This document shows positions 1-64,000 of a DNA stretch of 64,000 bases, piece after piece. This stretch comes from Arthrobacter sp. B3I4 (lineage in GTDB: Bacteria; Actinomycetota; Actinomycetes; Actinomycetales; Micrococcaceae): positions 124,001 through 188,000 of the forward strand of contig NZ_JAUSYK010000001.1 of assembly GCF_030816855.1 (NCBI RefSeq). The letters are read 5' to 3'. Position 1 is the first letter of the stretch; each line of letters opens with the position of its first letter. The notes below the pieces were generated by a model. It ran no database searches, was not told the origin of the DNA, and was given only the letters and a program-made list of their open reading frames with translations. The translations under genes were made by a program, and so were the position numbers.

Positions 1-188
1 ACCCGTCATTGGGCACCCCCGCGCTGTGGATCAGCTTCGCCATCATCGCGGCCCTGGCCGTCGCCGTGGCGGCTACGGTGCTGCGCTTCGGGCCGATCAA
101 CCGCATTGCCGGTTTACTGATGCTCCCCTACCTGACCTGGGTGGTGTTCGCCTCGTCGCTGAACCTGTGGGCCGCGCTGCACAACTGA
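1..188 (+). CDS. tspO: TspO/MBR family protein, C-terminal part (5' end outside window)
   Basis: The open frame enters from the left edge and stops at TGA 186-188, leaving about 61 residues. It reads as two hydrophobic segments and ends LMLPYLTWVVFASSLN, then LWAALHN, which matches the last helices of TspO/MBR proteins (LxLPYLxWxxFAxxLN). TspO proteins are five-helix membrane proteins linked to tetrapyrrole binding and stress signalling; the ligand here is unknown. It converges on sdaA. The 45 bp between the two stops hold a few short tctcagg-type repeats and no clear terminator. The family call is strong; function beyond that cannot be judged from a fragment. Confidence 0.8.
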   Translation, partial: PSLGTPALWISFAIIAALAVAVAATVLRFGPINRIAGLLMLPYLTWVVFASSLNLWAALHN

Positions 189-232
189 GGTACCTGACGC
201 TCAAGCTCTCAGGTTCTCAGGCTCTCAGGCTC

Positions 233-1645
233 TCAGCACTCGACGACGTTGACGGCGAGGCCGCCCATCGCGGTTTCCTTGTATTTGGAGGACATGTCCT
301 TGCCGGTCTCGCGCATGGTCACAATAACTTCGTCGAGCGATACCCGGTGCGTGCCGTCGCCCCAGAGGGCCATTTTGGCGGCGTTGATGGCTTTGGCGGC
401 GGCGATGGCATTGCGCTCGATGCAGGGGACCTGGACCAGGCCGCCGATCGGGTCGCAGGTGAGACCCAAGTTGTGTTCCATCGCGATTTCCGCGGCGTTC
501 TCGACCTGCTGCGGGGTGCCGCCCATCACTTCGGCCAGGCCTGCGGCCGCCATTGACGACGCCGACCCGACCTCCCCCTGGCAGCCGACTTCGGCCCCGG
601 AGATCGAGGCCTGTTCCTTGTAGAGCACGCCAACGGCGCCGGCGGCCAGCAGGAACTTGACGATTGTGTCGTCGCGGTCGGCCTGGGTGGCCTTGTCCAT
701 GCCCGGGGCGAAGTGCAGCGCGTAGTAGAGCACCGCGGGAATGATCCCGGCGGCACCGTTGGTGGGCGCGGTGACAACGCGGCCGCCGGAGGCATTCTCC
801 TCGTTCACGGCCAGCGCGATGAGGTTCACCCACTCCTGCCAGTACTTGGGGTCCCGGTAGTCGGGATCCTGGCCGCGGGTTTCCTTCAGCAGGCGCTCGT
901 GCCAGTCCGGCGCCCGACGTCGGACCTTGAGGCCGCCGGGGAGCAGTCCCTCGCGTTTGAGCGAGGTCTCAACGCAATCGGCCATGACCGAGTAGATGTG
1001 CAGCAGCCCCTCGCGGATCTGTTCGTCAGTCCGGGCCGCGCGTTCGTTGACCTCCATCACTTCGCCGATGGAGAGACCCCTGGCCTGGCAGTGTTCGAGC
1101 AGTTCGGCGGCGGTGCGGAACGGCAGCGGAAGTTCCTTCTTGGACTCGGCGAGTTCCTGCAGCGCGCTGTCCTCCTCGCCCTCCCGGACGATGAAACCGC
1201 CACCGACGGAGAAGAACGTGGCGCTGTGCAGGACGGTGCCGTCGGCGTCGGAGACGGTGAAGGTCATGCCGTTGGTGTGCCGCGGCAGGACGGTCAGCGG
1301 CCGCAGTACCATGTCCTTCACGCCGTACGGCAAGGCGACGGATCCGGCCAGCTGGAGAGTTCCGGTCTCGGCGATCGCGGCGAGCCGGTCCTCCACTTCG
1401 GCCGGCAGGATCTTTTCCGGGTGGAAACCCTCCAAACCGAGCAGGATCGCCGTCATGGTTCCGTGCCCGTGCCCGGTCGCGGCGAGCGACCCGTACAGAT
1501 CAACCCGCAGCGAGGCAACGCCGTCCAAGTCACCGGAGGCCTTGAGCTCCTCGGCAAACACGGCGGCAGCCCGCATCGGACCCACGGTATGGGAACTGGA
1601 TGGACCTATTCCTATCGAGAAGAGGTCAAAGACGCCTACAGCCAT
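233..1645 (-). CDS. sdaA: L-serine ammonia-lyase (single-chain, iron-sulfur dependent)
   Basis: Deaminates L-serine to pyruvate and ammonia in the cytoplasm using a [4Fe-4S] cluster. The 470-aa protein has the usual fused beta then alpha domain order. The beta domain carries SSSHTVGPM at residues 16-24. The alpha domain has the Cys-containing stretches [12 protein letters not shown] and GLTCDPIGG...VPCIERN that ligate the cluster in this family. The chain ends in ...VVEC, a C-terminal cysteine like the one that plugs the cluster in the characterised Legionella enzyme. It is last in the glycine-riboswitch operon, about 410 bp after glyA, so it would complete glycine to serine to pyruvate. ATG start, with AGGA about 9 nt upstream. 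Confidence 0.95.
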
Positions 1646-1700
1646 TACTGAATCCTAACTAAAACACTTCTTGGTGAGCGTTGGGTGGCGGCCGGGCGAG

Positions 1701-1773
1701 CTCCTCCGCGTGCTCGGTCGGCGCCGCCCGCTGAGCGGACGTCGCACTCCCTTAGACGCACGCTTCCGGACCC
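1701..1773 (-). repeat. Dispersed hairpin repeat, copy A (diverged, inverted)
   Basis: Read on the minus strand this copy has GGAAGCGTGCGTCTAAG near one end and GAGCACGCGG near the other. These are the same inner arms (GCGTGC/GCACGC) as copies B and C, but it has a longer GC-rich centre and degenerate outer arms. It lies in the 412-bp gap between glyA and sdaA (1646-2057), which has no convincing gene. The same gap also holds copy B and a further inverted repeat, GACGTTGA/TCAACGTC, at 1816-1849. Confidence 0.55.
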
Positions 1774-1945
1774 CACCCGACCGCCGTTCGCAAGTCACCG
1801 AGTTGGGGTGAGCAAGACGTTGAGGCGGGCGCGCCGCGCTTTCAACGTCACCAACGCGGAGACGGGGAGTTGCGGTCGTCAACAGGCGGCGCCCCCGTCA
1901 GCGCACCGAAGGCGCGCTGTCCGCCGAGGGGCCGGCGGAGCCGGG

Positions 1946-1996
1946 CTTTTCGAAAGCGTGCGTCTAAGCGAGGAACGAGCGAGCACGCGTGAAAAG
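1946..1996 (+). repeat. Dispersed hairpin repeat, copy B
   Basis: Starts CTTTTCGAAAGCGTGC and ends GCACGCGTGAAAAG. Outer arms CTTTTC/GAAAAG and inner arms GCGTGC/GCACGC pair around a loop rich in gcgagg/gagcga. It lies in the glyA-sdaA gap, inverted relative to copy A. The outer arms differ from copy C by a paired change (C-G here, G-C there), which supports selection on the folded form. Confidence 0.75.
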
Positions 1997-2057
1997 TCCG
2001 GTCCGCCGACCCCGTAGCCAGCCGCCCAAAGCCGGTCCCGCAGGCGACCACGAGCGA

Positions 2058-3380
2058 TTAGCCCAGGTTGGCCACGGATGGGTAGAGCGGGTGGGCGGCG
2101 GCGAGGGCCTGGACCCGGGCGCGCAGCCCGGACAGGTCCGCGCCCGCGTCGGCGATTAGCGCTTCGGCGATGATGTCCGCGACCTCGGCGAACGCGGCTT
2201 CGCCGAAACCGCGGGTGGCCAGCGCAGGGGTGCCAATCCGCAGCCCCGAGGTAACCATCGGCGGCCGGGGGTCGAAGGGAACAGCGTTGCGGTTGACCGT
2301 GATGTCGATGGCCGCGAGCCGGTCCTCGGCTTCCTGGCCGTTGAGCTCGCAGTTGCGCAGGTCCACCAGGACCAGGTGCACGTCGGTGCCGCCGGAGATT
2401 ACGTTGATCCCCTTGGCGGTGACGTCCGGCTGGACCAGCCGCTCGGCGAGGATCCGGGCGCCCGCGAGGACGCGCTCCTGGCGTTCCTTGAACTCGTCCG
2501 AGGCGGCGATCTTGAAGGCCACGGCTTTGCCGGCGATGACATGCTCGAGCGGGCCGCCCTGCTGGCCAGGGAACACGGCCGAGTTGATCTTCTTGGCAAT
2601 GTCGGCGTCATTGGACAGGATGATGCCGCCACGGGGACCGGCGAGGGTCTTGTGCGTCGTCGAGGTGGTCACGTGCGCGTGCGGCACCGGCGAGGGGTGC
2701 AGCCCGGCCGCGACGAGACCGGCGAAGTGCGCCATGTCGACCATCAGGTAGGCGCCCACCGAGTCGGCGATGCGGCGGAACTCAGCGAAGTCCAGCTGCC
2801 GGGCGTAGGCGGACCAGCCGGCGACGATCAGCTGTGGCTTGTGCTCCTGGGCCAGGCGCTCCACCTCGGCCATGTCGATCCGGTGGTCATCCTCGCGGAC
2901 CTGGTACGGGATGACGTTGTACAGCCGGCCGGAGAAGTTGATCTTCATGCCGTGGGTCAGGTGCCCGCCGTGCGCCAGGTTCAGGCCCATGATGGTATCG
3001 CCGGGACGGATCAGGGCATGCATCACGGAAGCGTTCGCCTGCGCGCCGGAGTGCGGCTGGACGTTGGCGTACCCGGCGCCGAACAGGGCCTTGACCCGGT
3101 CGATCGCGAGCTGCTCGATCACGTCAACGTGTTCACAGCCGCCGTAGTAGCGCTTGCCCGGGTAACCTTCGGCGTACTTGTTGGTCAGCACCGAACCCTG
3201 CGCCTGCATGACAGCCCGGGCGGTGTGGTTTTCCGAGGCGATCATTTCGAGGCCGTCGCGCTGGCGGGCCAGCTCGGCGTCGATCTTCGCCGCAATCTCC
3301 GGATCCAGGGCCGAAAGGTCCGCATCCAGGCTCGGGGAGACGACCTGCGCGAAGCCGGTTTCCGTTGCTGCCCCGCTCAC
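2058..3380 (-). CDS. glyA: Serine hydroxymethyltransferase
   Basis: PLP enzyme that interconverts serine plus tetrahydrofolate with glycine plus methylene-tetrahydrofolate. It is 440 aa with the usual SHMT landmarks: [12 protein letters not shown] near the N-terminus, [15 protein letters not shown], and the PLP-lysine segment [13 protein letters not shown]. The chosen start is the GTG at 3378-3380, whose GTGA overlaps the TGA of gcvH. Upstream reading in this frame is antisense-like noise over gcvH and is rejected. In this operon it would use the methylene-THF made by glycine cleavage to turn a second glycine into serine for SdaA. Confidence 0.95.
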
Positions 3381-3763
3381 AGCTCGCCGCCGTTCTTGGA
3401 CGCGTAGTCCTGGGCGGAGAGCAGCGGGCCGTCGGAAACAGCAGCCACCTTGAAGAGCCAGCCGGCACCGTACGGATCGCTGTTGATCAGTGCGGGGTCG
3501 TCGACGACGGCGGGGTTGGTCTCGGTAACCTCGCCGGTGACCGGGGCGTACAGGTCCGAGACGGACTTGGTCGACTCGACCTCGCCGCAGGTCTCCCCCG
3601 CGCTCACCAAGGAGCCGACCTCGGGCAGGTCCACGTAGACGATGTCGCCGAGGGCGTCCGTGGCGACTGCGGAGATGCCGATGGACACAACATCGGTCCC
3701 AGCCTCCCGCGCAACCCACTCGTGCTCATCGGAATACTGAAGTTCGGGAGCTACTTTTGCCAT
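3377..3763 (-). CDS. gcvH: Glycine cleavage system H protein
   Basis: Lipoyl carrier of the glycine cleavage complex; it shuttles the aminomethyl group from GcvP to GcvT. It is 128 aa, normal for the family. The lipoylated lysine is K66 in the motif [12 protein letters not shown]. The N-terminal region has the typical [10 protein letters not shown] start, preceded by AGGAAATTTC as ribosome binding site. Its stop overlaps the glyA start by four bases. The 179 bp upstream, before gcvT, hold hairpin repeat copy C. Confidence 0.96.
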
Positions 3764-3840
3764 GAAATTTCCTAAGTTCTAGAGGGTTAAAAATCCTGAA
3801 GCAATGCGGGAGGGGCAAAACACGGGGGTGGCCCGCCGTA

Positions 3841-3890
3841 GTTTTCGAAAGCGTGCGTCAAAGCGACGGAGGAGCAGCACGCGTGAAAAC
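3841..3890 (+). repeat. Dispersed hairpin repeat, copy C
   Basis: Lies between gcvH and gcvT. Begins GTTTTCGAAAGCGTGC and ends GCACGCGTGAAAAC. Outer arms GTTTTC/GAAAAC and inner arms GCGTGC/GCACGC are perfect, with a loop of about 20 nt (gtcaaagcgacggaggagca) related to that of copy B. It is inside a transcribed operon, so it would form a hairpin in the mRNA and could affect 3'-end stability or differential expression of gcvPT versus gcvH-glyA-sdaA. Confidence 0.75.
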
Positions 3891-3942
3891 TAGGGCGCGC
3901 CGCCCCGGAGCCAGCCACGGCCGCGGGACGGCAGACGCCGGC

Positions 3943-5091
3943 CTACTTTTGCCGCTTGTAGAACGGCAGTGCCACGACTTCGAACGGCTCGGCCTTGCCG
4001 CGCAGGTCGATGTCCAGGGCGGTGCCGGGTTCGGTGAATTCGACGTCGACGTAGGCCAGCGCGACCGGGTAGCCCAGGGTCGGCGACGGCTGGCCGGAGG
4101 TCACTTCGCCGACGACTGCCCCGTCTTTGAGGACCGGGTAGTGTCCGCGGCCGGCCCGGCGGCCCAGGCCCTTGAGGCCCACGAGCCTGCGGCCGGAGGT
4201 GGTCCCGGCACCGGCTTCCTTCTTCGCAGCCAGGGCTGCCTTGCCGATGAAGTCGCCTTCCTTGGAGAGCGCGACAACGGGTCCCAGCCCGGCGGCAAAG
4301 GGGTTGCCCTCAAGGGAAAGCTCGTTGCCGTAGAGCGGCATCCCGGCTTCGAGCCGCAGCGAGTCGCGGGAGGCGAGGCCGGCGGGTGTCAGTTCGCCGG
4401 GTTCGGCGATGGCGACGAGCGCCTGCCAGAGGGTGGCGGCGTCGTCGTTGGACACAAAGATCTCAAAGCCGTCCTCGCCGGTGTAGCCGGTCCGGGCGAG
4501 CAGCAAATTCTGGCTAGCGCCATTGAGCAGGAACGGGACCTCGACGGCGGCGTAGTACTTCAGCCCGGTAACGAGCTCGTGCTGGGCTGCCGGAACCAGG
4601 CGCAGCAGGATGGCCTCCGCCTTCGGGCCTTGGACCGCGACCAGCGAGATCTCGGCGGAGGCGTCGTGGACGTCCACATCGAATCCCGCGGCCCGCTCCG
4701 CGAGGGCTGCGGCGACGACCTTGGCGTTGCCGGCGTTGGGGACGACCAGGAACTTGTCCGTGCCGTCGGCCTGCTCCGGGCGGCGGTAGGTAATGAGGTC
4801 GTCAATAATGCCGCCGTCCTCGTTGCAGATCAGCGAATACTTGGCCTTGCCGACCGCCATCGCGGAGATTTTGCCGACCAGGGCGTAGTCCAGGAAGGCG
4901 GCGGCGTCCGGGCCGGTGACCCAGACTTCACCCATGTGGGAGAGGTCGAACAGGCCCGCGGAGCTGCGGACGGCGCGGTGTTCGGCGAGTTCGGAGCTGT
5001 ACTTGAGCGGCATCTGCCAGCCGCCAAAGTCCGTGAAGGACGCGCCGAGCTTCTTGTGCTCTTCGTACAGGGCCGTGGTGTTCTCAGTCAT
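3943..5091 (-). CDS. gcvT: Glycine cleavage system aminomethyltransferase (T protein)
   Basis: Transfers the methylene group from the H-protein-bound intermediate to tetrahydrofolate and releases ammonia. It is 382 aa from the ATG at 5091, which has AAGGAT about 5-8 nt upstream; a TTG 21 bp further out is possible but less likely. Family marks include SFTDFGGWQMPL, FDLSHMGEV near the N-terminus and ARTGYTGEDGFEIF in the middle. It follows gcvP by about 10 nt, so the two are surely co-transcribed. Confidence 0.95.
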   Translation of the reverse strand: MTENTTALYEEHKKLGASFTDFGGWQMPLKYSSELAEHRAVRSSAGLFDLSHMGEVWVTGPDAAAFLDYALVGKISAMAVGKAKYSLICNEDGGIIDDLITYRRPEQADGTDKFLVVPNAGNAKVVAAALAERAAGFDVDVHDASAEISLVAVQGPKAEAILLRLVPAAQHELVTGLKYYAAVEVPFLLNGASQNLLLARTGYTGEDGFEIFVSNDDAATLWQALVAIAEPGELTPAGLASRDSLRLEAGMPLYGNELSLEGNPFAAGLGPVVALSKEGDFIGKAALAAKKEAGAGTTSGRRLVGLKGLGRRAGRGHYPVLKDGAVVGEVTSGQPSPTLGYPVALAYVDVEFTEPGTALDIDLRGKAEPFEVVALPFYKRQK

Positions 5092-5101
5092 GTCGGGATC
5101 C

Positions 5102-7951
5102 TTAGTTCTCAAACTCGGAAAGCGGCGGGCAGGAGCAGATCAGGTTGCGGTCACCGGCGGCGCCGTCGATCCGGCCCACCGGCGGGAAGTACTTGTCCTG
5201 CTTGAGCGTGTGCACCGGGAAGACGGCCTGTTCGCGGGAGTAGCCGCGCTCCCAGCCGGTGCTGATCACGGCCGCCGCGGTGTGCGGGGCGTTGCGCAGC
5301 GGGCTGTGCTCGACCGTGAAGTCACCGTGGGCGACCTGGTCGATCTCGGCGCGGATGGAGATCATCGCGTCGATGAACCGGTCGATTTCGCCGAGGTCCT
5401 CGGATTCGGTGGGCTCGACCATCAGCGTGCCGGCCACCGGGAACGCCAGCGTGGGGGCGTGGAAGCCATAGTCGATCAGGCGCTTGGCGACATCCTCGGC
5501 GGTCACCCCGGTCTTGGCCGTGAGTTCGCGCAGGTCCAGGATGCACTCGTGCGCCACGAGACCGCCTTCGCCGGTGTAAAGCACCGGGAAGTAGTCGTTC
5601 AGCCGGGCCGCCACGTAGTTCGCCGCGAGCAGGGCCGCCTTGGTGGCCTCGGTCAGGCCCGCACCGCCCATGAGCTTCACGTACGCCCAGGAGATCGGCA
5701 GCACGCCGGCCGAACCGTAGCGCGAGGCGGAGATCGGGGTGCCGCCGGCGCCGTTGGCCGGGTCCGCTGCGTTGCCGGGCATGAACGGGGCCAGGTGGGC
5801 CTTGGCCGCGACCGGACCGACGCCGGGTCCGCCGCCGCCATGCGGGATGCAGAAGGTTTTGTGCAGGTTCAGGTGCGAGACGTCGCCGCCGAACTGGCCC
5901 GGCTGGGCGAGCCCGACGAGGGCGTTCAGGTTGGCGCCGTCGACGTAGACCTGGCCGCCGGCGGCGTGGACCGCGTCGCAGACCTCGCGGACGTCGGCGT
6001 CGTACACCCCGTGCGTGGACGGGTAGGTGATCATGATCGCCGAGAGCGCGTCGTTGTGCAGCTCGATCTTGGCCTGCAGGTCCGCGTGGTCAATGGTGCC
6101 GTCCGTGGCGGTGGCGACGACGACAACCTTCATGCCGGCGAGCACCGCGGAGGCCGCATTCGTGCCGTGCGCGGAGGCCGGGATCAGGCAGATGTTGCGC
6201 TGGTCCTCGCCGCGGGAGAGGTGGTAGCCGCGGATCGCGAGCAGCCCGGCCAGCTCGCCCTGGGAACCGGCGTTGGGCTGGATGGACACCTGGTCGTAGC
6301 CGGTGATCTCGGTCAGCTGGGCTTCGAGGTCCTCGATCAGTTCACGCCAGCCGGCGGTCTGTGACTCGGGGGCGAAGGGGTGGATGGAGGCGAACTCCGG
6401 CCAGGAGATGGCTTCCATTTCCGCCGTGGCGTTCAGCTTCATGGTGCAGGAACCCAGCGGAATCATGGTGCGGTCCAGCGCCAGGTCCCGGTCGGAGAGC
6501 CTGCGGATGTAACGCAGTAGCTGGGTTTCGGAGCGGTGCGTGTTGAACACCGGGTGCTGCAGGTAGTCGGAGGTGCGTTCGACGGCGGTGTCCAGGGCGA
6601 AGCCTTCCACCGTGTCCACCACGCTGGCACCGAAGGCGGCGACGACGTCGGCGACGTTTGCCCCCGTCGTGGCTTCATCGGCAGAAATGCCGACGGTGTC
6701 GGCGTCGATGGCGCGCAGGTTGATGCCCCGGGCGTCGGCGGCGGCGATGATGTCCGCAGCCTTGCCGGGCACGGAGACGGTGACGGTGTCGAAGAAAGAG
6801 GTGTGCTGCACGTCCAGGCCGGCGGCCTTAAGGGAGGCGGCGATGGTGCGGGCGTGGCTGTGGGTGGTTTCAGCGATGGCCTTCAGTCCGTCCGGGCCGT
6901 GGTAAACGGCGTAGAAGGAAGCGACGATGGCCAGCAGCGCCTGTGCCGTGCAGATGTTGGAGGTGGCCTTCTCGCGACGGATATGCTGCTCGCGGGTCTG
7001 CAGTGCCAGCCGGTAGGCCGGAGTCCCGGCGTTGTCTTTGGAGACTCCCACCAGGCGGCCGGGCATCGAGCGCTCCAGGCCCTTCGCCACTGCCATGTAG
7101 GCGGCGTGCGGGCCGCCAAAGAAGAGCGGCACGCCGAAACGCTGCGCGGAGCCGACGGCGATGTCCGCGCCCTGCTCACCGGGAGGGGTGATCAGGGTCA
7201 GTGCGAGCAGGTCCGCGGCCACGGTGACGAGCGCGCCGCGCTCCTTGGCTTCGGCGATGACGGCGGAGTGGTCGAACACGCGGCCGGAAGCTCCCGGCTG
7301 CTGGAGGACGACGCCGTTGATGGCGCCATCGGGCAGGGCCTTGGACAAGTCGGCGACCTCGACCTCGAAGCCGAGGGCCTCCGCGCGGCCCTTCACGATG
7401 GCGATGGTCTGTGGCAGGCAGTCGGCGTCGAGGACGGTCTTGCCGTCGTGCGCGGCTTTGTTCTTGTTGGCGCGGCGCATCATCAGCACGGCCTCGGCGA
7501 CGGCGGTGGCTTCGTCCAGCAGCGAGGCGTTGGCGATCGGCAGGCCGACGAGGTCCTGGACCATGGTCTGGAAGTTCAGCAGCGCCTCGAGCCGGCCCTG
7601 GGAGATTTCCGGCTGGTACGGGGTGTAGGCGGTGTACCAGGCCGGGGCTTCCAGGATGTTGCGGCGGATCACGGCCGGCGTGACGGTGTCGTAGTAGCCC
7701 TGGCCGATCATCTGGACCGCGGTCTTGTTCTTGGCGGCGAGCCTGCGCAGCGCGGCCAGGACCTCGACTTCGCTGAGCGCTTCGTTGAGCTTCAGCGGTG
7801 AGTCCTGCCGGATGCCCTTCGGAACGGCGGTGTCGACCAGTGCGTCGACGGTGTCGTAGCCGACAGCCTTCAGCATGGCGTCGACGTCGGCCTGGTGGCG
7901 GGCGCCGACGTGCCGGTCGACGAAGGACGTGGAGGCTGAGGTAACAGTCAC
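5102..7951 (-). CDS. gcvP: Glycine dehydrogenase (decarboxylating), P protein
   Basis: PLP-dependent decarboxylase that starts glycine cleavage and loads the aminomethyl group onto GcvH. It is a fused, about 949-aa form with two homologous halves. The PLP lysine lies in [17 protein letters not shown] at about residue 698. The chosen start is the GTG at 7951, with GGAG 6-9 nt upstream; an ATG at 7963 is nearly as good (TVTSAS...[10 protein letters not shown] follows). It is the first gene of the operon, directly downstream of the tandem glycine riboswitch. Confidence 0.95.
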
Positions 7952-8011
7952 AAGGAACTCCATAACTAAGGCGGCGCAGGGTACGCCACATTGATTCGGG
8001 TTCCTCCCCGC

Positions 8012-8212
8012 TCTGTATTGGACCTGAGAGTTTCCGCACAGCCGCTGATCGAGGCTCCGCTTGCACCGTCGGTGAGCACGGCACTTCCGGGGAGGTGCCT
8101 GCTGCTTTCCAGAGTGGCCTTGCCGCGGCGGTACCTGGGCCTGAGAGATTCCTGGGGAGGGTTTGCTCCTACGGCGCCTGCGTGTACCTACTGGCAGGAC
8201 TCTCCCGCCGCA
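8012..8212 (-). promoter_or_regulatory. Tandem glycine riboswitch (gcvT motif), leader of gcvP operon
   Basis: On the minus strand two aptamers follow each other. The first runs from CGGGAGAGTCCTGCC through GCGCCGTAGGAGCAA to AATCTCTCAGGCCC. The second runs from CACTCTGGAAAGCAG through CACCGACGGTGCAAGCGG to AACTCTCAGGTCC. GGAGAG/CTCTCAGG pairs and GCCGNNGGNGCAA cores are the hallmarks of the glycine riboswitch. In Bacillus and many actinobacteria this element turns on gcv genes when glycine is high. The end lies about 50 nt before the gcvP start. No strong intrinsic terminator is visible, so control may act at translation; that is inference. Confidence 0.93.
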
Positions 8213-8222
8213 GATCAAAGGC

Positions 8223-8250
8223 ATATTCAATTGCTCGTGACCGTAGTCAC
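8223..8250 (-). promoter_or_regulatory. Putative gcv operon promoter with GTGAC inverted repeat
   Basis: On the minus strand GTGACT (8250-8245), a 16-nt spacer and GAATAT (8228-8223) would start RNA at about 8215, exactly at the beginning of the first aptamer. An inverted repeat GTGAC-CGTA-GTCAC (8237-8250) overlaps the -35 and could be an operator. The promoter boxes are weak matches, so this rests mainly on spacing. Confidence 0.4.
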
Positions 8251-8330
8251 AGCTTCCATTGTCCTATGCCGGAGGCGCGTCCGCAAACCCGCGCCGAACC
8301 CTGCCCGCGAGCCGCGCCGACCCACCCGAC

Positions 8331-8427
8331 GCTCCCTCACGTCCGGCGGGGAGCGGACCGGCTGTCCCTCAGCCTTGACGGGCAGCGGCCCGACCCTCCC
8401 TCACCTTCGGCAGGCAGCGGACCGGGC
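8331..8427. repeat. Imperfect tandem repeats between gcvP leader and aldo/keto reductase
   Basis: Three related units of about 30 bp can be read, each of the form CTCCCTCA, then a CG-rich middle, then GGCAGCGG or GGGAGCGGACCGG. The first unit can fold (GCTCCC/GGGAGC). Apart from this the 240-bp gap between the gcv promoter and the next gene shows no gene. Confidence 0.4.
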
Positions 8428-8491
8428 AGCGGAGGCTAGGGTTGAGCCGTGCCGAGGTCAGGCAGACGGTTAGCAGACTAGGAGTTCAGTC

Positions 8492-9370
8492 ATGTTGGAG
8501 CGAAGGTCCTTCGGGGACACAGGTTTGGACGTTTCTATCCTCGGGCTGGGGGCCGGACAGATCGGCGAGAGTGATGTTACCGAGGCCGAAGCCGCCGAGG
8601 TACTCAACGGGGCCTTGGATCTCGGGGTCACGCTGGTCGATACGGCCGCCAGTTACGGCTTAAGTGAGGAACGCATCGGCCGGCACCTCGGACGGCGTCG
8701 GGACGAGTTTGTGCTGTCAACCAAAGGCGGGCCCAAAATTAACGGGCAACGGGACTGGTCGCCGGGCAGCGTCTTGGAAAGCATTGAGCAGTCGCTGCGG
8801 TTGACCCGGTCAGAGCGGATCGACATCTTTTATCTGCACTCCTGCCCGGTGGAGGTTCTGGAGCGCGGTGACCTGCAGGACACCCTGGACCAGGCCGTGG
8901 CCGCCGGCAAGATCGGCGTTGCCGGTTATAGCGGAGACAATGCCGCTCTTGCCTTCGCGACGGAGTCCGGCCGGTTTGGTGCCATTGAAACCAGCGTCAA
9001 CGTCGCCGACCAGTGGAACCTTCGGAACGTTCTCGGCCGGCGGACTGGGCTCGGAGTAATCGCCAAGCGCCCAATCGCGAACGCACCGTGGCGATTCGCC
9101 GAACGGCCGGCCGGGAACTACGCAGAGCTGTATTGGGAGCGGCTTCGGGCTCTCGACCTCGACCCGGGCGACCTGGATTGGGCAGAGTTCGCCCTGCGCT
9201 TCACGGTGTACGCGCCGGGTGTGCAGACCGCAATTGCTGGCACGGCCAAGCTGGATCACCTGCGCAGCAATATCGCGGCCGCGGGCAAGGGCCCCCTTCC
9301 CGCCGATGCCCTCGAAGGCATCGACCGCGCCTGGCAGGCAGTCGGCGCGGATTGGCCGGCCTCAACCTAA
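8492..9370 (+). CDS. Aldo/keto reductase family oxidoreductase
   Basis: A 292-aa NAD(P)H-dependent reductase of the (beta/alpha)8-barrel AKR type. The catalytic tetrad is visible: D50 in LVDTAASYG, Y55, K78 in LSTKGG and H116 in FYLHSC. ATG start with GGAG about 8 nt upstream. Substrate is unknown; the sequence class is that of general-stress AKRs rather than a sugar-specific enzyme (inference). It converges with the TetR gene 40 bp downstream, with no obvious functional link. Confidence 0.85.
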   Translation: MLERRSFGDTGLDVSILGLGAGQIGESDVTEAEAAEVLNGALDLGVTLVDTAASYGLSEERIGRHLGRRRDEFVLSTKGGPKINGQRDWSPGSVLESIEQSLRLTRSERIDIFYLHSCPVEVLERGDLQDTLDQAVAAGKIGVAGYSGDNAALAFATESGRFGAIETSVNVADQWNLRNVLGRRTGLGVIAKRPIANAPWRFAERPAGNYAELYWERLRALDLDPGDLDWAEFALRFTVYAPGVQTAIAGTAKLDHLRSNIAAAGKGPLPADALEGIDRAWQAVGADWPAST

Positions 9371-9410
9371 GGCAGCGTCCCACCACAGCCCACCGGAACT
9401 GAGGGAGGGT

Positions 9411-9962
9411 CTAGCTGCGAAGGCGTTCGACGGCGGCAAGCAGGCTGTCGACGTCGCCGGCTACCTTGCGGGGCGCCTCGGCGGGGCCTCGGGCGAGCAT
9501 GGCGTTAAAGTAGAGCCCGTCGCCCATGTAGAGGACCGGTTTGGCCATGGCCGTGCCGACGTCGTCCGCCAGCAGCGCGAGCCAGCTGGCCTGCACTTCG
9601 GCCATCCGCCGCAGCGTCTCCGCATGCGCGACCTCGGCCAGGCGGGTCGCGGCCACGAACACCCGGTCCAGCGGGGTGTCGGCCCACACTGAGGATTTGA
9701 TGAAATAGGCTGCCGCCCCTTCCGGGGCCGCCGCCATCGCGTCCAAGTCTTCTGCGAGCAGCCGGTCCAGCCGCTCCAGCAATACCGAGACCAGGGCTTC
9801 CTTGTTGGGGAAGTGGTACAGCAGACCGCCCTTGGAGACGCCCGCCTGCCTGGCGACCGCGTCCAGCGTAGCGGCCCGTTCGCCTTCGGAAATCAGCAAG
9901 GACTCGAAGGCATCAAGGACGGCTTCACGGGCGACGGGTTTTCTGGCCATGGCACCCATCAT
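9411..9962 (-). CDS. TetR-family transcriptional repressor
   Basis: 183 aa from the outermost ATG (ATGs at 9959 and 9950 are possible; MARKP at 9950 looks like a natural start). The N-terminal helix-turn-helix reads ATLDAVARQAGVSKGGLLYHF followed by NKEAL, typical of TetR proteins. The C-terminal half is a ligand-binding domain of unknown specificity. It is divergent from a DHA2-type MFS exporter, and a 32-bp perfect palindrome fills the space between them. The protein most likely represses both itself and the pump until a drug-like ligand binds. Confidence 0.9.
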   Translation of the reverse strand: MMGAMARKPVAREAVLDAFESLLISEGERAATLDAVARQAGVSKGGLLYHFPNKEALVSVLLERLDRLLAEDLDAMAAAPEGAAAYFIKSSVWADTPLDRVFVAATRLAEVAHAETLRRMAEVQASWLALLADDVGTAMAKPVLYMGDGLYFNAMLARGPAEAPRKVAGDVDSLLAAVERLRS

Positions 9963-9982
9963 GCCCGCAGGTGCCGCAAATT

Positions 9983-10014
9983 CTTAACTATACCGTCTGG
10001 ACGGTATAGTTAAG
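9983..10014. promoter_or_regulatory. Shared TetR operator and divergent promoters (32-bp palindrome)
   Basis: A perfect inverted repeat: CTTAACTATACCGTC, centre TG, GACGGTATAGTTAAG. TATAGT occurs on each strand as a candidate -10 (10005-10010 plus; 9992-9987 minus). The plus-strand start would fall at about 10017-10019, on the exporter's ATG itself, so that mRNA is probably leaderless. This leaves no room for a Shine-Dalgarno sequence between palindrome and ATG. Confidence 0.85.
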
Positions 10015-10018
10015 CCGC

Positions 10019-11584
10019 ATGGACATCATCCTCGACACCGCCGCACGCCGAAAGGAGTCTGCCCCGCGGGCACCCCGGCGGGATTGGCTGGCGCTGGCAC
10101 TGCTGATGTGTCCGGTCCTGCTCGTGGCCGTCGACAACACGGCCCTTACCTTTGCACTCCCGGCCATCGCCCGGGATCTGGACGCCACCGGCGTCGAACT
10201 GCTCTGGACGGTGGATGCCTATCCGCTGGTCCTTGCCGGACTTCTCGTAGCGATGGGCAGTCTGGGCGACAGGATCGGGCGGCGCCGGCTGTTGTTCGTC
10301 GGCAGCGCCGGTTTCGCGGCCGTTTCGGCAGCGACGGCGTTTGCACCCAGCGCGGAGTGGCTGATCGCCGGCCGCGCCGGTCTGGGCTTCTTTGGCGCCA
10401 TGTTGATGCCGTCCACGCTGTCGCTGATCCGCAACATCTTCCCCGAACCGAACCGCAGGCGGCTTGCGGTGGCGATCTGGGCCGCCGGTTTCTCCGGCGG
10501 CGCCGCACTGGGCCCCATTCTGGGCGGCTGGCTGGTGGAGCACCTGTGGTGGGGCGCGGTCCTCCTGATCGCAGTGCCCATCATCCTGCCGCTGCTGCTC
10601 CTCGGCGCGCTCCTGATTCCTGAATCCCGCGACCCGCACCCCGGCCCGGTGGACGGGCCCAGCATTGCCCTGTCGCTGCTGGCCATGGTTCCTGCCGTTT
10701 ACGGCATCAAGGTCCTGGCCACCGAGGGCCCGGCCGCCGAGCCGCTCGCGGCGCTCGGCGCGGGCCTGCTGATGGGATACCTGTTTATCCGACGCCAGCA
10801 CCGGCTGGCGTCGGACACGTCATCCACTCCCCTACTGGACCTGTCCCTGTTCGCCAACCCCGTCTTCAGCACCGCCATCATTGCCAACGTCCTGGCGTTG
10901 TTCTCGTACAACGGCTTCATCCTGTTCCTGGCCCAGCATCTGCAACTACTGGAAGGGCAGTCCCCCTCGGAGTCCGGCCTGGCAATGGTCCCGGCGCTGG
11001 CCGCCACCGTCGTCGCCGGACTGCTGGTGGTGCCGCTGGTCCGCAAGGTCCGCCCCGGCTTCGTGGTGGCCGGCGGCCTGCTGCTGAGCGCGGCAGGGTA
11101 CGGCCTGGTGGCCCTCGGGAACCACGACGGCGGCCCGGGCGTACTGCTGGCTGCCCTGCTGGTGCTGTGTCTGGGTGTCGGCGCCGCCGAGACCATTTCC
11201 AACGATCTGATCCTGGGGTCGGCACCGGCGGCGAAGTCGGGCGCCGCGGCGGCCATCTCGGAAACCGGCTACGAGGTCGGCTCGCTGCTCGGCACCGCCA
11301 TCCTCGGCTCCATCCTGACGGCCTCCTACCAGCGCAACCTCCAGCTGCCCGCTGGCTCCGCCCAGGCGGCCCCCGCCGCGGCGCAACAGGCCAAAGAAAC
11401 CCTTGCCGGCGCCGCGGAGCTGGCACAGTCGCTGCCGGCCCCGCTTGCCGAAACCATGATGGCAGCGGCCCGGTCCGCATTCGACTCCGGCGTCCACATC
11501 ACGGCGGCCATCGCGCTGGTCCTGATGGCGGGAGCCGCGGTCCTCGCCGCCGTCGTACTGCGCAAGGTCCCGACGGCGGCCTAA
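10019..11584 (+). CDS. MFS drug exporter, DHA2/QacA-like (14 TM)
   Basis: 521-aa inner-membrane proton antiporter. It opens with LVAVDNTALTFALPAI, then LGDRIGRRRLL (MFS motif A between TM2 and TM3), and carries ETGYEVGSLLGTAILG in the C-terminal half, all typical of the 14-helix QacA/LfrA/EmrB drug-efflux group. The ATG lies 4 bp after the TetR palindrome with no ribosome binding site, suggesting leaderless translation. Substrates are probably lipophilic cations or disinfectants (family inference). Confidence 0.88.
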   Translation: MDIILDTAARRKESAPRAPRRDWLALALLMCPVLLVAVDNTALTFALPAIARDLDATGVELLWTVDAYPLVLAGLLVAMGSLGDRIGRRRLLFVGSAGFAAVSAATAFAPSAEWLIAGRAGLGFFGAMLMPSTLSLIRNIFPEPNRRRLAVAIWAAGFSGGAALGPILGGWLVEHLWWGAVLLIAVPIILPLLLLGALLIPESRDPHPGPVDGPSIALSLLAMVPAVYGIKVLATEGPAAEPLAALGAGLLMGYLFIRRQHRLASDTSSTPLLDLSLFANPVFSTAIIANVLALFSYNGFILFLAQHLQLLEGQSPSESGLAMVPALAATVVAGLLVVPLVRKVRPGFVVAGGLLLSAAGYGLVALGNHDGGPGVLLAALLVLCLGVGAAETISNDLILGSAPAAKSGAAAAISETGYEVGSLLGTAILGSILTASYQRNLQLPAGSAQAAPAAAQQAKETLAGAAELAQSLPAPLAETMMAAARSAFDSGVHITAAIALVLMAGAAVLAAVVLRKVPTAA

Positions 11585-11613
11585 CAGCGTCTACCAAGGG
11601 CCGTAATGGGTTA

Positions 11614-11661
11614 AACAGCAGCGTCCCCCCCGGATGAGATCCGGCTGAGGACGCTGCTGTT
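11614..11661. terminator. Bidirectional terminator between MFS exporter and dps
   Basis: Perfect 13-bp arms AACAGCAGCGTCC/GGACGCTGCTGTT, with an inner CCGGA/TCCGG stem, lie between two convergent genes. There is no long T-tract, as is common in high-GC actinobacteria. Confidence 0.7.
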
Positions 11662-11690
11662 CGCTGTGAAGGCTCCCGGAAAGGGCGCCG

Positions 11691-12176
11691 TTACTTCTTC
11701 TTGGAGTCCGCTTTGGTGACGTCGGCGGTGGCACGCATGGTTTCGGCGTTCACCATCCAGGCGTACTGCTCGAACTTGGCAATGAAGGCGTGGAGCAGGT
11801 CCGCCGTCGTGGGATCTTCCTCGTCGACTTCGTCGTGCACCTTGCGCATTGTGCCGACGGCGGCCTCGAGCGCGGCAACGATCTTGTCGATCGCATCCTT
11901 GGTGTTGATCAGGCCGGTCGGGAATTCGGCGAGCGACGTGGTCTTGGAGACGGTGGAGCTGCGGCCGTCGGGCAGCGCGTGGAGCGCCCGCATCCGCTCG
12001 GCCATTTCGTCGGCAAAGCCGCGGGCAGCTTCAATAATCTCATCCAGCTGCAGGTGGAGGTCGCGGAAGTTCGTTCCCACGATGTTCCAGTGGGCCTGCT
12101 TGCCCTGGACGTGGAGTTCGATCAGGTCCACGAGAACTGCCTGCAGGTTGCTCGTCAGGGTCGGCGTTGCTTTCAT
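11691..12176 (-). CDS. dps: Dps-family DNA-protecting ferritin-like protein
   Basis: 161 aa. Forms a 12-mer that oxidises and stores iron with peroxide and often binds DNA in stationary phase. The dinuclear-site residues are visible in HVQGKQAHWNIVG and FRDLHLQLDE, in the positions expected for Dps. A lysine-rich tail (KADSKKK) may bind DNA. ATG start with a strong AAGGAGG. The upstream gap (12177-12311) holds paired TTAGTAAG octamers that may control it. Confidence 0.93.
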   Translation of the reverse strand: MKATPTLTSNLQAVLVDLIELHVQGKQAHWNIVGTNFRDLHLQLDEIIEAARGFADEMAERMRALHALPDGRSSTVSKTTSLAEFPTGLINTKDAIDKIVAALEAAVGTMRKVHDEVDEEDPTTADLLHAFIAKFEQYAWMVNAETMRATADVTKADSKKK

Positions 12177-12272
12177 GCATCCTCCTTGATAGGAACGGCC
12201 GTTACGGCGCTATGCCACCGACGCTATCCCACCGAGAATGCCGCCCGCGATGGTCCCGGAGGAATTTCACGA

Positions 12273-12297
12273 TAAGCTTACTAAGTGACCTTACTAA
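12273..12297 (-). promoter_or_regulatory. Paired TTAGTAAG octamers upstream of dps
   Basis: On the minus strand TTAGTAAG occurs twice, 13 bp apart, and the second copy runs into the palindrome TAAGCTTA. The site lies about 100 bp upstream of the dps start and just past the fliA stop. AT-rich and symmetrical in otherwise GC-rich DNA, it looks like a protein-binding site; the protein is unknown. Confidence 0.4.
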
Positions 12298-12311
12298 ATG
12301 TCGGCGCCCGG

Positions 12312-13130
12312 CTAGACGGCCTGGTTGAGCATCGGCCCCTGCGGAAAGAAGGCCCGGGTGATGCCGCCGGCCGTGGCCTGCGAAAGCTGCGCGAGGTAGT
12401 CGTTCCGGCGCCGCGGCGTGATGCGGGACTGCGGTTCGAAATTCCGGTCCGGGTCGTCCGTGTAGTGGGCGGTGAGCCCGTCGCGCATGAGGCGGATCGC
12501 CTCGGCGCGCTGCTGCGAGACGGCCGCGTGGGTGGAGCCCAGTTCGGCCGCGAGGTCCTTGACGGTCCGGTCACCGAAGTAGATCTCCTCGACGACGTAA
12601 CGCATCCGTTCGGGCAGCGACTTCACGGCGGCACGGAGGTACTGGAGCCGTTCGTCGGCCAGCACCGAGCTTTCCGGGGACAGCGTTTCTGCGGCCAGCG
12701 TGTCGACGACGGCGTCATCCAGCGGGGTAAGGGTCCGGGACGCGTCCGCGAGGGCCGCTTCGACCACGCTTTGCTGGACGCCCAGGGCCGCCGCGATTTC
12801 GTCAACGGAGGGGGTGCGGCCGAGCGCCGCTCCCAGCGTTTCCTGGACCGACATCGTCTCTTTTATCCGGCGGCGCGCCGAGCGTGTGGCCCAGTCGCTG
12901 GCGCGCATCTCGTCCGCGAACGCGCCGAGGATGCGCCGTCGGGCGAACGCCCCGAAGGGTACGCCCAGATCCGGATCGAAGGCATCAGCCGAGGTAATGA
13001 GGGCGACGGCACCAGCCGACGCAAGGTCATCGCGCGAGAGGTGTGACGCCTTCGAGCACAAATCTGAGACGAGATAGCCGACCAGCGGAAGATGCTGAGT
13101 GACCATCTCGTTTCGTTCCACGCGATTCAA
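12312..13130 (-). CDS. fliA: Flagellar sigma factor FliA/WhiG type (sigma-28 family)
   Basis: Sigma-70 family protein with regions 2, 3 and 4. Region 2 includes LSRDDLASAGAVAL and DEMRASDWATRSARRR, close to the FliA/WhiG consensus; region 4 has DLAAELGSTHAAVSQQRAEA. The start is uncertain. The TTG at 13130 (GGGGGGA 7 nt upstream) gives 272 aa, near the family's usual length. A GTG at 13121 is close, and the frame stays open to 13262. It lies at one end of the flagellar locus, divergent from a FlgN-like gene. Three promoters in the window fit the sigma-28 consensus, so it probably drives fliC, the flgB operon and the second flgN operon. No flgM is present in the window. Confidence 0.88.
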   Translation of the reverse strand: MNRVERNEMVTQHLPLVGYLVSDLCSKASHLSRDDLASAGAVALITSADAFDPDLGVPFGAFARRRILGAFADEMRASDWATRSARRRIKETMSVQETLGAALGRTPSVDEIAAALGVQQSVVEAALADASRTLTPLDDAVVDTLAAETLSPESSVLADERLQYLRAAVKSLPERMRYVVEEIYFGDRTVKDLAAELGSTHAAVSQQRAEAIRLMRDGLTAHYTDDPDRNFEPQSRITPRRRNDYLAQLSQATAGGITRAFFPQGPMLNQAV

Positions 13131-13354
13131 TAGTGTGTCCCCCCATGAGACCGGATCAGGAGCTGAGAAAGGTGGCGGCTGCACCGGAAAACCGTCGCGC
13201 GTTCCCCCCATGGGAGGCGGTATTCGAGGTCCGGGCGCAGCACCCAGATCGAAACCTATCACCTGATCCGGAATCTGCGTGTACCCTCAGGAAAAAGCTT
13301 GGCTGAAAATGCGCAAAGCCGTAATTTCGCCGGGATAGCAAGGAAATGAGGCCC

Positions 13355-13870
13355 ATGGGTGCAGGGGATCTTTCGGCGGCGCTGTGGCAGGAGCGGCGCC
13401 AGCTCGAACTGCTGCTGTTTCGGCTGGAAACGCAGCGCCTGCACGTGTCGGCCGGCAATATCCAATGGCTGACGTTCACCGCTTCTGAGGTGGAGGCCGT
13501 GCTCGACCGGCTGCGCTTCGAGGCCCTGGCCAGGAACGTTGAATCCGCGGCCGTGGCCGGGCAATGGGGCCTGCCGGCGCAGGCGACGCTGGTGGAACTG
13601 GTGGCTGCGGCTCCGCCGGGTTCCTGGCCGACTGTCCTGCAGGACCACTTGGACGGCTTGCGGGTTTTGTTGGTGCGGCTCGGGGAGGTGGCGCGCGCCA
13701 ACGAGCAAGCGCTCCTGAGCTTGGAGCCGCCGGCCGGTCCGCGCGATGCCGCCGGGATGCTGGAACAGCTGACGACGGCAGAGAACATTGAGCGCGCTTT
13801 GGCCATCACCCGCCGCGCCACCGAACAGTGGATGGCCCAGTATCTCGGCGACGACGCGACCCCCCACTAG
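13355..13870 (+). CDS. FlgN-like flagellar chaperone, paralog 1
   Basis: 171 aa, mostly helical. It aligns by eye along most of its length with the FlgN-type protein at 38814. Shared features are LSALLW-like (L-S-A-A-L-W-Q-E-R), LEVE/EVE..VL..L, LAR..E.A.VA..WGLP..ATL.EL.AAAP, and ANEQ.L near the end. FlgN proteins escort FlgK and FlgL to the export gate. This copy sits alone between fliA and csrA with no hook-junction gene beside it, so its client may differ. ATG 13355 is preferred over 13346 because AAGGAA is then properly spaced. Confidence 0.7.
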   Translation: MGAGDLSAALWQERRQLELLLFRLETQRLHVSAGNIQWLTFTASEVEAVLDRLRFEALARNVESAAVAGQWGLPAQATLVELVAAAPPGSWPTVLQDHLDGLRVLLVRLGEVARANEQALLSLEPPAGPRDAAGMLEQLTTAENIERALAITRRATEQWMAQYLGDDATPH

Positions 13871-13933
13871 GGCCGGTCGACGGCAGTTGGGCCGCTGGCA
13901 GTTAGGCCGGGCCGACGGGGGCGGGCAGTGGCC

Positions 13934-13953
13934 GTCAGCCGCAGGGGGCTGAC
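13934..13953. terminator. Candidate terminator hairpin between flgN1 and csrA
   Basis: GTCAGCC/GGCTGAC arms with a 6-nt loop lie between convergent genes. The same ggccgtcagccgc sequence is repeated a few bases further on. Weak because there is no T-tract. Confidence 0.4.
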
Positions 13954-13961
13954 AGCGGCCG

Positions 13962-14216
13962 TCAGCCGCGGGCCGCGGGCGGCGGCAGCAGGCCGCGAAG
14001 TGCGTCCTCGGTGCCCTGGCCAGCCTCTGCACCGGCTTCCGCTGCCGCAAGGTTGGCAGCAGCGATGGCCTCGATGACTTCCCGGCGTTGGATCGGCACG
14101 CCGCGGGGCGCCTCGATCCCAATCCGGACACCGTCGCCGCGGCCTTCCAGAACAGTGATGACGATGCCGTCGCCGATCATGATCTGTTCGCCCGGCTTGC
14201 GTGTAAGTACCAGCAT
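13962..14216 (-). CDS. csrA: Carbon storage regulator CsrA
   Basis: RNA-binding homodimer that blocks translation by binding GGA motifs in hairpin loops near ribosome binding sites. The core is canonical: MLVLTRKPGEQIMIGD, then VRIGIEAPRGVPIQRREV. At 84 aa it is longer than usual, owing to an Ala-rich C-terminal tail of about 30 residues. It is the last gene of the long flagellar minus-strand block. Its antagonist FliW is encoded about 27 kb away at the other end of the locus. Candidate targets with ACGGAT-loop hairpins lie in the fliC and flgB leaders. Confidence 0.95.
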   Translation of the reverse strand: MLVLTRKPGEQIMIGDGIVITVLEGRGDGVRIGIEAPRGVPIQRREVIEAIAAANLAAAEAGAEAGQGTEDALRGLLPPPAARG

Positions 14217-14225
14217 TCTCTCAAT

Positions 14226-15389
14226 CTACCCTTCGCGGCCCGACGCTGCGGTCCATGGTGCCGGGCCGGTCAGCGGGCGGCCGTCGATCCAGCCCACCGG
14301 CAGTCCGAGGGCGTCCACGCTTTCCGGAGTCGCGGTGTCTGCCGCACCGACGACGGCGACCGCTGCCACCTCGACCCGGGCCAGCAGCAGGCTGACCCAC
14401 CGGGCGGTGTCCTCGGGCTTACGCCCGGCGTCGACGACCACCCAGACCTGATCCGGAGAGAGCGCGGCAATGGCCTGAAGCCGGGCGAGGGTGTTTCGGG
14501 CTTTGCCCAGGCCGAAGGCGGCCAGCACCGTCTGCTCGGTCTCGACGGCGTGGGCGCGGGCCGCCGTCGCGCTGTGGCGTCCGTCCAAGTGCAGGTGGCC
14601 GTAGGCACTCAGCTCGCCAGCGGTGCGCACGTCAGCGCCACCGGCGGCCAGGGACATGGCGAGGGCGGTGTCCAGCGGATCATCGCCGAGGCCCACCAGC
14701 ACCACCAGGTCTCCGGTGCCGCTCAGCACGGCCGGCGCGGCCGGCGCTGTCCGGCGTGCCGGTGCCGCGGTCCGACCCGCCGGCGCCCCGACCGGAGCGG
14801 CGCGATTCGCCGGCACGTCTGCCGCACCTTCCCGGTCCGCGCCCTGCGGGCCGGCCGGAACCTGCACCGGTTCTGCCGCGCCGGCCGCGGTCGGCCGAAG
14901 CCCGGCGCCCAGCTGGTCCAGCAGTTCAGCGAAACCCGGCGTCTCGGTGGAGAGGGCCGGCTGGTCGGACCGGTGCAGCGTGAGCTCCGCGGCATCGGCC
15001 TCCGCCAGCAGGGCGGCGATCGCGTCGCCCTGCAGCGCGTGCCCGGGAGCCACGGCGACCCGTGCGGCCGGCACGGGCCGCGGCGTCCCGGCCGGTGCAG
15101 GCCGGGACTTCTCCCCCGGTGCCACCGGGGCGCCAGGTGCCGGGCTGGCGGACGGCGGCTCGCCGTCGGCCAGGATGTCCGCGTCCGGGATCACCTCGCC
15201 GGTGACGACGGCGTTCCGGGGCTGGAGCTCGACGACGGCCTCGTAGCGGTTCGCGGCGAAGAGCCCGGCGATTCCGGGGCTGCTGACGCGCTCGGCGGAG
15301 ATGATGCGGGCAGCCGGACCGTACAGGGCTTCTGCCTTGCTGCGGATTTCCTCAAGCGAGGCTCCCTTAAGCCGATAGCGGTTCGGCAT
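14226..15389 (-). CDS. FlhF-like protein lacking the GTPase P-loop
   Basis: 387 aa. The first 55 residues resemble the FlhF N-terminus (RLKGASLEEIRSKAEALYGP, then SPGIAGLFAANRYEAVVEL). Residues about 76-220 are an Ala/Pro-rich linker. The C-terminal part looks like an SRP-GTPase-type fold, but where FlhF has GPTGVGKTTT it has VGLGDDPLDTALA (about 232-244), with no Walker A lysine. The distal WVVVDAGRKPEDT could be a remnant of the G3/G4 region. It overlaps flhA by 23 bp, the usual flhF position. Most likely a structural FlhF derivative that cannot bind GTP normally. Confidence 0.7.
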   Translation of the reverse strand: MPNRYRLKGASLEEIRSKAEALYGPAARIISAERVSSPGIAGLFAANRYEAVVELQPRNAVVTGEVIPDADILADGEPPSASPAPGAPVAPGEKSRPAPAGTPRPVPAARVAVAPGHALQGDAIAALLAEADAAELTLHRSDQPALSTETPGFAELLDQLGAGLRPTAAGAAEPVQVPAGPQGADREGAADVPANRAAPVGAPAGRTAAPARRTAPAAPAVLSGTGDLVVLVGLGDDPLDTALAMSLAAGGADVRTAGELSAYGHLHLDGRHSATAARAHAVETEQTVLAAFGLGKARNTLARLQAIAALSPDQVWVVVDAGRKPEDTARWVSLLLARVEVAAVAVVGAADTATPESVDALGLPVGWIDGRPLTGPAPWTAASGREG

Positions 15390-17415
15390 GGCGCACGACT
15401 CCTACAGTTTCGATCCGGACGTTGGCGGAGGTGACTTCGCGGTAGGACAGCACCGGCACGGAACCGGGCTGCGCTCCGACCAGCCGGTGAATGGCCGGGC
15501 GCAGAGCGGGGGCGCAGACCAGGACGGCCTGCCGGTTCGCAGCGGCGGCAGAGTCGACCGCGTTGCCCACCGACCGGAGGACGGCGTCGAGCCGGTCCTG
15601 TCCCATCACTATCTGGCTGCCGCCCTCGGCCGGCCGCATGTCCTCGAGCATGGACTGCTCCAGCAGCGGGTCGATCATGATCACATTGAGCACCGGGCCG
15701 TCCATGAACTTCGCAGTCAGCGCCGGACCCAGCGACTGGCGCGCCGCCTCCACCAGGGACTCCGGGTCCGTGGTGACCTTGGCGCGGAGGGTCAGTGCTT
15801 CGTAGATCCGGGCCAGGTCGTTGATGGGGACCTGTTCGTCGAGAAGGCCCTGGAGGACGCGCTGCAGTTCCGCGAGCGAGAGCAGCGCCGGTGTGAGCTC
15901 ATCAACCGCGGAGGGGCTTTGTTTGCGGACGCCCTCGGTCAGCACCCGGACGTCCTCGCGGGACAGCAGCCGGGCGGCGTTGGCGGTGACGATCGAAGAC
16001 AGGTGGGTGACCAGCACCGACACCCGGTCAATCACGGTGGCCCCGGTCATTTCGGCGTTGTGCCGCATTTCCGCCGGAATCCACTTCCCAGCCAGGCCGA
16101 AGACCGGCTCGATCATGGCGGTGCCCGGCAGCGAGTCCAGTGAGTCACCCAGTGCCAGCATCTGCCCGGCGGGGGCGGTGCCGCGGCCGGATTCCACGCC
16201 CGCGATCCGGATGGCATAGGTGGCCGGGGGCAGGTCCACGCTGTCCCGGGTGCGGACCGGCGGAATGACCAGGCCCAGTTCCATCGCGATCTTGTGCCGC
16301 AGCGAGCGGACCCGGGCCAGCAGGTCGTCGGAGGCGCCGGAGACCATGTCGACCAGATCGGGCGCCAGCAGGATTTCCACCGGGTGGACGCGCATGTCCT
16401 CGAGCAGTTTCTCGTTCGGGTCCTGTTCCGGGGCGTTCAGCGCGGCGGCCTCGGCGTCGCGGACCTGCTCCACCTGCCGCAGAGCGGCGGAGGTGCGGCG
16501 TGAGGCGATGATCAGCCCGGCTCCGACCAGGATGAACGGAAGGGGCGGCATGCCCGGGATGAGGGCCATGGCGATGGCGGCGATGCCGGCGATCAGCAGC
16601 GCGTTGGGTGACTGCAGCAGCTGGGTGGACGCGGTCCTGCCCATGTCCGCCTCGGCGTTGGAGCGGGTCACGATCATGCCGGTGGAGACGGCCATCAGCA
16701 GCGCGGGAATCTGCGTGACCAGCCCGTCGCCCATGGTCAACAGTCCGTAGGTGTTGAGGGCGTCACCGATTTCCATGCCGCGCTGCAGCATGCCGATGGC
16801 GATGCCGCCGACGAAGTTAATGATGATGATGATGACGCCGGCGATCGCGTCGCCCTTGACGAACTTGGAGGCACCGTCCATGGCGCCGTAGAAGTCCGCC
16901 TCGGCGGAGACCTCGGCGCGCCGTTCCCGAGCCTGGCCATCGGTGATCAGACCGCCGTTGAGATCGGCGTCGATCGCCATTTGCTTGCCCGGCATGGCGT
17001 CAAGGGTGAAGCGTGCCCCCACTTCGGCGACGCGTTCGGCGCCCTTGGTCACAACGACGAACTGGATGACGACCAGGATCAGGAAGACGACGGCGCCGAT
17101 GATCATGGAGCCGCCCACGGTGACCTTGCCGAAGGCCTCGATCACTTGTCCGGCATAGCCGTTGCCCAGGACCAGGCGGGTCGAGGCGACGTTGAGGCCC
17201 AGCCGGAACAGCGTGGCGACGAGCAGCAGCGAGGGGAACACCGAGAAGTCCAGCGGCTTCTTCACGAACATGCTGGTCAGCAGCACCAGCAGCGCGAGCA
17301 GGATGTTGCACACGATGAGGAAGTCCAGCAGGGGTGCCGGCACCGGAACCACCAGCAGCAGCACGATGCCGACAATGCCGATCGGCACCGCCAGCCGGGC
17401 GAGCCTGTTGTTCAT
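15367..17415 (-). CDS. flhA: Flagellar export apparatus protein FlhA
   Basis: 682-aa core component of the flagellar type III export gate. The N-terminal half has about eight membrane helices, including the conserved cytoplasmic stretch with RFTLDAMPGKQMAIDADLN and RRAEVSAEADFYGAMDGASK. The C-terminal half is the cytoplasmic ring domain that docks chaperone-substrate complexes. Family length is about 680-700, so it is complete. It overlaps the FlhF-like gene downstream and follows flhB by 37 bp. Confidence 0.97.
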   Translation of the reverse strand: MNNRLARLAVPIGIVGIVLLLVVPVPAPLLDFLIVCNILLALLVLLTSMFVKKPLDFSVFPSLLLVATLFRLGLNVASTRLVLGNGYAGQVIEAFGKVTVGGSMIIGAVVFLILVVIQFVVVTKGAERVAEVGARFTLDAMPGKQMAIDADLNGGLITDGQARERRAEVSAEADFYGAMDGASKFVKGDAIAGVIIIIINFVGGIAIGMLQRGMEIGDALNTYGLLTMGDGLVTQIPALLMAVSTGMIVTRSNAEADMGRTASTQLLQSPNALLIAGIAAIAMALIPGMPPLPFILVGAGLIIASRRTSAALRQVEQVRDAEAAALNAPEQDPNEKLLEDMRVHPVEILLAPDLVDMVSGASDDLLARVRSLRHKIAMELGLVIPPVRTRDSVDLPPATYAIRIAGVESGRGTAPAGQMLALGDSLDSLPGTAMIEPVFGLAGKWIPAEMRHNAEMTGATVIDRVSVLVTHLSSIVTANAARLLSREDVRVLTEGVRKQSPSAVDELTPALLSLAELQRVLQGLLDEQVPINDLARIYEALTLRAKVTTDPESLVEAARQSLGPALTAKFMDGPVLNVIMIDPLLEQSMLEDMRPAEGGSQIVMGQDRLDAVLRSVGNAVDSAAAANRQAVLVCAPALRPAIHRLVGAQPGSVPVLSYREVTSANVRIETVGVVRHAEPLSA

Positions 17416-17452
17416 GACGCGGTCCTTTCACAGACGCTGGTAGGACTAAAAG

Positions 17453-18535
17453 TCATCGTGCTGCCCCGGCCATCCGGTGCAGCCCGGCGGCCGCGCCCCG
17501 GGCCTTGAGGGACATCACGAAGGCCAGGACGCCGGCGACGGCGTGGTAGAAATCCACCGGGATTTCCTGCCCCAGTTCGCAGGCACCATGCAGCGCCCTG
17601 GTGAGTGGAATGTCCTGGACCATCGGCACGCTCTTCTCTTCGGCTTCCTGCCGGATCCGGGCCGCGACGTGGCCCGCGCCTTTGGCAACCACCCGCGGAG
17701 CGGATTTTCCGGGCTCGTACTTCAGCGCGACGGCGACGTGCGTCGGGTTGACGAGGACGACGTCGGCGTCCCCAATCGCGGCGATCATGCGGTTCCGGCT
17801 CATCGCCAGCTGCCGGGCCCGGCGCTGGGAGCGGATCAGCGGATCGCCTTCGCTGCTTTTGTTCTCGTCCTGGATTTCCTTCTTGGACATCCGGGTCTTC
17901 TTCCGGTTGCGGCGCATCACCACGAAGAAGTCGACGGCCGCCAGCCCGATCCCGGCGAAAACGGCGAACTGCACCAGGGAAGAGATGCCGCCGCCCGCCG
18001 CCGCGACAACACCGGAGACCGGCAGGCCGCCGGCGGTCAGCAGCACCGGAACAAGCCCCTGCACCACCGAGTAGAGCACCAAGCCCACGACGCTGGCCTT
18101 CAGCAGGGCCTTGACGCCGCCCCAGAGTGCCTGGGTACCGAAGATGCGCTTCAGCCCGCTGAGCAGTTTGAAATTATCAAAGTCCAGCCGGAACTTCTTC
18201 AGGTGGATCCCGCCCTGCAGGGCCGAGCCGACGAGGACCACGATCAGCACCACGATCAGCATCGGACTCAGGATGCCTGCCAGCGAGCCGAGGCCATCGT
18301 CGAGGGCCTTGACAGCCTTGGCCGGGTCCGGCTGCGCCATGACGGCCTTGACGGTGAAGAGCTGGTCGGTGGCGGCGCTCGCGCCGCGCTGCACGGTGGC
18401 CGGGATCATGACGGCAGCGGCGCCCACCGCCAGCCACGCGGTGAGGTCCTGGGAACGGGACAGCTGGCCCTTGGACCGGACCTCGCGCATCCGTTTGTCG
18501 GTGGCTTGTTCGGTCTTTTCCTGTGAATCAGCCAT
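17453..18535 (-). CDS. flhB: Flagellar export switch protein FlhB
   Basis: 360 aa with four membrane helices and a cytoplasmic domain that self-cleaves at NPTH, here residues 263-266 (VVLVNPTHVAVALKYEPG). Cleavage switches export from rod/hook to filament substrates, working with the FliK ruler. The N-terminus has the usual EKTEQATDKRMREVRSKGQ. The start overlaps the fliR stop by one base (ATGA). Confidence 0.96.
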   Translation of the reverse strand: MADSQEKTEQATDKRMREVRSKGQLSRSQDLTAWLAVGAAAVMIPATVQRGASAATDQLFTVKAVMAQPDPAKAVKALDDGLGSLAGILSPMLIVVLIVVLVGSALQGGIHLKKFRLDFDNFKLLSGLKRIFGTQALWGGVKALLKASVVGLVLYSVVQGLVPVLLTAGGLPVSGVVAAAGGGISSLVQFAVFAGIGLAAVDFFVVMRRNRKKTRMSKKEIQDENKSSEGDPLIRSQRRARQLAMSRNRMIAAIGDADVVLVNPTHVAVALKYEPGKSAPRVVAKGAGHVAARIRQEAEEKSVPMVQDIPLTRALHGACELGQEIPVDFYHAVAGVLAFVMSLKARGAAAGLHRMAGAAR

Positions 18536-19293
18536 CAGCCCACCCCCAGCACCGTCTTGGCGGCCTGCCCGGCGAGGGTGGAGACGATCCGGGGCAAGGC
18601 GAGGAAAAGGAACCCGGCCAGCGCCAGGGTCAGCATGATCTTCAGCGGGAAGCCCAGCGAGAAGGCATTCAGCGCCGGCGCCACCCGCGTCAGCAGGCCC
18701 AGTCCGACGTCGGCGAGGAACAGCACCACCAGCAGCGGTCCGGCGATTTGGACCGCGGCGAGGAACATCCCGGTGACAGCGGAGACCATGGCCTGCACCG
18801 GCTGTGCGAGGTCGAGCCCGCCGGCCAGGGGCAGCGCGGTGAAGCTTCCGGTCAGGCCGCCGATGACAAGCTGGTACCCGTCGGAGGCGAACAGCAGGGC
18901 CAGCGCGGCCATCTGCAGCAGCCGGGTGAACTGGGCGCCGTTGACCATCATTTGCGGGTCGAACGCCTGGGCCATCTGGAAGCCGCTGAAGAGGTCTATC
19001 AGGCTGCCGGCGGACTGCACGGCGGCGAAGACCAGCAGCACCAGGAAGCCCAGGACCAGGCCCGTGACGAGTTCCAGGATCACCCCGGTGAAGAACCCGG
19101 CGGTATCACGGGCGACGTAGCCGGCGGAAACCCGCTGCGTGACGGCCAGGCCCAGCCCTACGCCCAGCATGGCCTTGATCCGGCCCGGAAAGGCCTGATG
19201 CGCGAACGGCGGCGCCACGACCAGGAACGCGGTCATCCGGACGGTGGCCAGCAGCAGGACCTCCAGCCACGCCTGGTCGATCGGGATGCCCAC
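18535..19293 (-). CDS. fliR: Flagellar export protein FliR
   Basis: 252-aa polytopic membrane protein of the FliPQR export gate. It shows the family's hydrophobic pattern and the segment FSGFQMAQAFDPQ seen in FliR proteins. It lies directly after fliQ with a 1-bp gap, in the normal fliP-Q-R-flhB order. Confidence 0.93.
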   Translation of the reverse strand: MGIPIDQAWLEVLLLATVRMTAFLVVAPPFAHQAFPGRIKAMLGVGLGLAVTQRVSAGYVARDTAGFFTGVILELVTGLVLGFLVLLVFAAVQSAGSLIDLFSGFQMAQAFDPQMMVNGAQFTRLLQMAALALLFASDGYQLVIGGLTGSFTALPLAGGLDLAQPVQAMVSAVTGMFLAAVQIAGPLLVVLFLADVGLGLLTRVAPALNAFSLGFPLKIMLTLALAGFLFLALPRIVSTLAGQAAKTVLGVG

Positions 19294-19294
19294 C

Positions 19295-19570
19295 TCACAG
19301 GCCCCCGAGCAGCGAGGGGATCTTGGCGAACAGGTCGTTGGTGAAGGCGACCATCTCCGAGATCATCCAGTGCCCGCAGATCAGCAGGGCCACAGCCACG
19401 GCGGCGAGTTTAGGCACGAAGGACAGGGTGGCTTCCTGGAGCTGGGTGATGGACTGCAGCAGCGAAATCGCCAGGCCCACCACGAGCGCGGTCACGAGTA
19501 CCGGGGCGGACAGTTTGGCGGCCACGATCATGGCCTGGAGGCAGATGTCCAGGACGGCGTTGGCGTTCAT
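19295..19570 (-). CDS. fliQ: Flagellar export protein FliQ
   Basis: 91 aa, two membrane helices, family-normal length. The loop and second helix read VGLAISLLQSITQLQEATLSF, with TQLQEATLSFVPK the most conserved FliQ stretch. The start overlaps the fliP stop by 4 bp. Confidence 0.95.
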   Translation of the reverse strand: MNANAVLDICLQAMIVAAKLSAPVLVTALVVGLAISLLQSITQLQEATLSFVPKLAAVAVALLICGHWMISEMVAFTNDLFAKIPSLLGGL

Positions 19571-20403
19571 CCCGTGGCCGCATAACTCTGGATCAGCGAG
19601 GTGATGATCAGGCCCCAGCCGTCCACGAGGACGAAGAGCAGGATCTTGAACGGCAGCGAGATCATCACCGGCGGGAGCATCATCATACCCATCGACATAA
19701 GGGCGGCCGAGACCACGAGGTCGATCACCAGGAACGGGATGAAGATGACAAAGCCGATGATGAACGCCGACCGCAGTTCGGAAATCATGAACGCCGGAAT
19801 GAGCGTCTGCAGCGGGACCGCCTCGGGGGTGGCCGGGTTCTCCATCGCGGCAGCGCGGGTCATCAAGGCGATGTCTTCCTCACGCGTGTGCGCGAGCATG
19901 AAGTGCTGCAGCGGCCCGGAGCCGGCGCTGAGAGCGCCGTTAAAGTCGAGGGTGCCGTTCAGGTAGGGCTGGACACCGATGCTGTTCATCTCGTTGATGA
20001 CCGGCCACATGACGAAGATCGACAGGAACAGGGCCAGACCCGCCAGCACCTGGTTCGGCGGAATGGACGGCAGGGAGAGCGCGTTGCGGGTCATCGCGAG
20101 CACCACGAAGATCTTGGTGAACGAGGTCATCATCAGCAGCAGCGCGGGGGCCACGGAGAGCAGCGTGATCCCGATCAGGGTCAGGACCGCAGTGGAGGGC
20201 TTTCCGTCCATGCCGTTGATTTCGATGTTGACACTGCCGTTGTCCGGGGCGGCCGGCGGGGTCGGTGGCGCAGGTGGCGCCGGCGGAACGGGAGCGGCGT
20301 GACCGGCGGAGGCGTTAAGCCAAAGCAACAGAACCGCGAAGAGTACGGCCACCAGGCCGAGCACCAGCAGCCTGGGAGTCCGGGAAGTAAGAGGGCGGAT
20401 CAA
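19567..20403 (-). CDS. fliP: Flagellar export protein FliP
   Basis: 278 aa. A cleavable signal-like N-terminal helix is followed by a Pro-rich linker (PPAPPAPPTPPAAP), then the conserved gate domain: LLMMTSFTKIFVVLAMTRNAL, FIPFLVIDLVV and GMMMLPPVMISLPFK. It forms the pentameric core of the export gate with FliQ and FliR. The start overlaps fliO by 4 bp. Confidence 0.96.
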   Translation of the reverse strand: MIRPLTSRTPRLLVLGLVAVLFAVLLLWLNASAGHAAPVPPAPPAPPTPPAAPDNGSVNIEINGMDGKPSTAVLTLIGITLLSVAPALLLMMTSFTKIFVVLAMTRNALSLPSIPPNQVLAGLALFLSIFVMWPVINEMNSIGVQPYLNGTLDFNGALSAGSGPLQHFMLAHTREEDIALMTRAAAMENPATPEAVPLQTLIPAFMISELRSAFIIGFVIFIPFLVIDLVVSAALMSMGMMMLPPVMISLPFKILLFVLVDGWGLIITSLIQSYAATG

Positions 20404-21011
20404 TTGCGGCGTCCGCTCCTGAGCGCGGCGGCGGCCTGCTTCCAGGTAGCGCCCGACAGGATCGACCCGGCCAACATCGAATCGTGCAGCGGCGGGTGCG
20501 TCCCGGCGAGGGTGCCGCGGCCCGGGGCCGTCCGGGCGTGCGCGTCGCGGTGGGTGGAGCTGCGTCGGCGCAGCGGCAACTCGGGTGCCCCCGCTGGCGT
20601 GCCGGGCAGGATGCCCGGCTGGTCGACGGCGTGCCCGAGGGCCGCCGCGTCAGCCGGGGCGGTGGCCGGCGCGGCGGTGGAGGCGCCGGCGAGGATCTGC
20701 GCGAAAGCTCCGGCGGCCCGGCCGCGGTGGGGCTCATGCGTCGGTTCCGCGGCGGCCTCTTCGGGGATATCGCCCGTGTGCAGGACGTTGACGGCGTGGT
20801 CGGTGACCCCGAGCAGGAAGCGCTGCCCGCCGGCGTCGACGACGACGACCGAGGCGCGCTGGCCGACGCTTTGGCGGCTGACGACGCTCAGGGCGGCGTC
20901 AGCGCGCCGTCGTCCTGTGCCTCTGCCGAGACGGCGTTGCAGCAACCAGATCAAGCCAAGCACCGCGCCCAGGGCTACGGCTACCCGCAGCCCAAGGATC
21001 AGCGAGTCCAT
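20400..21011 (-). CDS. fliO: FliO-like flagellar biosynthesis protein
   Basis: 203 aa. One N-terminal membrane helix (residues about 5-25), a basic segment, then a small beta domain with QSVGQRASVVVVDAGGQRFLLG, the recognisable FliO part, and a long Ala/Pro/Arg-rich low-complexity tail. FliO helps FliP assemble. FliO proteins are poorly conserved, so the call rests on this domain plus the position between fliN and fliP. Confidence 0.82.
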   Translation of the reverse strand: MDSLILGLRVAVALGAVLGLIWLLQRRLGRGTGRRRADAALSVVSRQSVGQRASVVVVDAGGQRFLLGVTDHAVNVLHTGDIPEEAAAEPTHEPHRGRAAGAFAQILAGASTAAPATAPADAAALGHAVDQPGILPGTPAGAPELPLRRRSSTHRDAHARTAPGRGTLAGTHPPLHDSMLAGSILSGATWKQAAAALRSGRRN

Positions 21012-21740
21012 TCAGCTAAGCCCCTCGGCGACGTCGAGGATCCGGGTGATCCGGACGGCGTAGTCCTGGTCCAGAACGACTACCTCGCCGTGGGCGATCA
21101 GCCGGCCGTTCAGCAGCACGTCCGCCGGGGCACCGGCGGAGCGGTCCAGTTCGATGACCTTGCCCGGTTCGAGTGAGAGCACGTCGCGGACGGACATGCG
21201 GGTACGGCCGATTTCGACGGTCAGTGCCATTTCGATGTTGTTGATCCGGCCCAGCCGGCCGGCGACCGTGTCGCCGCCGCCGAACAGGTCCGCCCCGCGG
21301 TCCTGACTTGTGCCATGTTCGCGCAGCCGGACAGCGAACCAGGCAGCCGGGTTGGTGCCGTCGGAGAGTTCAAAGACCGCGGTGTCCGGGTCGGAGAGCA
21401 GGCCGGAAGCGTCGGATTCGCGCAGGTCGGAGAGCACACCGGCGCCGAACACCGAGCTGGCGCTTTCCATGGCCGGGCGGAGCACATCGGTGACGGAAAC
21501 GACGCCGAGCTGCCCGCCGGCCATGCCGCCGGCAGCCTCGTCCAGGAAGGTGCGGTCGCTGAGCATCAGGGCAAGATCGGCGGTGACGGAACCGACGAAG
21601 GTCGCTGTCACGGCCTGCCGGGCGTAGGGCGCGGCGGCGCGGGCGGGAACCAGGGCGGCAACTTTCAGCGCCACCGGGCTCGGCAGCTCCTCAACGAGCC
21701 GTTCCGCCGACGATTCGTGCTTGGTCAGGGTCATGCTCAT
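21012..21740 (-). CDS. fliN: Flagellar motor switch protein FliN/FliY
   Basis: 242 aa. The last about 80 residues are a SpoA domain (NIEMALTVEIGRTRMSVRDVL, then GKVIELDRSAGAPADVLLNG, VVVLDQDYAVRITRI), which forms the lower C-ring. The N-terminal about 150 residues resemble the extra domain of Gram-positive FliY rather than a minimal FliN. Whether that domain keeps CheC-like phosphatase activity cannot be told; no CheY is seen in this window. The start overlaps the fliM stop by 4 bp. Confidence 0.9.
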   Translation of the reverse strand: MSMTLTKHESSAERLVEELPSPVALKVAALVPARAAAPYARQAVTATFVGSVTADLALMLSDRTFLDEAAGGMAGGQLGVVSVTDVLRPAMESASSVFGAGVLSDLRESDASGLLSDPDTAVFELSDGTNPAAWFAVRLREHGTSQDRGADLFGGGDTVAGRLGRINNIEMALTVEIGRTRMSVRDVLSLEPGKVIELDRSAGAPADVLLNGRLIAHGEVVVLDQDYAVRITRILDVAEGLS

Positions 21741-22651
21741 TGGTTGTTCTCCTCGATGGTGACAATGACTGCGGCGGCCCGCGACCCGTTGCGGGCGGGG
21801 GCGGCGGTGGCCAGCCTCGTACCGTCCAAGGTGACGTCGAAGGGCCGGTTTTCCAGGTGCGGGAGGGTCAGAACGTCCCCGACAGCGAGGCCCAGGACCT
21901 CGCTGGGGGTGACGTACGACGTCGAGAGCCTGACCGAGAGCTCCACCGGGACACGCTCCAGCTGCGAACTGATCCGGCCGGCGGCGTCACCGCGGTTGTC
22001 CGTTGGGTTGACCTTTTTGAGCCGGCCGAGCAGCAGCGCGGCCGGGACGGCCAGGGTGGCGGGGGCGCTGATGTTGCCGACATTGATGATGAAGGCGGCG
22101 ACGATCATGAGCTCGCTGGGCGCGGCGGCCTGGGCGAACTGCGAATTGTACTGGACCGTGTCCACCCGGACGGTTTCGCTCAGCAGCGGCCCGAGCGAGT
22201 AGCCGAGGTCTTCCAGCGCCTCGTCCATGAGTCCCTTCACCAGGGCCTGCTCGATCTGGGTGAACTTCCGGTCCGGCATGGCCGAATCCTGGGAAGCGCC
22301 GAGCATCCGGTTAATCCAGCCCAGGGCTGCCGGCGCGGGGAACTGCACCACGAGCTTGGAGTCCTGCGACTCGACGGTGCACAGCACCATGGCCGTTACG
22401 GCCGGCAGGGACGCGGCGTACTCGTCGTAGCTTTGCATGCGCACGTCTTCGAGCCGCACCACGGACTTGACTCGGACCTTGGCGGTCAGCTGGGTCCCCC
22501 ACTGGCGGGCGAACGTTTCAAAGGCGAGTTCCAGGACCCTGCTGTGCTCCCGCGCCAGCGTCGCGGGACGCCGGAAGTCGTAGACACTGACGGTCCGCTC
22601 CCGTACCACTTCCCGCTCATCCAAAACACTCACGGTTTGCACTATCGGCAA
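21737..22651 (-). CDS. fliM: Flagellar motor switch protein FliM
   Basis: Middle C-ring protein linking FliG and FliN. YDFRRPATLAREHSRVLELAFE and the C-terminal SpoA segment (VGDVLTLPHLENRPFDVTLDG) are diagnostic. The start is uncertain: the TTG at 22651 has GGAGG about 5 nt upstream, a GTG at 22642 is possible, and the frame stays open to 22672. In no version does the N-terminus show the LSQxEIDALL-type peptide that binds phosphorylated CheY. It lies about 90 bp after motB. Confidence 0.93.
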   Translation of the reverse strand: MPIVQTVSVLDEREVVRERTVSVYDFRRPATLAREHSRVLELAFETFARQWGTQLTAKVRVKSVVRLEDVRMQSYDEYAASLPAVTAMVLCTVESQDSKLVVQFPAPAALGWINRMLGASQDSAMPDRKFTQIEQALVKGLMDEALEDLGYSLGPLLSETVRVDTVQYNSQFAQAAAPSELMIVAAFIINVGNISAPATLAVPAALLLGRLKKVNPTDNRGDAAGRISSQLERVPVELSVRLSTSYVTPSEVLGLAVGDVLTLPHLENRPFDVTLDGTRLATAAPARNGSRAAAVIVTIEENNQ

Positions 22652-22742
22652 GCCGTCCTCCGTCGTAAGCAAGCTGCCGCAGACAATGTCCGAGGCAAGC
22701 CGGATAGGAAGAACTCGACAGGCCAGCAGGGGGACGAACTGC

Positions 22743-23570
22743 CTATTGCTGGCTGAGCTTCAGCGCTTGGGGAATCAGGGCCCGGACGACGTCGGGCTTG
22801 TCCGAAATCACCACGATGTCCACCCGGCGGTTCCGTTCCATCAGTTCCGGCGTGGAGTCGTCGTTGACCTGCCGGGCGGATCCGAAAGCGACGGCCCCGA
22901 TCCGCGCCGGGGGGATGCCGCCGCGGTCCACCATGTAGCGCAGCACGTTGACGGCGCGTGCCGAGGAGAGCTCCCAGGTGGACGGGTAGGCGGTGATGCC
23001 GTTGGCCGCGTGGCCCTCCACCATGATCTCCAGCGCCGCCGGGCCGAGGATGGGCGAGATGATCTGCAGCACCTGGGAGGCGCGGGTGGTCAGTTCGGGC
23101 CGGTCCGCGGCAAAGAAAGCCTGGGAGCCGATCAGTTTGACCGTCAGGCCGCGCTGGTCGATCTGGAATTCGACGTTGTCGGTGAGCCCGGCGGCGGCGA
23201 GGCCGGCCCGCATTTTCGCCTCGAGGGCGCGCAGCCGGTCCACCTCTTTCTTGGCCTCCTCCAGCGCTGCCTGCGACGCCGGGGTCCCCGGAGCCGGGAC
23301 GGCGGCAAATGCTTCGAGGTTTTTGTCCACGTATTCGGGCGGAACGACTGTGCCTTCCGCCGTATCCACGGTTTCCGAGGCCGTCACGCCGAAGCCGGTG
23401 GCGAGCGAGTCGCGGAGCTTCTCGAACTTGTTGGCGTCGACCGTGGACATGGCGTAGAGCACGATAAACAGGCACATCAGGACCGTGACCATGTCCATGT
23501 AGGACGCCATCCAGCGTTCGTCGACGTGGTGGACTTCGGGTTTCTTGCGCGGGCGCCGACGGCCGCTCAC
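22743..23570 (-). CDS. motB: Flagellar stator protein MotB
   Basis: 275 aa from the GTG at 23570, whose GTGA overlaps the motA stop. Basic N-terminus, one membrane helix with the proton-carrying aspartate D26 in ASYMDMVTVLMCLF, a periplasmic plug and linker, then an OmpA-like peptidoglycan-binding domain (GHAANGITAYPSTWELSSARA, then RNRRVDIVV). The longer open frame upstream is an out-of-phase read through motA and is rejected. Confidence 0.96.
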   Translation of the reverse strand: MSGRRRPRKKPEVHHVDERWMASYMDMVTVLMCLFIVLYAMSTVDANKFEKLRDSLATGFGVTASETVDTAEGTVVPPEYVDKNLEAFAAVPAPGTPASQAALEEAKKEVDRLRALEAKMRAGLAAAGLTDNVEFQIDQRGLTVKLIGSQAFFAADRPELTTRASQVLQIISPILGPAALEIMVEGHAANGITAYPSTWELSSARAVNVLRYMVDRGGIPPARIGAVAFGSARQVNDDSTPELMERNRRVDIVVISDKPDVVRALIPQALKLSQQ

Positions 23571-24382
23571 GCGGCGCTGTCCAGCACTTCGGCGTCGGCT
23601 GCCGCGGCCTTGCGTCCGGTGCCTGCGCTTTTGAGCTGGTGTTCCGGAACCATGGAGCGCAGCCGTTCGGCCAGCAGGAGGGGCTGGGCGCCGGACTGCA
23701 CCGCGAGCATTCCCTCCATTACGAGGGTCATGCGTTCGATGTCGAGCTCTGAGAGCCGGGCCAGGCGGGAGCTGAACGGCAGCCAGATGAAGTTGGCGGA
23801 GAGCAGGCCCCACAGGGTTGCGACGAATGCCGCGGCGATCATATGCCCCAGTTCGTCCGGCTTGGAAAGGTTCTCCAGGACATGGGTGAGGGAGACAACG
23901 GTGCCGACGATCCCGACGGTGGGCGCGTAGCCGCCGAGGCTGGCGAAGAACTTGGAGGAGGCGTGGTCGCTGCGGGATTTGGTGTCGATCTCGTCCTCCA
24001 TCTGCATCCGGAGGTCCTCGGCGTCGGTGCCGTCGGCGATGTTCTGCAGGGCGCGTGCCAGGAAGGGGTCCTTGACGCTCGCCGCCTCCTCCTCGAGGGA
24101 GAGCAGGCCCTCGGCCCGGGCTTTCTCCGCGAAGCGGACCATCTGGTCGATGTTTTCCTGCGGCTTGGCCGTCTTGCCCATGAACATGGCCGGCACGGAC
24201 TTGAAGGCCTGGAGCACGTCTTTGAGGGTGTTGCCGGCCAGCCCAATGGCCAGGGTTGCCCCGAAGACCAGGACCAGGGGTCCGGGCAGCAACAGCGCGG
24301 TGATGCTGCCGCCTTCAATGAGCACCATGGCGATGACGGAGCCGAAGGCCAGAAGCAGTCCAATGATTGTTGCGGGATCCAT
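23567..24382 (-). CDS. motA: Flagellar stator protein MotA
   Basis: 271 aa with four membrane helices. The conserved TM3-TM4 region reads LGGYAPTVGIVGTVVSLTHVLENL and MIAAAFVATLWGLLSANFIWLP. The large cytoplasmic loop carries charged residues that contact FliG. It follows flbD by 3 bp and overlaps motB, the common flbD-motA-motB arrangement. The motif type suggests a proton-driven stator; ion choice is inferred. Confidence 0.96.
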   Translation of the reverse strand: MDPATIIGLLLAFGSVIAMVLIEGGSITALLLPGPLVLVFGATLAIGLAGNTLKDVLQAFKSVPAMFMGKTAKPQENIDQMVRFAEKARAEGLLSLEEEAASVKDPFLARALQNIADGTDAEDLRMQMEDEIDTKSRSDHASSKFFASLGGYAPTVGIVGTVVSLTHVLENLSKPDELGHMIAAAFVATLWGLLSANFIWLPFSSRLARLSELDIERMTLVMEGMLAVQSGAQPLLLAERLRSMVPEHQLKSAGTGRKAAAADAEVLDSAA

Positions 24383-24385
24383 GGC

Positions 24386-24679
24386 TTACTTCCTTGGTGG
24401 TTCTGTTGCTGAGGAGGAGGCGTCGTCGTCGTCGTCCGCCCCGGCCGGCGGGACCAGGCTCAGCGGGTAACCCGTGACGGCGGGGAAATCTCGCGCCTTG
24501 CTGAGTACGTAGGCCCGGTAGTCGGCGATCAGCTCGACAACCTCGGCCAGGCTTTCCAGCACCACGTATGCGGCGCCGTCGAGCGTGACCAGATGGGTGT
24601 CCGGGCTCTCGTGGATCCGTTCAATCAGGTCCGGATTGACCGCGAAGCGCGTTCCGTTGAGGCGTGTGACGACGATCAT
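24386..24679 (-). CDS. flbD: FlbD/SwrD-type small flagellar protein
   Basis: 97 aa starting MIVVTRLNGTRFAVNPDLIE, the hallmark start of FlbD (SwrD) proteins, which in Bacillus raise stator power. The core is the first about 65 residues. The C-terminus adds an acidic, Ser-rich tail (GADDDDDASSSATEPPRK). The chosen ATG is at 24679; upstream in-frame sequence is leader. It heads the motA-motB-fliM group. Confidence 0.9.
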   Translation of the reverse strand: MIVVTRLNGTRFAVNPDLIERIHESPDTHLVTLDGAAYVVLESLAEVVELIADYRAYVLSKARDFPAVTGYPLSLVPPAGADDDDDASSSATEPPRK

Positions 24680-24791
24680 GGGCCGATTCTGCTCTGGGGA
24701 CTGCCCGACCGAGCGGCCAAGCGGGGATGGTGTTCTCCCCTTACTGTCGGCCGCCCTTGGGCTTTCGTTAGGAATGTGGCCAGATACACGA

Positions 24792-24885
24792 AGAGGGTCC
24801 CCCAAGGACCCTCTGCCATGTGGCCGCCGTTACCCGGCCTTCGTTCGCCCGTCCATCATAAGCATGCTTATTGTTATTTGTCAGT
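24792..24885 (-). promoter_or_regulatory. Promoter, palindrome and leader hairpin upstream of flbD
   Basis: On the minus strand CTGACA (24885-24880), 18 nt, TATGAT (24861-24856) make a good housekeeping promoter in an unusually AT-rich patch. The spacer and -10 contain the 14-bp palindrome ATAAGCATGCTTAT (24859-24872). Downstream, a perfect hairpin AGAGGGTCC/GGACCCTCT (24814-24792) forms in the leader about 110 nt before flbD. A tiny frame, MMDGRTKAG, starts between them. This is the main content of the 343-bp gap 24680-25022, together with the flgE terminator. Confidence 0.55.
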
Positions 24886-24955
24886 TTGGGTGCGCGGCCA
24901 GGCGGCAGGACGGGCTGATGCGGGCGTCCGCTCCGGCGGACGGTGCGACACATCG

Positions 24956-25006
24956 ACGACGGCCCCACTCCCCCCGCGGTGCGGTTGGGGGTTGGGGCCG
25001 TCGTCG
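24956..25006 (-). terminator. Terminator after flgE
   Basis: 12-bp perfect arms GACGACGGCCCC/GGGGCCGTCGTC with additional inner C/G pairing lie 17 bp past the flgE stop. A second hairpin, GTCCGC/GCGGAC (24927-24942), follows. It separates the flgB-to-flgE transcript from the flbD promoter. Confidence 0.7.
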
Positions 25007-25022
25007 GGTACCTGGCGGAAAC

Positions 25023-26192
25023 TCAACGCTTGAGGTTGCCCAGCTCCTGCAGGACCTCGTCGGAGGTCGTGATGATCCGGGCGTTGGCCTGGAAGCCGCG
25101 CTGGGCGACGATCAGGTTGGTGAACTCCTGGGAGAGGTCCACGTTGGACATCTCCAGCGAGCCGCCGGCCAGGGTGCCGATGCCCGGGTCGCCGGCCGCG
25201 CCCAGCTGGACGTTGCCGGAGTTGGCGGTGGCGACGTAGGAGGAGCCGCCGGCCTTCTCCAGGCCTGCCGGGTTGGTGAACTTGGCCAGCGCGATCTTGG
25301 CCAGGACCTGTTTGGTGCCGTTGCTGAAGGATCCGATCAGGGATCCGTCGTTGCCCAGCGTGAAGGACTCCAACTTGCCGACGGCGGAGCCGTTCTGGCC
25401 GCTGACGGTCAGCGAGCTCATCCCGGCGAACGCGGAGACCTGGGAGAGGTCGACGTTGATGCCGCCGAGTGCCATCGTCGAGCCCGACGTCAGCTTGCCG
25501 TTGGCGAAGGTCATGGTCATCGAACCGGTGGTAGCACCGTCGGTGCCGTCAACGTTCCAGCTGTTGCCGCCGTTGGCGGTGAACTTCAGGCTGATGTCGC
25601 GAGCGGCGCCGGTGGCGTCGTAGACCTTGACTACACGATCGAAGCTGGCACCGGCCGCGGCGTCACGCGGGAGGTTGCCGTCCAGGGTGACCTTCGTGGT
25701 GGGGGTCGCGATCATCGTGTTGGGGTTGAGCGTGATGTCGCCGATGGCCCCGGCCTGGTTGACTACGCCGTTCTGCGCGGTCCAGCCCTGCAGGATGCCG
25801 CCGTCGGGGCTTACCAGCTGGCTGGCGGCGTCGAACGTCATGGAACCGGCACGGGTGAACAGCTGCTGGCCGCCCTTGCTCGTGACGAAGAATCCGTCGC
25901 CGGAGATCATCATGTCCGTGGCCCGGCCGGTGCTCTGCGACGAGCCCTGGGCGAAGTTGGTGCTGACGCCGGCGACGCGGACGCCGAGGCCGATCTGGGC
26001 GGGGTTGCTGCCGCCGGTCTCGCCCTGCGGCGCCGACGCGCCCTGGGTCATCTGCGAGAGGGTGTCCTGGAACTGCGTGGAGGACGCCTTGAAGCCGGCC
26101 GTGTTGACGTTGGCGATGTTGTTGCCGGTGACATCCAGCATGGTCTGGTGGGCGCGAAGGCCGGAGATTCCGGAGTACAGCGAGCGGAGCAT
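25023..26192 (-). CDS. flgE: Flagellar hook protein FlgE
   Basis: 389 aa. The N-terminus MLRSLYSGISGLRAHQTMLD and NNIANVNTAGFKAS is the rod/hook signature; the C-terminus SNVDLSQEFTNLIVAQRGFQAN is the matching helix. Length and central domain fit FlgE rather than FlgG. ATG 26192 is preceded by GGAAAGG. Frames extending upstream run through flgD in another phase and are rejected. It is the only hook/rod gene of the flgE/F/G class in the window. Confidence 0.94.
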   Translation of the reverse strand: MLRSLYSGISGLRAHQTMLDVTGNNIANVNTAGFKASSTQFQDTLSQMTQGASAPQGETGGSNPAQIGLGVRVAGVSTNFAQGSSQSTGRATDMMISGDGFFVTSKGGQQLFTRAGSMTFDAASQLVSPDGGILQGWTAQNGVVNQAGAIGDITLNPNTMIATPTTKVTLDGNLPRDAAAGASFDRVVKVYDATGAARDISLKFTANGGNSWNVDGTDGATTGSMTMTFANGKLTSGSTMALGGINVDLSQVSAFAGMSSLTVSGQNGSAVGKLESFTLGNDGSLIGSFSNGTKQVLAKIALAKFTNPAGLEKAGGSSYVATANSGNVQLGAAGDPGIGTLAGGSLEMSNVDLSQEFTNLIVAQRGFQANARIITTSDEVLQELGNLKR

Positions 26193-26224
26193 GGGAACTG
26201 CCTTTCTACGGGAGGAAAACTTGG

Positions 26225-26659
26225 TCAGGAAGCGGCCGGCGGGGTGAGGCCGGTGATGGAGTCGAGCGGAATGGAGAGGTCCCCGACCTTGACGGTGGGC
26301 ACCGCGCCGGCGAAGGACACCGAGTCGGCGATTCCGGTGCCGGTGGTGCCGTCGGCCAGGGTGTAGCCGACGGAGTGGCCGATCAGCTGCGCTGCTGCCG
26401 AGCGCATCTGCAGGGAGAACCCCTCTTTGCTGTTGGAGGTCAGCTCGGTCATTTTTTCCATCATGGAGAGCTGGATGGTCTGGGCCATCATCTGGTTGGT
26501 GTCCATGGGGGCGCTGGGGTTCTGGTTCTTCAGCTGGGCTACCAGCAGTGACATGAACACGTTGGCGTCCATGGTCTGCACGGGCGCCCGGACGGCAGCA
26601 GCCTGCGGGGTCGTCCCGGCTGCCGTCACCGGCTGGGGGGCGATGGGCTGGATTGTCAT
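26225..26659 (-). CDS. flgD: Flagellar hook assembly protein FlgD
   Basis: 144 aa. The conserved N-terminal part reads MDANVFMSLLVAQLKNQNPSAP, then MDTNQMMAQTIQLSMMEKM, the classic FlgD motif. The C-terminal part is short, with no clear extended Fn3/tudor region. It acts as the cap for hook polymerisation. It lies between fliK and flgE, the usual order. Confidence 0.93.
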   Translation of the reverse strand: MTIQPIAPQPVTAAGTTPQAAAVRAPVQTMDANVFMSLLVAQLKNQNPSAPMDTNQMMAQTIQLSMMEKMTELTSNSKEGFSLQMRSAAAQLIGHSVGYTLADGTTGTGIADSVSFAGAVPTVKVGDLSIPLDSITGLTPPAAS

Positions 26660-26677
26660 GGGTGGGGTTCCTTCGTG

Positions 26678-28255
26678 TCAGACGAGAATGTCGAGGGTGG
26701 TTTGCGGGCCGTTCAGAATCCTGGTGGTGCGCAGTGAGGCTTCGTCCGCCAGTGCGTCCCAACGGTGGCCAGGCCGAGCATCGCCCGGACCGTTCCTTCC
26801 GCCCGGATTGTTGCCGGCCCCCGGGCCGCCACCGGCGTCCTGGCCGCGGCCTTGGTCACGGTCCTGCCCGGCGTCGAGCCCCTGGCCGGGCGGACCGCCG
26901 TGATCCGAGACGTCCAGGCTTGCGCCGAACCCGGAACCGGCCAGTTCCCTGCGCAATTCGGGCAGGATCGCCCGCAGCGCTTCCCGGCCGGTGTCCCCCG
27001 GGGCGAACAATTCGATCCGCACCCCGGTGCCGTCGATATGCGCGCGCACGGTCAGCGGTCCCAGGTCCTCCGGAGTGACTTTGAGGGTCATGATGTGCTG
27101 GCCGTGCGGCGCTGCGGCGAGCGTGAAGAGCGGTTTGGACAGCTGCGGCTGGAGGGCCGGCTGGGGCGCCGACGCCTGAGTCGCGGGCGGCCCGGCGGGA
27201 GTACCGGGCCCGGGTGTCACAGGCGCAGAGGCCGGGCCGGGTGCCGCCAGCGCCGACGCGGTCGCCGCCGCTAATCCATCAGCCGGGACGGCCGCCAGCG
27301 GGAGGGCATCCGTGGCCGGGGCCGTGTGGTCGGCCGGTTTGCTTACGCCGGCTCCGGCCATCACGGCGCCGGCGGGCGTGCCGGTCGGCACGCTGGTCGC
27401 GCGGGAACTCCCAGGCATGGCGGGCAGGGGGACGGCAGAGGCCGCGGGGCCGGCCATTCCGCCGGCCGGCGTCGCCGCTTCGGGGCCGGACGATGCGGTT
27501 TGCACTCCGTTCGGCACCGAAACGAAGGCCGACGCAGCTGCACGCGGAACCGACGCAACGTCCGCCGAGACCGCCGTCGTGGCGGCAGCCTGCATGGCAG
27601 CGGCGGTTGCGGACCCAGCACTGCCGGTCGGTGTAAGGCTTGCATCGAAAGGGGCGACGGCAGGTGCGGCGGCCGGGCCGCTTAACGCCTCCGCTGTCAC
27701 CGCACCTGCGGTAGCAGCGGCGGCGGTAGCAGCGGCTGCGGCGTGAGTCGGGGCCGCGCTGCCGAACGCACCGGGGTTCATCCAGCCCCAAGCGGTGATG
27801 GCGGTGGCGGTGGCAATAGAGGCCGACGCGGGATCTGCCGTCGTCGTGCCGGCCGGCTCCGGCTCGGCGCCTGTTTCTTGGTTCGCGTCCGCCGTCGTCT
27901 CAGTATCGTTCGAGGTGGCGGGGGCCGGATTCACCGGAGGCACGATTACCGAACCGGCCAAACCTGAGGGAGGCACGATTACCGAACCGGCCAAACCTGA
28001 GGGAGGCAGGATTACGGAAACCGTCGAACCTGAGGGAGCGTTGGGGCTGGACGGCGCCGAACCTGAGGGAGCGTTGGGGGTAGGTGCTGCGGCGGCATCG
28101 ACGGCGTCGCTCAGGACGGAACCGAAGCCGCTGGCTGTTCCCTTGTCCGCGCGCGTACCGGTGCTGTGCCCGGTGGTGCTGTGCCCGGAAGCCCGGGTTT
28201 TCGCCGCACTCCCGGTGAGCGCGGAGGCCAGGTCCAGCGAAGCCATGTTTTTCAC
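26678..28255 (-). CDS. fliK: Flagellar hook-length control protein FliK
   Basis: About 525 aa. The first about 400 residues are Ala/Pro/Thr-rich low-complexity sequence, expected of the secreted ruler. The C-terminal domain has LKVTPEDLGPLTVRAHIDG and RAILPELRRELAGSGF, typical of FliK, which switches FlhB specificity. The start is uncertain between a GTG at 28255 (GTGA overlap with the NlpC/P60 gene) and an ATG at 28246. Near the N-terminus 33-bp tandem repeats encode PPSGLAGSVIV units, so ruler length may vary between strains. Confidence 0.85.
   Translation of the reverse strand: MKNMASLDLASALTGSAAKTRASGHSTTGHSTGTRADKGTASGFGSVLSDAVDAAAAPTPNAPSGSAPSSPNAPSGSTVSVILPPSGLAGSVIVPPSGLAGSVIVPPVNPAPATSNDTETTADANQETGAEPEPAGTTTADPASASIATATAITAWGWMNPGAFGSAAPTHAAAAATAAAATAGAVTAEALSGPAAAPAVAPFDASLTPTGSAGSATAAAMQAAATTAVSADVASVPRAAASAFVSVPNGVQTASSGPEAATPAGGMAGPAASAVPLPAMPGSSRATSVPTGTPAGAVMAGAGVSKPADHTAPATDALPLAAVPADGLAAATASALAAPGPASAPVTPGPGTPAGPPATQASAPQPALQPQLSKPLFTLAAAPHGQHIMTLKVTPEDLGPLTVRAHIDGTGVRIELFAPGDTGREALRAILPELRRELAGSGFGASLDVSDHGGPPGQGLDAGQDRDQGRGQDAGGGPGAGNNPGGRNGPGDARPGHRWDALADEASLRTTRILNGPQTTLDILV
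27936..28080 (-). repeat. 33-bp tandem repeats within fliK
   Basis: Unit starts fall exactly 33 bp apart at 27936, 27969, 28002, 28035 and 28068. The first two units are identical over their length and the others are progressively diverged. On the coding strand they specify 11-residue units of the form PPSGLAGSVIV, then more diverged Ser/Pro-rich units. In-frame gain or loss would change FliK length. Confidence 0.85.
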
Positions 28256-28962
28256 GCGCCGCCGCCTGCCGGGACGATCCGCCGGATGGAGGTCAGGTTG
28301 GACTGCTGCTCCCAAGCGTCGCGGATCTGGATCGTCTTGCCCGGCACCGGCGCGTCGATCGCTTTGCCGTTGCCCAGGTAGATGGAGATGTGGTTTCCGC
28401 CGAAACTGATCAGCAGATCACCGGGTTTGGCCTGGGCGAGCGACGCCACCGGTGTGCCCTGCTTCATCTGGTCGCTGACAACCCGGGGAAGTTCCACGCC
28501 GAGGTCCTTGAAGACCCGCTGGGTGAAGCCGGAGCAGTCCATCCCGGTGGCCGGGTTGGTCCCGCCCCACACGTAGGGCACCCCGATGTACTTCTTCGCC
28601 ATGGCCACCACGTCGGTGCCGGTTGCAGCCCCTGCCGGCACCGGCGCGGGACCGGCGACGGCGGACGGCTGGGCAAGCCCTTTGAGCGCGCCCAACGGTG
28701 AACCGCCGGGGCCCGTGGCTCGGCCGAGGCTGGTGGCCAGCGAGGACAGGTCCGTTCCGGCGCTGGCACCGCTGCCGCCGAGCGCCGCGGTGAGCGCGTC
28801 GGTGAAGGAGGCGGCGTCGCCGTTTCCGGTTCCGGTCGCGAGGGAGGTCGCGGCGGCGGACTTCAACGCCGCGGAGGTGCTTTCGGCCTGGGCGGGCCGG
28901 GTCAGTTCGGCGATCATTGACTGGATGCTCTGCATCCGGCCCAATGCTTCGGTCATGCTCAT
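28252..28962 (-). CDS. NlpC/P60 peptidoglycan endopeptidase of the flagellar operon
   Basis: 236 aa. Residues about 1-115 are helical then Ala/Gly/Pro-rich and carry no obvious signal peptide. Residues about 116-236 form an NlpC/P60 domain with catalytic C143 in MDCSGF and H191 in GGNHISIYLG. The domain cleaves peptide stems of peptidoglycan. Its position between fliJ and fliK suggests it opens the wall for the rod, the task done by FlgJ in Gram-negatives. With no signal peptide it may be exported by the flagellar apparatus itself (inference). Confidence 0.88.
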   Translation of the reverse strand: MSMTEALGRMQSIQSMIAELTRPAQAESTSAALKSAAATSLATGTGNGDAASFTDALTAALGGSGASAGTDLSSLATSLGRATGPGGSPLGALKGLAQPSAVAGPAPVPAGAATGTDVVAMAKKYIGVPYVWGGTNPATGMDCSGFTQRVFKDLGVELPRVVSDQMKQGTPVASLAQAKPGDLLISFGGNHISIYLGNGKAIDAPVPGKTIQIRDAWEQQSNLTSIRRIVPAGGGA

Positions 28963-29393
28963 GAGCGCACCTGCTGCTCGTCGCGGTGCCAGATAGTGGA
29001 GGAGATTTCGTCCAGGGCTGACTGTTCGGCCCGCAGCTCCGCGGTGTTGACCTCGGCCTGGTGCCGGGCCTCCAGCTTTTCGAGGCCGACGGAGCGGGTG
29101 CGCGCGGCGATGAATTCCCCGCGGGCGGTGGCTTCGTCGGTCTCCGCGACGCGGGCAAGGTTTTGCAGGTCCGCGAGCATGCTGTGGGATGCCGACCGGG
29201 AGGCGGCGACGGCGCGCAGCGACGCGGAGCTGACGATGTCGCCGTCGGTCGCAGCGAGCTGGCGGCGGGCAGACGTTTCCCTGGCCCGCACCGAACTGGA
29301 GCGGGAGCGGGCACGGGCCAGGCCGGTGGCAGCCTCGTCCTGCTGGATTTGGCGGAGGCGCAGCAGCCCCGCAAGCGTAAATTGCCGGCTCAT
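28959..29393 (-). CDS. fliJ: Flagellar FliJ protein
   Basis: 144 aa, almost wholly coiled-coil, with the FliJ-like start FTLAGLLRLRQIQQDEA. It couples the FliI ATPase to FlhA and recycles export chaperones. It overlaps fliI upstream and the NlpC/P60 gene downstream by 4 bp each. FliJ proteins are weakly conserved, so the call leans on length, coiled coil and position directly after fliI. Confidence 0.85.
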   Translation of the reverse strand: MSRQFTLAGLLRLRQIQQDEAATGLARARSRSSSVRARETSARRQLAATDGDIVSSASLRAVAASRSASHSMLADLQNLARVAETDEATARGEFIAARTRSVGLEKLEARHQAEVNTAELRAEQSALDEISSTIWHRDEQQVRS

Positions 29394-30718
29394 GCCGCGG
29401 CTCCCAGAATCGAAGTGAGGTGTCCCAGCTGGCGCCAGGACTCAGGGTGGGGGGTGGACTCCTCCAAGGGCTGTTGCAGGAAGCCGGCGACGGAGTCCTC
29501 GTGCGCCAGGGCGGCGTCCACCAGCGGGTTGGTCCCGGTCTGGTAGGCGCCGACGTCGATCAGGTCCTGGGCTGCCTTGTGGGCGGCGAGGACCCGGCGC
29601 AACACGGCGGCCGCCTCGAGGTGCGGCCGGGCGTTGACCTTGGAGGCGACGCGGGAAACCGAGCCCAGCACGTCCACGGACGGGAAATGTCCGGTCACGG
29701 CGAGCTTGCGGTCCAGCACCACGTGACCGTCCAGGATGGACCGCGCGGCGTCGGCAATCGGTTCGTTGTGGTCGTCGCCATCCACCAGCACGGTGTAGAT
29801 CCCGGTCACGGAGCCGGTTTCGGCGGTTCCGGCGCGTTCCAGCAGCCGCGCCAGAATGGAGAAGGTCGACGGCGGGTAGCCACGGGTGGCAGGCGGCTCG
29901 CCGGCGGAGAGGCCGATTTCCCGCTGGGCCATGGCTACGCGGGTGAGCGAATCCATCATCAGGACGACGTCCTGGCCCTGGTCGCGGAAGGATTCGGCGA
30001 TGCGGGTGGCGGTGAACGCGGCGCGCATGCGCATCAGCGCCGGTTCATCCGAGGTGGCGACGACGACGACCGAGCGCGCCAGCCCGGCCGGTCCTAGATC
30101 GTCTTCGAGGAACTCACGGACTTCACGGCCGCGCTCCCCCACCAGGGCGATGACGGACACTTCGGCGTCGGTGCCGCGGGCGATCATGGACAACAGGGAG
30201 GACTTGCCAACACCGGATCCGGCGAAAAGGCCCATGCGCTGGCCTTTGCCGAGAGTGGTCATGGTGTCCAGCACCCGAACCCCGGTCTGCAGGGCGGTGT
30301 CGATCCGGGCCCGCTTCATGGCGTTGGGGGCTTCGTTGTCGATCGGGACGCGCGGTCCGCTGAACAGAGGGCCCTTGCCGTCGATCGGGCGGCCCAGGCC
30401 GTCGAGCACGCGGCCGAACAGTCCTGCGCCGGTGGGGACCAGCACGGTGCCGCCCTTGGCGCGGACCGGGTCCCCGGCGGCGACGCCCGCCAGACGGCCC
30501 AGCGGCATGCAGCGCACAGCGCCATCGACGGCTGCCACTACTTCGGCGTCGAGCCCGGGGTTCTCCCCCACGGTGACCAGGTCACCGAGCGCGCAGTCCA
30601 GGCCGGACACTTCCAGTCCCAGGCCCATCACCGAGGTGACGGTGCCGACCCGCTGCGGCGCGGCCGCTGCGAGCGCAGCGGCGAAGTCGTCGCCCTTGGG
30701 ACGCCACGGGGCGATCAT
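29390..30718 (-). CDS. fliI: Flagellar export ATPase FliI
   Basis: 442 aa from the ATG at 30718. Walker A GSGVGKSS at 167-174 (K172), Walker B VVLMMDSLTR, and GEPPATRGYPPSTF are all family-typical. It energises and orders export. An upstream GTG at 30796 that overlaps the fliH stop would add 26 residues rich in Cys and Arg (QRHCRQRRRQHCRDC). That would be unusual, but it closes the gap to fliH, so the start is unsettled. Confidence 0.94.
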   Translation of the reverse strand: MIAPWRPKGDDFAAALAAAAPQRVGTVTSVMGLGLEVSGLDCALGDLVTVGENPGLDAEVVAAVDGAVRCMPLGRLAGVAAGDPVRAKGGTVLVPTGAGLFGRVLDGLGRPIDGKGPLFSGPRVPIDNEAPNAMKRARIDTALQTGVRVLDTMTTLGKGQRMGLFAGSGVGKSSLLSMIARGTDAEVSVIALVGERGREVREFLEDDLGPAGLARSVVVVATSDEPALMRMRAAFTATRIAESFRDQGQDVVLMMDSLTRVAMAQREIGLSAGEPPATRGYPPSTFSILARLLERAGTAETGSVTGIYTVLVDGDDHNEPIADAARSILDGHVVLDRKLAVTGHFPSVDVLGSVSRVASKVNARPHLEAAAVLRRVLAAHKAAQDLIDVGAYQTGTNPLVDAALAHEDSVAGFLQQPLEESTPHPESWRQLGHLTSILGAAA

Positions 30719-30792
30719 GGCCGTCCGCCCGGGGCAGTCCCGGCAGTGTTGCCGCCGTCGTTGCCGGCAGTGCCGTTGCGATCCCGCGGGGG

Positions 30793-31428
30793 TCACTGCT
30801 GGTCCCCCAGCAAGGCTGCCTTGGCCCGGGCCAGGGCGCTGCCCAGGCTGGCGTCGAGCCAGCCCTGCTGGTATTCGACCTTCGCGTCGCCGCGCTGCAG
30901 GGACGCGTCCGCGAGCAGCGGCAGGCCGGCAGGCTGGTCCTGGCCTTCCTTGGCGAGCACCTCAACATCGGCCGGGTGCAGCCGGATTGCCAGCACGGTG
31001 GCGGCGTCGTTGCCGGACAGGGCACGGTCAAGTGCGGCGCGGGCGGTGCGGGTTCCCTCGGCAAGTTCGTACCCGAGGATGGCCTCGGCAAGCTCCAGCG
31101 CCGTGCGGGCCAGGACCTCCTCGGCGTCGTGCAGGGCCTGCACGTTGCGGTGGGCGAAGTCGGCGCGGGCCACGGCGAGCGCGCGGACGGCCCGGTCCAG
31201 GTCCTGCTGCCCGGCGGCCAGCGCGGCAGCCTGCTCGGCGGCCATCCGGTCACGCCAGCGGCGCTGTTCCTTGGCGGCGGCGCGGACTCCTGCGGCATAG
31301 CCAGCGGCGTGGCCCTCGGTGTAACCGGCCTGCTCGTTGGCCGGCCCGCTGGAACGCAGCGACGGGAAGACGATGCGGGCGGGAGCCGCGTCAGTGGATG
31401 TCCTGGCCGCTGATCCGTCAGTAAACAT
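30793..31428 (-). CDS. fliH: Flagellar export regulator FliH
   Basis: 211 aa. A GYTEGHAAGYAAG segment near residue 35-47 is the FliH GxxxG-type motif; a long helical region follows, then a C-terminal domain with LHPADVEVL and QQGWLDASLGSAL that holds FliI. It overlaps fliG by 11 bp. Just after the start codon the mRNA can fold CTGA-CGGA-TCAG (31421-31410), a weak candidate CsrA site. Confidence 0.88.
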   Translation of the reverse strand: MFTDGSAARTSTDAAPARIVFPSLRSSGPANEQAGYTEGHAAGYAAGVRAAAKEQRRWRDRMAAEQAAALAAGQQDLDRAVRALAVARADFAHRNVQALHDAEEVLARTALELAEAILGYELAEGTRTARAALDRALSGNDAATVLAIRLHPADVEVLAKEGQDQPAGLPLLADASLQRGDAKVEYQQGWLDASLGSALARAKAALLGDQQ

Positions 31429-32434
31429 AGTCTTCTTCGTCCCCGCGCTGGATCGTGATCGCTCCCTCGGCCTCGAGTTCGCGGATGGAGCGGACGACGG
31501 CGGCGCGGGCCTCCTCGATCTGTGAGGCGCGCAGCGGTCCCAGCGCGGCCATCTCGGATTCGAGGATTTCCAGGTTGCGCCCGGAGACGTTGGTGGTGAT
31601 GGTTTCCAGGACCTGTTCCGAGGCGCCTTTCATGGCCACGGCCAGGACGGAGGCGTCCAGGCCGCGGAGCACCAGCTGCACGTCGCGGCGTTCCAGCTTC
31701 ACGATGTCGTCGAAGGTGACCATCTGTGCGCGGATTTCCACGGCGAGATCCGGGTCGAGCAGGTCCAGGCCGTCGAGGACGGAGCGTTCCGTGCCGGCGT
31801 CGGTGCGGTTGATGATTTCCAGCAGCGGGGCGATGCCGCCCACCACCTTGGACGCCTGCTGGGAGACGGCCGCTCCGCCGCGAAGCTTCAGGGTGTCCGC
31901 CACGATGCCGATGGCCTCGGGCGCGCCGGAACCCATGGTGGCGATGCTGAGCGCCACGTCGGCGCGCAGCGAGCCGGGCAGGCCGGACATCACGGCCGAG
32001 GCCTTGCGCGGGCTGAGGTGGGCCAGGACCAAGGCGATGGTCTGCGGCAGCTCCCCGTCGATCAGCGCAAGGATCTGCACCGGCTCAATGTCTTCGAGGA
32101 ACTCAAAGGACTTGCCGGCCATGTTCACGGTCAGCCGGTTGATCAGGCCCGCGGCCTTCTCGGACCCGAAGGATGCTTCCAGCAGCCCTTCGGCGAGCTC
32201 GCGGCCGCCCCGGGCCTGGCGCGGGCTGCTCAGGGCAGCCTCGTGGAAGTCCTTCATGATCTGCGTGGCGACCTCGGGGTCAACCTTGCGCAGGCGGACG
32301 ATCTCGGCGGCGATGTCCTCCGCCTCCGTGTCGGTGAACTGGGCCATCACCAGGGCGGCGTTGACCGGGCTCATCTGCAACAGCACGACGGCGGCGCGCT
32401 GGGTGCCGGTCAGGGTCGATTCGGCAAGCTTCAT
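31418..32434 (-). CDS. fliG: Flagellar motor switch protein FliG
   Basis: 338 aa, normal length. It carries LTGTQRAAVVLLQMSP at the N-terminus, the middle-domain LAHLSPRKASAVMSGLP (EHPQ-like region), and the C-terminal torque helix DIVKLERRDVQLVLRGLD. It joins the FliF MS ring to the C-ring and contacts MotA. The start overlaps the fliF stop by 4 bp. Confidence 0.96.
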   Translation of the reverse strand: MKLAESTLTGTQRAAVVLLQMSPVNAALVMAQFTDTEAEDIAAEIVRLRKVDPEVATQIMKDFHEAALSSPRQARGGRELAEGLLEASFGSEKAAGLINRLTVNMAGKSFEFLEDIEPVQILALIDGELPQTIALVLAHLSPRKASAVMSGLPGSLRADVALSIATMGSGAPEAIGIVADTLKLRGGAAVSQQASKVVGGIAPLLEIINRTDAGTERSVLDGLDLLDPDLAVEIRAQMVTFDDIVKLERRDVQLVLRGLDASVLAVAMKGASEQVLETITTNVSGRNLEILESEMAALGPLRASQIEEARAAVVRSIRELEAEGAITIQRGDEEDYVY

Positions 32435-34041
32435 GCGGGCTGCCTGTCATCCATCAGGCCCCGGAGGTAGTCGGCGGCCTTTTCCGGGTTGGCGGCGACC
32501 ATGCTGTCGATTTCCTGCATCCTGCGTTCTGCTTCGAGCACTTCCAGCGGCGGGGCCGGCAGCGGCTGCAGCGGAAGCGCGGTCAGCGGAATGGCCGACG
32601 TTGCGGGCGCCGGATCGATGGCCGTGACGGCGGGGATCACCGGCAACAGGTCCAGGCGTTCGCCCAGGTCCACCGGCTCGCGCTTTTGCCGGCGGCGCAA
32701 AATGACCGTGATGATCAGGGCCAGGATCAGCAATCCGAGCAGGATGCTGCCAGCGGTGACGAGGGTGCTGAAGAACGCTGCCTGCTTCTGCGCCTCGATC
32801 TCGGCCTTGGCGGCGTCGAGGGAGGCGTTTGCCTGGTCGGCGGCCGCCGTGCTGAACGGGATGACCTCGACGGTGACGACGTCGCCGCGGGCCTTGTCGA
32901 CGCCGGCCGCGGACGTGACCAGTGCGGTCAGCGAGCCGAGGTTCAGCCCGCCGGCAGCAGACTGGCTGACGGCCACGGAGATGGTCTGGCGTTTGACCGC
33001 TCCGGGCGGGATGACCCTGTCCTCGGTGACCTTGTTGACGGCGTTGTTCTTGGTTTCGGTCGTGGAGTCGAAGCTCCCGTTGCCGCTGCCGCCGCCCGGG
33101 ACGGCGATGTTGTCCGGACCGAGGACGCCGGCGGCGCCTCCCCCGGTTCCGCTGTACTTCTCCGTCTTGGCGGATTCGCTAAGCGGCAACGCCCCCGGGG
33201 TGTTGGAGAACGTTTCGCTCTTCTGCTGGGCGGATTCGCCGGTGACATCCGCGGCCACCGCGACGGTCGAGTTCCCCGGGCCGACGACGCGGTCCAGGAC
33301 GGCGCGGACGGCGTCGCCGGTACGCTGCTGGTAGTCGGTGGCCTGCTTGGAGGATGAGCCAGCGGCCCCGCCGCCGACCGTGGACAGGACGTTGCCCTGT
33401 GAGTCGACCACCGAGACGTTCGCTGGTTTGAGGTTTTCGATGGCGGCGGAGGTCAGGTGCACGATGGCCTGGACCTTGTCACCGGACAGCGTGACGCCCG
33501 GGGCGGTTTCGATGAAGACTGAAGCGGTGGTGTCCGGAGTCTTCGACACGAAGACGGTCTTCTCCGGGATCGCGAGCCGGACAGCGGCGGTCTTGACGCC
33601 TTCCATGGCACCGATGGTGCTGGCCAGCTCGCCCTCAAGGGCGCGTTTGTAGGTGACCGACTGCTGGAACTCGGAGGAGGTGACGCCCATCTTGTCCAGC
33701 AGGGAGTACCCGGTGGCGGCCGCCGTCGGAAGGCCGGCGGCAGCAGCCTTGAGCCGCTCGTCGTAAACCTTGTCCTGCGGCACGAGGACCGTAGCGCCGC
33801 CGTCGCTGAGTTCATACGGCACGTTGTCCTTGCGCAGTTGCTCCACGATGCCGTTCGCATCCGTGTTTTTGAGACCGGAGAACAGCGGCGTCATGGTGGG
33901 CCGGGTGAGCCAGGCCGAGAGGGCGACGATGCCGACGATCAGCAGTGCGGCGCCGAGGACAGCCAGCGTGCGCTGGCCTGCGGTGAAACCTTTGAGCCCG
34001 GTGCCGAAGCGCTGGAAGAAGACTGTTATCTGCGGAGGCAT
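32431..34041 (-). CDS. fliF: Flagellar MS-ring protein FliF
   Basis: 536 aa with a membrane helix near residue 25-47 and another near 435-460, ring-building motifs between (VPYELSDGGATVLVPQDKVYDERLK is split over the first, YKRALEGELASTI in the second), and a C-terminal FliG-binding tail. It forms the membrane base on which the motor and export gate assemble. It overlaps fliE by one base and fliG by four. Confidence 0.96.
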   Translation of the reverse strand: MPPQITVFFQRFGTGLKGFTAGQRTLAVLGAALLIVGIVALSAWLTRPTMTPLFSGLKNTDANGIVEQLRKDNVPYELSDGGATVLVPQDKVYDERLKAAAAGLPTAAATGYSLLDKMGVTSSEFQQSVTYKRALEGELASTIGAMEGVKTAAVRLAIPEKTVFVSKTPDTTASVFIETAPGVTLSGDKVQAIVHLTSAAIENLKPANVSVVDSQGNVLSTVGGGAAGSSSKQATDYQQRTGDAVRAVLDRVVGPGNSTVAVAADVTGESAQQKSETFSNTPGALPLSESAKTEKYSGTGGGAAGVLGPDNIAVPGGGSGNGSFDSTTETKNNAVNKVTEDRVIPPGAVKRQTISVAVSQSAAGGLNLGSLTALVTSAAGVDKARGDVVTVEVIPFSTAAADQANASLDAAKAEIEAQKQAAFFSTLVTAGSILLGLLILALIITVILRRRQKREPVDLGERLDLLPVIPAVTAIDPAPATSAIPLTALPLQPLPAPPLEVLEAERRMQEIDSMVAANPEKAADYLRGLMDDRQPA

Positions 34042-34346
34042 CAGGCCTGCATCCTCATGATCTCGTTGAATGCGTCAACGCCCTTGTTCCGGACGGTGGC
34101 CACGAGTTCGAGCGTAATCTGCGCCCGGCTCGCAGCGATGGTGGCGTTGTGGACGTCATCGAGGTTCCCGGTCACCGCGGAGACGGCAAGTTCCTTCGAC
34201 GTCGACTGCAGTTGCTGGAGGTTGTCCACGGCGCCGGTAAGGGAGGACGCGAAGCCGGAACCGTCGGTGCCGGGCACCGTTGCGGTACCCGAGAGATAGT
34301 CCGTGGGAAGGACGCCCTGGACCGGGGCGATGGGGGAAACAGGCAT
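34041..34346 (-). CDS. fliE: Hook-basal body protein FliE
   Basis: 101 aa. The C-terminal half, with DDVHNATIAASRAQITLELVA and VRNKGVDAFNEIMRMQ, is the standard FliE signature. It links the MS ring to the rod. It sits between flgC and fliF with one-base overlaps on both sides. Confidence 0.95.
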   Translation of the reverse strand: MPVSPIAPVQGVLPTDYLSGTATVPGTDGSGFASSLTGAVDNLQQLQSTSKELAVSAVTGNLDDVHNATIAASRAQITLELVATVRNKGVDAFNEIMRMQA

Positions 34347-34738
34347 CAGGATCTTCCAATCTCAAGGGCGGCGAGATAGGTCTCGCGGGCGCGATCCACG
34401 ACCTGGGCGTTGGCCTGGTAGCCGCGCTGGGCGATGATCAGCGCGCCCATCTGCTCGGCCATGTCGATGTCCGGGTATTTCACGTTGCCGTCGGCGTCGG
34501 CGAGGGGGTGGTCCGGCTGGTACACGATGCGGCCGGTGGCGTCGCCCAACTGGGTGCTTTTGACGTACACGCCGGTTCCCTCGGCACCTTCGGCGGCCTC
34601 AACGTACTTGGCGCGGAACGCCGGGCCGGAGGTGGCCGAGGCGTTGTTCATGTTGGCGAGGTTGTCCGAGACCGCGTCGAGCCACTTGCGGTGCACGGTG
34701 AGGGCGGAGCCGGCAATGCCGATGGCGTCGAAGGTCAT
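34346..34738 (-). CDS. flgC: Flagellar rod protein FlgC
   Basis: 130 aa. The N-terminus has GIAGSALTVHRKWLDAVSDN, then LANMNNA, and the C-terminus has DMAEQMGALIIAQRGYQANAQV, the paired rod helices. Proximal rod subunit. It overlaps flgB and fliE by one base each. Confidence 0.95.
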   Translation of the reverse strand: MTFDAIGIAGSALTVHRKWLDAVSDNLANMNNASATSGPAFRAKYVEAAEGAEGTGVYVKSTQLGDATGRIVYQPDHPLADADGNVKYPDIDMAEQMGALIIAQRGYQANAQVVDRARETYLAALEIGRS

Positions 34739-35079
34739 CAGTTGGTCCTCAGGGCGGCGCGGACGGCGGTGAATTCCCCGCCGATGGCACGGGCGGCGAA
34801 CTGGAAGCGCAGTACGGTGTCGATGTTCGAAAGGGTTTCCGTGTCCAGGTTCACGTTGTTGCCGTTCAGCTGGGTGGGCTCGAGTGAGCTTCCCGTGGTG
34901 GCGTCGGCATGGCCGTCCCCGGACTTCACGGACGCAGCCAGGGCAGCTTCAAAGCTGACGCGCTGGGCGTGGTAATTCGGGGTGTTGACGTTCGCGATGT
35001 TGTTCGCGATCGCACGTTGGCGCAGAGCCAGCCCGTCCATGGCGCTGGCCAGGGCGGAAGAAGTCACGGATTCGAGCAC
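34738..35079 (-). CDS. flgB: Flagellar rod protein FlgB
   Basis: 113 aa from the GTG at 35079, with AGGA about 6 nt upstream. LALRQRAIANNIANVNTPNY is the rod signature. First gene of the basal-body operon flgB-flgC-fliE-F-G-H-I-J-NlpC-fliK-flgD-flgE. Its leader carries a sigma-28-type promoter and two ACGGATC-loop hairpins. Confidence 0.95.
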   Translation of the reverse strand: MLESVTSSALASAMDGLALRQRAIANNIANVNTPNYHAQRVSFEAALAASVKSGDGHADATTGSSLEPTQLNGNNVNLDTETLSNIDTVLRFQFAARAIGGEFTAVRAALRTN

Positions 35080-35108
35080 GGAGTCCTGCCTGGGAATGTG
35101 TGGGAGGT

Positions 35109-35146
35109 GGCCGATCCGTGGCCGAGAAATCGAGCGATCCGTGCTC
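35109..35146 (-). promoter_or_regulatory. Twin ACGGATC-loop hairpins (candidate CsrA sites) in flgB leader
   Basis: On the minus strand GAGC-ACGGATC-GCTC (35146-35132) and GGCC-ACGGATC-GGCC (35123-35109) form two short hairpins with the same seven-base loop, separated by eight bases. The loop holds the GGA core that CsrA needs. Both lie within the first about 45 nt of the predicted transcript. The flgB ribosome binding site (AGGACTCC) offers a third GGA. Confidence 0.65.
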
Positions 35147-35155
35147 TTACAGTGG

Positions 35156-35182
35156 TTATCGGCACTGGTCAGCGCCGCGTTA
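35156..35182 (-). promoter_or_regulatory. Sigma-28-type promoter of the flgB operon
   Basis: Minus strand: TAAC (35182-35179), exactly 15 nt, GCCGATAA (35163-35156). This matches the sigma-28 consensus TAAA-N15-GCCGATAA at 11 of 12 positions. The predicted transcript begins near 35149, about 70 nt before flgB. Confidence 0.8.
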
Positions 35183-35237
35183 GGAGAATTGTGAAAGGTT
35201 TGTTCGGGTTTCTTCTGCTGGCCGGTCGGCGGCGATC

Positions 35238-35636
35238 TTAGCCGTTGACGTCCAGGTAGATCGCGCCGGAGGGATCGCCGACTCCTGGGACCGAGCTGAC
35301 GGCGTGCAACTGGCGTGCCACGTCCTGCTTGGCGGCTTCAAGGCGCCGTGCGACCCGCTCCTGGGCGGCGGACAGCGCCATGGCGCGCCGCCGGGCCTCG
35401 GGCGGCAGCGGGCCCCTCAGTGTTGGCGGGGACCAGCGCTGCACCGGCAAAGCAGCCACCGGCTGCCCCGGGGCGGACAACGGACCCAGCGGGTCCTTCA
35501 GCGTTTTTTCAGCGGCCACCACCGCCATCTCCAGGACGTCCAGCACCCGCAACCAGGCCGCAACGGCCGGGTCTTCGGCGGGTTCCCCGGTGGGGTCGGA
35601 GTCGGGATAGTCCTCCCAGTAGACCTGCTCAGCCAA
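35238..35636 (-). CDS. Unrecognised flagellar-operon protein in FliT position
   Basis: 132 aa if translation begins at the TTG at 35636 (GGGAG 8 nt upstream), inside the end of fliS. Begins AEQVYWEDYPDSDPTGEP. The middle is helical, a Pro-rich stretch follows, then a long Arg/Lys/Ala helix (RRAMALSAAQERVARRLEAAK). I do not recognise a family. The order fliD-fliS-this gene is where FliT, the FliD chaperone, is usually found, and size and helix content would fit. A conserved-sounding C-terminus (PSGAIYLDVNG) is not FliT-like, so function stays open. Confidence 0.7.
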   Translation of the reverse strand: MAEQVYWEDYPDSDPTGEPAEDPAVAAWLRVLDVLEMAVVAAEKTLKDPLGPLSAPGQPVAALPVQRWSPPTLRGPLPPEARRRAMALSAAQERVARRLEAAKQDVARQLHAVSSVPGVGDPSGAIYLDVNG

Positions 35637-36162
35637 AGCCAAGGCTCCCGCCGGTGGAGCCTGCCGGGGAGGCCCAGGCACCGGCCGCAGCGAAGGGCCG
35701 CCCGGTGGCCGGCGCTGCCGCCGCCGGCTGGGCAGCCGGGACTGCAGCGGCGGCTTCGTGCCAGGCCTGACGCAGGGGTTCCAGCAACTCGATCGCCTCG
35801 CGCGTCAGGGCAGGGTCACGCTGGATGTTGGCGTTGACCAGGGCCGTGAAGGCGTAGTTGTACAGGCCGAGCAGTCCGTCCGCACCGTCCCATGCGTCGG
35901 TCTTGAGCGAGGAAATCAGTTCGGCGATGATGGCCTGGCCGTGCAGCAGGTTCTCCGAGGCGACCGGCCAGTTGGCACTCTGCTGCGCAGTCTCGGCGCG
36001 GCCGAGGTCCAGCAGCAGCCGGTCGTAGAGCATGGTGAGCAGGCGTGCCGGTGGCGCGGAGAGGACCGAGTCCGCGAGGTACTGGTTGCGCTGGGCGGCG
36101 CTGCCATAACCACCGCCATAGCTGTTGCCGTAGCCGCCGTGGCCGAAGGGGGTGCTGGTCAT
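35629..36162 (-). CDS. fliS: Flagellin export chaperone FliS
   Basis: 177 aa. The FliS four-helix core is clear: NQYLADSVLSAPPARLLTMLYDRLL, split by RAETAQQ, then LYNYAFTALVNANIQRD and REAIELLEPLRQAW. A Gly/Tyr-rich N-terminus (YGNSYGGGYGSAAQRNQYL) and an Ala/Pro/Gly C-terminal tail of about 35 residues are extra. FliS binds flagellin's C-terminus before export. It overlaps fliD by one base. Confidence 0.92.
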   Translation of the reverse strand: MTSTPFGHGGYGNSYGGGYGSAAQRNQYLADSVLSAPPARLLTMLYDRLLLDLGRAETAQQSANWPVASENLLHGQAIIAELISSLKTDAWDGADGLLGLYNYAFTALVNANIQRDPALTREAIELLEPLRQAWHEAAAAVPAAQPAAAAPATGRPFAAAGAWASPAGSTGGSLGFG

Positions 36163-37496
36163 TACTTGGCGCTCCCGCCGGAGAGGCCTGCGAGCTGGGA
36201 AGTGAGCCAGGACTGTTGCGCCTTCATGTTGCTCAGGGCGGTTTCCAGACCTGAGTAGGTCCGCTGCAGGGTGGCTTTGCGGGAGGCGAGCCGGCTGTCC
36301 CAGTCGCTGATGCGGTCTGCGAGGTCACGGACTTCGGACTGCTGCCCGGTGATCTTGGTGGTCAGGGTGCCGGTGTACTTGTCCGAGGCATTGGTCGCAG
36401 CCGTGGCGATGCGTCCGGCGAGCTCCTGCACCTTGGCTGCCGTGCCGGCGGGGTCCGCCGTCAGTGCGGCACCGAACTTGGCGGCGTCAAACTCCATGGT
36501 GCCGGTTTTGGTGATGCTGATGCCGATTTCCGACGGCGAGCGCGGCGGTGTGCCCACCGGCAACGAGGCGGCGGAGAGGATGTTCTGGTTCACCGAGCGG
36601 ACCGTGCTGTCCCCGGCGAAGACTCCGGCAGAGGTTTTGGTACCGCTGGTGTTTGTGGTGGTGCTGACCGCAGTTTTACTGGCAACCAGCGAGAAGATGC
36701 CGTTGACGCCGTCCACCAGGTCGGAGGCGACCTTGGTGATGCCGGCGTCATCGCGCGAGACAGTCAAGGTGACAGGGGCAGCACTGATTTCCTTGGCCGT
36801 GAGCGTCACTCCAGGCAAAACGTCCACAAACGTGTTCGTTGAGGACTTGATCGTGGCCTGTATCGCGACCGGGCTCGACGGCCAGAGCACGAGCTCAGCG
36901 TCCTGGGGAGCCTTGATATCGGTAAAAGCCGAACCTGGGTCAGTGATGGTGAAGGCACCGGCTGCGCCGGACTTTGTGGCGGTGAACTGGATCCGGAAGT
37001 CACCGCCGCCGACGTCGACCTTGGTCGCGGTGACTCCGGCACCCGCAGCATTCACGGCGCTGACGACGTCGTCAAGGTTGCTGGTGAGCGGCTCGATCGT
37101 ATAGGGCGTTCCGCCGCTGTTGATCGTCATGGTCGTGTAGGGCCAGCCCGTGACTGCGTTCACCTTGGGCGTTACGGTGACCTGGGTCTGCGCCAGCTTG
37201 GTCACCTGAAAGTCGAGCGAGCCCGCTTTGGCGGCCGCGGTGGTGGTGGCGACGACCTTGTCGCTGCTGGTGGTCGCAGTGTAGAGGTCCAGCGCGCCCG
37301 GCTTGGCAGCGGCCGTTGCCTGGGTCGCCAGGGCGGCTACTTTTCCGTTGAGCCCTTGCAGGGCTGAAACCATCGACTGGATGTCATAGGACTTGTTCTT
37401 GAGCAGGGTCTGCGGGAGGGCCTCTGACTGCATGATCGAGCCGATCAGGGCGGTGGTATCCAGTCCGCTGGCCAGCCCGTCGAGTGAGATTCCCAT
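36162..37496 (-). CDS. fliD: Flagellar filament cap protein FliD
   Basis: 444 aa. N-terminal GISLDGLASGLDTTALIGSI is the FliD (HAP2_N) signature, the middle is beta-rich, and the C-terminal coiled part (RDLADRISDWDSRLASRKATLQ is split by its heptads, then QRTYSGLETALSNMKAQQSWL) is HAP2_C. It caps the filament and folds exported flagellin. The 186-bp gap from fliC holds that gene's terminator, so fliD may rely on read-through or a weak promoter. Confidence 0.95.
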   Translation of the reverse strand: MGISLDGLASGLDTTALIGSIMQSEALPQTLLKNKSYDIQSMVSALQGLNGKVAALATQATAAAKPGALDLYTATTSSDKVVATTTAAAKAGSLDFQVTKLAQTQVTVTPKVNAVTGWPYTTMTINSGGTPYTIEPLTSNLDDVVSAVNAAGAGVTATKVDVGGGDFRIQFTATKSGAAGAFTITDPGSAFTDIKAPQDAELVLWPSSPVAIQATIKSSTNTFVDVLPGVTLTAKEISAAPVTLTVSRDDAGITKVASDLVDGVNGIFSLVASKTAVSTTTNTSGTKTSAGVFAGDSTVRSVNQNILSAASLPVGTPPRSPSEIGISITKTGTMEFDAAKFGAALTADPAGTAAKVQELAGRIATAATNASDKYTGTLTTKITGQQSEVRDLADRISDWDSRLASRKATLQRTYSGLETALSNMKAQQSWLTSQLAGLSGGSAK

Positions 37497-37562
37497 CGCT
37501 GCCTCTCTTGTTGGTCAAGAACGCTTAGTGCTGCTGCTTTTTGCAGTGTCGGTGTTGCGCGT

Positions 37563-37599
37563 AAGGGCCGGACGATGGTTTTGCCATCGTCCGGCCCTT
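37563..37599 (-). terminator. Terminator after fliC
   Basis: A perfect 16-bp inverted repeat, AAGGGCCGGACGATGG / CCATCGTCCGGCCCTT, with a 5-nt loop, lies about 85 bp past the flagellin stop on the minus strand. It has no strong T-tract. It would make fliC largely monocistronic, as expected for a gene needed in excess. Confidence 0.8.
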
Positions 37600-37682
37600 C
37601 CGCAGCTTGCTGATCGGGGGTGTCTCTTCGTCCGATCAGGGTGGCAGCCTGACTTCTAGACTGCCGGTTTGGCGGGTCCGGC

Positions 37683-38519
37683 CTAGCGCAGGAGCGAAAG
37701 AACGCCCTGGCTGGACTGGTTTGCCTGGGCCAGCATTGCGGTGCCGGCCTGGGACAGGATGTTGGCCTTGGTGAACTTGACCATTTCCTGCGCCATGTCG
37801 ACGTCGGCGATCCGGGACTGAGCGGCCTGCAGGTTCTCACCGGCAACGTTCAGCGACTTCACTGCGTGCTCAAGGCGGTTCTGGGTGGCACCCAGGTCTG
37901 CGCGCTGCGCCGAGACGGCCGCGATGGCCGTGTCGATGGTGCCGATCGTGGTCTGGGCGTCACCGTTCGTGGAGACGTTGAAGCCGCCAGCCGTGGTGGA
38001 GCTGGACAGGGTGCCGGTTGCCGTAGCGACGTCACCGAGCGTGACCGCGATGGTGTCGTTGGCGGTGCCGCCGGCGCCGACCTGGATGTTCAGCGAACCG
38101 CCCTTGAGCAGGTCCTTGCCATTGAAGTTGGTGCCCTGGGTGAGGCGGTCCAGCTCCTTACCCAGCGAGTCACCTTCCTTCTTGATGGCGTCGCGGGCTG
38201 CCGTGTTGTTGGTGTCGTTCGCACCCTGGACAGCGAGGTCACGCATGCGCTGGAGGATGGAGTGAACTTCGGTCAGGGCGCCTTCCGTGGTCTGGATGAC
38301 CGAGATGCCGTCCTGGGCGTTGCGTGCAGCCTGGGCCGAGCCGGTGACCTGCGCTTTGAGGCCCTCGGAGATGGACAGGCCTGCTGCGTCATCGCCGGCG
38401 CGGTTGATGCGCAGGCCGGTGGACAGCTTCTCCAGGGACTTGGAGAGGTCGTTCTGGGTGGAGTTGAGGTTGCGGTACGAGTTGTTAGCCGCGAGGTTGT
38501 TGTTAATGACGAAGCCCAT
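37683..38519 (-). CDS. fliC: Flagellin
   Basis: 278 aa, filament subunit. The N-terminal D0/D1 reads NNNLAANNSYRNLNSTQNDL, then SLEKLSTGLRINRAGDDAAG; the C-terminal D1/D0 reads LNVAGENLQAAQSRIADVD and ends SQGVLSLLR. The central region is short, so the filament is of the compact type. ATG with GGAGGA 6 nt upstream. Leader: sigma-28-type promoter, one CsrA-type hairpin with ACGGAT loop, and a GGA inside the Shine-Dalgarno. Confidence 0.97.
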   Translation of the reverse strand: MGFVINNNLAANNSYRNLNSTQNDLSKSLEKLSTGLRINRAGDDAAGLSISEGLKAQVTGSAQAARNAQDGISVIQTTEGALTEVHSILQRMRDLAVQGANDTNNTAARDAIKKEGDSLGKELDRLTQGTNFNGKDLLKGGSLNIQVGAGGTANDTIAVTLGDVATATGTLSSSTTAGGFNVSTNGDAQTTIGTIDTAIAAVSAQRADLGATQNRLEHAVKSLNVAGENLQAAQSRIADVDMAQEMVKFTKANILSQAGTAMLAQANQSSQGVLSLLR

Positions 38520-38525
38520 GATGTT

Positions 38526-38569
38526 TCCTCCGTGAGTTGGGACTGTAAGCGAGGGCCCATCCGTGGGCC
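38526..38569 (-). promoter_or_regulatory. CsrA-type binding region in fliC leader
   Basis: On the minus strand GGCCCA-CGGA-TGGGCC (38569-38554) puts CGGA in the loop of a perfect 6-bp stem; read with its closing bases it is ACGGAT, as in the flgB leader. A second GGA sits in the Shine-Dalgarno CACGGAGGAAA (GGAGGA at 38531-38526). One upstream hairpin plus a site covering the ribosome binding site is the arrangement described for the hag leader in Bacillus subtilis. Confidence 0.75.
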
Positions 38570-38580
38570 GTCAGGAGTAG

Positions 38581-38607
38581 TTATCGCCACTACGGCGGCG
38601 GCGGTAA
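38581..38607 (-). promoter_or_regulatory. Sigma-28-type promoter of fliC
   Basis: Minus strand: TTAC (38607-38604), 15 nt, GGCGATAA (38588-38581). Same spacing as the other two sites; two or three positions differ from TAAA-N15-GCCGATAA. The predicted start, about 38574, gives a leader of about 55 nt. Confidence 0.75.
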
Positions 38608-38675
38608 GGAAAAACGAGAAATTCTTTTCGAGTTTCCTGAGCCGCAAGAATCCGCTTGTTTTCAGCCCTTCCTGC

Positions 38676-38702
38676 TAACGCCTGCGTAAACCCTGCCGAT
38701 AG
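38676..38702 (+). promoter_or_regulatory. Sigma-28-type promoter of flgN-flgK-flgL-fliW
   Basis: TAAC (38676-38679), 15 nt, GCCGATAG (38695-38702). It lies about 110 bp upstream of the second flgN and is divergent from the fliC promoter in the same 294-bp gap, which holds no gene. Confidence 0.75.
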
Positions 38703-38813
38703 TTTGTACGAACCCTGCTGCAGGCTGCATCGTCCGCACGATCACTTCGAGGCCCGGCAGCACCGCATCACCTACTCGCATCACTGACACTCATAAGGGA
38801 GCCGTCCGGACCC

Positions 38814-39299
38814 ATGGCAATCCACGAACTTTCAGCCCTGCTGTGGCGAGAGCGTGAACTTCTTGACGTTCTGACGTTCAAGCTGGAGGAAGAGCAGCTG
38901 CTCCTCACGTCCGGGAAATCCCGTTGGCTGCCGCACGGCACTAAGGAAGTAGAGCAGGTGCTGGGGCACCTCTCCCAGGCCAGCCTGGCCCGCACCATCG
39001 AGGCCGCCGTCGTCGCCGAGACCTGGGGCCTGCCCACCGACGCGACGCTCGGTGAACTGGCAGCAGCCGCGCCGGAAGGCGCCTGGGCTGAGGTCCTTAC
39101 CGCGCATCTGACAGCCCTGACCCGCCAGACCGCCCTGATCAAGGAACTGCGCGACGCGAACGAGCAATACTTGCGCACCGCCGTCCGTTCCACCCAGGAG
39201 TCGCTCGCGGACCTGCGTCCGGCCACCGCCGGCACCTACGACGCCCACGGCAAGACCGGGGAATCGGCCGGCTCCCGCATCTTCGACCAGCAGTTCTAA
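38814..39299 (+). CDS. flgN: FlgN-type flagellar chaperone, paralog 2
   Basis: 161 aa, helical. Begins AIHELSALLWRERELLDVL and carries LARTIEAAVVAETWGLPTDA. Its place 10 bp before flgK is the standard site of FlgN, the FlgK/FlgL export chaperone. It is clearly related to the protein at 13355, sharing the WGLP and AAAPxGxW segments. First gene of a four-gene operon. Confidence 0.82.
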   Translation: MAIHELSALLWRERELLDVLTFKLEEEQLLLTSGKSRWLPHGTKEVEQVLGHLSQASLARTIEAAVVAETWGLPTDATLGELAAAAPEGAWAEVLTAHLTALTRQTALIKELRDANEQYLRTAVRSTQESLADLRPATAGTYDAHGKTGESAGSRIFDQQF

Positions 39300-39309
39300 G
39301 GAAGCGACC

Positions 39310-40719
39310 ATGAGCACCTTTGGCGCCTTGAATACCGCCTACCGCGGGCTGACCGCCGCCCAGCAGGGCATGAACGTCGCCGGGCAGAACATCGCCAACG
39401 CTGCCACCGAAGGCTACACCCGGCAGCGCGTCCAGCAGTCCGCCCTCGCCGCACCGGCTCAGGGCCTGTACGGCTCCGGCCGCCCCGAGGCAGGCCAGGG
39501 CGTCTCGGTGGACGCCATCGCGCGGCTCGGCAGCAGCGTCCTGGATGCCAGCGTCCGCTCGGCAAGCGCGCAGGCGGCCTACGCGGGTGTCCGTTCCACC
39601 GCGCTGCAGGGCATCGAAGGTATCCTGCAGGAACCCGGTGACAACGGCATCTCCACCGCCCTCCAGGGGTTTTGGTCCGCATGGCAGGGGGCTGCAAACC
39701 AGCCGGATGAGGACGGCCCGAAAGGCCTGCTCTTGAACGCTGCCAATTCGCTGACGGACAAGATCTCCTCCGGCTACCAGGCGCTTCAAGGGCAGTGGAG
39801 CAGCGTCCGGGCCCAGGCCGCCGACGCCGTCGACGCGGTCAATGCCGCGGCAACCCAGGTGGCGGCCTACAACACCACCATCCGTTCCACGCTGAACGCC
39901 GGTGGCTCGGCAAACGAGCTGATTGACGCCCGCGCCAAGCTCACGGAAACCCTTTCGCGCCTTGCCGGCGCCACCGTCCGTGAACAGCCCGACGGCACCG
40001 TGGACGTCCACATTGGCGGTAACGCGCTGGTGATGGGCACCTCGGTGCGGGAGCTGGAACTCTCCGGCAGCCAGACCGGGGATGCGCTCGGATCTTCAGT
40101 GCAGCTGCTCTGGAAGAACCCGGCAGGAGTAGCCTCCGCGGACGGTGGAGAGATCGCCGGCGCGCTGTCGGTGCTGGCTCCCGCTTCCGGTGGCATTGGC
40201 GGAGCCATTGCTGAGGCGGCCGAGTCGTACAACCAGCTCGCGTCTGCCCTCGCCGGGGCAGTCAATACCGCCCATCGAGCGGGAACGACCGGGGCCGGGG
40301 CCACCGGCGTCGACTTCTTCACGGTCACCGGGTCCCCCGCTGCGCTCGGTATCGCAGGCCCATCCAGCACTGCCGACATCGCACTTAAGCTGCCTGGAAA
40401 GGGCGCGCTGGATACCAGCATCGCGGACCAGATCTCCCAGCTCGGTACCGGTGCGGCCTCACCGGACAAGGTCTGGTCAGGCATCGTCACCAACATCGGC
40501 GTGCAGTCGCGAGGCGCCCAGCAACGCGAGGCACTGACCGGCGCCGCCCAGGCGTCGGCGGTCACCGGACGGGCCTCGCAGGCGTCGGTGAGCCTGGACG
40601 AGGAAAACGTCAACCTGCTCACCAACCAGCACGCCTACCAGGCGGCGGCACGGGTGATGACGGCGGTCGACGAGGCCCTTGATGTCCTGATCAACCGCAC
40701 CGGACTGGTAGGAAGGTAG
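39310..40719 (+). CDS. flgK: Hook-filament junction protein FlgK
   Basis: 469 aa. N-terminus FGALNTAYRGLTAAQQGMNV and AGQNIANAATEGYTRQRV is the FlgK (HAP1) signature; the C-terminus SLDEENVNLLTNQHAYQAAA matches the paired helix. Ribosome binding site AAGGAA. Joins hook and filament together with FlgL. Confidence 0.96.
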   Translation: MSTFGALNTAYRGLTAAQQGMNVAGQNIANAATEGYTRQRVQQSALAAPAQGLYGSGRPEAGQGVSVDAIARLGSSVLDASVRSASAQAAYAGVRSTALQGIEGILQEPGDNGISTALQGFWSAWQGAANQPDEDGPKGLLLNAANSLTDKISSGYQALQGQWSSVRAQAADAVDAVNAAATQVAAYNTTIRSTLNAGGSANELIDARAKLTETLSRLAGATVREQPDGTVDVHIGGNALVMGTSVRELELSGSQTGDALGSSVQLLWKNPAGVASADGGEIAGALSVLAPASGGIGGAIAEAAESYNQLASALAGAVNTAHRAGTTGAGATGVDFFTVTGSPAALGIAGPSSTADIALKLPGKGALDTSIADQISQLGTGAASPDKVWSGIVTNIGVQSRGAQQREALTGAAQASAVTGRASQASVSLDEENVNLLTNQHAYQAAARVMTAVDEALDVLINRTGLVGR

Positions 40720-40723
40720 AGCC

Positions 40724-41647
40724 ATGCTGAACCGGGTAACAAACCTGACCATGAACGCGGCCGCCCAGCGGACCTTGCAGACGCAGCAGGCCAAGTTGGC
40801 CGAACTGCAGGACAAAGCCACGACGCTGAACAAGATCTCCCGCCCCTCGGACGATCCCGCCGCCACCGCGCAGGCCCTGGCTACCCGCTCTCTCCAGGCG
40901 GCCAATGCCCAGTACGGCAGGAACATCGACGACGGCAACACTTGGCTCACGGCGGCCGATGCCGCACTGGAGCATGCCACCAACGTGATGCACCGGGTCA
41001 AGGACCTTACCGTCATGGCCGGTAACGACGCCCTGCCGCAGTCCGGCAAGGACGCCATCGCCAACGAGTTGGAGTCACTGAACCAGGACCTGGTCTCGAT
41101 CGCCAACAGCCAGCACCTGGGCCGCAACATCTTTGCCGGCAGTTCGGACGCACCCGGAGCCTTCACCCCCGGCACCCCGCGCGATCCGCGCATCCCCGGC
41201 GACACCGGAACCCCGCCCACATTCAACGGCACCGGCATCAGCCCGGTTGAGCGGCGGATCAGCGCCACCCAGAGCGTCCGGGTCGACGCTGACGGGGCCG
41301 CCATCTTCGGCAACGGCAGCGGTTCCGTTTTCGACATCGTGAGCAAGCTGGCCGCCGACCTGCGCACCGGCACGGACATTGCCCCGCGGGCGGCCGACGT
41401 CGACGCCGCGTTTAAGACCATCGTCAACGGCCGTGCTGAAATTGGAACACGGCAGGCACAGCTGGAACGTGCCGGCAACGTCAACACCGAATTGGAGGCC
41501 TCCTTGGACGCCCAGAGGACCGGTATAGAAAAGGCTGACCTTGGCAGCGTGATCATGGACCTGAAGCTTCAGGAAACCAACTACCAGGTGGCCCTCGCCG
41601 CTACCGCCCGGGTGCTGCAGCCCACGCTGATGGACTTCCTGCGATGA
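40724..41647 (+). CDS. flgL: Hook-filament junction protein FlgL
   Basis: 307 aa. N-terminus MLNRVTNLTMNAAAQRTLQT, then ISRPSDDPAATAQALATR, and C-terminus KLQETNYQVALAATARVLQP are flagellin-like D0/D1 helices of the FlgL (HAP3) type. It starts 4 bp after flgK and overlaps fliW by 4 bp. Confidence 0.95.
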   Translation: MLNRVTNLTMNAAAQRTLQTQQAKLAELQDKATTLNKISRPSDDPAATAQALATRSLQAANAQYGRNIDDGNTWLTAADAALEHATNVMHRVKDLTVMAGNDALPQSGKDAIANELESLNQDLVSIANSQHLGRNIFAGSSDAPGAFTPGTPRDPRIPGDTGTPPTFNGTGISPVERRISATQSVRVDADGAAIFGNGSGSVFDIVSKLAADLRTGTDIAPRAADVDAAFKTIVNGRAEIGTRQAQLERAGNVNTELEASLDAQRTGIEKADLGSVIMDLKLQETNYQVALAATARVLQPTLMDFLR

Positions 41648-42042
41648 ACGCCGTTCTGAGCAGCACGCCGGTAACGTTTACCGCCCCGATGCCGGGGCTG
41701 GAAACCGTCCACGACTTCGCTCTGCGGAACATCGACAGCGCCCCGGGCCTGTTCGCCCTCGAAGCAGAGCAGCCCGTTACCGTGCGGCTCTTTCTGGCGG
41801 ACGCCGCTGTGTTCGTTCCGGGCTACACCCCGCCGCTACCGGCCGGCGCCAGGGAGGCCCTGGAACTCCGTGACGGTGAGGCGCCGCAGGTGCTGGTGGT
41901 GGTCAACCACTCCCCCGCTGCCACAACCGTGAACCTGATGGCGCCCATCGTGCTGAACCCTGCAACGCGGCGCTGCGCCCAGCTGGTGCTGGACGGCAAG
42001 GAGTACCCGCTCCGGGCAGACCTCGGCGCACTCCAACGCTAA
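41644..42042 (+). CDS. fliW: Flagellar assembly factor FliW
   Basis: 132 aa. FliW binds flagellin's C-terminus and, when freed, binds CsrA allosterically and relieves flagellin repression. Recognisable parts are FTAPMPGLETVHDFAL, LFALEAEQPVTVRLF, and VVVNHSPAATTVNLMAPIVL, close to the FliW consensus NLxAPIVIN. It is last of flgN-flgK-flgL-fliW, while csrA closes the opposite end of the locus. Confidence 0.94.
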   Translation: MNAVLSSTPVTFTAPMPGLETVHDFALRNIDSAPGLFALEAEQPVTVRLFLADAAVFVPGYTPPLPAGAREALELRDGEAPQVLVVVNHSPAATTVNLMAPIVLNPATRRCAQLVLDGKEYPLRADLGALQR

Positions 42043-42067
42043 CCACCCGGTCACCCGCCGTAGGCCG

Positions 42068-42089
42068 GGCACCGGTAGAGACCGGTGCC
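42068..42089. terminator. Terminator hairpin between fliW and AMIN-like gene
   Basis: Perfect 9-bp arms GGCACCGGT/ACCGGTGCC with loop AGAG, between convergent genes. No T-tract. Confidence 0.6.
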
Positions 42090-42137
42090 GCGTCACGAGT
42101 AACCGACGCCTGGCCCGAGTAGTGACCCGACGCCGGC

Positions 42138-42698
42138 TCACCAGTAGTGCGCGACGTCCACCACGAGGCGCGAGCCCGAGCCCGGTCCGGCTAAGGCGAA
42201 TACCCGGAAGGGCAGCCGGGCCCGGACGCCGAGGCCCAGGCTGGAGTACCCCTCAAAGCTGCCGGCCCAGGCCAGCTGCCGGAAGGTCTGGTAACCGCCC
42301 ACTTCGCTCAGCTCGTTCTTGTTGGCAGGGTTGTACGTTGGCTGGCCGGCGTCGTCGTACGCTGGGGCGTTGACGGTCAGTTGGATAAACGCACGGCCCC
42401 GCAGCGGGACCGGCGAACCGGAGCCGTCCTGGCTGACCTGGGGAACATACCGCACCGTGTAGCCCGCTACCGGCCCGTTGAGGTCGATGACCAGGCGGTC
42501 GAAGCAGTAGTGCCGGCCCGTCCGGACGTTGACCACCTTCGACTGGCTCATCGCAGGGTCGGACTTGGCCAGGGACCCCCACACCAGCCCGCAGTACGGC
42601 TCAGCAACCGCCGGACCAGGCGCCAGCAGTCCCAGCCCTACCGCCATCAGCACAGCCATGAGCCAAACGGACAATCTCTTGCCAAAAGATCCAGCCAC
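42138..42698 (-). CDS. Secreted AMIN-like domain protein
   Basis: 186 aa. Sec signal peptide at about 1-32 (basic KR, then WLMAVLMAVGLGLLAPG, cleavage near AVAEP). The mature part is beta-rich, with HYCFDRLVIDLNG and AGYTVRYVPQV, then FRVFALAGPGSGSRLVVDVAHYW at the end (split at GSG), which fits the AMIN-like domain found in actinobacterial cell-envelope proteins. Binding partner unknown; cell-wall polymer binding is a guess from the domain's relatives. Confidence 0.75.
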   Translation of the reverse strand: MAGSFGKRLSVWLMAVLMAVGLGLLAPGPAVAEPYCGLVWGSLAKSDPAMSQSKVVNVRTGRHYCFDRLVIDLNGPVAGYTVRYVPQVSQDGSGSPVPLRGRAFIQLTVNAPAYDDAGQPTYNPANKNELSEVGGYQTFRQLAWAGSFEGYSSLGLGVRARLPFRVFALAGPGSGSRLVVDVAHYW

Positions 42699-42853
42699 GC
42701 GGACCGCCCCCTCAAGTCACCCGGAAATCCCACTCAGCCGGATACCTCAAGGGTAGATCTGCCAGCCCGCGGTGACGAGGGTCCGTTGACCCACGCGAGC
42801 TGGTCGGGCGGCACCGCCCGGGTGCGGGCTGGCCGGGCCTCACCCCGGGTATG

Positions 42854-42890
42854 GCAAAGCGCCGGGCCCCTGCGGGGTCCGACGCTTTGC
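42854..42890. terminator. Terminator hairpin downstream of the DUF4193 gene
   Basis: GCAAAGCG/CGCTTTGC outer arms with an inner GGCCCC/GGGGTC stem, about 55 bp past the DUF4193 stop (minus strand). The 246-bp gap 42699-42944 shows nothing else. Confidence 0.6.
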
Positions 42891-42944
42891 GTTGGATTCA
42901 AATTTGGTACGGGCCTGCAATCCGGGCCCGCGGTGAAGGGCTGT

Positions 42945-43247
42945 CTAGCCTTCGCAGTCGATGCAGTACTTCATGCCGTTCTTTTCCTTGGCAACCTGGG
43001 ACCGGTGGCGGACCAGGAAGCAGGAGGAGCAGGTGAATTCATCGGACTGCTCCGGAACAACAATCACCGTCAGCTCTTCGCCGGAGAGATCGGCGCCGGG
43101 AAGGTCGATTCCTTCAGCCGTGTCGTTCTCGTCGACGTCGATAACAGCAGTCTGGGCGCCGCCGCCGCGGGACGCCTGAAGGGCCTCCAGCGATTCAGCG
43201 GGAGACTCTTCTTCTGTCTTGCGTGGGGCGTCGTAATCGGTAGCCAT
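42945..43247 (-). CDS. DUF4193 zinc-ribbon protein
   Basis: 100 aa from the ATG at 43247. Begins MATDYDAPRKTEEE; the middle is acidic, and the end carries two CxxC pairs (CSSC and CIDC) with the conserved FLVRHRSQVA between. This is the DUF4193 pattern, widespread in actinobacteria. A zinc ribbon is likely; function is unknown. Upstream residues in frame (MNPA) are not needed. Confidence 0.88.
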   Translation of the reverse strand: MATDYDAPRKTEEESPAESLEALQASRGGGAQTAVIDVDENDTAEGIDLPGADLSGEELTVIVVPEQSDEFTCSSCFLVRHRSQVAKEKNGMKYCIDCEG

Positions 43248-43399
43248 AGCGGGATTCACTTTCGTTGCTGCGCAGCGCCATTTCAGGCACCTAAGTGAAG
43301 CAGTTTAGGGCATCAGGACCACAGTTGGAGAATAGTGTGTTTAAAGCGACATTCGCGTCGCGGGACCACCCAAGTGTTCGAGCGAACCTGGAGGCAAAG

Positions 43400-43747
43400 A
43401 TGGCAACCAAACTCAACAAGAAGGCACTGGCACACGCGCGCAAGCTCGTCAAGGAAGGGAAGGTCGAGCACGACTCCCGGGACGACTGGAGCGAGCACGC
43501 GCCGTCGACGGAACAGGAAAACACATTCATCGATAAGAACGGGTTCGCGGACTTCGCCGCCTGGCACCTGGGGCTGGATCCGGACGCTTCGGAGGGGACC
43601 AAGGGCAGCGTGAGCTTCCCCTTCGGCGACTTCAAGAAGGTGCACCGCTGCGCCGTCGTTTCATTGGAGAGCCGGGCGGCGCAACATGATCACGATGACA
43701 TCGCGGCCGCGGCCAAGAAGCTTCTCGAAGAGATCGACGCAGACTAG
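43400..43747 (+). CDS. Conserved small protein of unknown function
   Basis: 115 aa from the ATG at 43400, which has a good GGAGG 5 nt upstream. Begins MATKLNKKALAHARKLVKEG, then HDSRDDWSEHAP and FADFAAWHLGLD; ends with the helix DDIAAAAKKLLEEID. Soluble, charged, no membrane helix or known catalytic motif. I do not recognise a named domain. It is divergent from DUF4193 and converges with the GyrI-like gene with a 9-bp gap. Confidence 0.8.
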   Translation: MATKLNKKALAHARKLVKEGKVEHDSRDDWSEHAPSTEQENTFIDKNGFADFAAWHLGLDPDASEGTKGSVSFPFGDFKKVHRCAVVSLESRAAQHDHDDIAAAAKKLLEEIDAD

Positions 43748-43756
43748 CGGCCGGAC

Positions 43757-44242
43757 TCAGGCGACCGGCCAGACGATCAGCGTCTTCCAGGTGGCTGGGT
43801 CCGGCTCCGCGGAAGGATCGCTGAGGTAGTACTCCCACATGGCATTGCCGGGCGTCAGGCCCTGCTCCTGCATCCGGGCCATCACGGCGTTGTAGGTTTC
43901 CGGCAGGCTCTCATACGGACCCACATGCAGCGCTTCGAGGGCACGGCCGGCCGGCAGCGTTCCGGCGGTCACGCCGCCATCGCTGCCACCCGGGTAGGGT
44001 GCCGCGAGCGGGAAACCCGCTTCGACATCGACGACGTCGGTGGGCATGCCGCGGTACAGCGCAAACGGCGGCCCGGCGAGCTGGACATGCTGCTGCTGAA
44101 GCGCCGACATCACGGACGAGTAGGCGCGGTCGAAGAATTCGCGCAGCGCGTTCATCGGCACGGTTTCGCGGATCACGGCCGTTGGCTTCTCTTCAAGGTC
44201 GGAGGACTTGATTTCAGGCGTTCCCGGATTCGTTTCGCTCAT
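43757..44242 (-). CDS. GyrI-like effector-binding domain protein
   Basis: 161 aa with the layout of the AraC effector-binding/GyrI fold: FALYRGMPTDVVDVEAGFPL in the first half and LEALHVGPYESLPETYNAV in the second, ending YYLSDPSAEPDPATWKTLI, then VWPVA. No DNA-binding domain is attached. Stand-alone members sequester small hydrophobic ligands or inhibit gyrase; which applies cannot be said. A central glutamate in DVEAG is in the usual ligand-contact region. Confidence 0.8.
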   Translation of the reverse strand: MSETNPGTPEIKSSDLEEKPTAVIRETVPMNALREFFDRAYSSVMSALQQQHVQLAGPPFALYRGMPTDVVDVEAGFPLAAPYPGGSDGGVTAGTLPAGRALEALHVGPYESLPETYNAVMARMQEQGLTPGNAMWEYYLSDPSAEPDPATWKTLIVWPVA

Positions 44243-44353
44243 AGGTTTTACCCTCTGCCAGGCTCCTCAGGGCGGTCAAGGGCCTAACGTCCCCCGCGGC
44301 GCGGTGGACCGCTTTGCCGCCCTCTTCGGCCGGCTTTGGTGGACAATGCCTTC

Positions 44354-45172
44354 ATGACCAACGAGGATCTTCGGCCTGTCTACTTCCTTTCGGACAGCAC
44401 CGGCATCACAGCGGAAACGCTCGGCAACACCCTGCTGACCCAGTTCCCGGCCAACAATTTTGACCGCATCACAGTCCCCTTCATTACGACGGCCGGGCAG
44501 GCCAGATCCGTTGTTGAGATCATCGACCGGCTCGCCGCCAAAGGACCGCGGCCGGTCGTGTTTTCCACCGCGGTGAGCAAAGATGTCCGCGACGTCCTGG
44601 CGACCTGCCAGGGAATCGTGGTCGATCTCATTGGCCCGCACGTGGGGCAGCTGGAGCAGGCGCTGGGCAGCGCAGCCAGCGGCGAGCCGGGGCGCGCGCA
44701 CGGCCTCGGCAATGCTGCGCGCTACCAGTCGCGGATGGCCGCGGTGGAGTACGCCATGGAACACGACGACGGGCAGAGCCTGCGCGCGCTTGAAAAGGCG
44801 CAGGTAATTCTCGTGGCACCTTCCCGTTGTGGCAAGACACCAACAACCATGTACCTTGCCCTGCAGCACGGGATCTTCGCCGCCAACTTTCCCCTGGTGG
44901 ACGAGGACTTCGAAAAGGAGGGTCTCCCCAGGCCGTTGCGCCCGTTTGTTTCAAAGTGTTTCGGCCTCTCTTCGAACCCTCTGCGCCTGAGCCAGATCCG
45001 CACTGAGCGGCGGCGGGGCTCACCCTATGCGTCGCTGCGGCAGTGTGGCTTTGAGCTGCGCAGTGCCGAGCGCCTCTATGTGGAGCACGGAATTCCGTAC
45101 CTCAACTCTGCAACAGTGTCCGTGGAGGAAATGGCGGCGACGATTCTGCAGCGGATGAACCTCAAGCATTAG
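44354..45172 (+). CDS. ppsR: PEP synthase regulatory protein (bifunctional kinase/pyrophosphorylase)
   Basis: 272 aa from the ATG at 44354. Begins YFLSDSTGITAETLGNTLLT, the family's hallmark (DUF299). The nucleotide-binding loop is SRCGKTPTT at 157-165. These enzymes inactivate PEP synthase with ADP as phosphate donor and reactivate it with phosphate. It lies 147 bp upstream of ppsA in the same direction, so target and regulator are linked. It may instead act on PPDK in other lineages, but its neighbour here is PEP synthase. Confidence 0.92.
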   Translation: MTNEDLRPVYFLSDSTGITAETLGNTLLTQFPANNFDRITVPFITTAGQARSVVEIIDRLAAKGPRPVVFSTAVSKDVRDVLATCQGIVVDLIGPHVGQLEQALGSAASGEPGRAHGLGNAARYQSRMAAVEYAMEHDDGQSLRALEKAQVILVAPSRCGKTPTTMYLALQHGIFAANFPLVDEDFEKEGLPRPLRPFVSKCFGLSSNPLRLSQIRTERRRGSPYASLRQCGFELRSAERLYVEHGIPYLNSATVSVEEMAATILQRMNLKH

Positions 45173-45319
45173 CGAAAATTTTCACAAGCGCGGTGTGGCG
45201 CACGTCATATGGCACGGACGTGGGAGACCTGTCACTGTGGACAGGAATTGTGCCCGGCAACCGGCCATCGCCGCATGCGGGCGTTCGCGCACCTCATTCT
45301 CTGCGAAGGAGCAGTAAAA

Positions 45320-47725
45320 ATGACGACAGATATCCTGTGGTTTTCCGAACTTGGACTCAAGGACCTGGACCGGGTTGGCGGCAAGAACGCCTCCCTGGGC
45401 GAGATGGTGCAGAACCTCACGTCAGCCGGTGTGCAGGTACCGGACGGTTTCGCCACGACGGCGGACGCGTACCGCCGCTTCCTGGCGGATTCGGGCCTGG
45501 ACCAGCAGATCGCCGACAGGCTGGTGGGCCTGGACACCGACGACGTCACGGCACTGGCCGCCGCAGGCCAGGAGATCCGGTCGCTGATCCGTGAAACATC
45601 GTTCCTGCCCGACTTCGAAGCGCAGATCCGCAGCTCCTACGATCAGCTCGTCGAAAAGCACGGCGGCTCCGAAGACCTGTCCTGGGCGGTGCGCTCCAGC
45701 GCCACCGCGGAAGACCTCCCCGACGCCTCCTTCGCCGGCCAGCAGGAAACCTTCCTCAACGTCCGCGGCATCGAGAACATCCTGCAGGCCATCAAGGACG
45801 TCTTCGCCTCGCTCTACAACGACCGGGCCATCGCCTACCGGGTGCATCACAAATTCGAGCACGCCGAAGTCGCCCTTTCAGCGGGCGTCCAGCGGATGGT
45901 GCGTTCCGACGTCGGCGCTTCCGGTGTCATGTTCACCATGGACACCGAGTCCGGCTTCCAAGATGCCGTGTTCGTCACCTCGTCCTACGGCCTGGGCGAG
46001 GCGGTGGTTCAGGGTGCCGTGAACCCTGATGAGTTTTACGTCTACAAGCCTGCCCTGCAGGCGGGCCGCCCCGCCGTGCTGAAGCGCGGACTGGGTGAGA
46101 AGGCACTGCAGATGACGTACACCGCCAACAGTGAAATCGGCCGCACCATCGACTTCGTCCCGGTTGAGGCGTCGCTGCGGAACCGTTTCAGCCTCAGCGA
46201 CGCGGACGTCGAGCAGCTCGCCCGCCACGCCATAGCGATTGAGAACCACTACGGCCGGCCGATGGACATCGAATGGGGCAAGGACGGTATCGACGGCGGC
46301 CTCTACATCCTGCAGGCGCGCCCGGAGACGGTGCAGTCCCGCCGGGCTCCGGGCACCACCAGCCGCTACCGTCTCAACGCGACCGGCCCAGTGCTGGCCG
46401 AAGGCCGCGCCATCGGCCAGCGCATCGGCGCCGGCAGCGTCCGCGTCCTCACCTCGATCGACCAGATGGCCGCCTTCCAGACCGGTGACGTCCTTGTCGC
46501 CGACATGACCGACCCGGACTGGGAACCGATCATGAAGCGTGCCTCCGCAATCGTGACCAACCGCGGCGGGCGCACCTGCCACGCCGCCATCATCGCCCGG
46601 GAACTAGGGATTCCCGCCGTCGTCGGAACCGGGGAGGCCACCGACGTTCTCGCCAATGACCGCAAGGTCACGGTCTCCTGCGCCGACGGTGAGACGGGCA
46701 TCATCTACGACGGCATTCTCGACTTCACCGTGGAGGAAACCGGGATCACCACAATGCCGCAGGCCCCCGTCAAGGTCATGATGAACGTCGGAACCCCGGA
46801 ACAGGCGTTCACCTTCGCTCAGCTGCCGAACCACGGTGTGGGGCTGGCGCGGCTGGAGTTCATCATCAACCGCCAGATCGGCATCCACCCCAAAGCGCTG
46901 CTGAACATGGACGACCAGCCAGCCGAGGTGCTGGCAGAAATCCGGGAGCGGACCGCGGCGTACGACAGCCCGCGCGACTACTACATCAAGCGCCTGGCCG
47001 AAGGGGTGGCCACCATCGCCGCGGCGTTCGCGCCGGAGCCGGTGATTGTCCGGATGTCCGACTTCAAGTCCAATGAATACGCCAACCTCCTCGGCGGCCC
47101 CGCCTACGAGCCGCACGAAGAGAACCCGATGATCGGCTTCCGGGGCGCCTCACGCTACCTGGAACCGAGCTTCCGGGACTGCTTCGACCTCGAATGCGAG
47201 GCCCTCTCGTTCGTCCGCAACGAAATGGGCCTGACCAACGTCAAACTGATGATCCCCTTCGTGCGCACCCTGGACGAGGCCCGGGGCGTGATCGACCTGC
47301 TGGGCGAGAACGGCCTGCGCCGCGGCGAAAACGGACTGGAGGTCATCATGATGTGCGAACTCCCGTCCAACGCCCTGCTCGCCGACGAGTTCCTTGACCA
47401 CTTCGACGGTTTCTCCATCGGCTCCAACGACATGACCCAGCTAACCCTCGGTCTCGACCGGGACTCCGCCATCGTCGCCGGCAGCTTCGACGAACGCGAT
47501 CCGGCCGTCAAGAAGCTTCTGAGCATGGCGATCAAGGCCTGCAAAGCGCGCGGCAAGTACGTGGGCATCTGCGGGCAGGGCCCCAGCGACCACCCGGATC
47601 TCGCCGAATGGCTGGTGGCCGAAGGCATCGATTCCGTCTCCCTGAACCCGGACACCGTCGTGGAAACCTGGATCCGGCTCGCCAACACGGCGGACGGGAT
47701 CGACGCCGGCGCGGCGGCGAACTGA
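45320..47725 (+). CDS. ppsA: Phosphoenolpyruvate synthase (pyruvate, water dikinase)
   Basis: 801 aa from the ATG at 45320 (GAAGGAG upstream). Converts pyruvate plus ATP to PEP, AMP and phosphate. N-terminal ATP-grasp domain ([33 protein letters not shown]), swivelling domain with the phospho-histidine H421 in [19 protein letters not shown], and C-terminal PEP domain ([33 protein letters not shown]). The upstream 147 bp hold a small hairpin (CCTGTC/GACAGG at 45227-45244) and no clear promoter. Needed for growth on lactate or on serine/glycine carbon, both of which are supplied by genes in this window. Confidence 0.95.
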
Positions 47726-47750
47726 CTCAACCCGCGGAGTGGCTGCCGAG

Positions 47751-47791
47751 GCAGCAGCGCGGCCGGTGCTCGACACCTGCCGCGCTGTTGC
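47751..47791 (+). terminator. Terminator after ppsA
   Basis: GCAGCAGCGCGGC pairs with GCCGCGCTGTTGC (one G-T), and an inner GGTG/CACC extends the stem. It starts 26 bp past the stop codon. Confidence 0.65.
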
Positions 47792-47818
47792 CCGCCGGCC
47801 GCCGGCAGGCGTACCTTA

Positions 47819-48358
47819 ATGGGCGTGAGCGACCTGTCAGTTCCGCTGCGCGTGGCCCGTGCCATCGGGGAGAGCCCGCTTTCCGAGCGTGTGGCCGCGG
47901 CGCAGGACCTCGTTTACGGGCCGGTGCTCAGATGGGCGCAGCGCAGCGCCTTTCATACGGACGTCCTCGGCCATTCGATCCATCCGCCACTCACCGACCT
48001 GACACTCGGGTGCTGGATCAGCGCAGCCATCCTCGACGTGGCCGGGAAGCCCCAGGACCGCCACGGCGCCACCCTCCTGGTGGCCGCCGGCTTGGCCGCA
48101 GCCGTGCCAACTGCCTTCGCCGGAGCGAGCGACTGGGCGGGAATGACAGGCACCGATCGACGCATCGGGGCCGTGCACGGACTTGGCACCGACGCCGCCG
48201 TCTTCCTTCTCCTCGGCTCCCTGATCGCCCGCACGCGCGGACGCCATTCCCTGGGCGTGCAGCTGGGCTTGGCCGGCAACGCCGTTATGGCAGGCACCGG
48301 ATTCCTGGGCGGACACCTGGCGCTCAACCGCGGAACCGCCCGCCGGACCCCCGCTTAG
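47819..48358 (+). CDS. DUF2231 membrane protein
   Basis: 179 aa. After a soluble N-terminus come about four membrane helices. VLGHSIHPPLTDLTLGCWIS and FLGGHLALNRG carry the His/Pro motifs of DUF2231 (HPxxxDxxxG; GGHL). Family members are often redox or haem-associated membrane proteins; function here is unknown. It has no ribosome binding site before the ATG (a GTG at 47825 is another option) and may be leaderless. Confidence 0.8.
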   Translation: MGVSDLSVPLRVARAIGESPLSERVAAAQDLVYGPVLRWAQRSAFHTDVLGHSIHPPLTDLTLGCWISAAILDVAGKPQDRHGATLLVAAGLAAAVPTAFAGASDWAGMTGTDRRIGAVHGLGTDAAVFLLLGSLIARTRGRHSLGVQLGLAGNAVMAGTGFLGGHLALNRGTARRTPA

Positions 48359-48436
48359 CGCGCCAGCCGGGCAAGGTCCCGCCGGACCCTTGTTTAAGCG
48401 TTCGGTTAGGGCGCCCGCCAGCCAAGGTGGGACAAG

Positions 48437-48475
48437 CAGCAGTCGCCGGCGCTCCCCGCCGGCCGCGCTGCTGCC
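48437..48475. terminator. Terminator between DUF2231 gene and small acidic gene
   Basis: GCAGCAG/CTGCTGC arms with an inner GCCGGCG/CGCCGGC stem between convergent genes. Confidence 0.65.
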
Positions 48476-48481
48476 TTCACG

Positions 48482-48688
48482 TCACCGTTTGTCTCTGCTC
48501 TCGAATTCCTCGTCGAGCTCATAGCGGCGGAATTCTGTTTCCGGGTTCGGCTCGCCGTCGGCCACAATCTCGTGGTCAAACTGGCGCTGGACCTGGCTGT
48601 CCAGCACCTGCAATTCCCGGTCCGAAACCTCCCCCAAACGCTCGGGGAAGGGCTCGTCAGGGGTCAGATGGAGATTCTCCGCCGTCAT
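48482..48688 (-). CDS. Small acidic protein of unknown function
   Basis: 68 aa from the ATG at 48688 (AAGGA about 10 nt upstream); a GTG at 48721 would add 11 residues. Begins MTAENLHLTPDEPFPERLGE, ends EFRRYELDEEFESRDKR. Very charged, no membrane helix. A TATACT (-10-like) lies at 48747-48742 on the minus strand. I do not recognise a family. Confidence 0.6.
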   Translation of the reverse strand: MTAENLHLTPDEPFPERLGEVSDRELQVLDSQVQRQFDHEIVADGEPNPETEFRRYELDEEFESRDKR

Positions 48689-48859
48689 GTAATCGCCATC
48701 CTTCGCTTTCGTATCCGGCACCCCAGCGGGGCCGATACGGACAGTATAAGCAGGATGCGGCCGCGAGAATTGGGTACTTTCGGCGCTTGACCCGGGCCGC
48801 TTATTTCAGCAAGCCGGAGCGCGCCCCTGCCTGCCTGAGGGGATCACCGAAGGGTGCAC

Positions 48860-49480
48860 TTAGCGGCCGATGATGACGTCCAGGATGCGAGGTCCGTGAA
48901 CACCTTCGACGCGTTCCAACTCGATGTCGCTGGTGGCGCTCGGTCCGCTGATCAGCGTGAGCGGCCGGGTACCGTCAATGCGGCGCAGCGACTCGGGCAG
49001 GATCCCGGCGATGTCCGCGGCGTTCACGACGCAGATGTGATGGTCCGGGACGAGGCTGATCGCCCGGCGGCCCTGGTTGGGGCTGCCGTCCAGGATGATG
49101 GTTCCCGTTTCGGCGACAGCGGCAGCACTGCCGGTGACGACGGCGCCGATGCCGTCCAGCTCGGCCACGCTCAGCGGCGCGGCGGCCGAGTCCACCCGCC
49201 GACGGGCATCGGATTCGGTGACCCAGGCGGCGTCGAGCCCTTCCGGCGCGACGTAGCTGCCGACGTCGGCGAGGAGCTCGGCAATCCGCGCCGGCACGTC
49301 TGCTGCCGCCACGACGGAGACCCTGGCCTTGTAGTCGACTAGCCGGTCGGAGAGCAGGTGCACCAGTGCGTCTTGGTCCAGCTCGGACGTTGCCCGGTAC
49401 TCCCGGGGGATCTCCGGGGCCACGGGCGCGTCCCGCAGCGCAGAACGGATACGGCCCAGGATGTCTTCGCGTGCGCTCAT
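48860..49480 (-). CDS. lutC: Lactate utilisation protein C (LutC/YkgG family)
   Basis: 206 aa from the ATG at 49480. It has the LUD-domain marks GIGAVVTGSAAAVAETGTIIL and RAISLVPDHHICVV. LutC works with LutA and LutB to oxidise L-lactate to pyruvate (shown in Bacillus subtilis). The start overlaps the lutB stop by 4 bp. Last gene of the lutABC operon. Confidence 0.93.
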   Translation of the reverse strand: MSAREDILGRIRSALRDAPVAPEIPREYRATSELDQDALVHLLSDRLVDYKARVSVVAAADVPARIAELLADVGSYVAPEGLDAAWVTESDARRRVDSAAAPLSVAELDGIGAVVTGSAAAVAETGTIILDGSPNQGRRAISLVPDHHICVVNAADIAGILPESLRRIDGTRPLTLISGPSATSDIELERVEGVHGPRILDVIIGR

Positions 49481-51009
49481 GCTCCGGTTTCCTCGTTTTG
49501 AGTCGTGTCTTGGGTCTTGCCACCGTGTTGTTCCGCACCCTGGCGCTCTTTGGCCCACCAGTTCCGGAAGGACTGCGCGGGAGGCGCGGGGATGTCGCGG
49601 CTCTGCGTCCAGCCGGCGGCGATGCCGGGCAGCTTCTTGATCTTCTTGTCGCGCCCGGCAGCCAGCCGGCCGAGCGGCAGGCCTCTTTCGAGCAGTCCGA
49701 GCCGCTTGCCGGAGGACAGTGCCCAGGACGCGGCCGACATGCCGACGTCCATCTGGCTGGGCAGCTTCTTCTTCCCGCGCTGGCTGTCGACGTCGACGCT
49801 GCGCAGGTGCACGAGGATGTCCGGGATGTTGATCTTCACCGGGCAGGCGTCGTAGCAGGCTCCGCACAGCGAGGAGGCGTACGGCAGCGAGCTGTTTTCC
49901 TCGGACTCGATGCCGGTCAGCAGCGGGGACAGGATCGCGCCGATCGGGCCCGGGTAGGTGGAGCCGTAGGCGTGGCCGCCGGTCCGTTCGTACACCGGGC
50001 AGACGTTCATGCAGGCGCTGCAACGGATGCAGTGCAGCGCGGACCGGCCCATCTCATCGGCCAGGGCGGCACTGCGCCCGTTGTCCAGCAGCACGAGGTG
50101 CACGTTCTGCGGCCCGTCGCCCTCGGTCACGCCGGTCCACAGCGAGGTGTACGGGTTCATCCGTTCCCCGGTGGACGAGCGCGGGAGCAGCTGCATGAAC
50201 ACTTCAAGGTCCTGCCAGCTGGGCAGCAGCTTTTCGACGCCCATCACGGTGATCAGGGTTTCCGGCAGGGTCAGGCACATCCGGCCGTTGCCTTCGGATT
50301 CGACGACGGCGAGGGTTCCGGAATCGGCCAGCGCGAAGTTGGCTCCGGAGACGGCCACCTTGGCCGTGAGGAACTTGCGGCGCAGGTGCGCGCGGGCGGC
50401 CATGGCGAGCACCGCCGGGTTGTCAGTGAGCTCAGGGTCGGCGCCGGGCATCTCGCGCAGGAAGATGTCCCGGATCTCGGTGCGGTTCTTGTGGATGGCC
50501 GGCACCAGGATATGGCTGGGCTTGTCGTGGTCCAGCTGGACGATCAACTCGGCCAGGTCCGTTTCGAAGGCCGCGATTCCCTGCTCTTCGAGGTACTCGT
50601 TGAGCCCGATCTCCTGGGTGGCCATGGATTTGACCTTGACCACCTCGGTTTCGCCAGTGTCCCTGATCAGACCCGCGACGATTTCGTTGGCCTCGCTGGC
50701 GTCGCGCGCCCAGTGGATCACTCCGCCGCGCGCGGTGAAGTTCTGCTCGAACTGTTCCAGGAGTTCGGGCAGCCGGGCCATCACGGATTCCTTGATGGCG
50801 GAGCCGGCGTCGCGCAGCTGCTCCCAGTCCGGCAGTTCGGACACCACTTGGAGCCGCTTGTCGCGGATGGTGTGGGTGGCGTGGCCGAGATTGGCGCGCA
50901 GCTGCGCGTTGCCCAGCTCGCGGTGCGCGGCCTTGGGGAAGGATTCGGCGGCGTGCAGGTTGCCGGAGCCGAAGACCGGCAGGGAGGGCATGCCCAGGAA
51001 GGTGCTCAT
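49477..51009 (-). CDS. lutB: Lactate utilisation iron-sulfur protein B
   Basis: 510 aa. The N-terminal LUD domain (VVKVKSMATQEIGLNEYLEE, SGANFALADSGTLAVVESEG) is followed by two 4Fe-4S ferredoxin motifs: C327-xx-C330-xx-C333-xxx-C337 and C382-xx-C385-xxx-C389. A C-terminal extension of about 110 residues ends in a charged tail. It transfers electrons from lactate oxidation. Four-base overlaps join it to lutA and lutC. Confidence 0.95.
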   Translation of the reverse strand: MSTFLGMPSLPVFGSGNLHAAESFPKAAHRELGNAQLRANLGHATHTIRDKRLQVVSELPDWEQLRDAGSAIKESVMARLPELLEQFEQNFTARGGVIHWARDASEANEIVAGLIRDTGETEVVKVKSMATQEIGLNEYLEEQGIAAFETDLAELIVQLDHDKPSHILVPAIHKNRTEIRDIFLREMPGADPELTDNPAVLAMAARAHLRRKFLTAKVAVSGANFALADSGTLAVVESEGNGRMCLTLPETLITVMGVEKLLPSWQDLEVFMQLLPRSSTGERMNPYTSLWTGVTEGDGPQNVHLVLLDNGRSAALADEMGRSALHCIRCSACMNVCPVYERTGGHAYGSTYPGPIGAILSPLLTGIESEENSSLPYASSLCGACYDACPVKINIPDILVHLRSVDVDSQRGKKKLPSQMDVGMSAASWALSSGKRLGLLERGLPLGRLAAGRDKKIKKLPGIAAGWTQSRDIPAPPAQSFRNWWAKERQGAEQHGGKTQDTTQNEETGA

Positions 51010-51809
51010 CGGGTGGCCTTTCCGGTGCTGACGTGGACGTCGCCGGTGACGGAAGCGGGCGCCCCCATGGTGCTGGCGAGGATTTCAGCGAGGTGCAGAG
51101 TAGTAACGTTGCTGCCCTGACGGGACAGGCCACCCCCAATGTGCATCAGGCAGGACGCGTCGCCACCGGTGCACAGTTCGGCGCCGGTGGTGCGGATGTT
51201 GGCCGCCTTGTCTTCGAGCATGGCCGAGGACACGTCCGCGTTCTTAATTGAGAAGGTGCCGCCGAAGCCGCAACACTGGTCCGCCTCCGGGAGGTCGACC
51301 AAGTCGATCCCGGCCACGGTGCGTAACAGCCGGGACTGGCGGTCGCCGAGGCGGAGCAGACGCATGCCGTGGCAGCTGGGGTGGTAGGTGACGCGGTGCG
51401 GGAAGTAGGAGCCGAGCTGGGCGCCGGCGTCGGTCACGCCGAGGACGTCCACGAGCAGTTCGGAGAGCTCGTAGGTCCGGGCGCCGACGGCGGCGGCGCG
51501 GGTTTCCAGGGCGGTGTCGCCGCAGGAGCGGGCGACCATCGGGTGCTGGTGCTTCACCGACGCGACGCAGGACCCGGAAGGTGCGACGGCGACGTCGTAC
51601 TCCTCCGTGTCGAACGCGTCCACATGGTTGGCGACCACCGGAACCGCTTCCTTCAGGTAGCCGCTGTTGACGTGCATCTGGCCGCAGCAGGCCTGGCCCG
51701 CTGGAAACACGACCTCGTGTCCCAGCCGTTCCAGGATGCTGACCGTGGCCTGCGCCGTGCGCGGATACATCGCATCCACGATGCAGGTGGCAAACAAAGC
51801 GATTCTCAT
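51006..51809 (-). CDS. lutA: Lactate utilisation protein A (CCG-domain Fe-S oxidoreductase)
   Basis: 267 aa from the ATG at 51809. Begins MRIALFATCIVDAMYP, with two CCG repeats (GQACCGQMHVNSG; DQCCGFGGTFSIKN), the cysteine-rich domains that bind a [4Fe-4S] cluster. First gene of lutABC; a GntR-type operator lies 30 bp upstream. Confidence 0.95.
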   Translation of the reverse strand: MRIALFATCIVDAMYPRTAQATVSILERLGHEVVFPAGQACCGQMHVNSGYLKEAVPVVANHVDAFDTEEYDVAVAPSGSCVASVKHQHPMVARSCGDTALETRAAAVGARTYELSELLVDVLGVTDAGAQLGSYFPHRVTYHPSCHGMRLLRLGDRQSRLLRTVAGIDLVDLPEADQCCGFGGTFSIKNADVSSAMLEDKAANIRTTGAELCTGGDASCLMHIGGGLSRQGSNVTTLHLAEILASTMGAPASVTGDVHVSTGKATR

Positions 51810-51838
51810 GACAGCCTTTCGAGCAGCGTCAGGACATG

Positions 51839-51849
51839 TGGTCTGACCA
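51839..51849. promoter_or_regulatory. GntR/FadR-type operator upstream of lutA
   Basis: TGGTC-T-GACCA, a perfect inverted repeat of the FadR-subfamily type. On the minus strand a TACTAT (-10-like, 51854-51849) abuts it, so a bound repressor would block lutABC initiation. Confidence 0.75.
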
Positions 51850-51937
51850 TAGTAAAGCACGTGACGACGGCCACTCACCAGAAGCGCTTGGTAGTGCCGG
51901 GGCTCACATTCGTGGTGAGAGGTACGCTACACTCTCA

Positions 51938-51962
51938 TGGTCCGACCACAGTGGTCTGACCA
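51938..51962. promoter_or_regulatory. Double GntR/FadR-type operator upstream of lctP
   Basis: TGGTC-C-GACCA (51938-51948) and TGGTC-T-GACCA (51952-51962), centres 14 bp apart. They lie just downstream of TACACT (51928-51933), a plausible -10 for lctP, so binding should repress lactate permease. The rest of the 51810-51996 gap shows no gene. Confidence 0.75.
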
Positions 51963-51996
51963 AAGACTCGTCGTCTCTCAACGTAGAGGAACCTTC

Positions 51997-53757
51997 GTGG
52001 ACCACTTCACCCCCAGCACAGATCCGGTGCTCAACAGCGTGGCCTGGTCGGCCATCGTCGGCCTGCTCCCGCTGCTCACCTTCTTCCTCCTGCTCGCCGT
52101 GGTGAAGACCAAGGCCCATGTGGCCGGCGGCTTCGCCCTGCTGGTCGCCCTCGTGGTTGGCGTCGTGGCCTTCCAGATGCCGGCCGGCCTGGCGATCCTC
52201 TCGGCCACCCAGGGCGGCGTCTTCGGCGCGTTCCCGGTGCTGTGGATTGTCATCATGGCCGTGTGGCTCTACCAGGTCACCGTGCTCAGCGGCCGGTTCG
52301 AGGACCTGCGCCGCGTCTTCGACGTCATCGGCGGAGGCGATGTGCGGCTGCAAGCCGTGTTGGTGGCCTTCTGCTTCGGCGGTCTGCTCGAGGCCCTCGC
52401 CGGCTTTGGCGCCCCGGTCGCGATCACCGCCACGATGCTGCTCGCCCTCGGGCTGCCGCCGCTGCGCGCCGCCGCAGCCGTGCTGGTCGCCAACACCGCG
52501 CCCGTCGCGTTCGGTGCGATGGCCATTCCGATCACCACCGCCGCCGGCCTCACCGGCCTGCACGCCACGGATATCGGTTCCATCGTCGGCCGCCAGGCCC
52601 CGCTGCTGGCCACCTTCGTACCGCTGATCCTGCTCTTCATCCTGGACGGCCGGCGCGGCATCAAGGACTGCTGGCCGGCCGCCCTCGTGGTCGGCGGCTC
52701 CTTCGCCACCGCCCAGTTCCTCTGCTCCAACTACTTCTCCTACGAACTCACCGACATCGTCGCCTCGCTCACCGGCCTCGGTGCGGCCGTAATCTTCTTC
52801 CGCCTCTGGAAGCCCCGCGGAGGCAGCGAGGCGCGGGAACGCCTTCGGGTTGCCTCCGGCGCCGCCACGACAGCCGGTTCCAGCGCCGCCGGCAACGGAG
52901 CGAACACCGGATCCCACAGCGGCTCGCACGGCGGTGCGGTGTCCACCGCCGAGAAGGCCTCGGACGGTCTCACGCCCTCGCGCACCTGGCTCGCCCTGTT
53001 CCCGTACTTCCTCGTGATCGTGGTCTTCGCCATCGGCAAGCTGTGGAAGCTCGGCGTCGACGTGCCGGCCTTCCTCGCCTCCACGGACGTCAAGATCCCG
53101 TGGCCCATCCTGCACGACGCCCTGGTCAGCGCCGACGGCAAGCCCGTTTCCTCCACCGTGTACGTCTTCCAGTGGCTCTCCAGCCCAGGCACCATGCTGC
53201 TGATCACCGGGCTGATCGTGGCGTTCGTCTACTCCAAGTACGACGACGGCGGCCGCTACCGTCTCACGGTCGGCGATGCGGTCCTCGACATCTGGCGCAC
53301 CATCGTCAAGATGCGTTGGGCCGGCCTGACGATCATCACCGTGCTCGCGCTGGCCTACGTCATGAACAACTCCGGCCAGACGGTCTCGATCGGCACCTGG
53401 CTCGCGGGCACCGGTTCTTTCTTCGCTTTCCTCTCCCCCGTGCTCGGCTGGCTGGGCACGGCAGTGACCGGCTCCGACACCTCCGCCAACGCCCTGTTCG
53501 CCAAGCTGCAGCAGACCGCGGGCCTGAAGGCCGGCATCGATCCGAACCTGCTGGTGGCAGCCAACACCTCCGGCGGCGTCGTCGGCAAGCTGATCAGCCC
53601 GCAGAACCTCGCCATCGCGGCCACAGCGGTCAACCTGGACGGCCAGGAATCGGTGATCCTGCGTAAAGTGGTCGGGTGGAGCGTGGCTCTGCTGCTGGTG
53701 CTGTGCACGCTTGTCTTCCTGCAGTCGACGCCTGTTCTGGGCTGGATGCTGCCGTAG
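51997..53757 (+). CDS. lctP: L-lactate permease, LctP family
   Basis: 586 aa from the GTG at 51997 (AGAGGAA upstream). About 13-14 membrane helices. Family motifs are GLLEALAGFGAPVAITATML, LVANTAPVAFGAMAIP and the C-terminal GSDTSANALFAKLQQ, then LVAANTSGGVVGKLISPQ. A proton symporter for lactate and glycolate in characterised relatives. A hydrophilic Ser/Gly/Ala loop (about residues 285-325) is longer than in Escherichia coli LldP. Divergent from lutABC with shared control sites. Confidence 0.93.
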   Translation: MDHFTPSTDPVLNSVAWSAIVGLLPLLTFFLLLAVVKTKAHVAGGFALLVALVVGVVAFQMPAGLAILSATQGGVFGAFPVLWIVIMAVWLYQVTVLSGRFEDLRRVFDVIGGGDVRLQAVLVAFCFGGLLEALAGFGAPVAITATMLLALGLPPLRAAAAVLVANTAPVAFGAMAIPITTAAGLTGLHATDIGSIVGRQAPLLATFVPLILLFILDGRRGIKDCWPAALVVGGSFATAQFLCSNYFSYELTDIVASLTGLGAAVIFFRLWKPRGGSEARERLRVASGAATTAGSSAAGNGANTGSHSGSHGGAVSTAEKASDGLTPSRTWLALFPYFLVIVVFAIGKLWKLGVDVPAFLASTDVKIPWPILHDALVSADGKPVSSTVYVFQWLSSPGTMLLITGLIVAFVYSKYDDGGRYRLTVGDAVLDIWRTIVKMRWAGLTIITVLALAYVMNNSGQTVSIGTWLAGTGSFFAFLSPVLGWLGTAVTGSDTSANALFAKLQQTAGLKAGIDPNLLVAANTSGGVVGKLISPQNLAIAATAVNLDGQESVILRKVVGWSVALLLVLCTLVFLQSTPVLGWMLP

Positions 53758-53781
53758 CGTCCGGCCCCGCAAACCAGAAAG

Positions 53782-53809
53782 GGTGCGGGCCGCCACCGCG
53801 GCTCGCACC
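53782..53809 (+). terminator. Hairpin between lctP and gntR
   Basis: GGTGCG-G-GCCGC / GCGGC-T-CGCACC around CACC, 24 bp past the lctP stop. Could be a partial terminator or a stabilising 3' end; the next gene starts 22 bp later. Confidence 0.55.
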
Positions 53810-53831
53810 TACCCGTTGGAAGGAAGCACCC

Positions 53832-54584
53832 GTGACAGCCGCCGAAGCAGGAGCTGCCCCCCGCCGTCGTACCTATGACGCGCTCCTGCGGGACATCGAG
53901 GCGGATCTGCGCTCCGGCAAGATCACCCTCGGTGACCGCCTGCCGGGCGAGCGGACACTCGCCGAAAACTACGGCATTTCCAGGGCGTCGGTGCGGGAAG
54001 CGATCCGGATTCTGGATGCCATGGGCGTCGTCCGCAGCTCGGTCGGTTCGGGACCCACGTCGGGCGCCATCGTCATCTCCGATCCCTCCGCGGGCTTGTC
54101 CTCCGCCCTGCGGTTGCACGTCGCGAGCAGCCGGCTGCCGGTCGAGGACATCGTGCAGACGCGTATCCTGCTCGAAACCTGGACGGCGCAGGCCGGGGCG
54201 GCCCGGACCGGCGGCGAGGAGGAACTGGAGCAGGCAGCCCAGCTGCTGGAGGCCATGGACAACCCGGATCTGGACCGCGCCTCCTTCCACGAACTCGACG
54301 CGCGGTTCCACGTTGCGCTGAGCTCGCTGGCCGGGAACGCCGTCGTGGCCACGATGATGGAATCGCTCAGCGGTTCCATCGTCGGGTACGTCAAGGGCGC
54401 GATGGACGCAATGGAGGCCTGGCCGGACGTGCTGTCCGTGCTCCGGGCCCAGCACCACGGCATTTTCGACGCCGTCGAGGCACGGGACGGCGAGCTCGCA
54501 GCCCGCCTCCTGCGCGAGCACATCGAATGGTTCTACCAGCGGGCGCGGGAAGCGACCCCGCCGCAGCAATCTCCCACCCCGTAG
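53832..54584 (+). CDS. GntR-family regulator (FadR/LldR subgroup)
   Basis: 250 aa from the GTG at 53832 (GGAAGGA upstream). Winged-helix domain at about 10-85 (RLPGERTLAENYGISRASVREAIRILDAMG, split here by its turn), then an FCD ligand domain with ASFHELDARFHVALSSLAGN and REHIEWFYQRA carrying the metal/acid-binding Asp and His residues. The TGGTCTGACCA sites near lutA and lctP are of the type this subgroup binds. It most likely senses lactate and derepresses lutABC and lctP; that is inference from context. Confidence 0.9.
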   Translation: MTAAEAGAAPRRRTYDALLRDIEADLRSGKITLGDRLPGERTLAENYGISRASVREAIRILDAMGVVRSSVGSGPTSGAIVISDPSAGLSSALRLHVASSRLPVEDIVQTRILLETWTAQAGAARTGGEEELEQAAQLLEAMDNPDLDRASFHELDARFHVALSSLAGNAVVATMMESLSGSIVGYVKGAMDAMEAWPDVLSVLRAQHHGIFDAVEARDGELAARLLREHIEWFYQRAREATPPQQSPTP

Positions 54585-54611
54585 CACTTCCGAAAGACCC
54601 TGGAGCAGCGC

Positions 54612-57470
54612 ATGACAACCACGGCGGCAGCCACATCCCCGATCGGCCAGCTGGACTTTGACCAGCTGGGGCTGGACACCGTCAGCACCCGGGACTTGGA
54701 CCGCCGGGCCATGGCGCACGACGCCTCGCACTACCTGTTGATCCCCCAGGGCGTCGCCACCCCGCGCACCGCCGAGGACGTCGCGGCCCTGCTGCGGCGC
54801 AGCCGCGAACTCGGCCTTCCGGCCACCTTCCGTTCCGGCGGCACGAGCCTGTCCGGCCAGGCACTCAGCGACAGCCTGCTGATCAACACCCGCCAGCACT
54901 TCCGCGGCGTCGAAGTCCTCGACGGCGGCGCCCGGGTCCGCGTCCAGCCCGGCGCCACGGTCCGCAGCGTCAACGCCCGGCTGGCCGCCTTCGGCCGCAA
55001 ACTCGGCCCCGATCCGGCCAGCGAGATCGCCTGCACCGTGGGCGGCGTAATCGCGAACAACTCCTCCGGGATGGCCTGCGGCACCGAGTTCAACACCTAC
55101 CGCACACTGGAGTCGATGGTGCTGGTCCTGCCCTCCGGCACGGTCATCGACACTGCAGCCCCCGACGCTGACGCGCGGCTGCGGGAACTGGAACCAGACC
55201 TGCACGAGGGCCTGCTCCGGCTGCGCCGCCGGGTAGCCGGGAATGCCGGTTCCGTGCGGACCATCACCGCACTGTTCTCGATGAAGAACACCATGGGCTA
55301 CGGCGTGAACTCCTTCCTGGATTACGAACGCGCCGTAGACATCCTGATGCACCTCATGATCGGTAGCGAAGGCACCCTCGGCTTCGTTGCCGAGGCGGTG
55401 TTCCGCACTGTTGAGGTGAAACCCGCCGTCGCCACGGGCCTGTTGGTCTTCAACACGCTCGCCGCCGCGACCGCTGCATTGCCGGACCTCGGGGGCTCCG
55501 GCCTGGCGACCATTGAGCTGATGGACGCGGCAGCGCTGAAGGTCGCCCAGCTCGCCGCCGACGCCCCGGCAGCCATCCGTTCCCTTCCCGTGCACGGACA
55601 CACCGCCCTGCTGATCGAACACCAGGGCACCGACGCCGAGGAGCTGTCCGCCAAGCGGCGGGCCTCGCAGGAGCTTTTCGAGTCGCTGGACCTGGCCTCG
55701 CCGTTCGCGCTGACGACCGACCCCAAGGACCGTGCCGCGCTGTGGCACGTCCGCAAGGGCCTCTACACCACGGTGGCCGGCGCCCGCCCGTCCGGAACCA
55801 ACGCACTGCTGGAAGACATCGTGGTCCCGGTCCCGGCGCTGGCTGACACCTGCGGTGAACTGACGCGGCTCTTCGCCGAACACCGTTATGAGGAGTCGGT
55901 GATCTTCGGGCACGCGAAGGACGGCAACGTCCACTTCATGCTCAACGAACGCTTCGACGACCCGGCCCAGCTGCTGCGCTACCAGGCCTTCACCGATGAC
56001 ATGGTGGACCTGGTCCTCGGCGCCGGCGGCTCGCTCAAGGCCGAGCACGGCACCGGACGGATCATGGCGCCCTTCGTCCGCCGCCAGTACGGCGACGAGC
56101 TTTACGAGGTGATGAAGGAGATCAAACGGCTGATCGACCCTGCCAACCTGCTGAACCCGGGTGTGCTCCTGGCCGAGGAACCGCTCTCCTACATCGAGAA
56201 CCTCAAGGTGGCGCCGACCGTCGAGGAAGAAGTGGACCGCTGCGTCGAATGCGGTTACTGCGAACCGGTCTGCCCCAGCAAGGACATCACCCTCACGCCC
56301 CGGCAGCGCATCGTGCTGCGCCGCGAGATCGCGGCCGCGGAACAGCGCGGCGACACCGCCCTCGCCGCCCGGCTGCGTAAGGACTACGACTACGACGGCG
56401 TGCAGACCTGCGCCGCTGACGGTATGTGCGTCACCGCCTGCCCGGTGCTGATCAACACCGGGGACCTGGTGCGGCGGCTGCGGAAGGAAAACGCGAACGC
56501 CGTCGCCGAGGCCGGCTGGAGCGCCGCCGCGGACCGCTGGGGCGCCGTCACTGCCGGCGGCGGGCTGGCCCTGACCGTGGCGAAGGCGATGCCGGCTCCC
56601 CTGGCGAAGGCAGCGACCGCCGTCGGGCGTGCCGTGCTGGGCGCTGAGACTGTGCCGGCCTACGACGCCGTGCTGCCCGCCGGCGGCTCCAGGCGCCGGC
56701 CACGCCAGGACCCGGACAGCATCGCGGTGTTCTTCCCCGCCTGCATCGGCACCATGTTCGGGCCGGCGGATGCGCCCGGCGGCACTGGGAAAGGTACGGG
56801 GAAAGGGTCCGCGCAGGCATTCCTGGACCTCTGCGAGCGCGCCGGCATTGGACTCACTGTTCCGGAGGGCATCGAGAGCCTGTGCTGCGGCACCCCGTGG
56901 AAGTCCAAGGGCTTCTCGCAGGGCTACGCTGCCATGTCCATGAAGGTGCTGGACGGGCTGTATGCGGCGAGCGGCCAGGGCCGGCTGCCGGTGGTGTGCG
57001 ACGCCGCCTCCTGCACCGAGGGCCTGGACACCATGAAGCGGCTCGCCGCGGAGTCCGGGGAACGCTACGCCGGCCTGCGCTTCGTGGATTCGGTGGAGTT
57101 CGTCCACCAGCACGTGCTCGGGAAGCTCACGGTGACTTCGCCGGTGGGCTCGATGGCCCTGCACCCCACCTGCTCCTCCACCCAGCTGGGGACCAACGGC
57201 GCCTTGATGGACATCGCCCGGACGGTCACAGAGGACGTGTTCGTGCCGCTGAACTGGGGCTGCTGTGCCTTCGCCGGTGACCGGGGGCTGCTGCACCCGG
57301 AGTTGACCGACTCCGCCACGGACAAGCAGGCGCGCGAAATCAACGAGCGTGAATTCGACGCCTACGCCTCGACCAACCGCACCTGCGAACTGGGCATGTC
57401 CAAGGCCACCGGCCACTCCTACCGCCACCTGCTGGAAATCCTCGAGGAGGCCACGCGGCCTGTGGGGTGA
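54612..57470 (+). CDS. FAD-binding and Fe-S oxidoreductase, D-lactate dehydrogenase type
   Basis: 952 aa in three parts. The FAD-binding PCMH domain lies at about 35-255 (FRSGGTSLSGQALSD, VGGVIANNSSGMACG); the FAD-oxidase C domain at about 255-520 (ILMHLMIGSEGTLGF, GHAKDGNVHFML, KAEHGTGRIMAPFV). Next come two 4Fe-4S motifs (CVECGYCEPVCPS; CAADGMCVTACPV), then CCG-type cysteine domains (SLCCGTPWKSKG; NWGCCAFAGDRG). This matches Dld-II enzymes that pass electrons from D-lactate to the respiratory chain; 2-hydroxyglutarate oxidation is an alternative. Context next to lctP and lutABC favours D-lactate. Confidence 0.9.
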   Translation: MTTTAAATSPIGQLDFDQLGLDTVSTRDLDRRAMAHDASHYLLIPQGVATPRTAEDVAALLRRSRELGLPATFRSGGTSLSGQALSDSLLINTRQHFRGVEVLDGGARVRVQPGATVRSVNARLAAFGRKLGPDPASEIACTVGGVIANNSSGMACGTEFNTYRTLESMVLVLPSGTVIDTAAPDADARLRELEPDLHEGLLRLRRRVAGNAGSVRTITALFSMKNTMGYGVNSFLDYERAVDILMHLMIGSEGTLGFVAEAVFRTVEVKPAVATGLLVFNTLAAATAALPDLGGSGLATIELMDAAALKVAQLAADAPAAIRSLPVHGHTALLIEHQGTDAEELSAKRRASQELFESLDLASPFALTTDPKDRAALWHVRKGLYTTVAGARPSGTNALLEDIVVPVPALADTCGELTRLFAEHRYEESVIFGHAKDGNVHFMLNERFDDPAQLLRYQAFTDDMVDLVLGAGGSLKAEHGTGRIMAPFVRRQYGDELYEVMKEIKRLIDPANLLNPGVLLAEEPLSYIENLKVAPTVEEEVDRCVECGYCEPVCPSKDITLTPRQRIVLRREIAAAEQRGDTALAARLRKDYDYDGVQTCAADGMCVTACPVLINTGDLVRRLRKENANAVAEAGWSAAADRWGAVTAGGGLALTVAKAMPAPLAKAATAVGRAVLGAETVPAYDAVLPAGGSRRRPRQDPDSIAVFFPACIGTMFGPADAPGGTGKGTGKGSAQAFLDLCERAGIGLTVPEGIESLCCGTPWKSKGFSQGYAAMSMKVLDGLYAASGQGRLPVVCDAASCTEGLDTMKRLAAESGERYAGLRFVDSVEFVHQHVLGKLTVTSPVGSMALHPTCSSTQLGTNGALMDIARTVTEDVFVPLNWGCCAFAGDRGLLHPELTDSATDKQAREINEREFDAYASTNRTCELGMSKATGHSYRHLLEILEEATRPVG

Positions 57471-57588
57471 GTCGTGTCCCGGAGTTTTGCGGCCGCACCG
57501 AAACCCGTTGCGCCCCAGGGGACGCTGTGCCAGCCTCAAAGTAATCCCGCCGCGCGGGCGCCGGCGGGCGCCAGCGAAGGAGCACAGC

Positions 57589-58200
57589 ATGGGACTGATC
57601 CATATCGACCTTTTCACAACCCTCGACGGCGTCGCCCAAGCACCCGGCGCCCCGGAGGAGGACCCTGACAGCGGATTCACGTTTGGCGGCTGGCAGGCGC
57701 CGCTCATCGACGAGGTCGTCGGCAGCCAGGCCGACGCCGGGATGGCGGGGATGGATGCGCTGCTGCTGGGACGCCGCACCTACGACATCTTCGCCGCGTA
57801 CTGGCCGCATCAGGACGGAAACATCGCCCGGCTGTTCAACAACATCCCGAAATACGTCGCTTCGCGCAGCACGCCCACCCTCGAATGGGCCGGTTCCACC
57901 CTGCTCGGCCCTGACACCGCCGCCGCCGTAGGGAAACTTCGGGACCGTCACGAGCACGTGCACGTCATCGGCAGCCTCGACCTCGTGCAGACCCTCTTCG
58001 CCGAACGGCTCTTCGACCGGCTTACGCTCTGGGTCTACCCGATCCTGCTCGGCAGCGGCAAGAAGGTCTTTGCCGACGGCGTGGTCCCGACGAACCTTCG
58101 GCTCATCGAGCCCGTCGTCGCCTCACCCAAGGGCGCCGTGATGCATCGCTACGCCTTGGCCGACGGCACCCCCGGCGTCGGGAACATGGCCGCCCGCTGA
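57589..58200 (+). CDS. RibD C-terminal/dihydrofolate-reductase-like protein
   Basis: 203 aa from the ATG at 57589 (GAAGGAG upstream). Begins MGLIHIDLFTTLDGVAQAPG; has MDALLLGRRTYDIFAAYWP, VHVIGSLDLVQTLFAERLFD and VYPILLGSGKKVFADG, the usual pattern of the RibD-C/DHFR-like family common in actinobacteria. An NADPH-dependent reductase is likely; the substrate is unknown. A gap of 118 bp separates it from the dehydrogenase. Confidence 0.85.
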   Translation: MGLIHIDLFTTLDGVAQAPGAPEEDPDSGFTFGGWQAPLIDEVVGSQADAGMAGMDALLLGRRTYDIFAAYWPHQDGNIARLFNNIPKYVASRSTPTLEWAGSTLLGPDTAAAVGKLRDRHEHVHVIGSLDLVQTLFAERLFDRLTLWVYPILLGSGKKVFADGVVPTNLRLIEPVVASPKGAVMHRYALADGTPGVGNMAAR

Positions 58201-58360
58201 GAGGTCCTAGGAACTGGCCGGCGGGCCCGGGGAGAGTGTCCGTCCGGGGCGGCTTTGCGGCCTGCTGGGTCCTTTTTGAGGGCGTTGGCTGCGGCGCGTC
58301 CCTGTCAAAGTGCCCCGAATCTGCCGCACCGGGACCGGCCCGAGGCCTGCGCATAAAAGA

Positions 58361-58400
58361 AACCCCTCCGTTCCGGGCAAATTGCCGGAACGGAGGGGTT
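58361..58400 (-). terminator. Terminator of tRNA-Thr
   Basis: Perfect 16-bp arms AACCCCTCCGTTCCGG / CCGGAACGGAGGGGTT with an 8-nt loop, followed on the minus strand by TTTCTTTT. It begins 7 bp past the tRNA 3' end. The best intrinsic terminator in the window. The 160 bp before it (58201-58360) show no gene. Confidence 0.9.
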
Positions 58401-58407
58401 CGTTGGG

Positions 58408-58480
58408 GCCCCCTGTCGGATTCGAACCGACGACCCCCGCTTTACAAGAGCGGTGCTCTGGCCAACTGAGCTAAGGAGGC
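58408..58480 (-). tRNA. tRNA-Thr (anticodon TGT)
   Basis: 73-nt cloverleaf on the minus strand. Acceptor GCCTCCT pairs with AGGGGGC (one G-T); D arm TAGCTCAGTTGGCCAGAGCA; anticodon stem CGCTC/GCGGG-type with loop TTGTAAA, so anticodon TGT reads ACA (Thr); T arm has GGTTCGAATCC. CCA is not encoded. Confidence 0.95.
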
Positions 58481-58628
58481 AATCCGCCGTCGTCGTTTCC
58501 CCAGAGGGCCGGACGTTGACAGCTAGATAAGGGTAGCCCACGGACGCCTGCCGGTAAAAAACACCGGCAACGAAACAGCCCGGCCCCGGAGATGGAATCC
58601 GGAACCGGGCTGCTGCCGCGCGGGGCGG

Positions 58629-59519
58629 TTACTTCTTTGCGTCGACCGCGGCCTGCAGGAACTGGTCGAACGGAGTCTGGGCACTGTCACCCTTGCCCCA
58701 CTGCTTGCCATCGACGAAGACGGTCGGCGTACCGGTCACACCGATGGACGCCGCCTCCTGCGTCGTGTACTTCACGTACGGGCGGTAGGTCTTGTCATCC
58801 ACGCACTTGTCGATGCTCTTCGCGCCGACGTCGGTGGCCATCTTCTTCAGCTCGTTGTCCGGAAGGCCGGCGCCGCCTTCGGCCGGCTGCTTCGCGAACA
58901 GCGCGTCGACAAACGCGGCATACTTCTCCGGCGATTCGTTCACAACGCACGCAGCGGCGTTGGCTGCCCGGGAGGAGTAGTTGGTGCTCGAACGGCTGTC
59001 CAGGAAGCCAAGCGGCCGGTATTCGACGGTGATCTTGCCGTCGTTGCGCAGCTTGGTGAGCGTCTCGTTGTACCGGGCCTCAAAGTCCTTGCACACCGGG
59101 CAGATGAAGTCGATGTACAGAACCACCTTGACCGGCTTGCCGGCTTCGGCCTCCGCGCCGGGTGCCTTGATCTCTGCCGGCGGGGTGGCAGGAGCGGACG
59201 GCAGGTCAGCGAGCTTGACGGTGGCCGGGTCGGACTTCGCCACCTCGGAGTTGGCCAGCAGGGTGACCCCGCCGTGGACGTTCCCGTTCGCCGGCGTCGG
59301 ACCGGAATCGGCGACCGGGGCGTTGTTCTTGATGTTCGAGGTGACCACCAGGGCGACAATCACGATGATGGCGACGACGGCCGCGACGATGCCCCAGCCG
59401 ATGAGCAGCTTGTTGCGCTTGTCCTTTTTCAGCTGCGCTTCACGGATCTCACGGGCTTTCTCGCGGGCCGCGGCGGTGCGCTCCGCTTTGGACTGACGGG
59501 GTTCGTTTGCGGGGCTCAT
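58629..59519 (-). CDS. Membrane-anchored DsbA-like thiol-disulfide protein
   Basis: 296 aa from the ATG at 59519 (GAGGAA upstream). A charged cytoplasmic N-terminus, one membrane helix at about 39-60, a Pro/Ala linker, then a DsbA/thioredoxin-4 domain with the active site C140-P-V-C143 (DFICPVCKDFE) and cis-Pro loop GVTGTPTVFVDG. Two further cysteines (AACVVN, IDKCVDD) may form a structural bond. It resembles actinobacterial membrane DsbA proteins that oxidise secreted proteins. Monocistronic. Confidence 0.92.
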   Translation of the reverse strand: MSPANEPRQSKAERTAAAREKAREIREAQLKKDKRNKLLIGWGIVAAVVAIIVIVALVVTSNIKNNAPVADSGPTPANGNVHGGVTLLANSEVAKSDPATVKLADLPSAPATPPAEIKAPGAEAEAGKPVKVVLYIDFICPVCKDFEARYNETLTKLRNDGKITVEYRPLGFLDSRSSTNYSSRAANAAACVVNESPEKYAAFVDALFAKQPAEGGAGLPDNELKKMATDVGAKSIDKCVDDKTYRPYVKYTTQEAASIGVTGTPTVFVDGKQWGKGDSAQTPFDQFLQAAVDAKK

Positions 59520-59697
59520 TAGTTCCTCGGGTCGATCGGCCTGGAAGGGTCCACTGGGTGGCAACTTCATCATTTTAGGGGAGAAACCTCGGAGCTTGCG
59601 CTTTCAAGTTCCTTCCGTGAGCCCAACGGACGAATAGCACGGAAGATTCCGCCCGGCTAGGGTGGACAGGAGCCACAAGCGACCCCAGGGGGCACCA

Positions 59698-61239
59698 ATG
59701 CAAGCAACCGAGTACACGGAGCAACGCGCCGAGCAGGGCACTGCGCGGACGTCCGACGGCGGGACGGACAGCGCGGCGACCGCGGAACAGCACCCGGACG
59801 CGTCCGGGTCCGGCGACCACTTTGATTTCATGGTGGTGTCAAACCGTTTGCCCGTGGACCGCTGCGCCGCTGATGAGCCCGGCTGTGAAGACGGCTGGCG
59901 CCGCTCCCCCGGCGGCCTGGTGACTGCGCTGGCCCCGATGATGACGAAGACCGACGGCGCATGGGTGGGCTGGCACGGCGCGCCGGACGAGCACCTCGAA
60001 CCGTTCAGCCACGGCGGCATCGACCTCATCCCGGTCCAGCTCAGCACCCGCGACGTCGAGTTCTACTACGAGGGCTTCTCCAACGCCACCCTCTGGCCGC
60101 TCTACCATGACGTGATCGCCCCGCCGGAGTTCCACCGCACCTGGTGGGATACTTACCGGAAGGTCAACAAGCGCTTCGCCGACGCCGTGATCCGCCACGC
60201 GGCCCAGGGCGCGACCGTCTGGGTGCAGGACTACCAGCTCCAGCTGGTCCCGAAGATGCTCCGTGAGGAAAGGCCCGACCTCAGGATCGGGTTCTTCAAC
60301 CACATCCCTTTCCCGCCGCCGGAGATCTTCGCGCAGCTGCCCTGGCGCCGGGCGATCATCGACGGCCTGCTGGGCGCGGATCTGGTGGGTTTCCAGCGCA
60401 GCAGCGACGCCGGGAACTTCATGCGCTCGGCCCGCCGCTTCCTCGGCGCCAGCGTGAAGCAGCAGCAGGTCCACGTCCGCGGCGCCGACGGTGAGACCAC
60501 CCACATCGCCCGTGCCCAGGCCTTCCCGATCTCAATTGACGTGAAGCAAATCAGCGAACTGGCACGGAACCCGGAGATCATCGAACGCGCCAAACAGATC
60601 CGCATAGACCTCGGCAACCCCAAAACCATCCTGCTCGGCGTCGACCGGCTGGACTACACCAAGGGCATCCGGCACCGGCTCAAGGCCTATGAGGAACTGC
60701 TGCAGGACGGCAAGGTCACCGTCGAGGACGCCTCCCTCATCCAGGTGGCCAGCCCCAGCCGCGAGCGCGTCGAACAGTACCGCCTGCTGCGGGAGGAAAT
60801 CGAAGGCACCGTCGGCCACATCAACGGCACCTACGACACGATGCAGAACACCGCTGTCCGCTATCTGCACCACAGCTACCCGGTGGAGGAGATGGTCGCG
60901 CTGTACCTGGCTGCCGACGTCATGCTCGTCACCGCACTGCGCGACGGCATGAACCTCGTCGCCAAGGAGTACGTCACCGCCCGGACCAACAACGACGGCG
61001 CCTTGGTGCTGAGCGAGTTCGCGGGAGCCGCGGACCAGCTCAAGCAGGCGCTCCTGATGAACCCGCACGACATCGACGGGCTCAAGGACACGGTCATGCG
61101 GGCCGTCAACATGCAGCCCGCGGAAGCTGCACGCCGGATGCGGGCCATGCGCAAGCAGATCCTGGACCACGACGTCGACCTCTGGTCCGCGGACTTCCTT
61201 CGCGCACTGCAGGAGAAGGTGGTCCGTGATGACTCCTGA
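59698..61239 (+). CDS. otsA: Trehalose-6-phosphate synthase
   Basis: 513 aa from the ATG at 59698 (GGGGG upstream). GT20 glycosyltransferase that joins UDP- or ADP-glucose to glucose-6-phosphate. Motifs: VVSNRLPVD, WVQDYQLQLVPKML, GFFNHIPFPPPEIFAQLPWR, LGVDRLDYTKGI, and LRDGMNLVAKEYV. An about 40-residue acidic Ser/Thr-rich N-terminus is an extension. It overlaps otsB. Confidence 0.95.
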   Translation: MQATEYTEQRAEQGTARTSDGGTDSAATAEQHPDASGSGDHFDFMVVSNRLPVDRCAADEPGCEDGWRRSPGGLVTALAPMMTKTDGAWVGWHGAPDEHLEPFSHGGIDLIPVQLSTRDVEFYYEGFSNATLWPLYHDVIAPPEFHRTWWDTYRKVNKRFADAVIRHAAQGATVWVQDYQLQLVPKMLREERPDLRIGFFNHIPFPPPEIFAQLPWRRAIIDGLLGADLVGFQRSSDAGNFMRSARRFLGASVKQQQVHVRGADGETTHIARAQAFPISIDVKQISELARNPEIIERAKQIRIDLGNPKTILLGVDRLDYTKGIRHRLKAYEELLQDGKVTVEDASLIQVASPSRERVEQYRLLREEIEGTVGHINGTYDTMQNTAVRYLHHSYPVEEMVALYLAADVMLVTALRDGMNLVAKEYVTARTNNDGALVLSEFAGAADQLKQALLMNPHDIDGLKDTVMRAVNMQPAEAARRMRAMRKQILDHDVDLWSADFLRALQEKVVRDDS

Positions 61240-62041
61240 GAACGACCCGGCCCGGCCCATGCTGTCCCTCAGCCCTGAGCTGCTGGCGGCCGTGCACCGC
61301 GCCGCCGGCACGGAGCAGCTGCTGGTGGCGATGGACTTCGACGGCACCATGGCCCCGCTCGTGGACCACGCGGCGGATGCCCGCTCGCTGCCCCGTTCCG
61401 CCGCCGCGTTCGCCGCCCTCGCGGAGCTTCCGCGGACGACGACGGCCCTGATCTCCGGACGTGCCCTGGACAGCCTCCGGGCGGTCGCCTCGCCGCCGGA
61501 AAAGACCCTGTTGATCGGCAGCCACGGCGCGGAAATCTGGATGGGCCCCGGCTCCGCCGAACTCCAGCTCGACGACGCCCAGCGGGAACTGCTGGCCGAA
61601 GTGCGGCAGCAGCTGGCCGAGATCGTGGACCAGGCTCCCGGCACGTTGTTGGAGGACAAGCCTGCCGGCGTCGTGCTGCACACCCGGCTCGCCTCCGACG
61701 ACGTCGCCGAGGACGCGGTCGCCGCCGCGAAGGCGGCCCTGCAGGACCGCCCGGGAGTCTTCCTCAAGACCGGGAACCGGGTGCTGGAGACCGCCGTCGT
61801 CCACGCTTCCAAGGGCGACGGTGTTGCGTTCCTCCGGCAGGCCAGCGGCGCCACCGCCGTCGTCTTCGCCGGCGACGACACGACGGACGAGGACGCCCTG
61901 CACCGTCTCATCCCCGGGGACGTCGGCGTCAAAGTGGGCCTGGACTTCACCCAGGCCGAGTTCCGGGTGGAAGCGCCCGTGCATGTGGCCGAACTGCTGG
62001 AAGCCCTGCTGCGGGAGCGGACGAAGGCCGTCGGCGCCTGA
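61229..62041 (+). CDS. otsB: Trehalose-6-phosphate phosphatase
   Basis: 270 aa from the ATG at 61229 (a GTG 3 bp earlier is possible). HAD phosphatase with D36-x-D38 in VAMDFDGTMAPL and the late motif VVFAGDDTTDEDAL. It dephosphorylates the OtsA product to trehalose. The start overlaps the end of otsA by 11 bp. Its stop is one base from that of the aquaporin gene on the other strand. Confidence 0.95.
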   Translation: MTPENDPARPMLSLSPELLAAVHRAAGTEQLLVAMDFDGTMAPLVDHAADARSLPRSAAAFAALAELPRTTTALISGRALDSLRAVASPPEKTLLIGSHGAEIWMGPGSAELQLDDAQRELLAEVRQQLAEIVDQAPGTLLEDKPAGVVLHTRLASDDVAEDAVAAAKAALQDRPGVFLKTGNRVLETAVVHASKGDGVAFLRQASGATAVVFAGDDTTDEDALHRLIPGDVGVKVGLDFTQAEFRVEAPVHVAELLEALLRERTKAVGA

Positions 62042-62042
62042 G

Positions 62043-63020
62043 CTAGATCTGGGCCTCCCGTGTGGCCTGGGACGACGGGGGTGTCTCCCCGCCGGCCCGG
62101 CCCGGAGGCGTCGATTCCTGCAGCTTCTCGCGCGCGTGCAGCACGTCGCCAACAAACCAGTCATAGAGCAGCACACCGATCATGCCGCCAATCAGCGGAC
62201 CGATGATGGGCACCCAGAAATACCAGCTGAAGGCTCCGTCAACTGTCCCCGGCAGGGCCGTCTGCCCCCACCCCGCCAGCCAGGCGAATAGCCTCGGCCC
62301 GAAATCACGGGCCGGGTTGATGGCGTAACCGGCGTTGGCGCCGATGGACATGCCGATGGCCGCAACGGCCAGGCCGGTCATGAACGGGCCGAGGTTCGCC
62401 TGCACAGCCGTGTTGCGCATGTCGATGATGGCGACGACGAACATGAGCAGGAATGCCGTTCCGGCGATCTGGTCAACGAGCGGCCCCACGGGGTTGCCGT
62501 TGAAGTACGGCGCCGGGAAAGTGGCGAAAATCGAGTAGGTGGCCAGGCCTTTCGGGTCCGCGCGTCCGGTCCCCGCCGCCTTGTTATAGGCGTCAATGGC
62601 GTCGTGGTACAGCAGGTACACTATCGCGGCACCGGCGAAAGCCCCCAGCACCTGGGCAACGATATACGGCCCCACCTTGTTCCAAGGAAACTTCCGCCGC
62701 AGCGCAAACGCCACCGTGACGGCCGGGTTGATGTGGGCGCCGCTGACGCCGCCGGCGACGTAAATCGCCAGGGTCACCGCCAGGGCCCATCCCCAGGTAA
62801 TCAGCAGCCAGTCTCCGGCGGCCATAAAGATCGTTGTCGGCGTCTGTGCCCTGCCTGATCCTGGCAACGCTGCGACGGCCATGGCCACTACGCCGTCGCC
62901 AAAGACAATTAGCACGAACGTGCCAAGAAATTCTGCAAGAAGTTCGCCCCAGGTCCCGCCCAGCCGCTTGAGGCCACTGCCGTTCCGGACCGCATTTCTT
63001 AATGGACTGATGTCACTCAT
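62043..63020 (-). CDS. MIP-family channel, aquaglyceroporin type
   Basis: 325 aa, six membrane helices and two half-helices with NPA boxes at 98-100 (GAHINPAVT) and 235-237 (YAINPARDFGPR). The Asp after NPAR is the mark of glycerol-permeable GlpF-type channels. The C-terminal about 45 residues are a hydrophilic Ser/Pro/Glu tail. Next to trehalose genes it may help in osmotic balance, but no glycerol kinase is nearby. Confidence 0.9.
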   Translation of the reverse strand: MSDISPLRNAVRNGSGLKRLGGTWGELLAEFLGTFVLIVFGDGVVAMAVAALPGSGRAQTPTTIFMAAGDWLLITWGWALAVTLAIYVAGGVSGAHINPAVTVAFALRRKFPWNKVGPYIVAQVLGAFAGAAIVYLLYHDAIDAYNKAAGTGRADPKGLATYSIFATFPAPYFNGNPVGPLVDQIAGTAFLLMFVVAIIDMRNTAVQANLGPFMTGLAVAAIGMSIGANAGYAINPARDFGPRLFAWLAGWGQTALPGTVDGAFSWYFWVPIIGPLIGGMIGVLLYDWFVGDVLHAREKLQESTPPGRAGGETPPSSQATREAQI

Positions 63021-63179
63021 CGTGATCGGCTCCTCGAGTCATCTGCTCCATATCGTCAATTGACAACCCCAGTAGTTTTATGCTACCCCTCTCAACTTCT
63101 CCTGTCGGGAAGTCGCGCTCCTCGCTAGACTGGAAGTGCGCCGCATAGACGCAGATTTCGTTTCGGGAAGGGAACGATC

Positions 63180-63581
63180 ATGAGTGACAGCAGCGGCATT
63201 AACACCCCGGACCGGTCTGGCTCGGACGCGGAGCCCGAGGAAAAAGACCTGCGCGGCAGGTACGTTGAGGGCAACTTCGGGAAGGCCGGCGCCGAACGCG
63301 GCCGCCGCGCCGATGACGAAGAGGGTCAATACATCGAAGGCAACTACGGTGAAGCCGGCAGTGAAGGCGGGATCCCCGAGCCGCTGGGTGACAAAGCCCG
63401 CGAATCGGGCCGGTACGTAAAGGCCAACTACGGCCAGGCCGGATCGGTTCCCGGACGGACAGCCGAATCGGAGATCGGCCGGTACTCGGAAGGTAACTAC
63501 GGGGCGGACGGCACGGTGGATCCCACGCGCAAAGCCCATACCGGCAAAGAGGCGAAACCAGAATCAACCGACCCGCAGTAG
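63180..63581 (+). CDS. Small hydrophilic protein with G-R-Y-x-E-G-N-Y-G repeats
   Basis: 133 aa, very hydrophilic, no cysteine or membrane helix. Four copies of a 12-residue motif: GRYVEGNFGKAG (26-37), GQYIEGNYGEAG (49-60), GRYVKANYGQAG (77-88), GRYSEGNYGADG (100-111), separated by acidic linkers of 11-16 residues. ATG with GGGAAGGGAAC upstream. I do not recognise a named family; it looks disordered and could be a desiccation- or envelope-related protein, but that is a guess. The 159-bp gap upstream, shared with the aquaporin, has a GTCAATTGAC palindrome (63055-63064) containing TTGACA. Confidence 0.8.
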   Translation: MSDSSGINTPDRSGSDAEPEEKDLRGRYVEGNFGKAGAERGRRADDEEGQYIEGNYGEAGSEGGIPEPLGDKARESGRYVKANYGQAGSVPGRTAESEIGRYSEGNYGADGTVDPTRKAHTGKEAKPESTDPQ

Positions 63582-63619
63582 GTGCCTTTTCCACCCCTCA
63601 GAACAACAGCAGGTGCCCC

Positions 63620-64000
63620 TCAGCCGACCGGATCGGCCGGCTCGTATCCGATGAGCCAGTGCAGTCCGTGTCGGTCTACGACCTGCCCGTCTGAAGCGCC
63701 CCACGGCTTCGGCGCCAGGGGGTCGACCACCCGGCCGCCGGCGGCGAGTTTGTCGAACCAGTCGTGGAGCGTCGCCGGTTCGGCGGTGCCCAGCAGGGAC
63801 AGCATGAGGCCCTCGCAGCGCACAGTTTTCTCGCCTGCCGCCGCGTCCGATCCGGCCAGCGCCACCGCGCCCCGAAGTTCCCCGTGGGCGATGGCCTCCG
63901 GCGGCCCGTCGCTGCGGCTGAAGTCCTCATAGGTGAACAAGGCAAGCTCCCCGCCGAAGATATCAGCGTAGAAGCCGAGCGCTTCCCGCGCCGTACCGGG
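63620..64000 (-). CDS. VOC-superfamily (PhnB-like) protein, 5' end outside window
   Basis: About 126 residues are visible; the frame is open through the right edge (AREALGFYADIFGGELALFT at the start). It ends at TGA 63622-63620. Further marks are SDGPPEAIAHGEL, LSLLGTAEPATLHDWFDKLA and WGASDGQVVDRHGLHWLIGY, typical of the PhnB/glyoxalase-like group. These proteins have varied or unknown substrates. Nothing else lies between it and the repeat protein. Confidence 0.85.
   Translation of the reverse strand, partial: PGTAREALGFYADIFGGELALFTYEDFSRSDGPPEAIAHGELRGAVALAGSDAAAGEKTVRCEGLMLSLLGTAEPATLHDWFDKLAAGGRVVDPLAPKPWGASDGQVVDRHGLHWLIGYEPADPVG

Follow-up and report, generated by a model that had tools for sequence, protein, structure and literature searches.

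Two tandem hairpins with ANGGA loops were found in the flgB leaders of 93 of 106 csrA-bearing genomes surveyed up to the level of the order, and we favor, as the likely explanation taken as a whole, that together they make up an element for CsrA binding, situated at the 5' end of the mRNA or close to it. Judged from comparison of sequences, CsrA is the best candidate ligand of this leader and very probably binds the tandem element; if so, the basal-body operon would therefore be part of the CsrA-FliW circuit, which we consider quite probable. Control of this operon by CsrA is likely to be arranged in a manner unlike that of flagellin: fliC is most likely repressed by way of a hairpin and a ribosome-binding site in the layout of Bacillus subtilis hag, whereas flgB would perhaps be governed by protection of the 5' end, with a sign that may be opposite to that in fliC.

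Leaders of flgB and fliC and their conservation

The window analyzed here is a 64,000-nucleotide stretch of Arthrobacter sp. B3I4 DNA. In accord with the original prediction, three ACGGAT-loop hairpins lie on its minus strand, two in the flgB leader and one in that of fliC. Hairpin 1 of flgB (GAGC-ACGGATC-GCTC, 35132..35146), the start of which is predicted to be close to the transcription start, and hairpin 2 (GGCC-ACGGATC-GGCC, 35109..35123) are both upstream of the GTG start codon at 35079. The flgB gene (34738..35079, minus strand; NCBIfam TIGR01396 among others) opens a near-gapless run, flgB-flgC-fliE-fliF-fliG-fliH-fliI-fliJ, leading on towards fliK and flgE. The third hairpin (GGCCC-ACGGAT-GGGCC, 38554..38569) precedes the ATG at 38519 of the flagellin gene fliC (37683..38519, minus strand), a reading frame with relatives in 28 of 28 genomes. 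Just upstream of both leaders, as had also been predicted, are putative sigma-28-like promoters recognized by pattern match, CTAAC-N15-GCCGATA at 35157..35183 for flgB and a second match at 38582..38608 for fliC (both minus strand); a third, on the plus strand (38675..38701), stands before flgN-flgK-flgL-fliW. A search of the genome with CTWAC-N15-GSCGATA returned these three matches and a fourth inside coding sequence of the same locus (22643-22669), and since a backward control pattern also gave 4 matches, the count of 4 by itself is not above chance. Enrichment of ACGGAT in the 64-kb window was dropped (28 sites observed vs. 24.28 expected), and a loose hairpin descriptor matched 49 times on the two strands of the window, so the evidence from one genome is modest. 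It is the comparative evidence that we take as decisive for the reality of the element in both leaders.

Among the same genomes up to the order, a hairpin was found in 95 of 102 fliC leaders, sharing the loop core ANGGA with those of flgB. Chance origin was ruled out as evidenced by: 1) the absence of a tandem pair from all 4240 shuffled flgB leaders; 2) its occurrence in 0.56% of 8000 random windows; 3) the recovery of seven other loop cores in 2 to 9 of the 106 flgB leaders and in 0 to 13 of the 102 fliC leaders. The flgB module was present in 77 of 80 named loci, and in 73 of the 74 of these taken into a covariance-model search, the model having been built from alignment A2 so that matches in A2 members are expected. 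Outside the order, the module was found in 14 of the 23 loci read, out of 38 matching genomes. As for sampling, the 66 genomes of the genus and family were selected for the presence of csrA (28 of 101 genus genomes had the gene and 38 more were taken from 97 csrA-bearing genomes), and the 40 order genomes were drawn from 93 outside the family with an flgB match; all 40, although picked via flgB, carried csrA, as does the genome of the window. The fliC counts are over 102, with L190, L195, L196 and L197 having no FliC match. Start codons of the order-level and later loci were set by script, and some may be wrong (e.g. L178, L179 and L189).

The tandem ANGGA pair was missing from 13 flgB leaders (G129, G224, G298, L168, L177, L183, L184, L185, L190, L195, L196, L197 and L204), and those of G129, G298, L168 and L195 lacked an ANGGA hairpin altogether. 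In G298, both flgB stems were kept and both loop GGAs were gone, with csrA and the fliC hairpin retained. Seven fliC leaders had no hairpin (G091, G129, G177, G203, L173, L188 and L189). A tandem pair was also seen in three fliC leaders (L168, L171 and L172). The data did not support the hairpin as a general trait of sigma-28-type leaders: the flgN-flgK-flgL-fliW leader of the window has no ANGGA hairpin, an internal contrast to flgB and fliC, and on the flgN side, of 34 leaders that follow a promoter-like site, 1 had such a hairpin, these 34 being the fliC loci, among the 102, with enough upstream sequence and such a site on the opposite strand (flgN identity assumed).

Spacing and ribosome-binding sites

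We noticed that the flgB module keeps a fixed distance to the promoter-like site and a variable one to the start codon. The -10-like site and the loop of hairpin 1 are 12-14 nt apart in 108 of the 110 leaders with such a site; these 110 belong to 114 leaders with the pair out of 125, a count that also took GGA loops outside the ANGGA rule and left out beforehand the class-level loci L297, L303, L305 and L311 (all without the pair) as well as L315. Spacing between the two flgB sites is 22-23 nt in 68 of 93 leaders. From the loop of hairpin 2 to the start codon, the distance in flgB ranges from 34 to 78 nt (median 41 nt, sd 10.5), vs. 39-56 nt (sd 2.8) from hairpin to start codon in fliC. The expectation of a further GGA at each ribosome-binding site was borne out for both genes in the window, where flgB has AGGACTCC-GTG (35077..35087, minus strand) and fliC has CACGGAGGAA (38525..38534, minus strand), the latter an ANGGA site of the CsrA type. 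Across genomes, this held for fliC but not for flgB: 101 of 102 fliC leaders, vs. 8 of 106 flgB leaders, have ANGGA no farther than 24 nt from the start, and the GGA in the flgB ribosome-binding region of the window is not a conserved CsrA-type site.

With its upstream hairpin and CsrA-type ribosome site, and with csrA and fliW at hand, fliC resembles B. subtilis hag of the CsrA-FliW-Hag circuit (PMC6529632, PMC7652899). Unlike the hag system, there is a second leader here, that of flgB, with tandem hairpins and usually no CsrA-type ribosome site. The original prediction placed flgB under the same gate as flagellin, with CsrA repressing by blocking the ribosome. Hairpin 2 is indeed near the ribosome site in most genomes, as the median distance indicates, 68 of 106 flgB leaders have a plain GGA no more than 20 nt from the start, and hag provides a precedent. 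However, given a promoter distance that is fixed, a ribosome site that is usually not of the CsrA type and a start distance that is loose, reaching the 78-nt extreme within the order, a hag-type block does not follow, and we regard repression of this kind as doubtful.

By its predicted promoter alone, flgB has a layout like that of Escherichia coli flhDC, where a pair of CsrA sites close to the start of the message protects it from RNase E (PMC7652899): both are flagellar operons with two sites off the ribosome site, predicted in flgB to be near the 5' end. In contrast to flhDC, a master regulator, flgB heads a rod and basal-body operon, and protection is proposed here by analogy. Two good sites off the ribosome site also resemble decoy RNAs, so the flgB-operon mRNA might act as a sponge that titrates CsrA away from fliC. 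Titration of CsrA by flaA mRNA has been proposed in Campylobacter jejuni (PMC4894983), and the unassigned TwoAYGGAY RNA family (RF01731), which has two strong matches to the CsrA-binding hairpin motif, has been proposed as a CsrA binder (PMC4333381). Nevertheless, a sponge would need neither the leader of a structural gene nor a fixed promoter distance, and we judge it improbable. TwoAYGGAY, reported from human gut, Gammaproteobacteria and Clostridiales and listed as not cis-regulatory (PMC2864571), has, by its family name, two AYGGAY motifs like the flgB element; unlike that family, the window gave no match to the RF01731 model in Rfam at E values of 10 or less, whether 4001 or 121 bases were searched, and membership of the flgB element was dropped.

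Stem covariation and RNA folding

The stems, which had been described as unrelated, do differ between flgB and fliC; within flgB, they are strongly conserved across genomes, with GCCC/GGGC, GCGCC/GGCGC and CGCC/GGCG as stems of hairpin 2 in other lineages. Covariation across relatives, which had been put forward as a check, was evident for the fliC stem, with 63 two-sided cells vs. 21.6 in shuffled alignments (0 of 500 as high) and at most 24 when the alignment was slid. For the flgB stems it was weak, with 11 two-sided cells vs. 2.7 (a value reached in 1 of 500 shuffles), confined to 3 of 9 pairs, and, for further pair types, 4 vs. 3.8; these stems are mostly conserved in sequence, beyond what structure alone demands. 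Alignments A2 and A3 (35 rows from 65 representatives and 48 from 95, respectively) comprised leaders with hairpins already found, making the percentages paired partly circular and the two-sided changes less so.

Being conserved in sequence and weakly covarying, the flgB stems may have a role at the DNA level. GAGC-N7-GCTC and GGCC-N7-GGCC might be DNA operators for a transcription factor, or form part of the sequence first transcribed from the sigma-28-type promoter, as would befit their fixed distance to the promoter-like site, the persistence of the G298 stems without GGA and the recurrence of promoter-like site and module together before fliH. Several features speak against this: the 93 leaders with the pair keep ANGGA in the sense orientation in each loop, at the cost of dyad symmetry, hairpins with a TCCNT loop were seen in 3 of 106 flgB leaders, loop length ranges from 6 to 9, and the fliC hairpin presents the same loop on another stem that covaries. 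We therefore hold a function in DNA to be rather unlikely, and continue to favor a CsrA-binding RNA element.

When the leader is folded together with 36 coding nucleotides, hairpin 2 is predicted to form in 11 of 93 cases, being mostly displaced by predicted long-range pairs, and as nascent RNA in 88 of 93. In the predicted minimum-energy fold of the window, GAGCACGGA pairs with UCCGUGCUC at the flgB start, which would suit an RNA switch with two states, the module (e.g. the hairpin 1 5' arm) being paired with the start region of flgB in one of them. GTG is the start codon of 93 of 106 flgB genes, removal of the module opened the ribosome site by >0.1 in 26 of 93 leaders and closed this site in 2, and native modules of the genus paired with the site somewhat more than swapped ones (0.377 vs. 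0.288). Over all 93, however, native and other-family modules came to 0.302 vs. 0.289, with the native higher in 43. With native modules no better than swapped ones, a switch at the start codon, with the arm of hairpin 1 paired to GUGCUC, was set aside as very improbable.

CsrA and FliW as a possible timing device

As had been noted, csrA (13962..14216, minus strand), found in the same genome as the leaders and encoding 84 residues with a C-terminal extension, and fliW (41644..42042, plus strand; Pfam PF02623, with PDB relatives) lie near opposite ends of the flagellar locus. Residues L4, R6 and R44 of CsrA match solved CsrA chains in an ungapped alignment; these residues have a role in RNA binding. 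FliW is presumed to be the protein antagonist of CsrA. The claim that CsrA acts on both leaders is thus upheld in so far as the GGA-loop hairpins are deeply conserved, csrA accompanies flgB throughout the order genomes and FliW is encoded in the locus. We surmise that the two GGA loops of flgB, 22-23 nt apart, would be clamped by a single CsrA dimer, and that FliW, set free upon export of flagellin, would draw CsrA off. The least certain part of this model is the sign of the CsrA effect: given binding, stabilization or activation via the 5' end has about an even chance, repression is possible but less so, and mere titration of CsrA is unlikely.

Messages for basal-body parts have been reported as CsrA contacts elsewhere. 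In C. jejuni, CsrA binds flgI, flgH and flgE mRNAs, and the FlgI level drops without fliW (PMC4894983); in Pseudoalteromonas fuliginea, RIP-seq recovered mRNAs of rod and hook genes with CsrA (PMC11882849); in Acidithiobacillus caldus, binding of CsrA to flgC was described, with flgB appearing among the primers (PMC13029372). Accordingly, the statement in the original prediction that CsrA control of these genes had no description stands for Actinobacteria, where our literature search found no CsrA contact with flgB, but not for these three genera. The B3I4 leader is like these cases in its class of message, the contact here being predicted from sequence, and unlike them in its tandem 5'-proximal element, none being described in the available portions of those reports. 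Two results from C. jejuni count against our model for flgB: flgB mRNA showed no enrichment with CsrA (about 1.6-fold), and FlgI, FlaG and FlaB underwent no substantial change upon loss of csrA in the data available from that study (PMC4894983). For the actinobacterium Kineococcus radiotolerans, in which flgM is absent, CsrA control of flagellin has been proposed, as we do for fliC; unlike our proposal, it concerns flagellin only, the flgB leader being absent from the available part of the discussion (PMC2587704). The conserved tandem-hairpin layout on the actinobacterial flgB leader provides a short sequence that can be mutated in harmless soil bacteria.

Among the 80 flagellated genomes searched, none had FlgM above cut-off. 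FlgM has been described as lost in later actinobacterial classes (PMC10746217), and FliA control without it in flagellated Actinobacteria was noted as an open question (PMC2587704). The window contains a sigma factor gene (12312..13262, minus strand) for which FliA/WhiG (TIGR02479) is the best NCBIfam model, at a score below its cut-off. Because flagellin and the basal-body operon are preceded by promoters of one type, no early or late order is obvious at that level; with a leader element that differs between flgB and fliC, CsrA-FliW becomes a candidate timing device, and the flgB hairpins may help to time the building of base vs. filament where FlgM is not found. More speculatively, and with less than even confidence, we postulate for flagellated Actinomycetia a portable cassette in which a sigma-28-type promoter is joined to a message that opens with tandem GGA hairpins, by which CsrA would support basal-body operons (flgB and some fliH) while repressing flagellin, the release of FliW on flagellin export flipping both leaders at once; if true, one RNA-binding protein would substitute for the transcriptional checkpoint of FlgM. 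In part of the Microbacteriaceae the module occurs twice; a second copy was found in 8 named loci and lay before fliH where scanned (L276, L278 and L281 being left out of that scan).

Conservation of the flgB and fliC leader hairpins

In this 3.6 Mb genome, the minus strand of the window carries fliC-fliD-fliS, then flgB-flgC-fliE-fliF-fliG-fliH-fliI-fliJ and, beyond fliJ, matches to fliK, FlgE/F/G, flbD, motA, fliM, fliN, fliO, fliR, flhB, flhA and csrA, with a FliA/WhiG-like sigma gene after csrA; flgN-flgK-flgL-fliW lie on the plus strand. By pattern match, sigma-28-like promoters are found directly 5' of the flgB and fliC leaders, with a third ahead of flgN. Two frames at this locus, both on the minus strand, lack Pfam matches: one of 147 residues in the interval from fliS to the flgB leader (35238-35681), and the gene between flhA and csrA (14226-15389), which has a marginal match to FlhF (E 0.0086) and is possibly a degenerate FlhF-like gene.

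The original prediction held that CsrA, via ACGGAT-loop hairpins, controls the flgB operon as well as fliC. The hairpins themselves are present as described, two with ACGGATC loops in the flgB leader (35132-35146 and 35109-35123, minus strand) and one with an ACGGAT loop in the fliC leader, and are widely kept in relatives. While a loose hairpin descriptor gave 49 matches in the window by itself, conservation across genomes exceeds chance, as evidenced by: 1) the tandem ANGGA-loop pair was found in flgB leaders from 32/32 genomes of the genus, 31/34 in the rest of the family (15 genera) and 30/40 in the rest of the order (13 families), vs. 0/4240 shuffles and 0.56% of random windows; 2) the fliC hairpin occurred in 31/32, 31/34 and 33/36 leaders, respectively, vs. 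3-7% of shuffles. A further set, overlapping in part with these genomes, had the pair in 77 of 80 loci (Arthrobacter, Sinomonas, Paenarthrobacter, Microbacterium, Curtobacterium, Cryobacterium, Leifsonia, Frigoribacterium, Cellulomonas and others); beyond the order, 14 of the 23 loci read had it, often with a different second stem. At a threshold of E < 0.001, a covariance model of this module gave no match apart from the flgB leader, which it detected in 33 of 41 sources; it also matched 73 of 74 loci of the further set. Rfam holds no family matching the flgB leader module.

Thirteen of the 106 flgB leaders failed the tandem test; several of these keep one ANGGA hairpin, and in some there is a second GGA hairpin that the strict rule does not admit. 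Loss of hairpins in relatives retaining csrA had been named as evidence against the prediction: most leaders keep the pair, and in one genome (G298, locus L068) that retains both csrA and its fliC hairpin, both flgB stems are kept and both loop GGAs are lost, making this leader a natural double loop variant. Another genome, G129, has no flgB leader of this kind. A tandem ANGGA pair lies ahead of fliC in three loci (L168, L171 and L172), and the flgB leader of L168 is without the pair.

Covariation and predicted folding

Covariation across relatives, proposed as a check, was evident for the fliC stem (63 two-sided cells vs. 21.6 shuffled, with 0/500 shuffles as high and at most 24 cells when slid) and weak for the flgB stems, which, GAGC/GCTC most of all, are instead conserved in sequence, as might be expected if the flgB dyads had a DNA-level role. 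However, the conserved ANGGA core disrupts the dyad symmetry and stays on the sense strand, and loops with its reverse complement, TCCNT, are uncommon (3/106 flgB leaders). Because of this strand preference and the covarying fliC stem, we favor the reading that the hairpins act as RNA over a role in DNA.

In predicted nascent RNA, flgB hairpins 1 and 2 formed in 89 and 88 of 93 genomes, falling to 76 and 46 in RNA reaching the start codon and to 47 and 11 with 36 nt of coding sequence added, while the fliC hairpin formed in 95, 92 and 80 of 95 over the same three lengths. In the window, the minimum-energy fold of the fliC leader and start (38500-38590, minus strand) pairs the 5' arm of the hairpin with the start codon region instead; despite this alternative, the hairpin is the favored predicted form in 80/95 genomes.

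Leader architecture and putative CsrA control

The CsrA of the window is an ordinary family member whose important residues L4, R6 and R44 line up with their counterparts in solved CsrA chains, and FliW is encoded in the locus. A further GGA at the ribosome site had been noted for both mRNAs, but CsrA-type ANGGA occupies this position in 101/102 fliC leaders vs. 8/106 flgB leaders. Start codons are mostly GTG for flgB (93/106 genomes) and ATG for fliC (100/102). A hag-like arrangement is seen for fliC, whose leader resembles that of Bacillus hag in combining a hairpin with an ANGGA ribosome site, and not for flgB, which differs in ribosome site, spacing and anchoring: its loops are 19-28 nt apart (22-23 in 68/93), and the first lies 12-14 nt from the promoter-like site in 108/110 leaders, whereas the distance from module to start codon varies (34-78 nt). 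The flgB module is anchored to the promoter-like site, not to the start codon. With its predicted position near the 5' end, the flgB pair would have the layout of E. coli flhDC, where both sites lie by the 5' end, clear of the ribosome site, and CsrA stabilizes the RNA according to the accessible part of PMC7652899. We surmise that CsrA probably binds the flgB pair, and by doing so could activate or repress the operon.

FlgM (PF04316) was absent above cut-off from 80 flagellated genomes, the window's included, with one weak match inside a 514-residue frame; the available portions of two papers describe it as absent from flagellated Actinobacteria sequenced by 2008 (PMC2587704) and lost in later actinobacterial classes (PMC10746217). 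Since one promoter type precedes both the flagellin and the basal-body operons here, their order must arise elsewhere, and CsrA-FliW is a candidate source. With the same promoter type upstream, 1/34 flgN-side leaders has an ANGGA hairpin.

In the sections available of the cited works, it is established for Bacillus and Campylobacter that CsrA-FliW controls flagellin (PMC6529632, PMC7652899, PMC4894983), and contacts of CsrA with further flagellar mRNAs are published (PMC4894983, PMC11882849, PMC13029372), so that the novelty originally claimed narrows to the actinobacterial flgB element, of which we found no recognizable description in the open-access literature as far as its text was accessible; the actinobacterial genome paper, in its accessible part, proposes CsrA control for flagellin only (PMC2587704). 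For C. jejuni, the available text of PMC4894983 gives no CsrA enrichment of flgB mRNA and no substantial change in FlgI, FlaG or FlaB levels upon csrA deletion.

Second module copies, ahead of fliH-like frames where scanned

Eight extra hits of the covariance model, all strong, come from Microbacterium and Frigoribacterium and lie 3.9-5.4 kb 3' of the module at flgB (locus:coordinates L253:8842-8888, L272:8840-8886, L278:8837-8883, L270:8822-8868, L273:9012-9060, L263:8919-8967, L281:10165-10210 and L276:10301-10346). A CGATAGT- or CGAGAGT-type -10 lies just 5' of the copy in seven of eight by script and is visible in the eighth too; in the five loci whose downstream frame was scanned, Pfam FliH matched four of these frames above its cut-off and the fifth below it. 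The -10-like site and adjoining fliH frames therefore suggest that promoter-like site and hairpins move jointly, as a cassette, ahead of flagellar basal/export genes. Two contigs titled Acidobacteria MAG (L280 and L288) encode FlgB 65-66% identical to that of the window, and L288 also matches the hairpin module; on these grounds, both may be mis-binned actinobacterial contigs.
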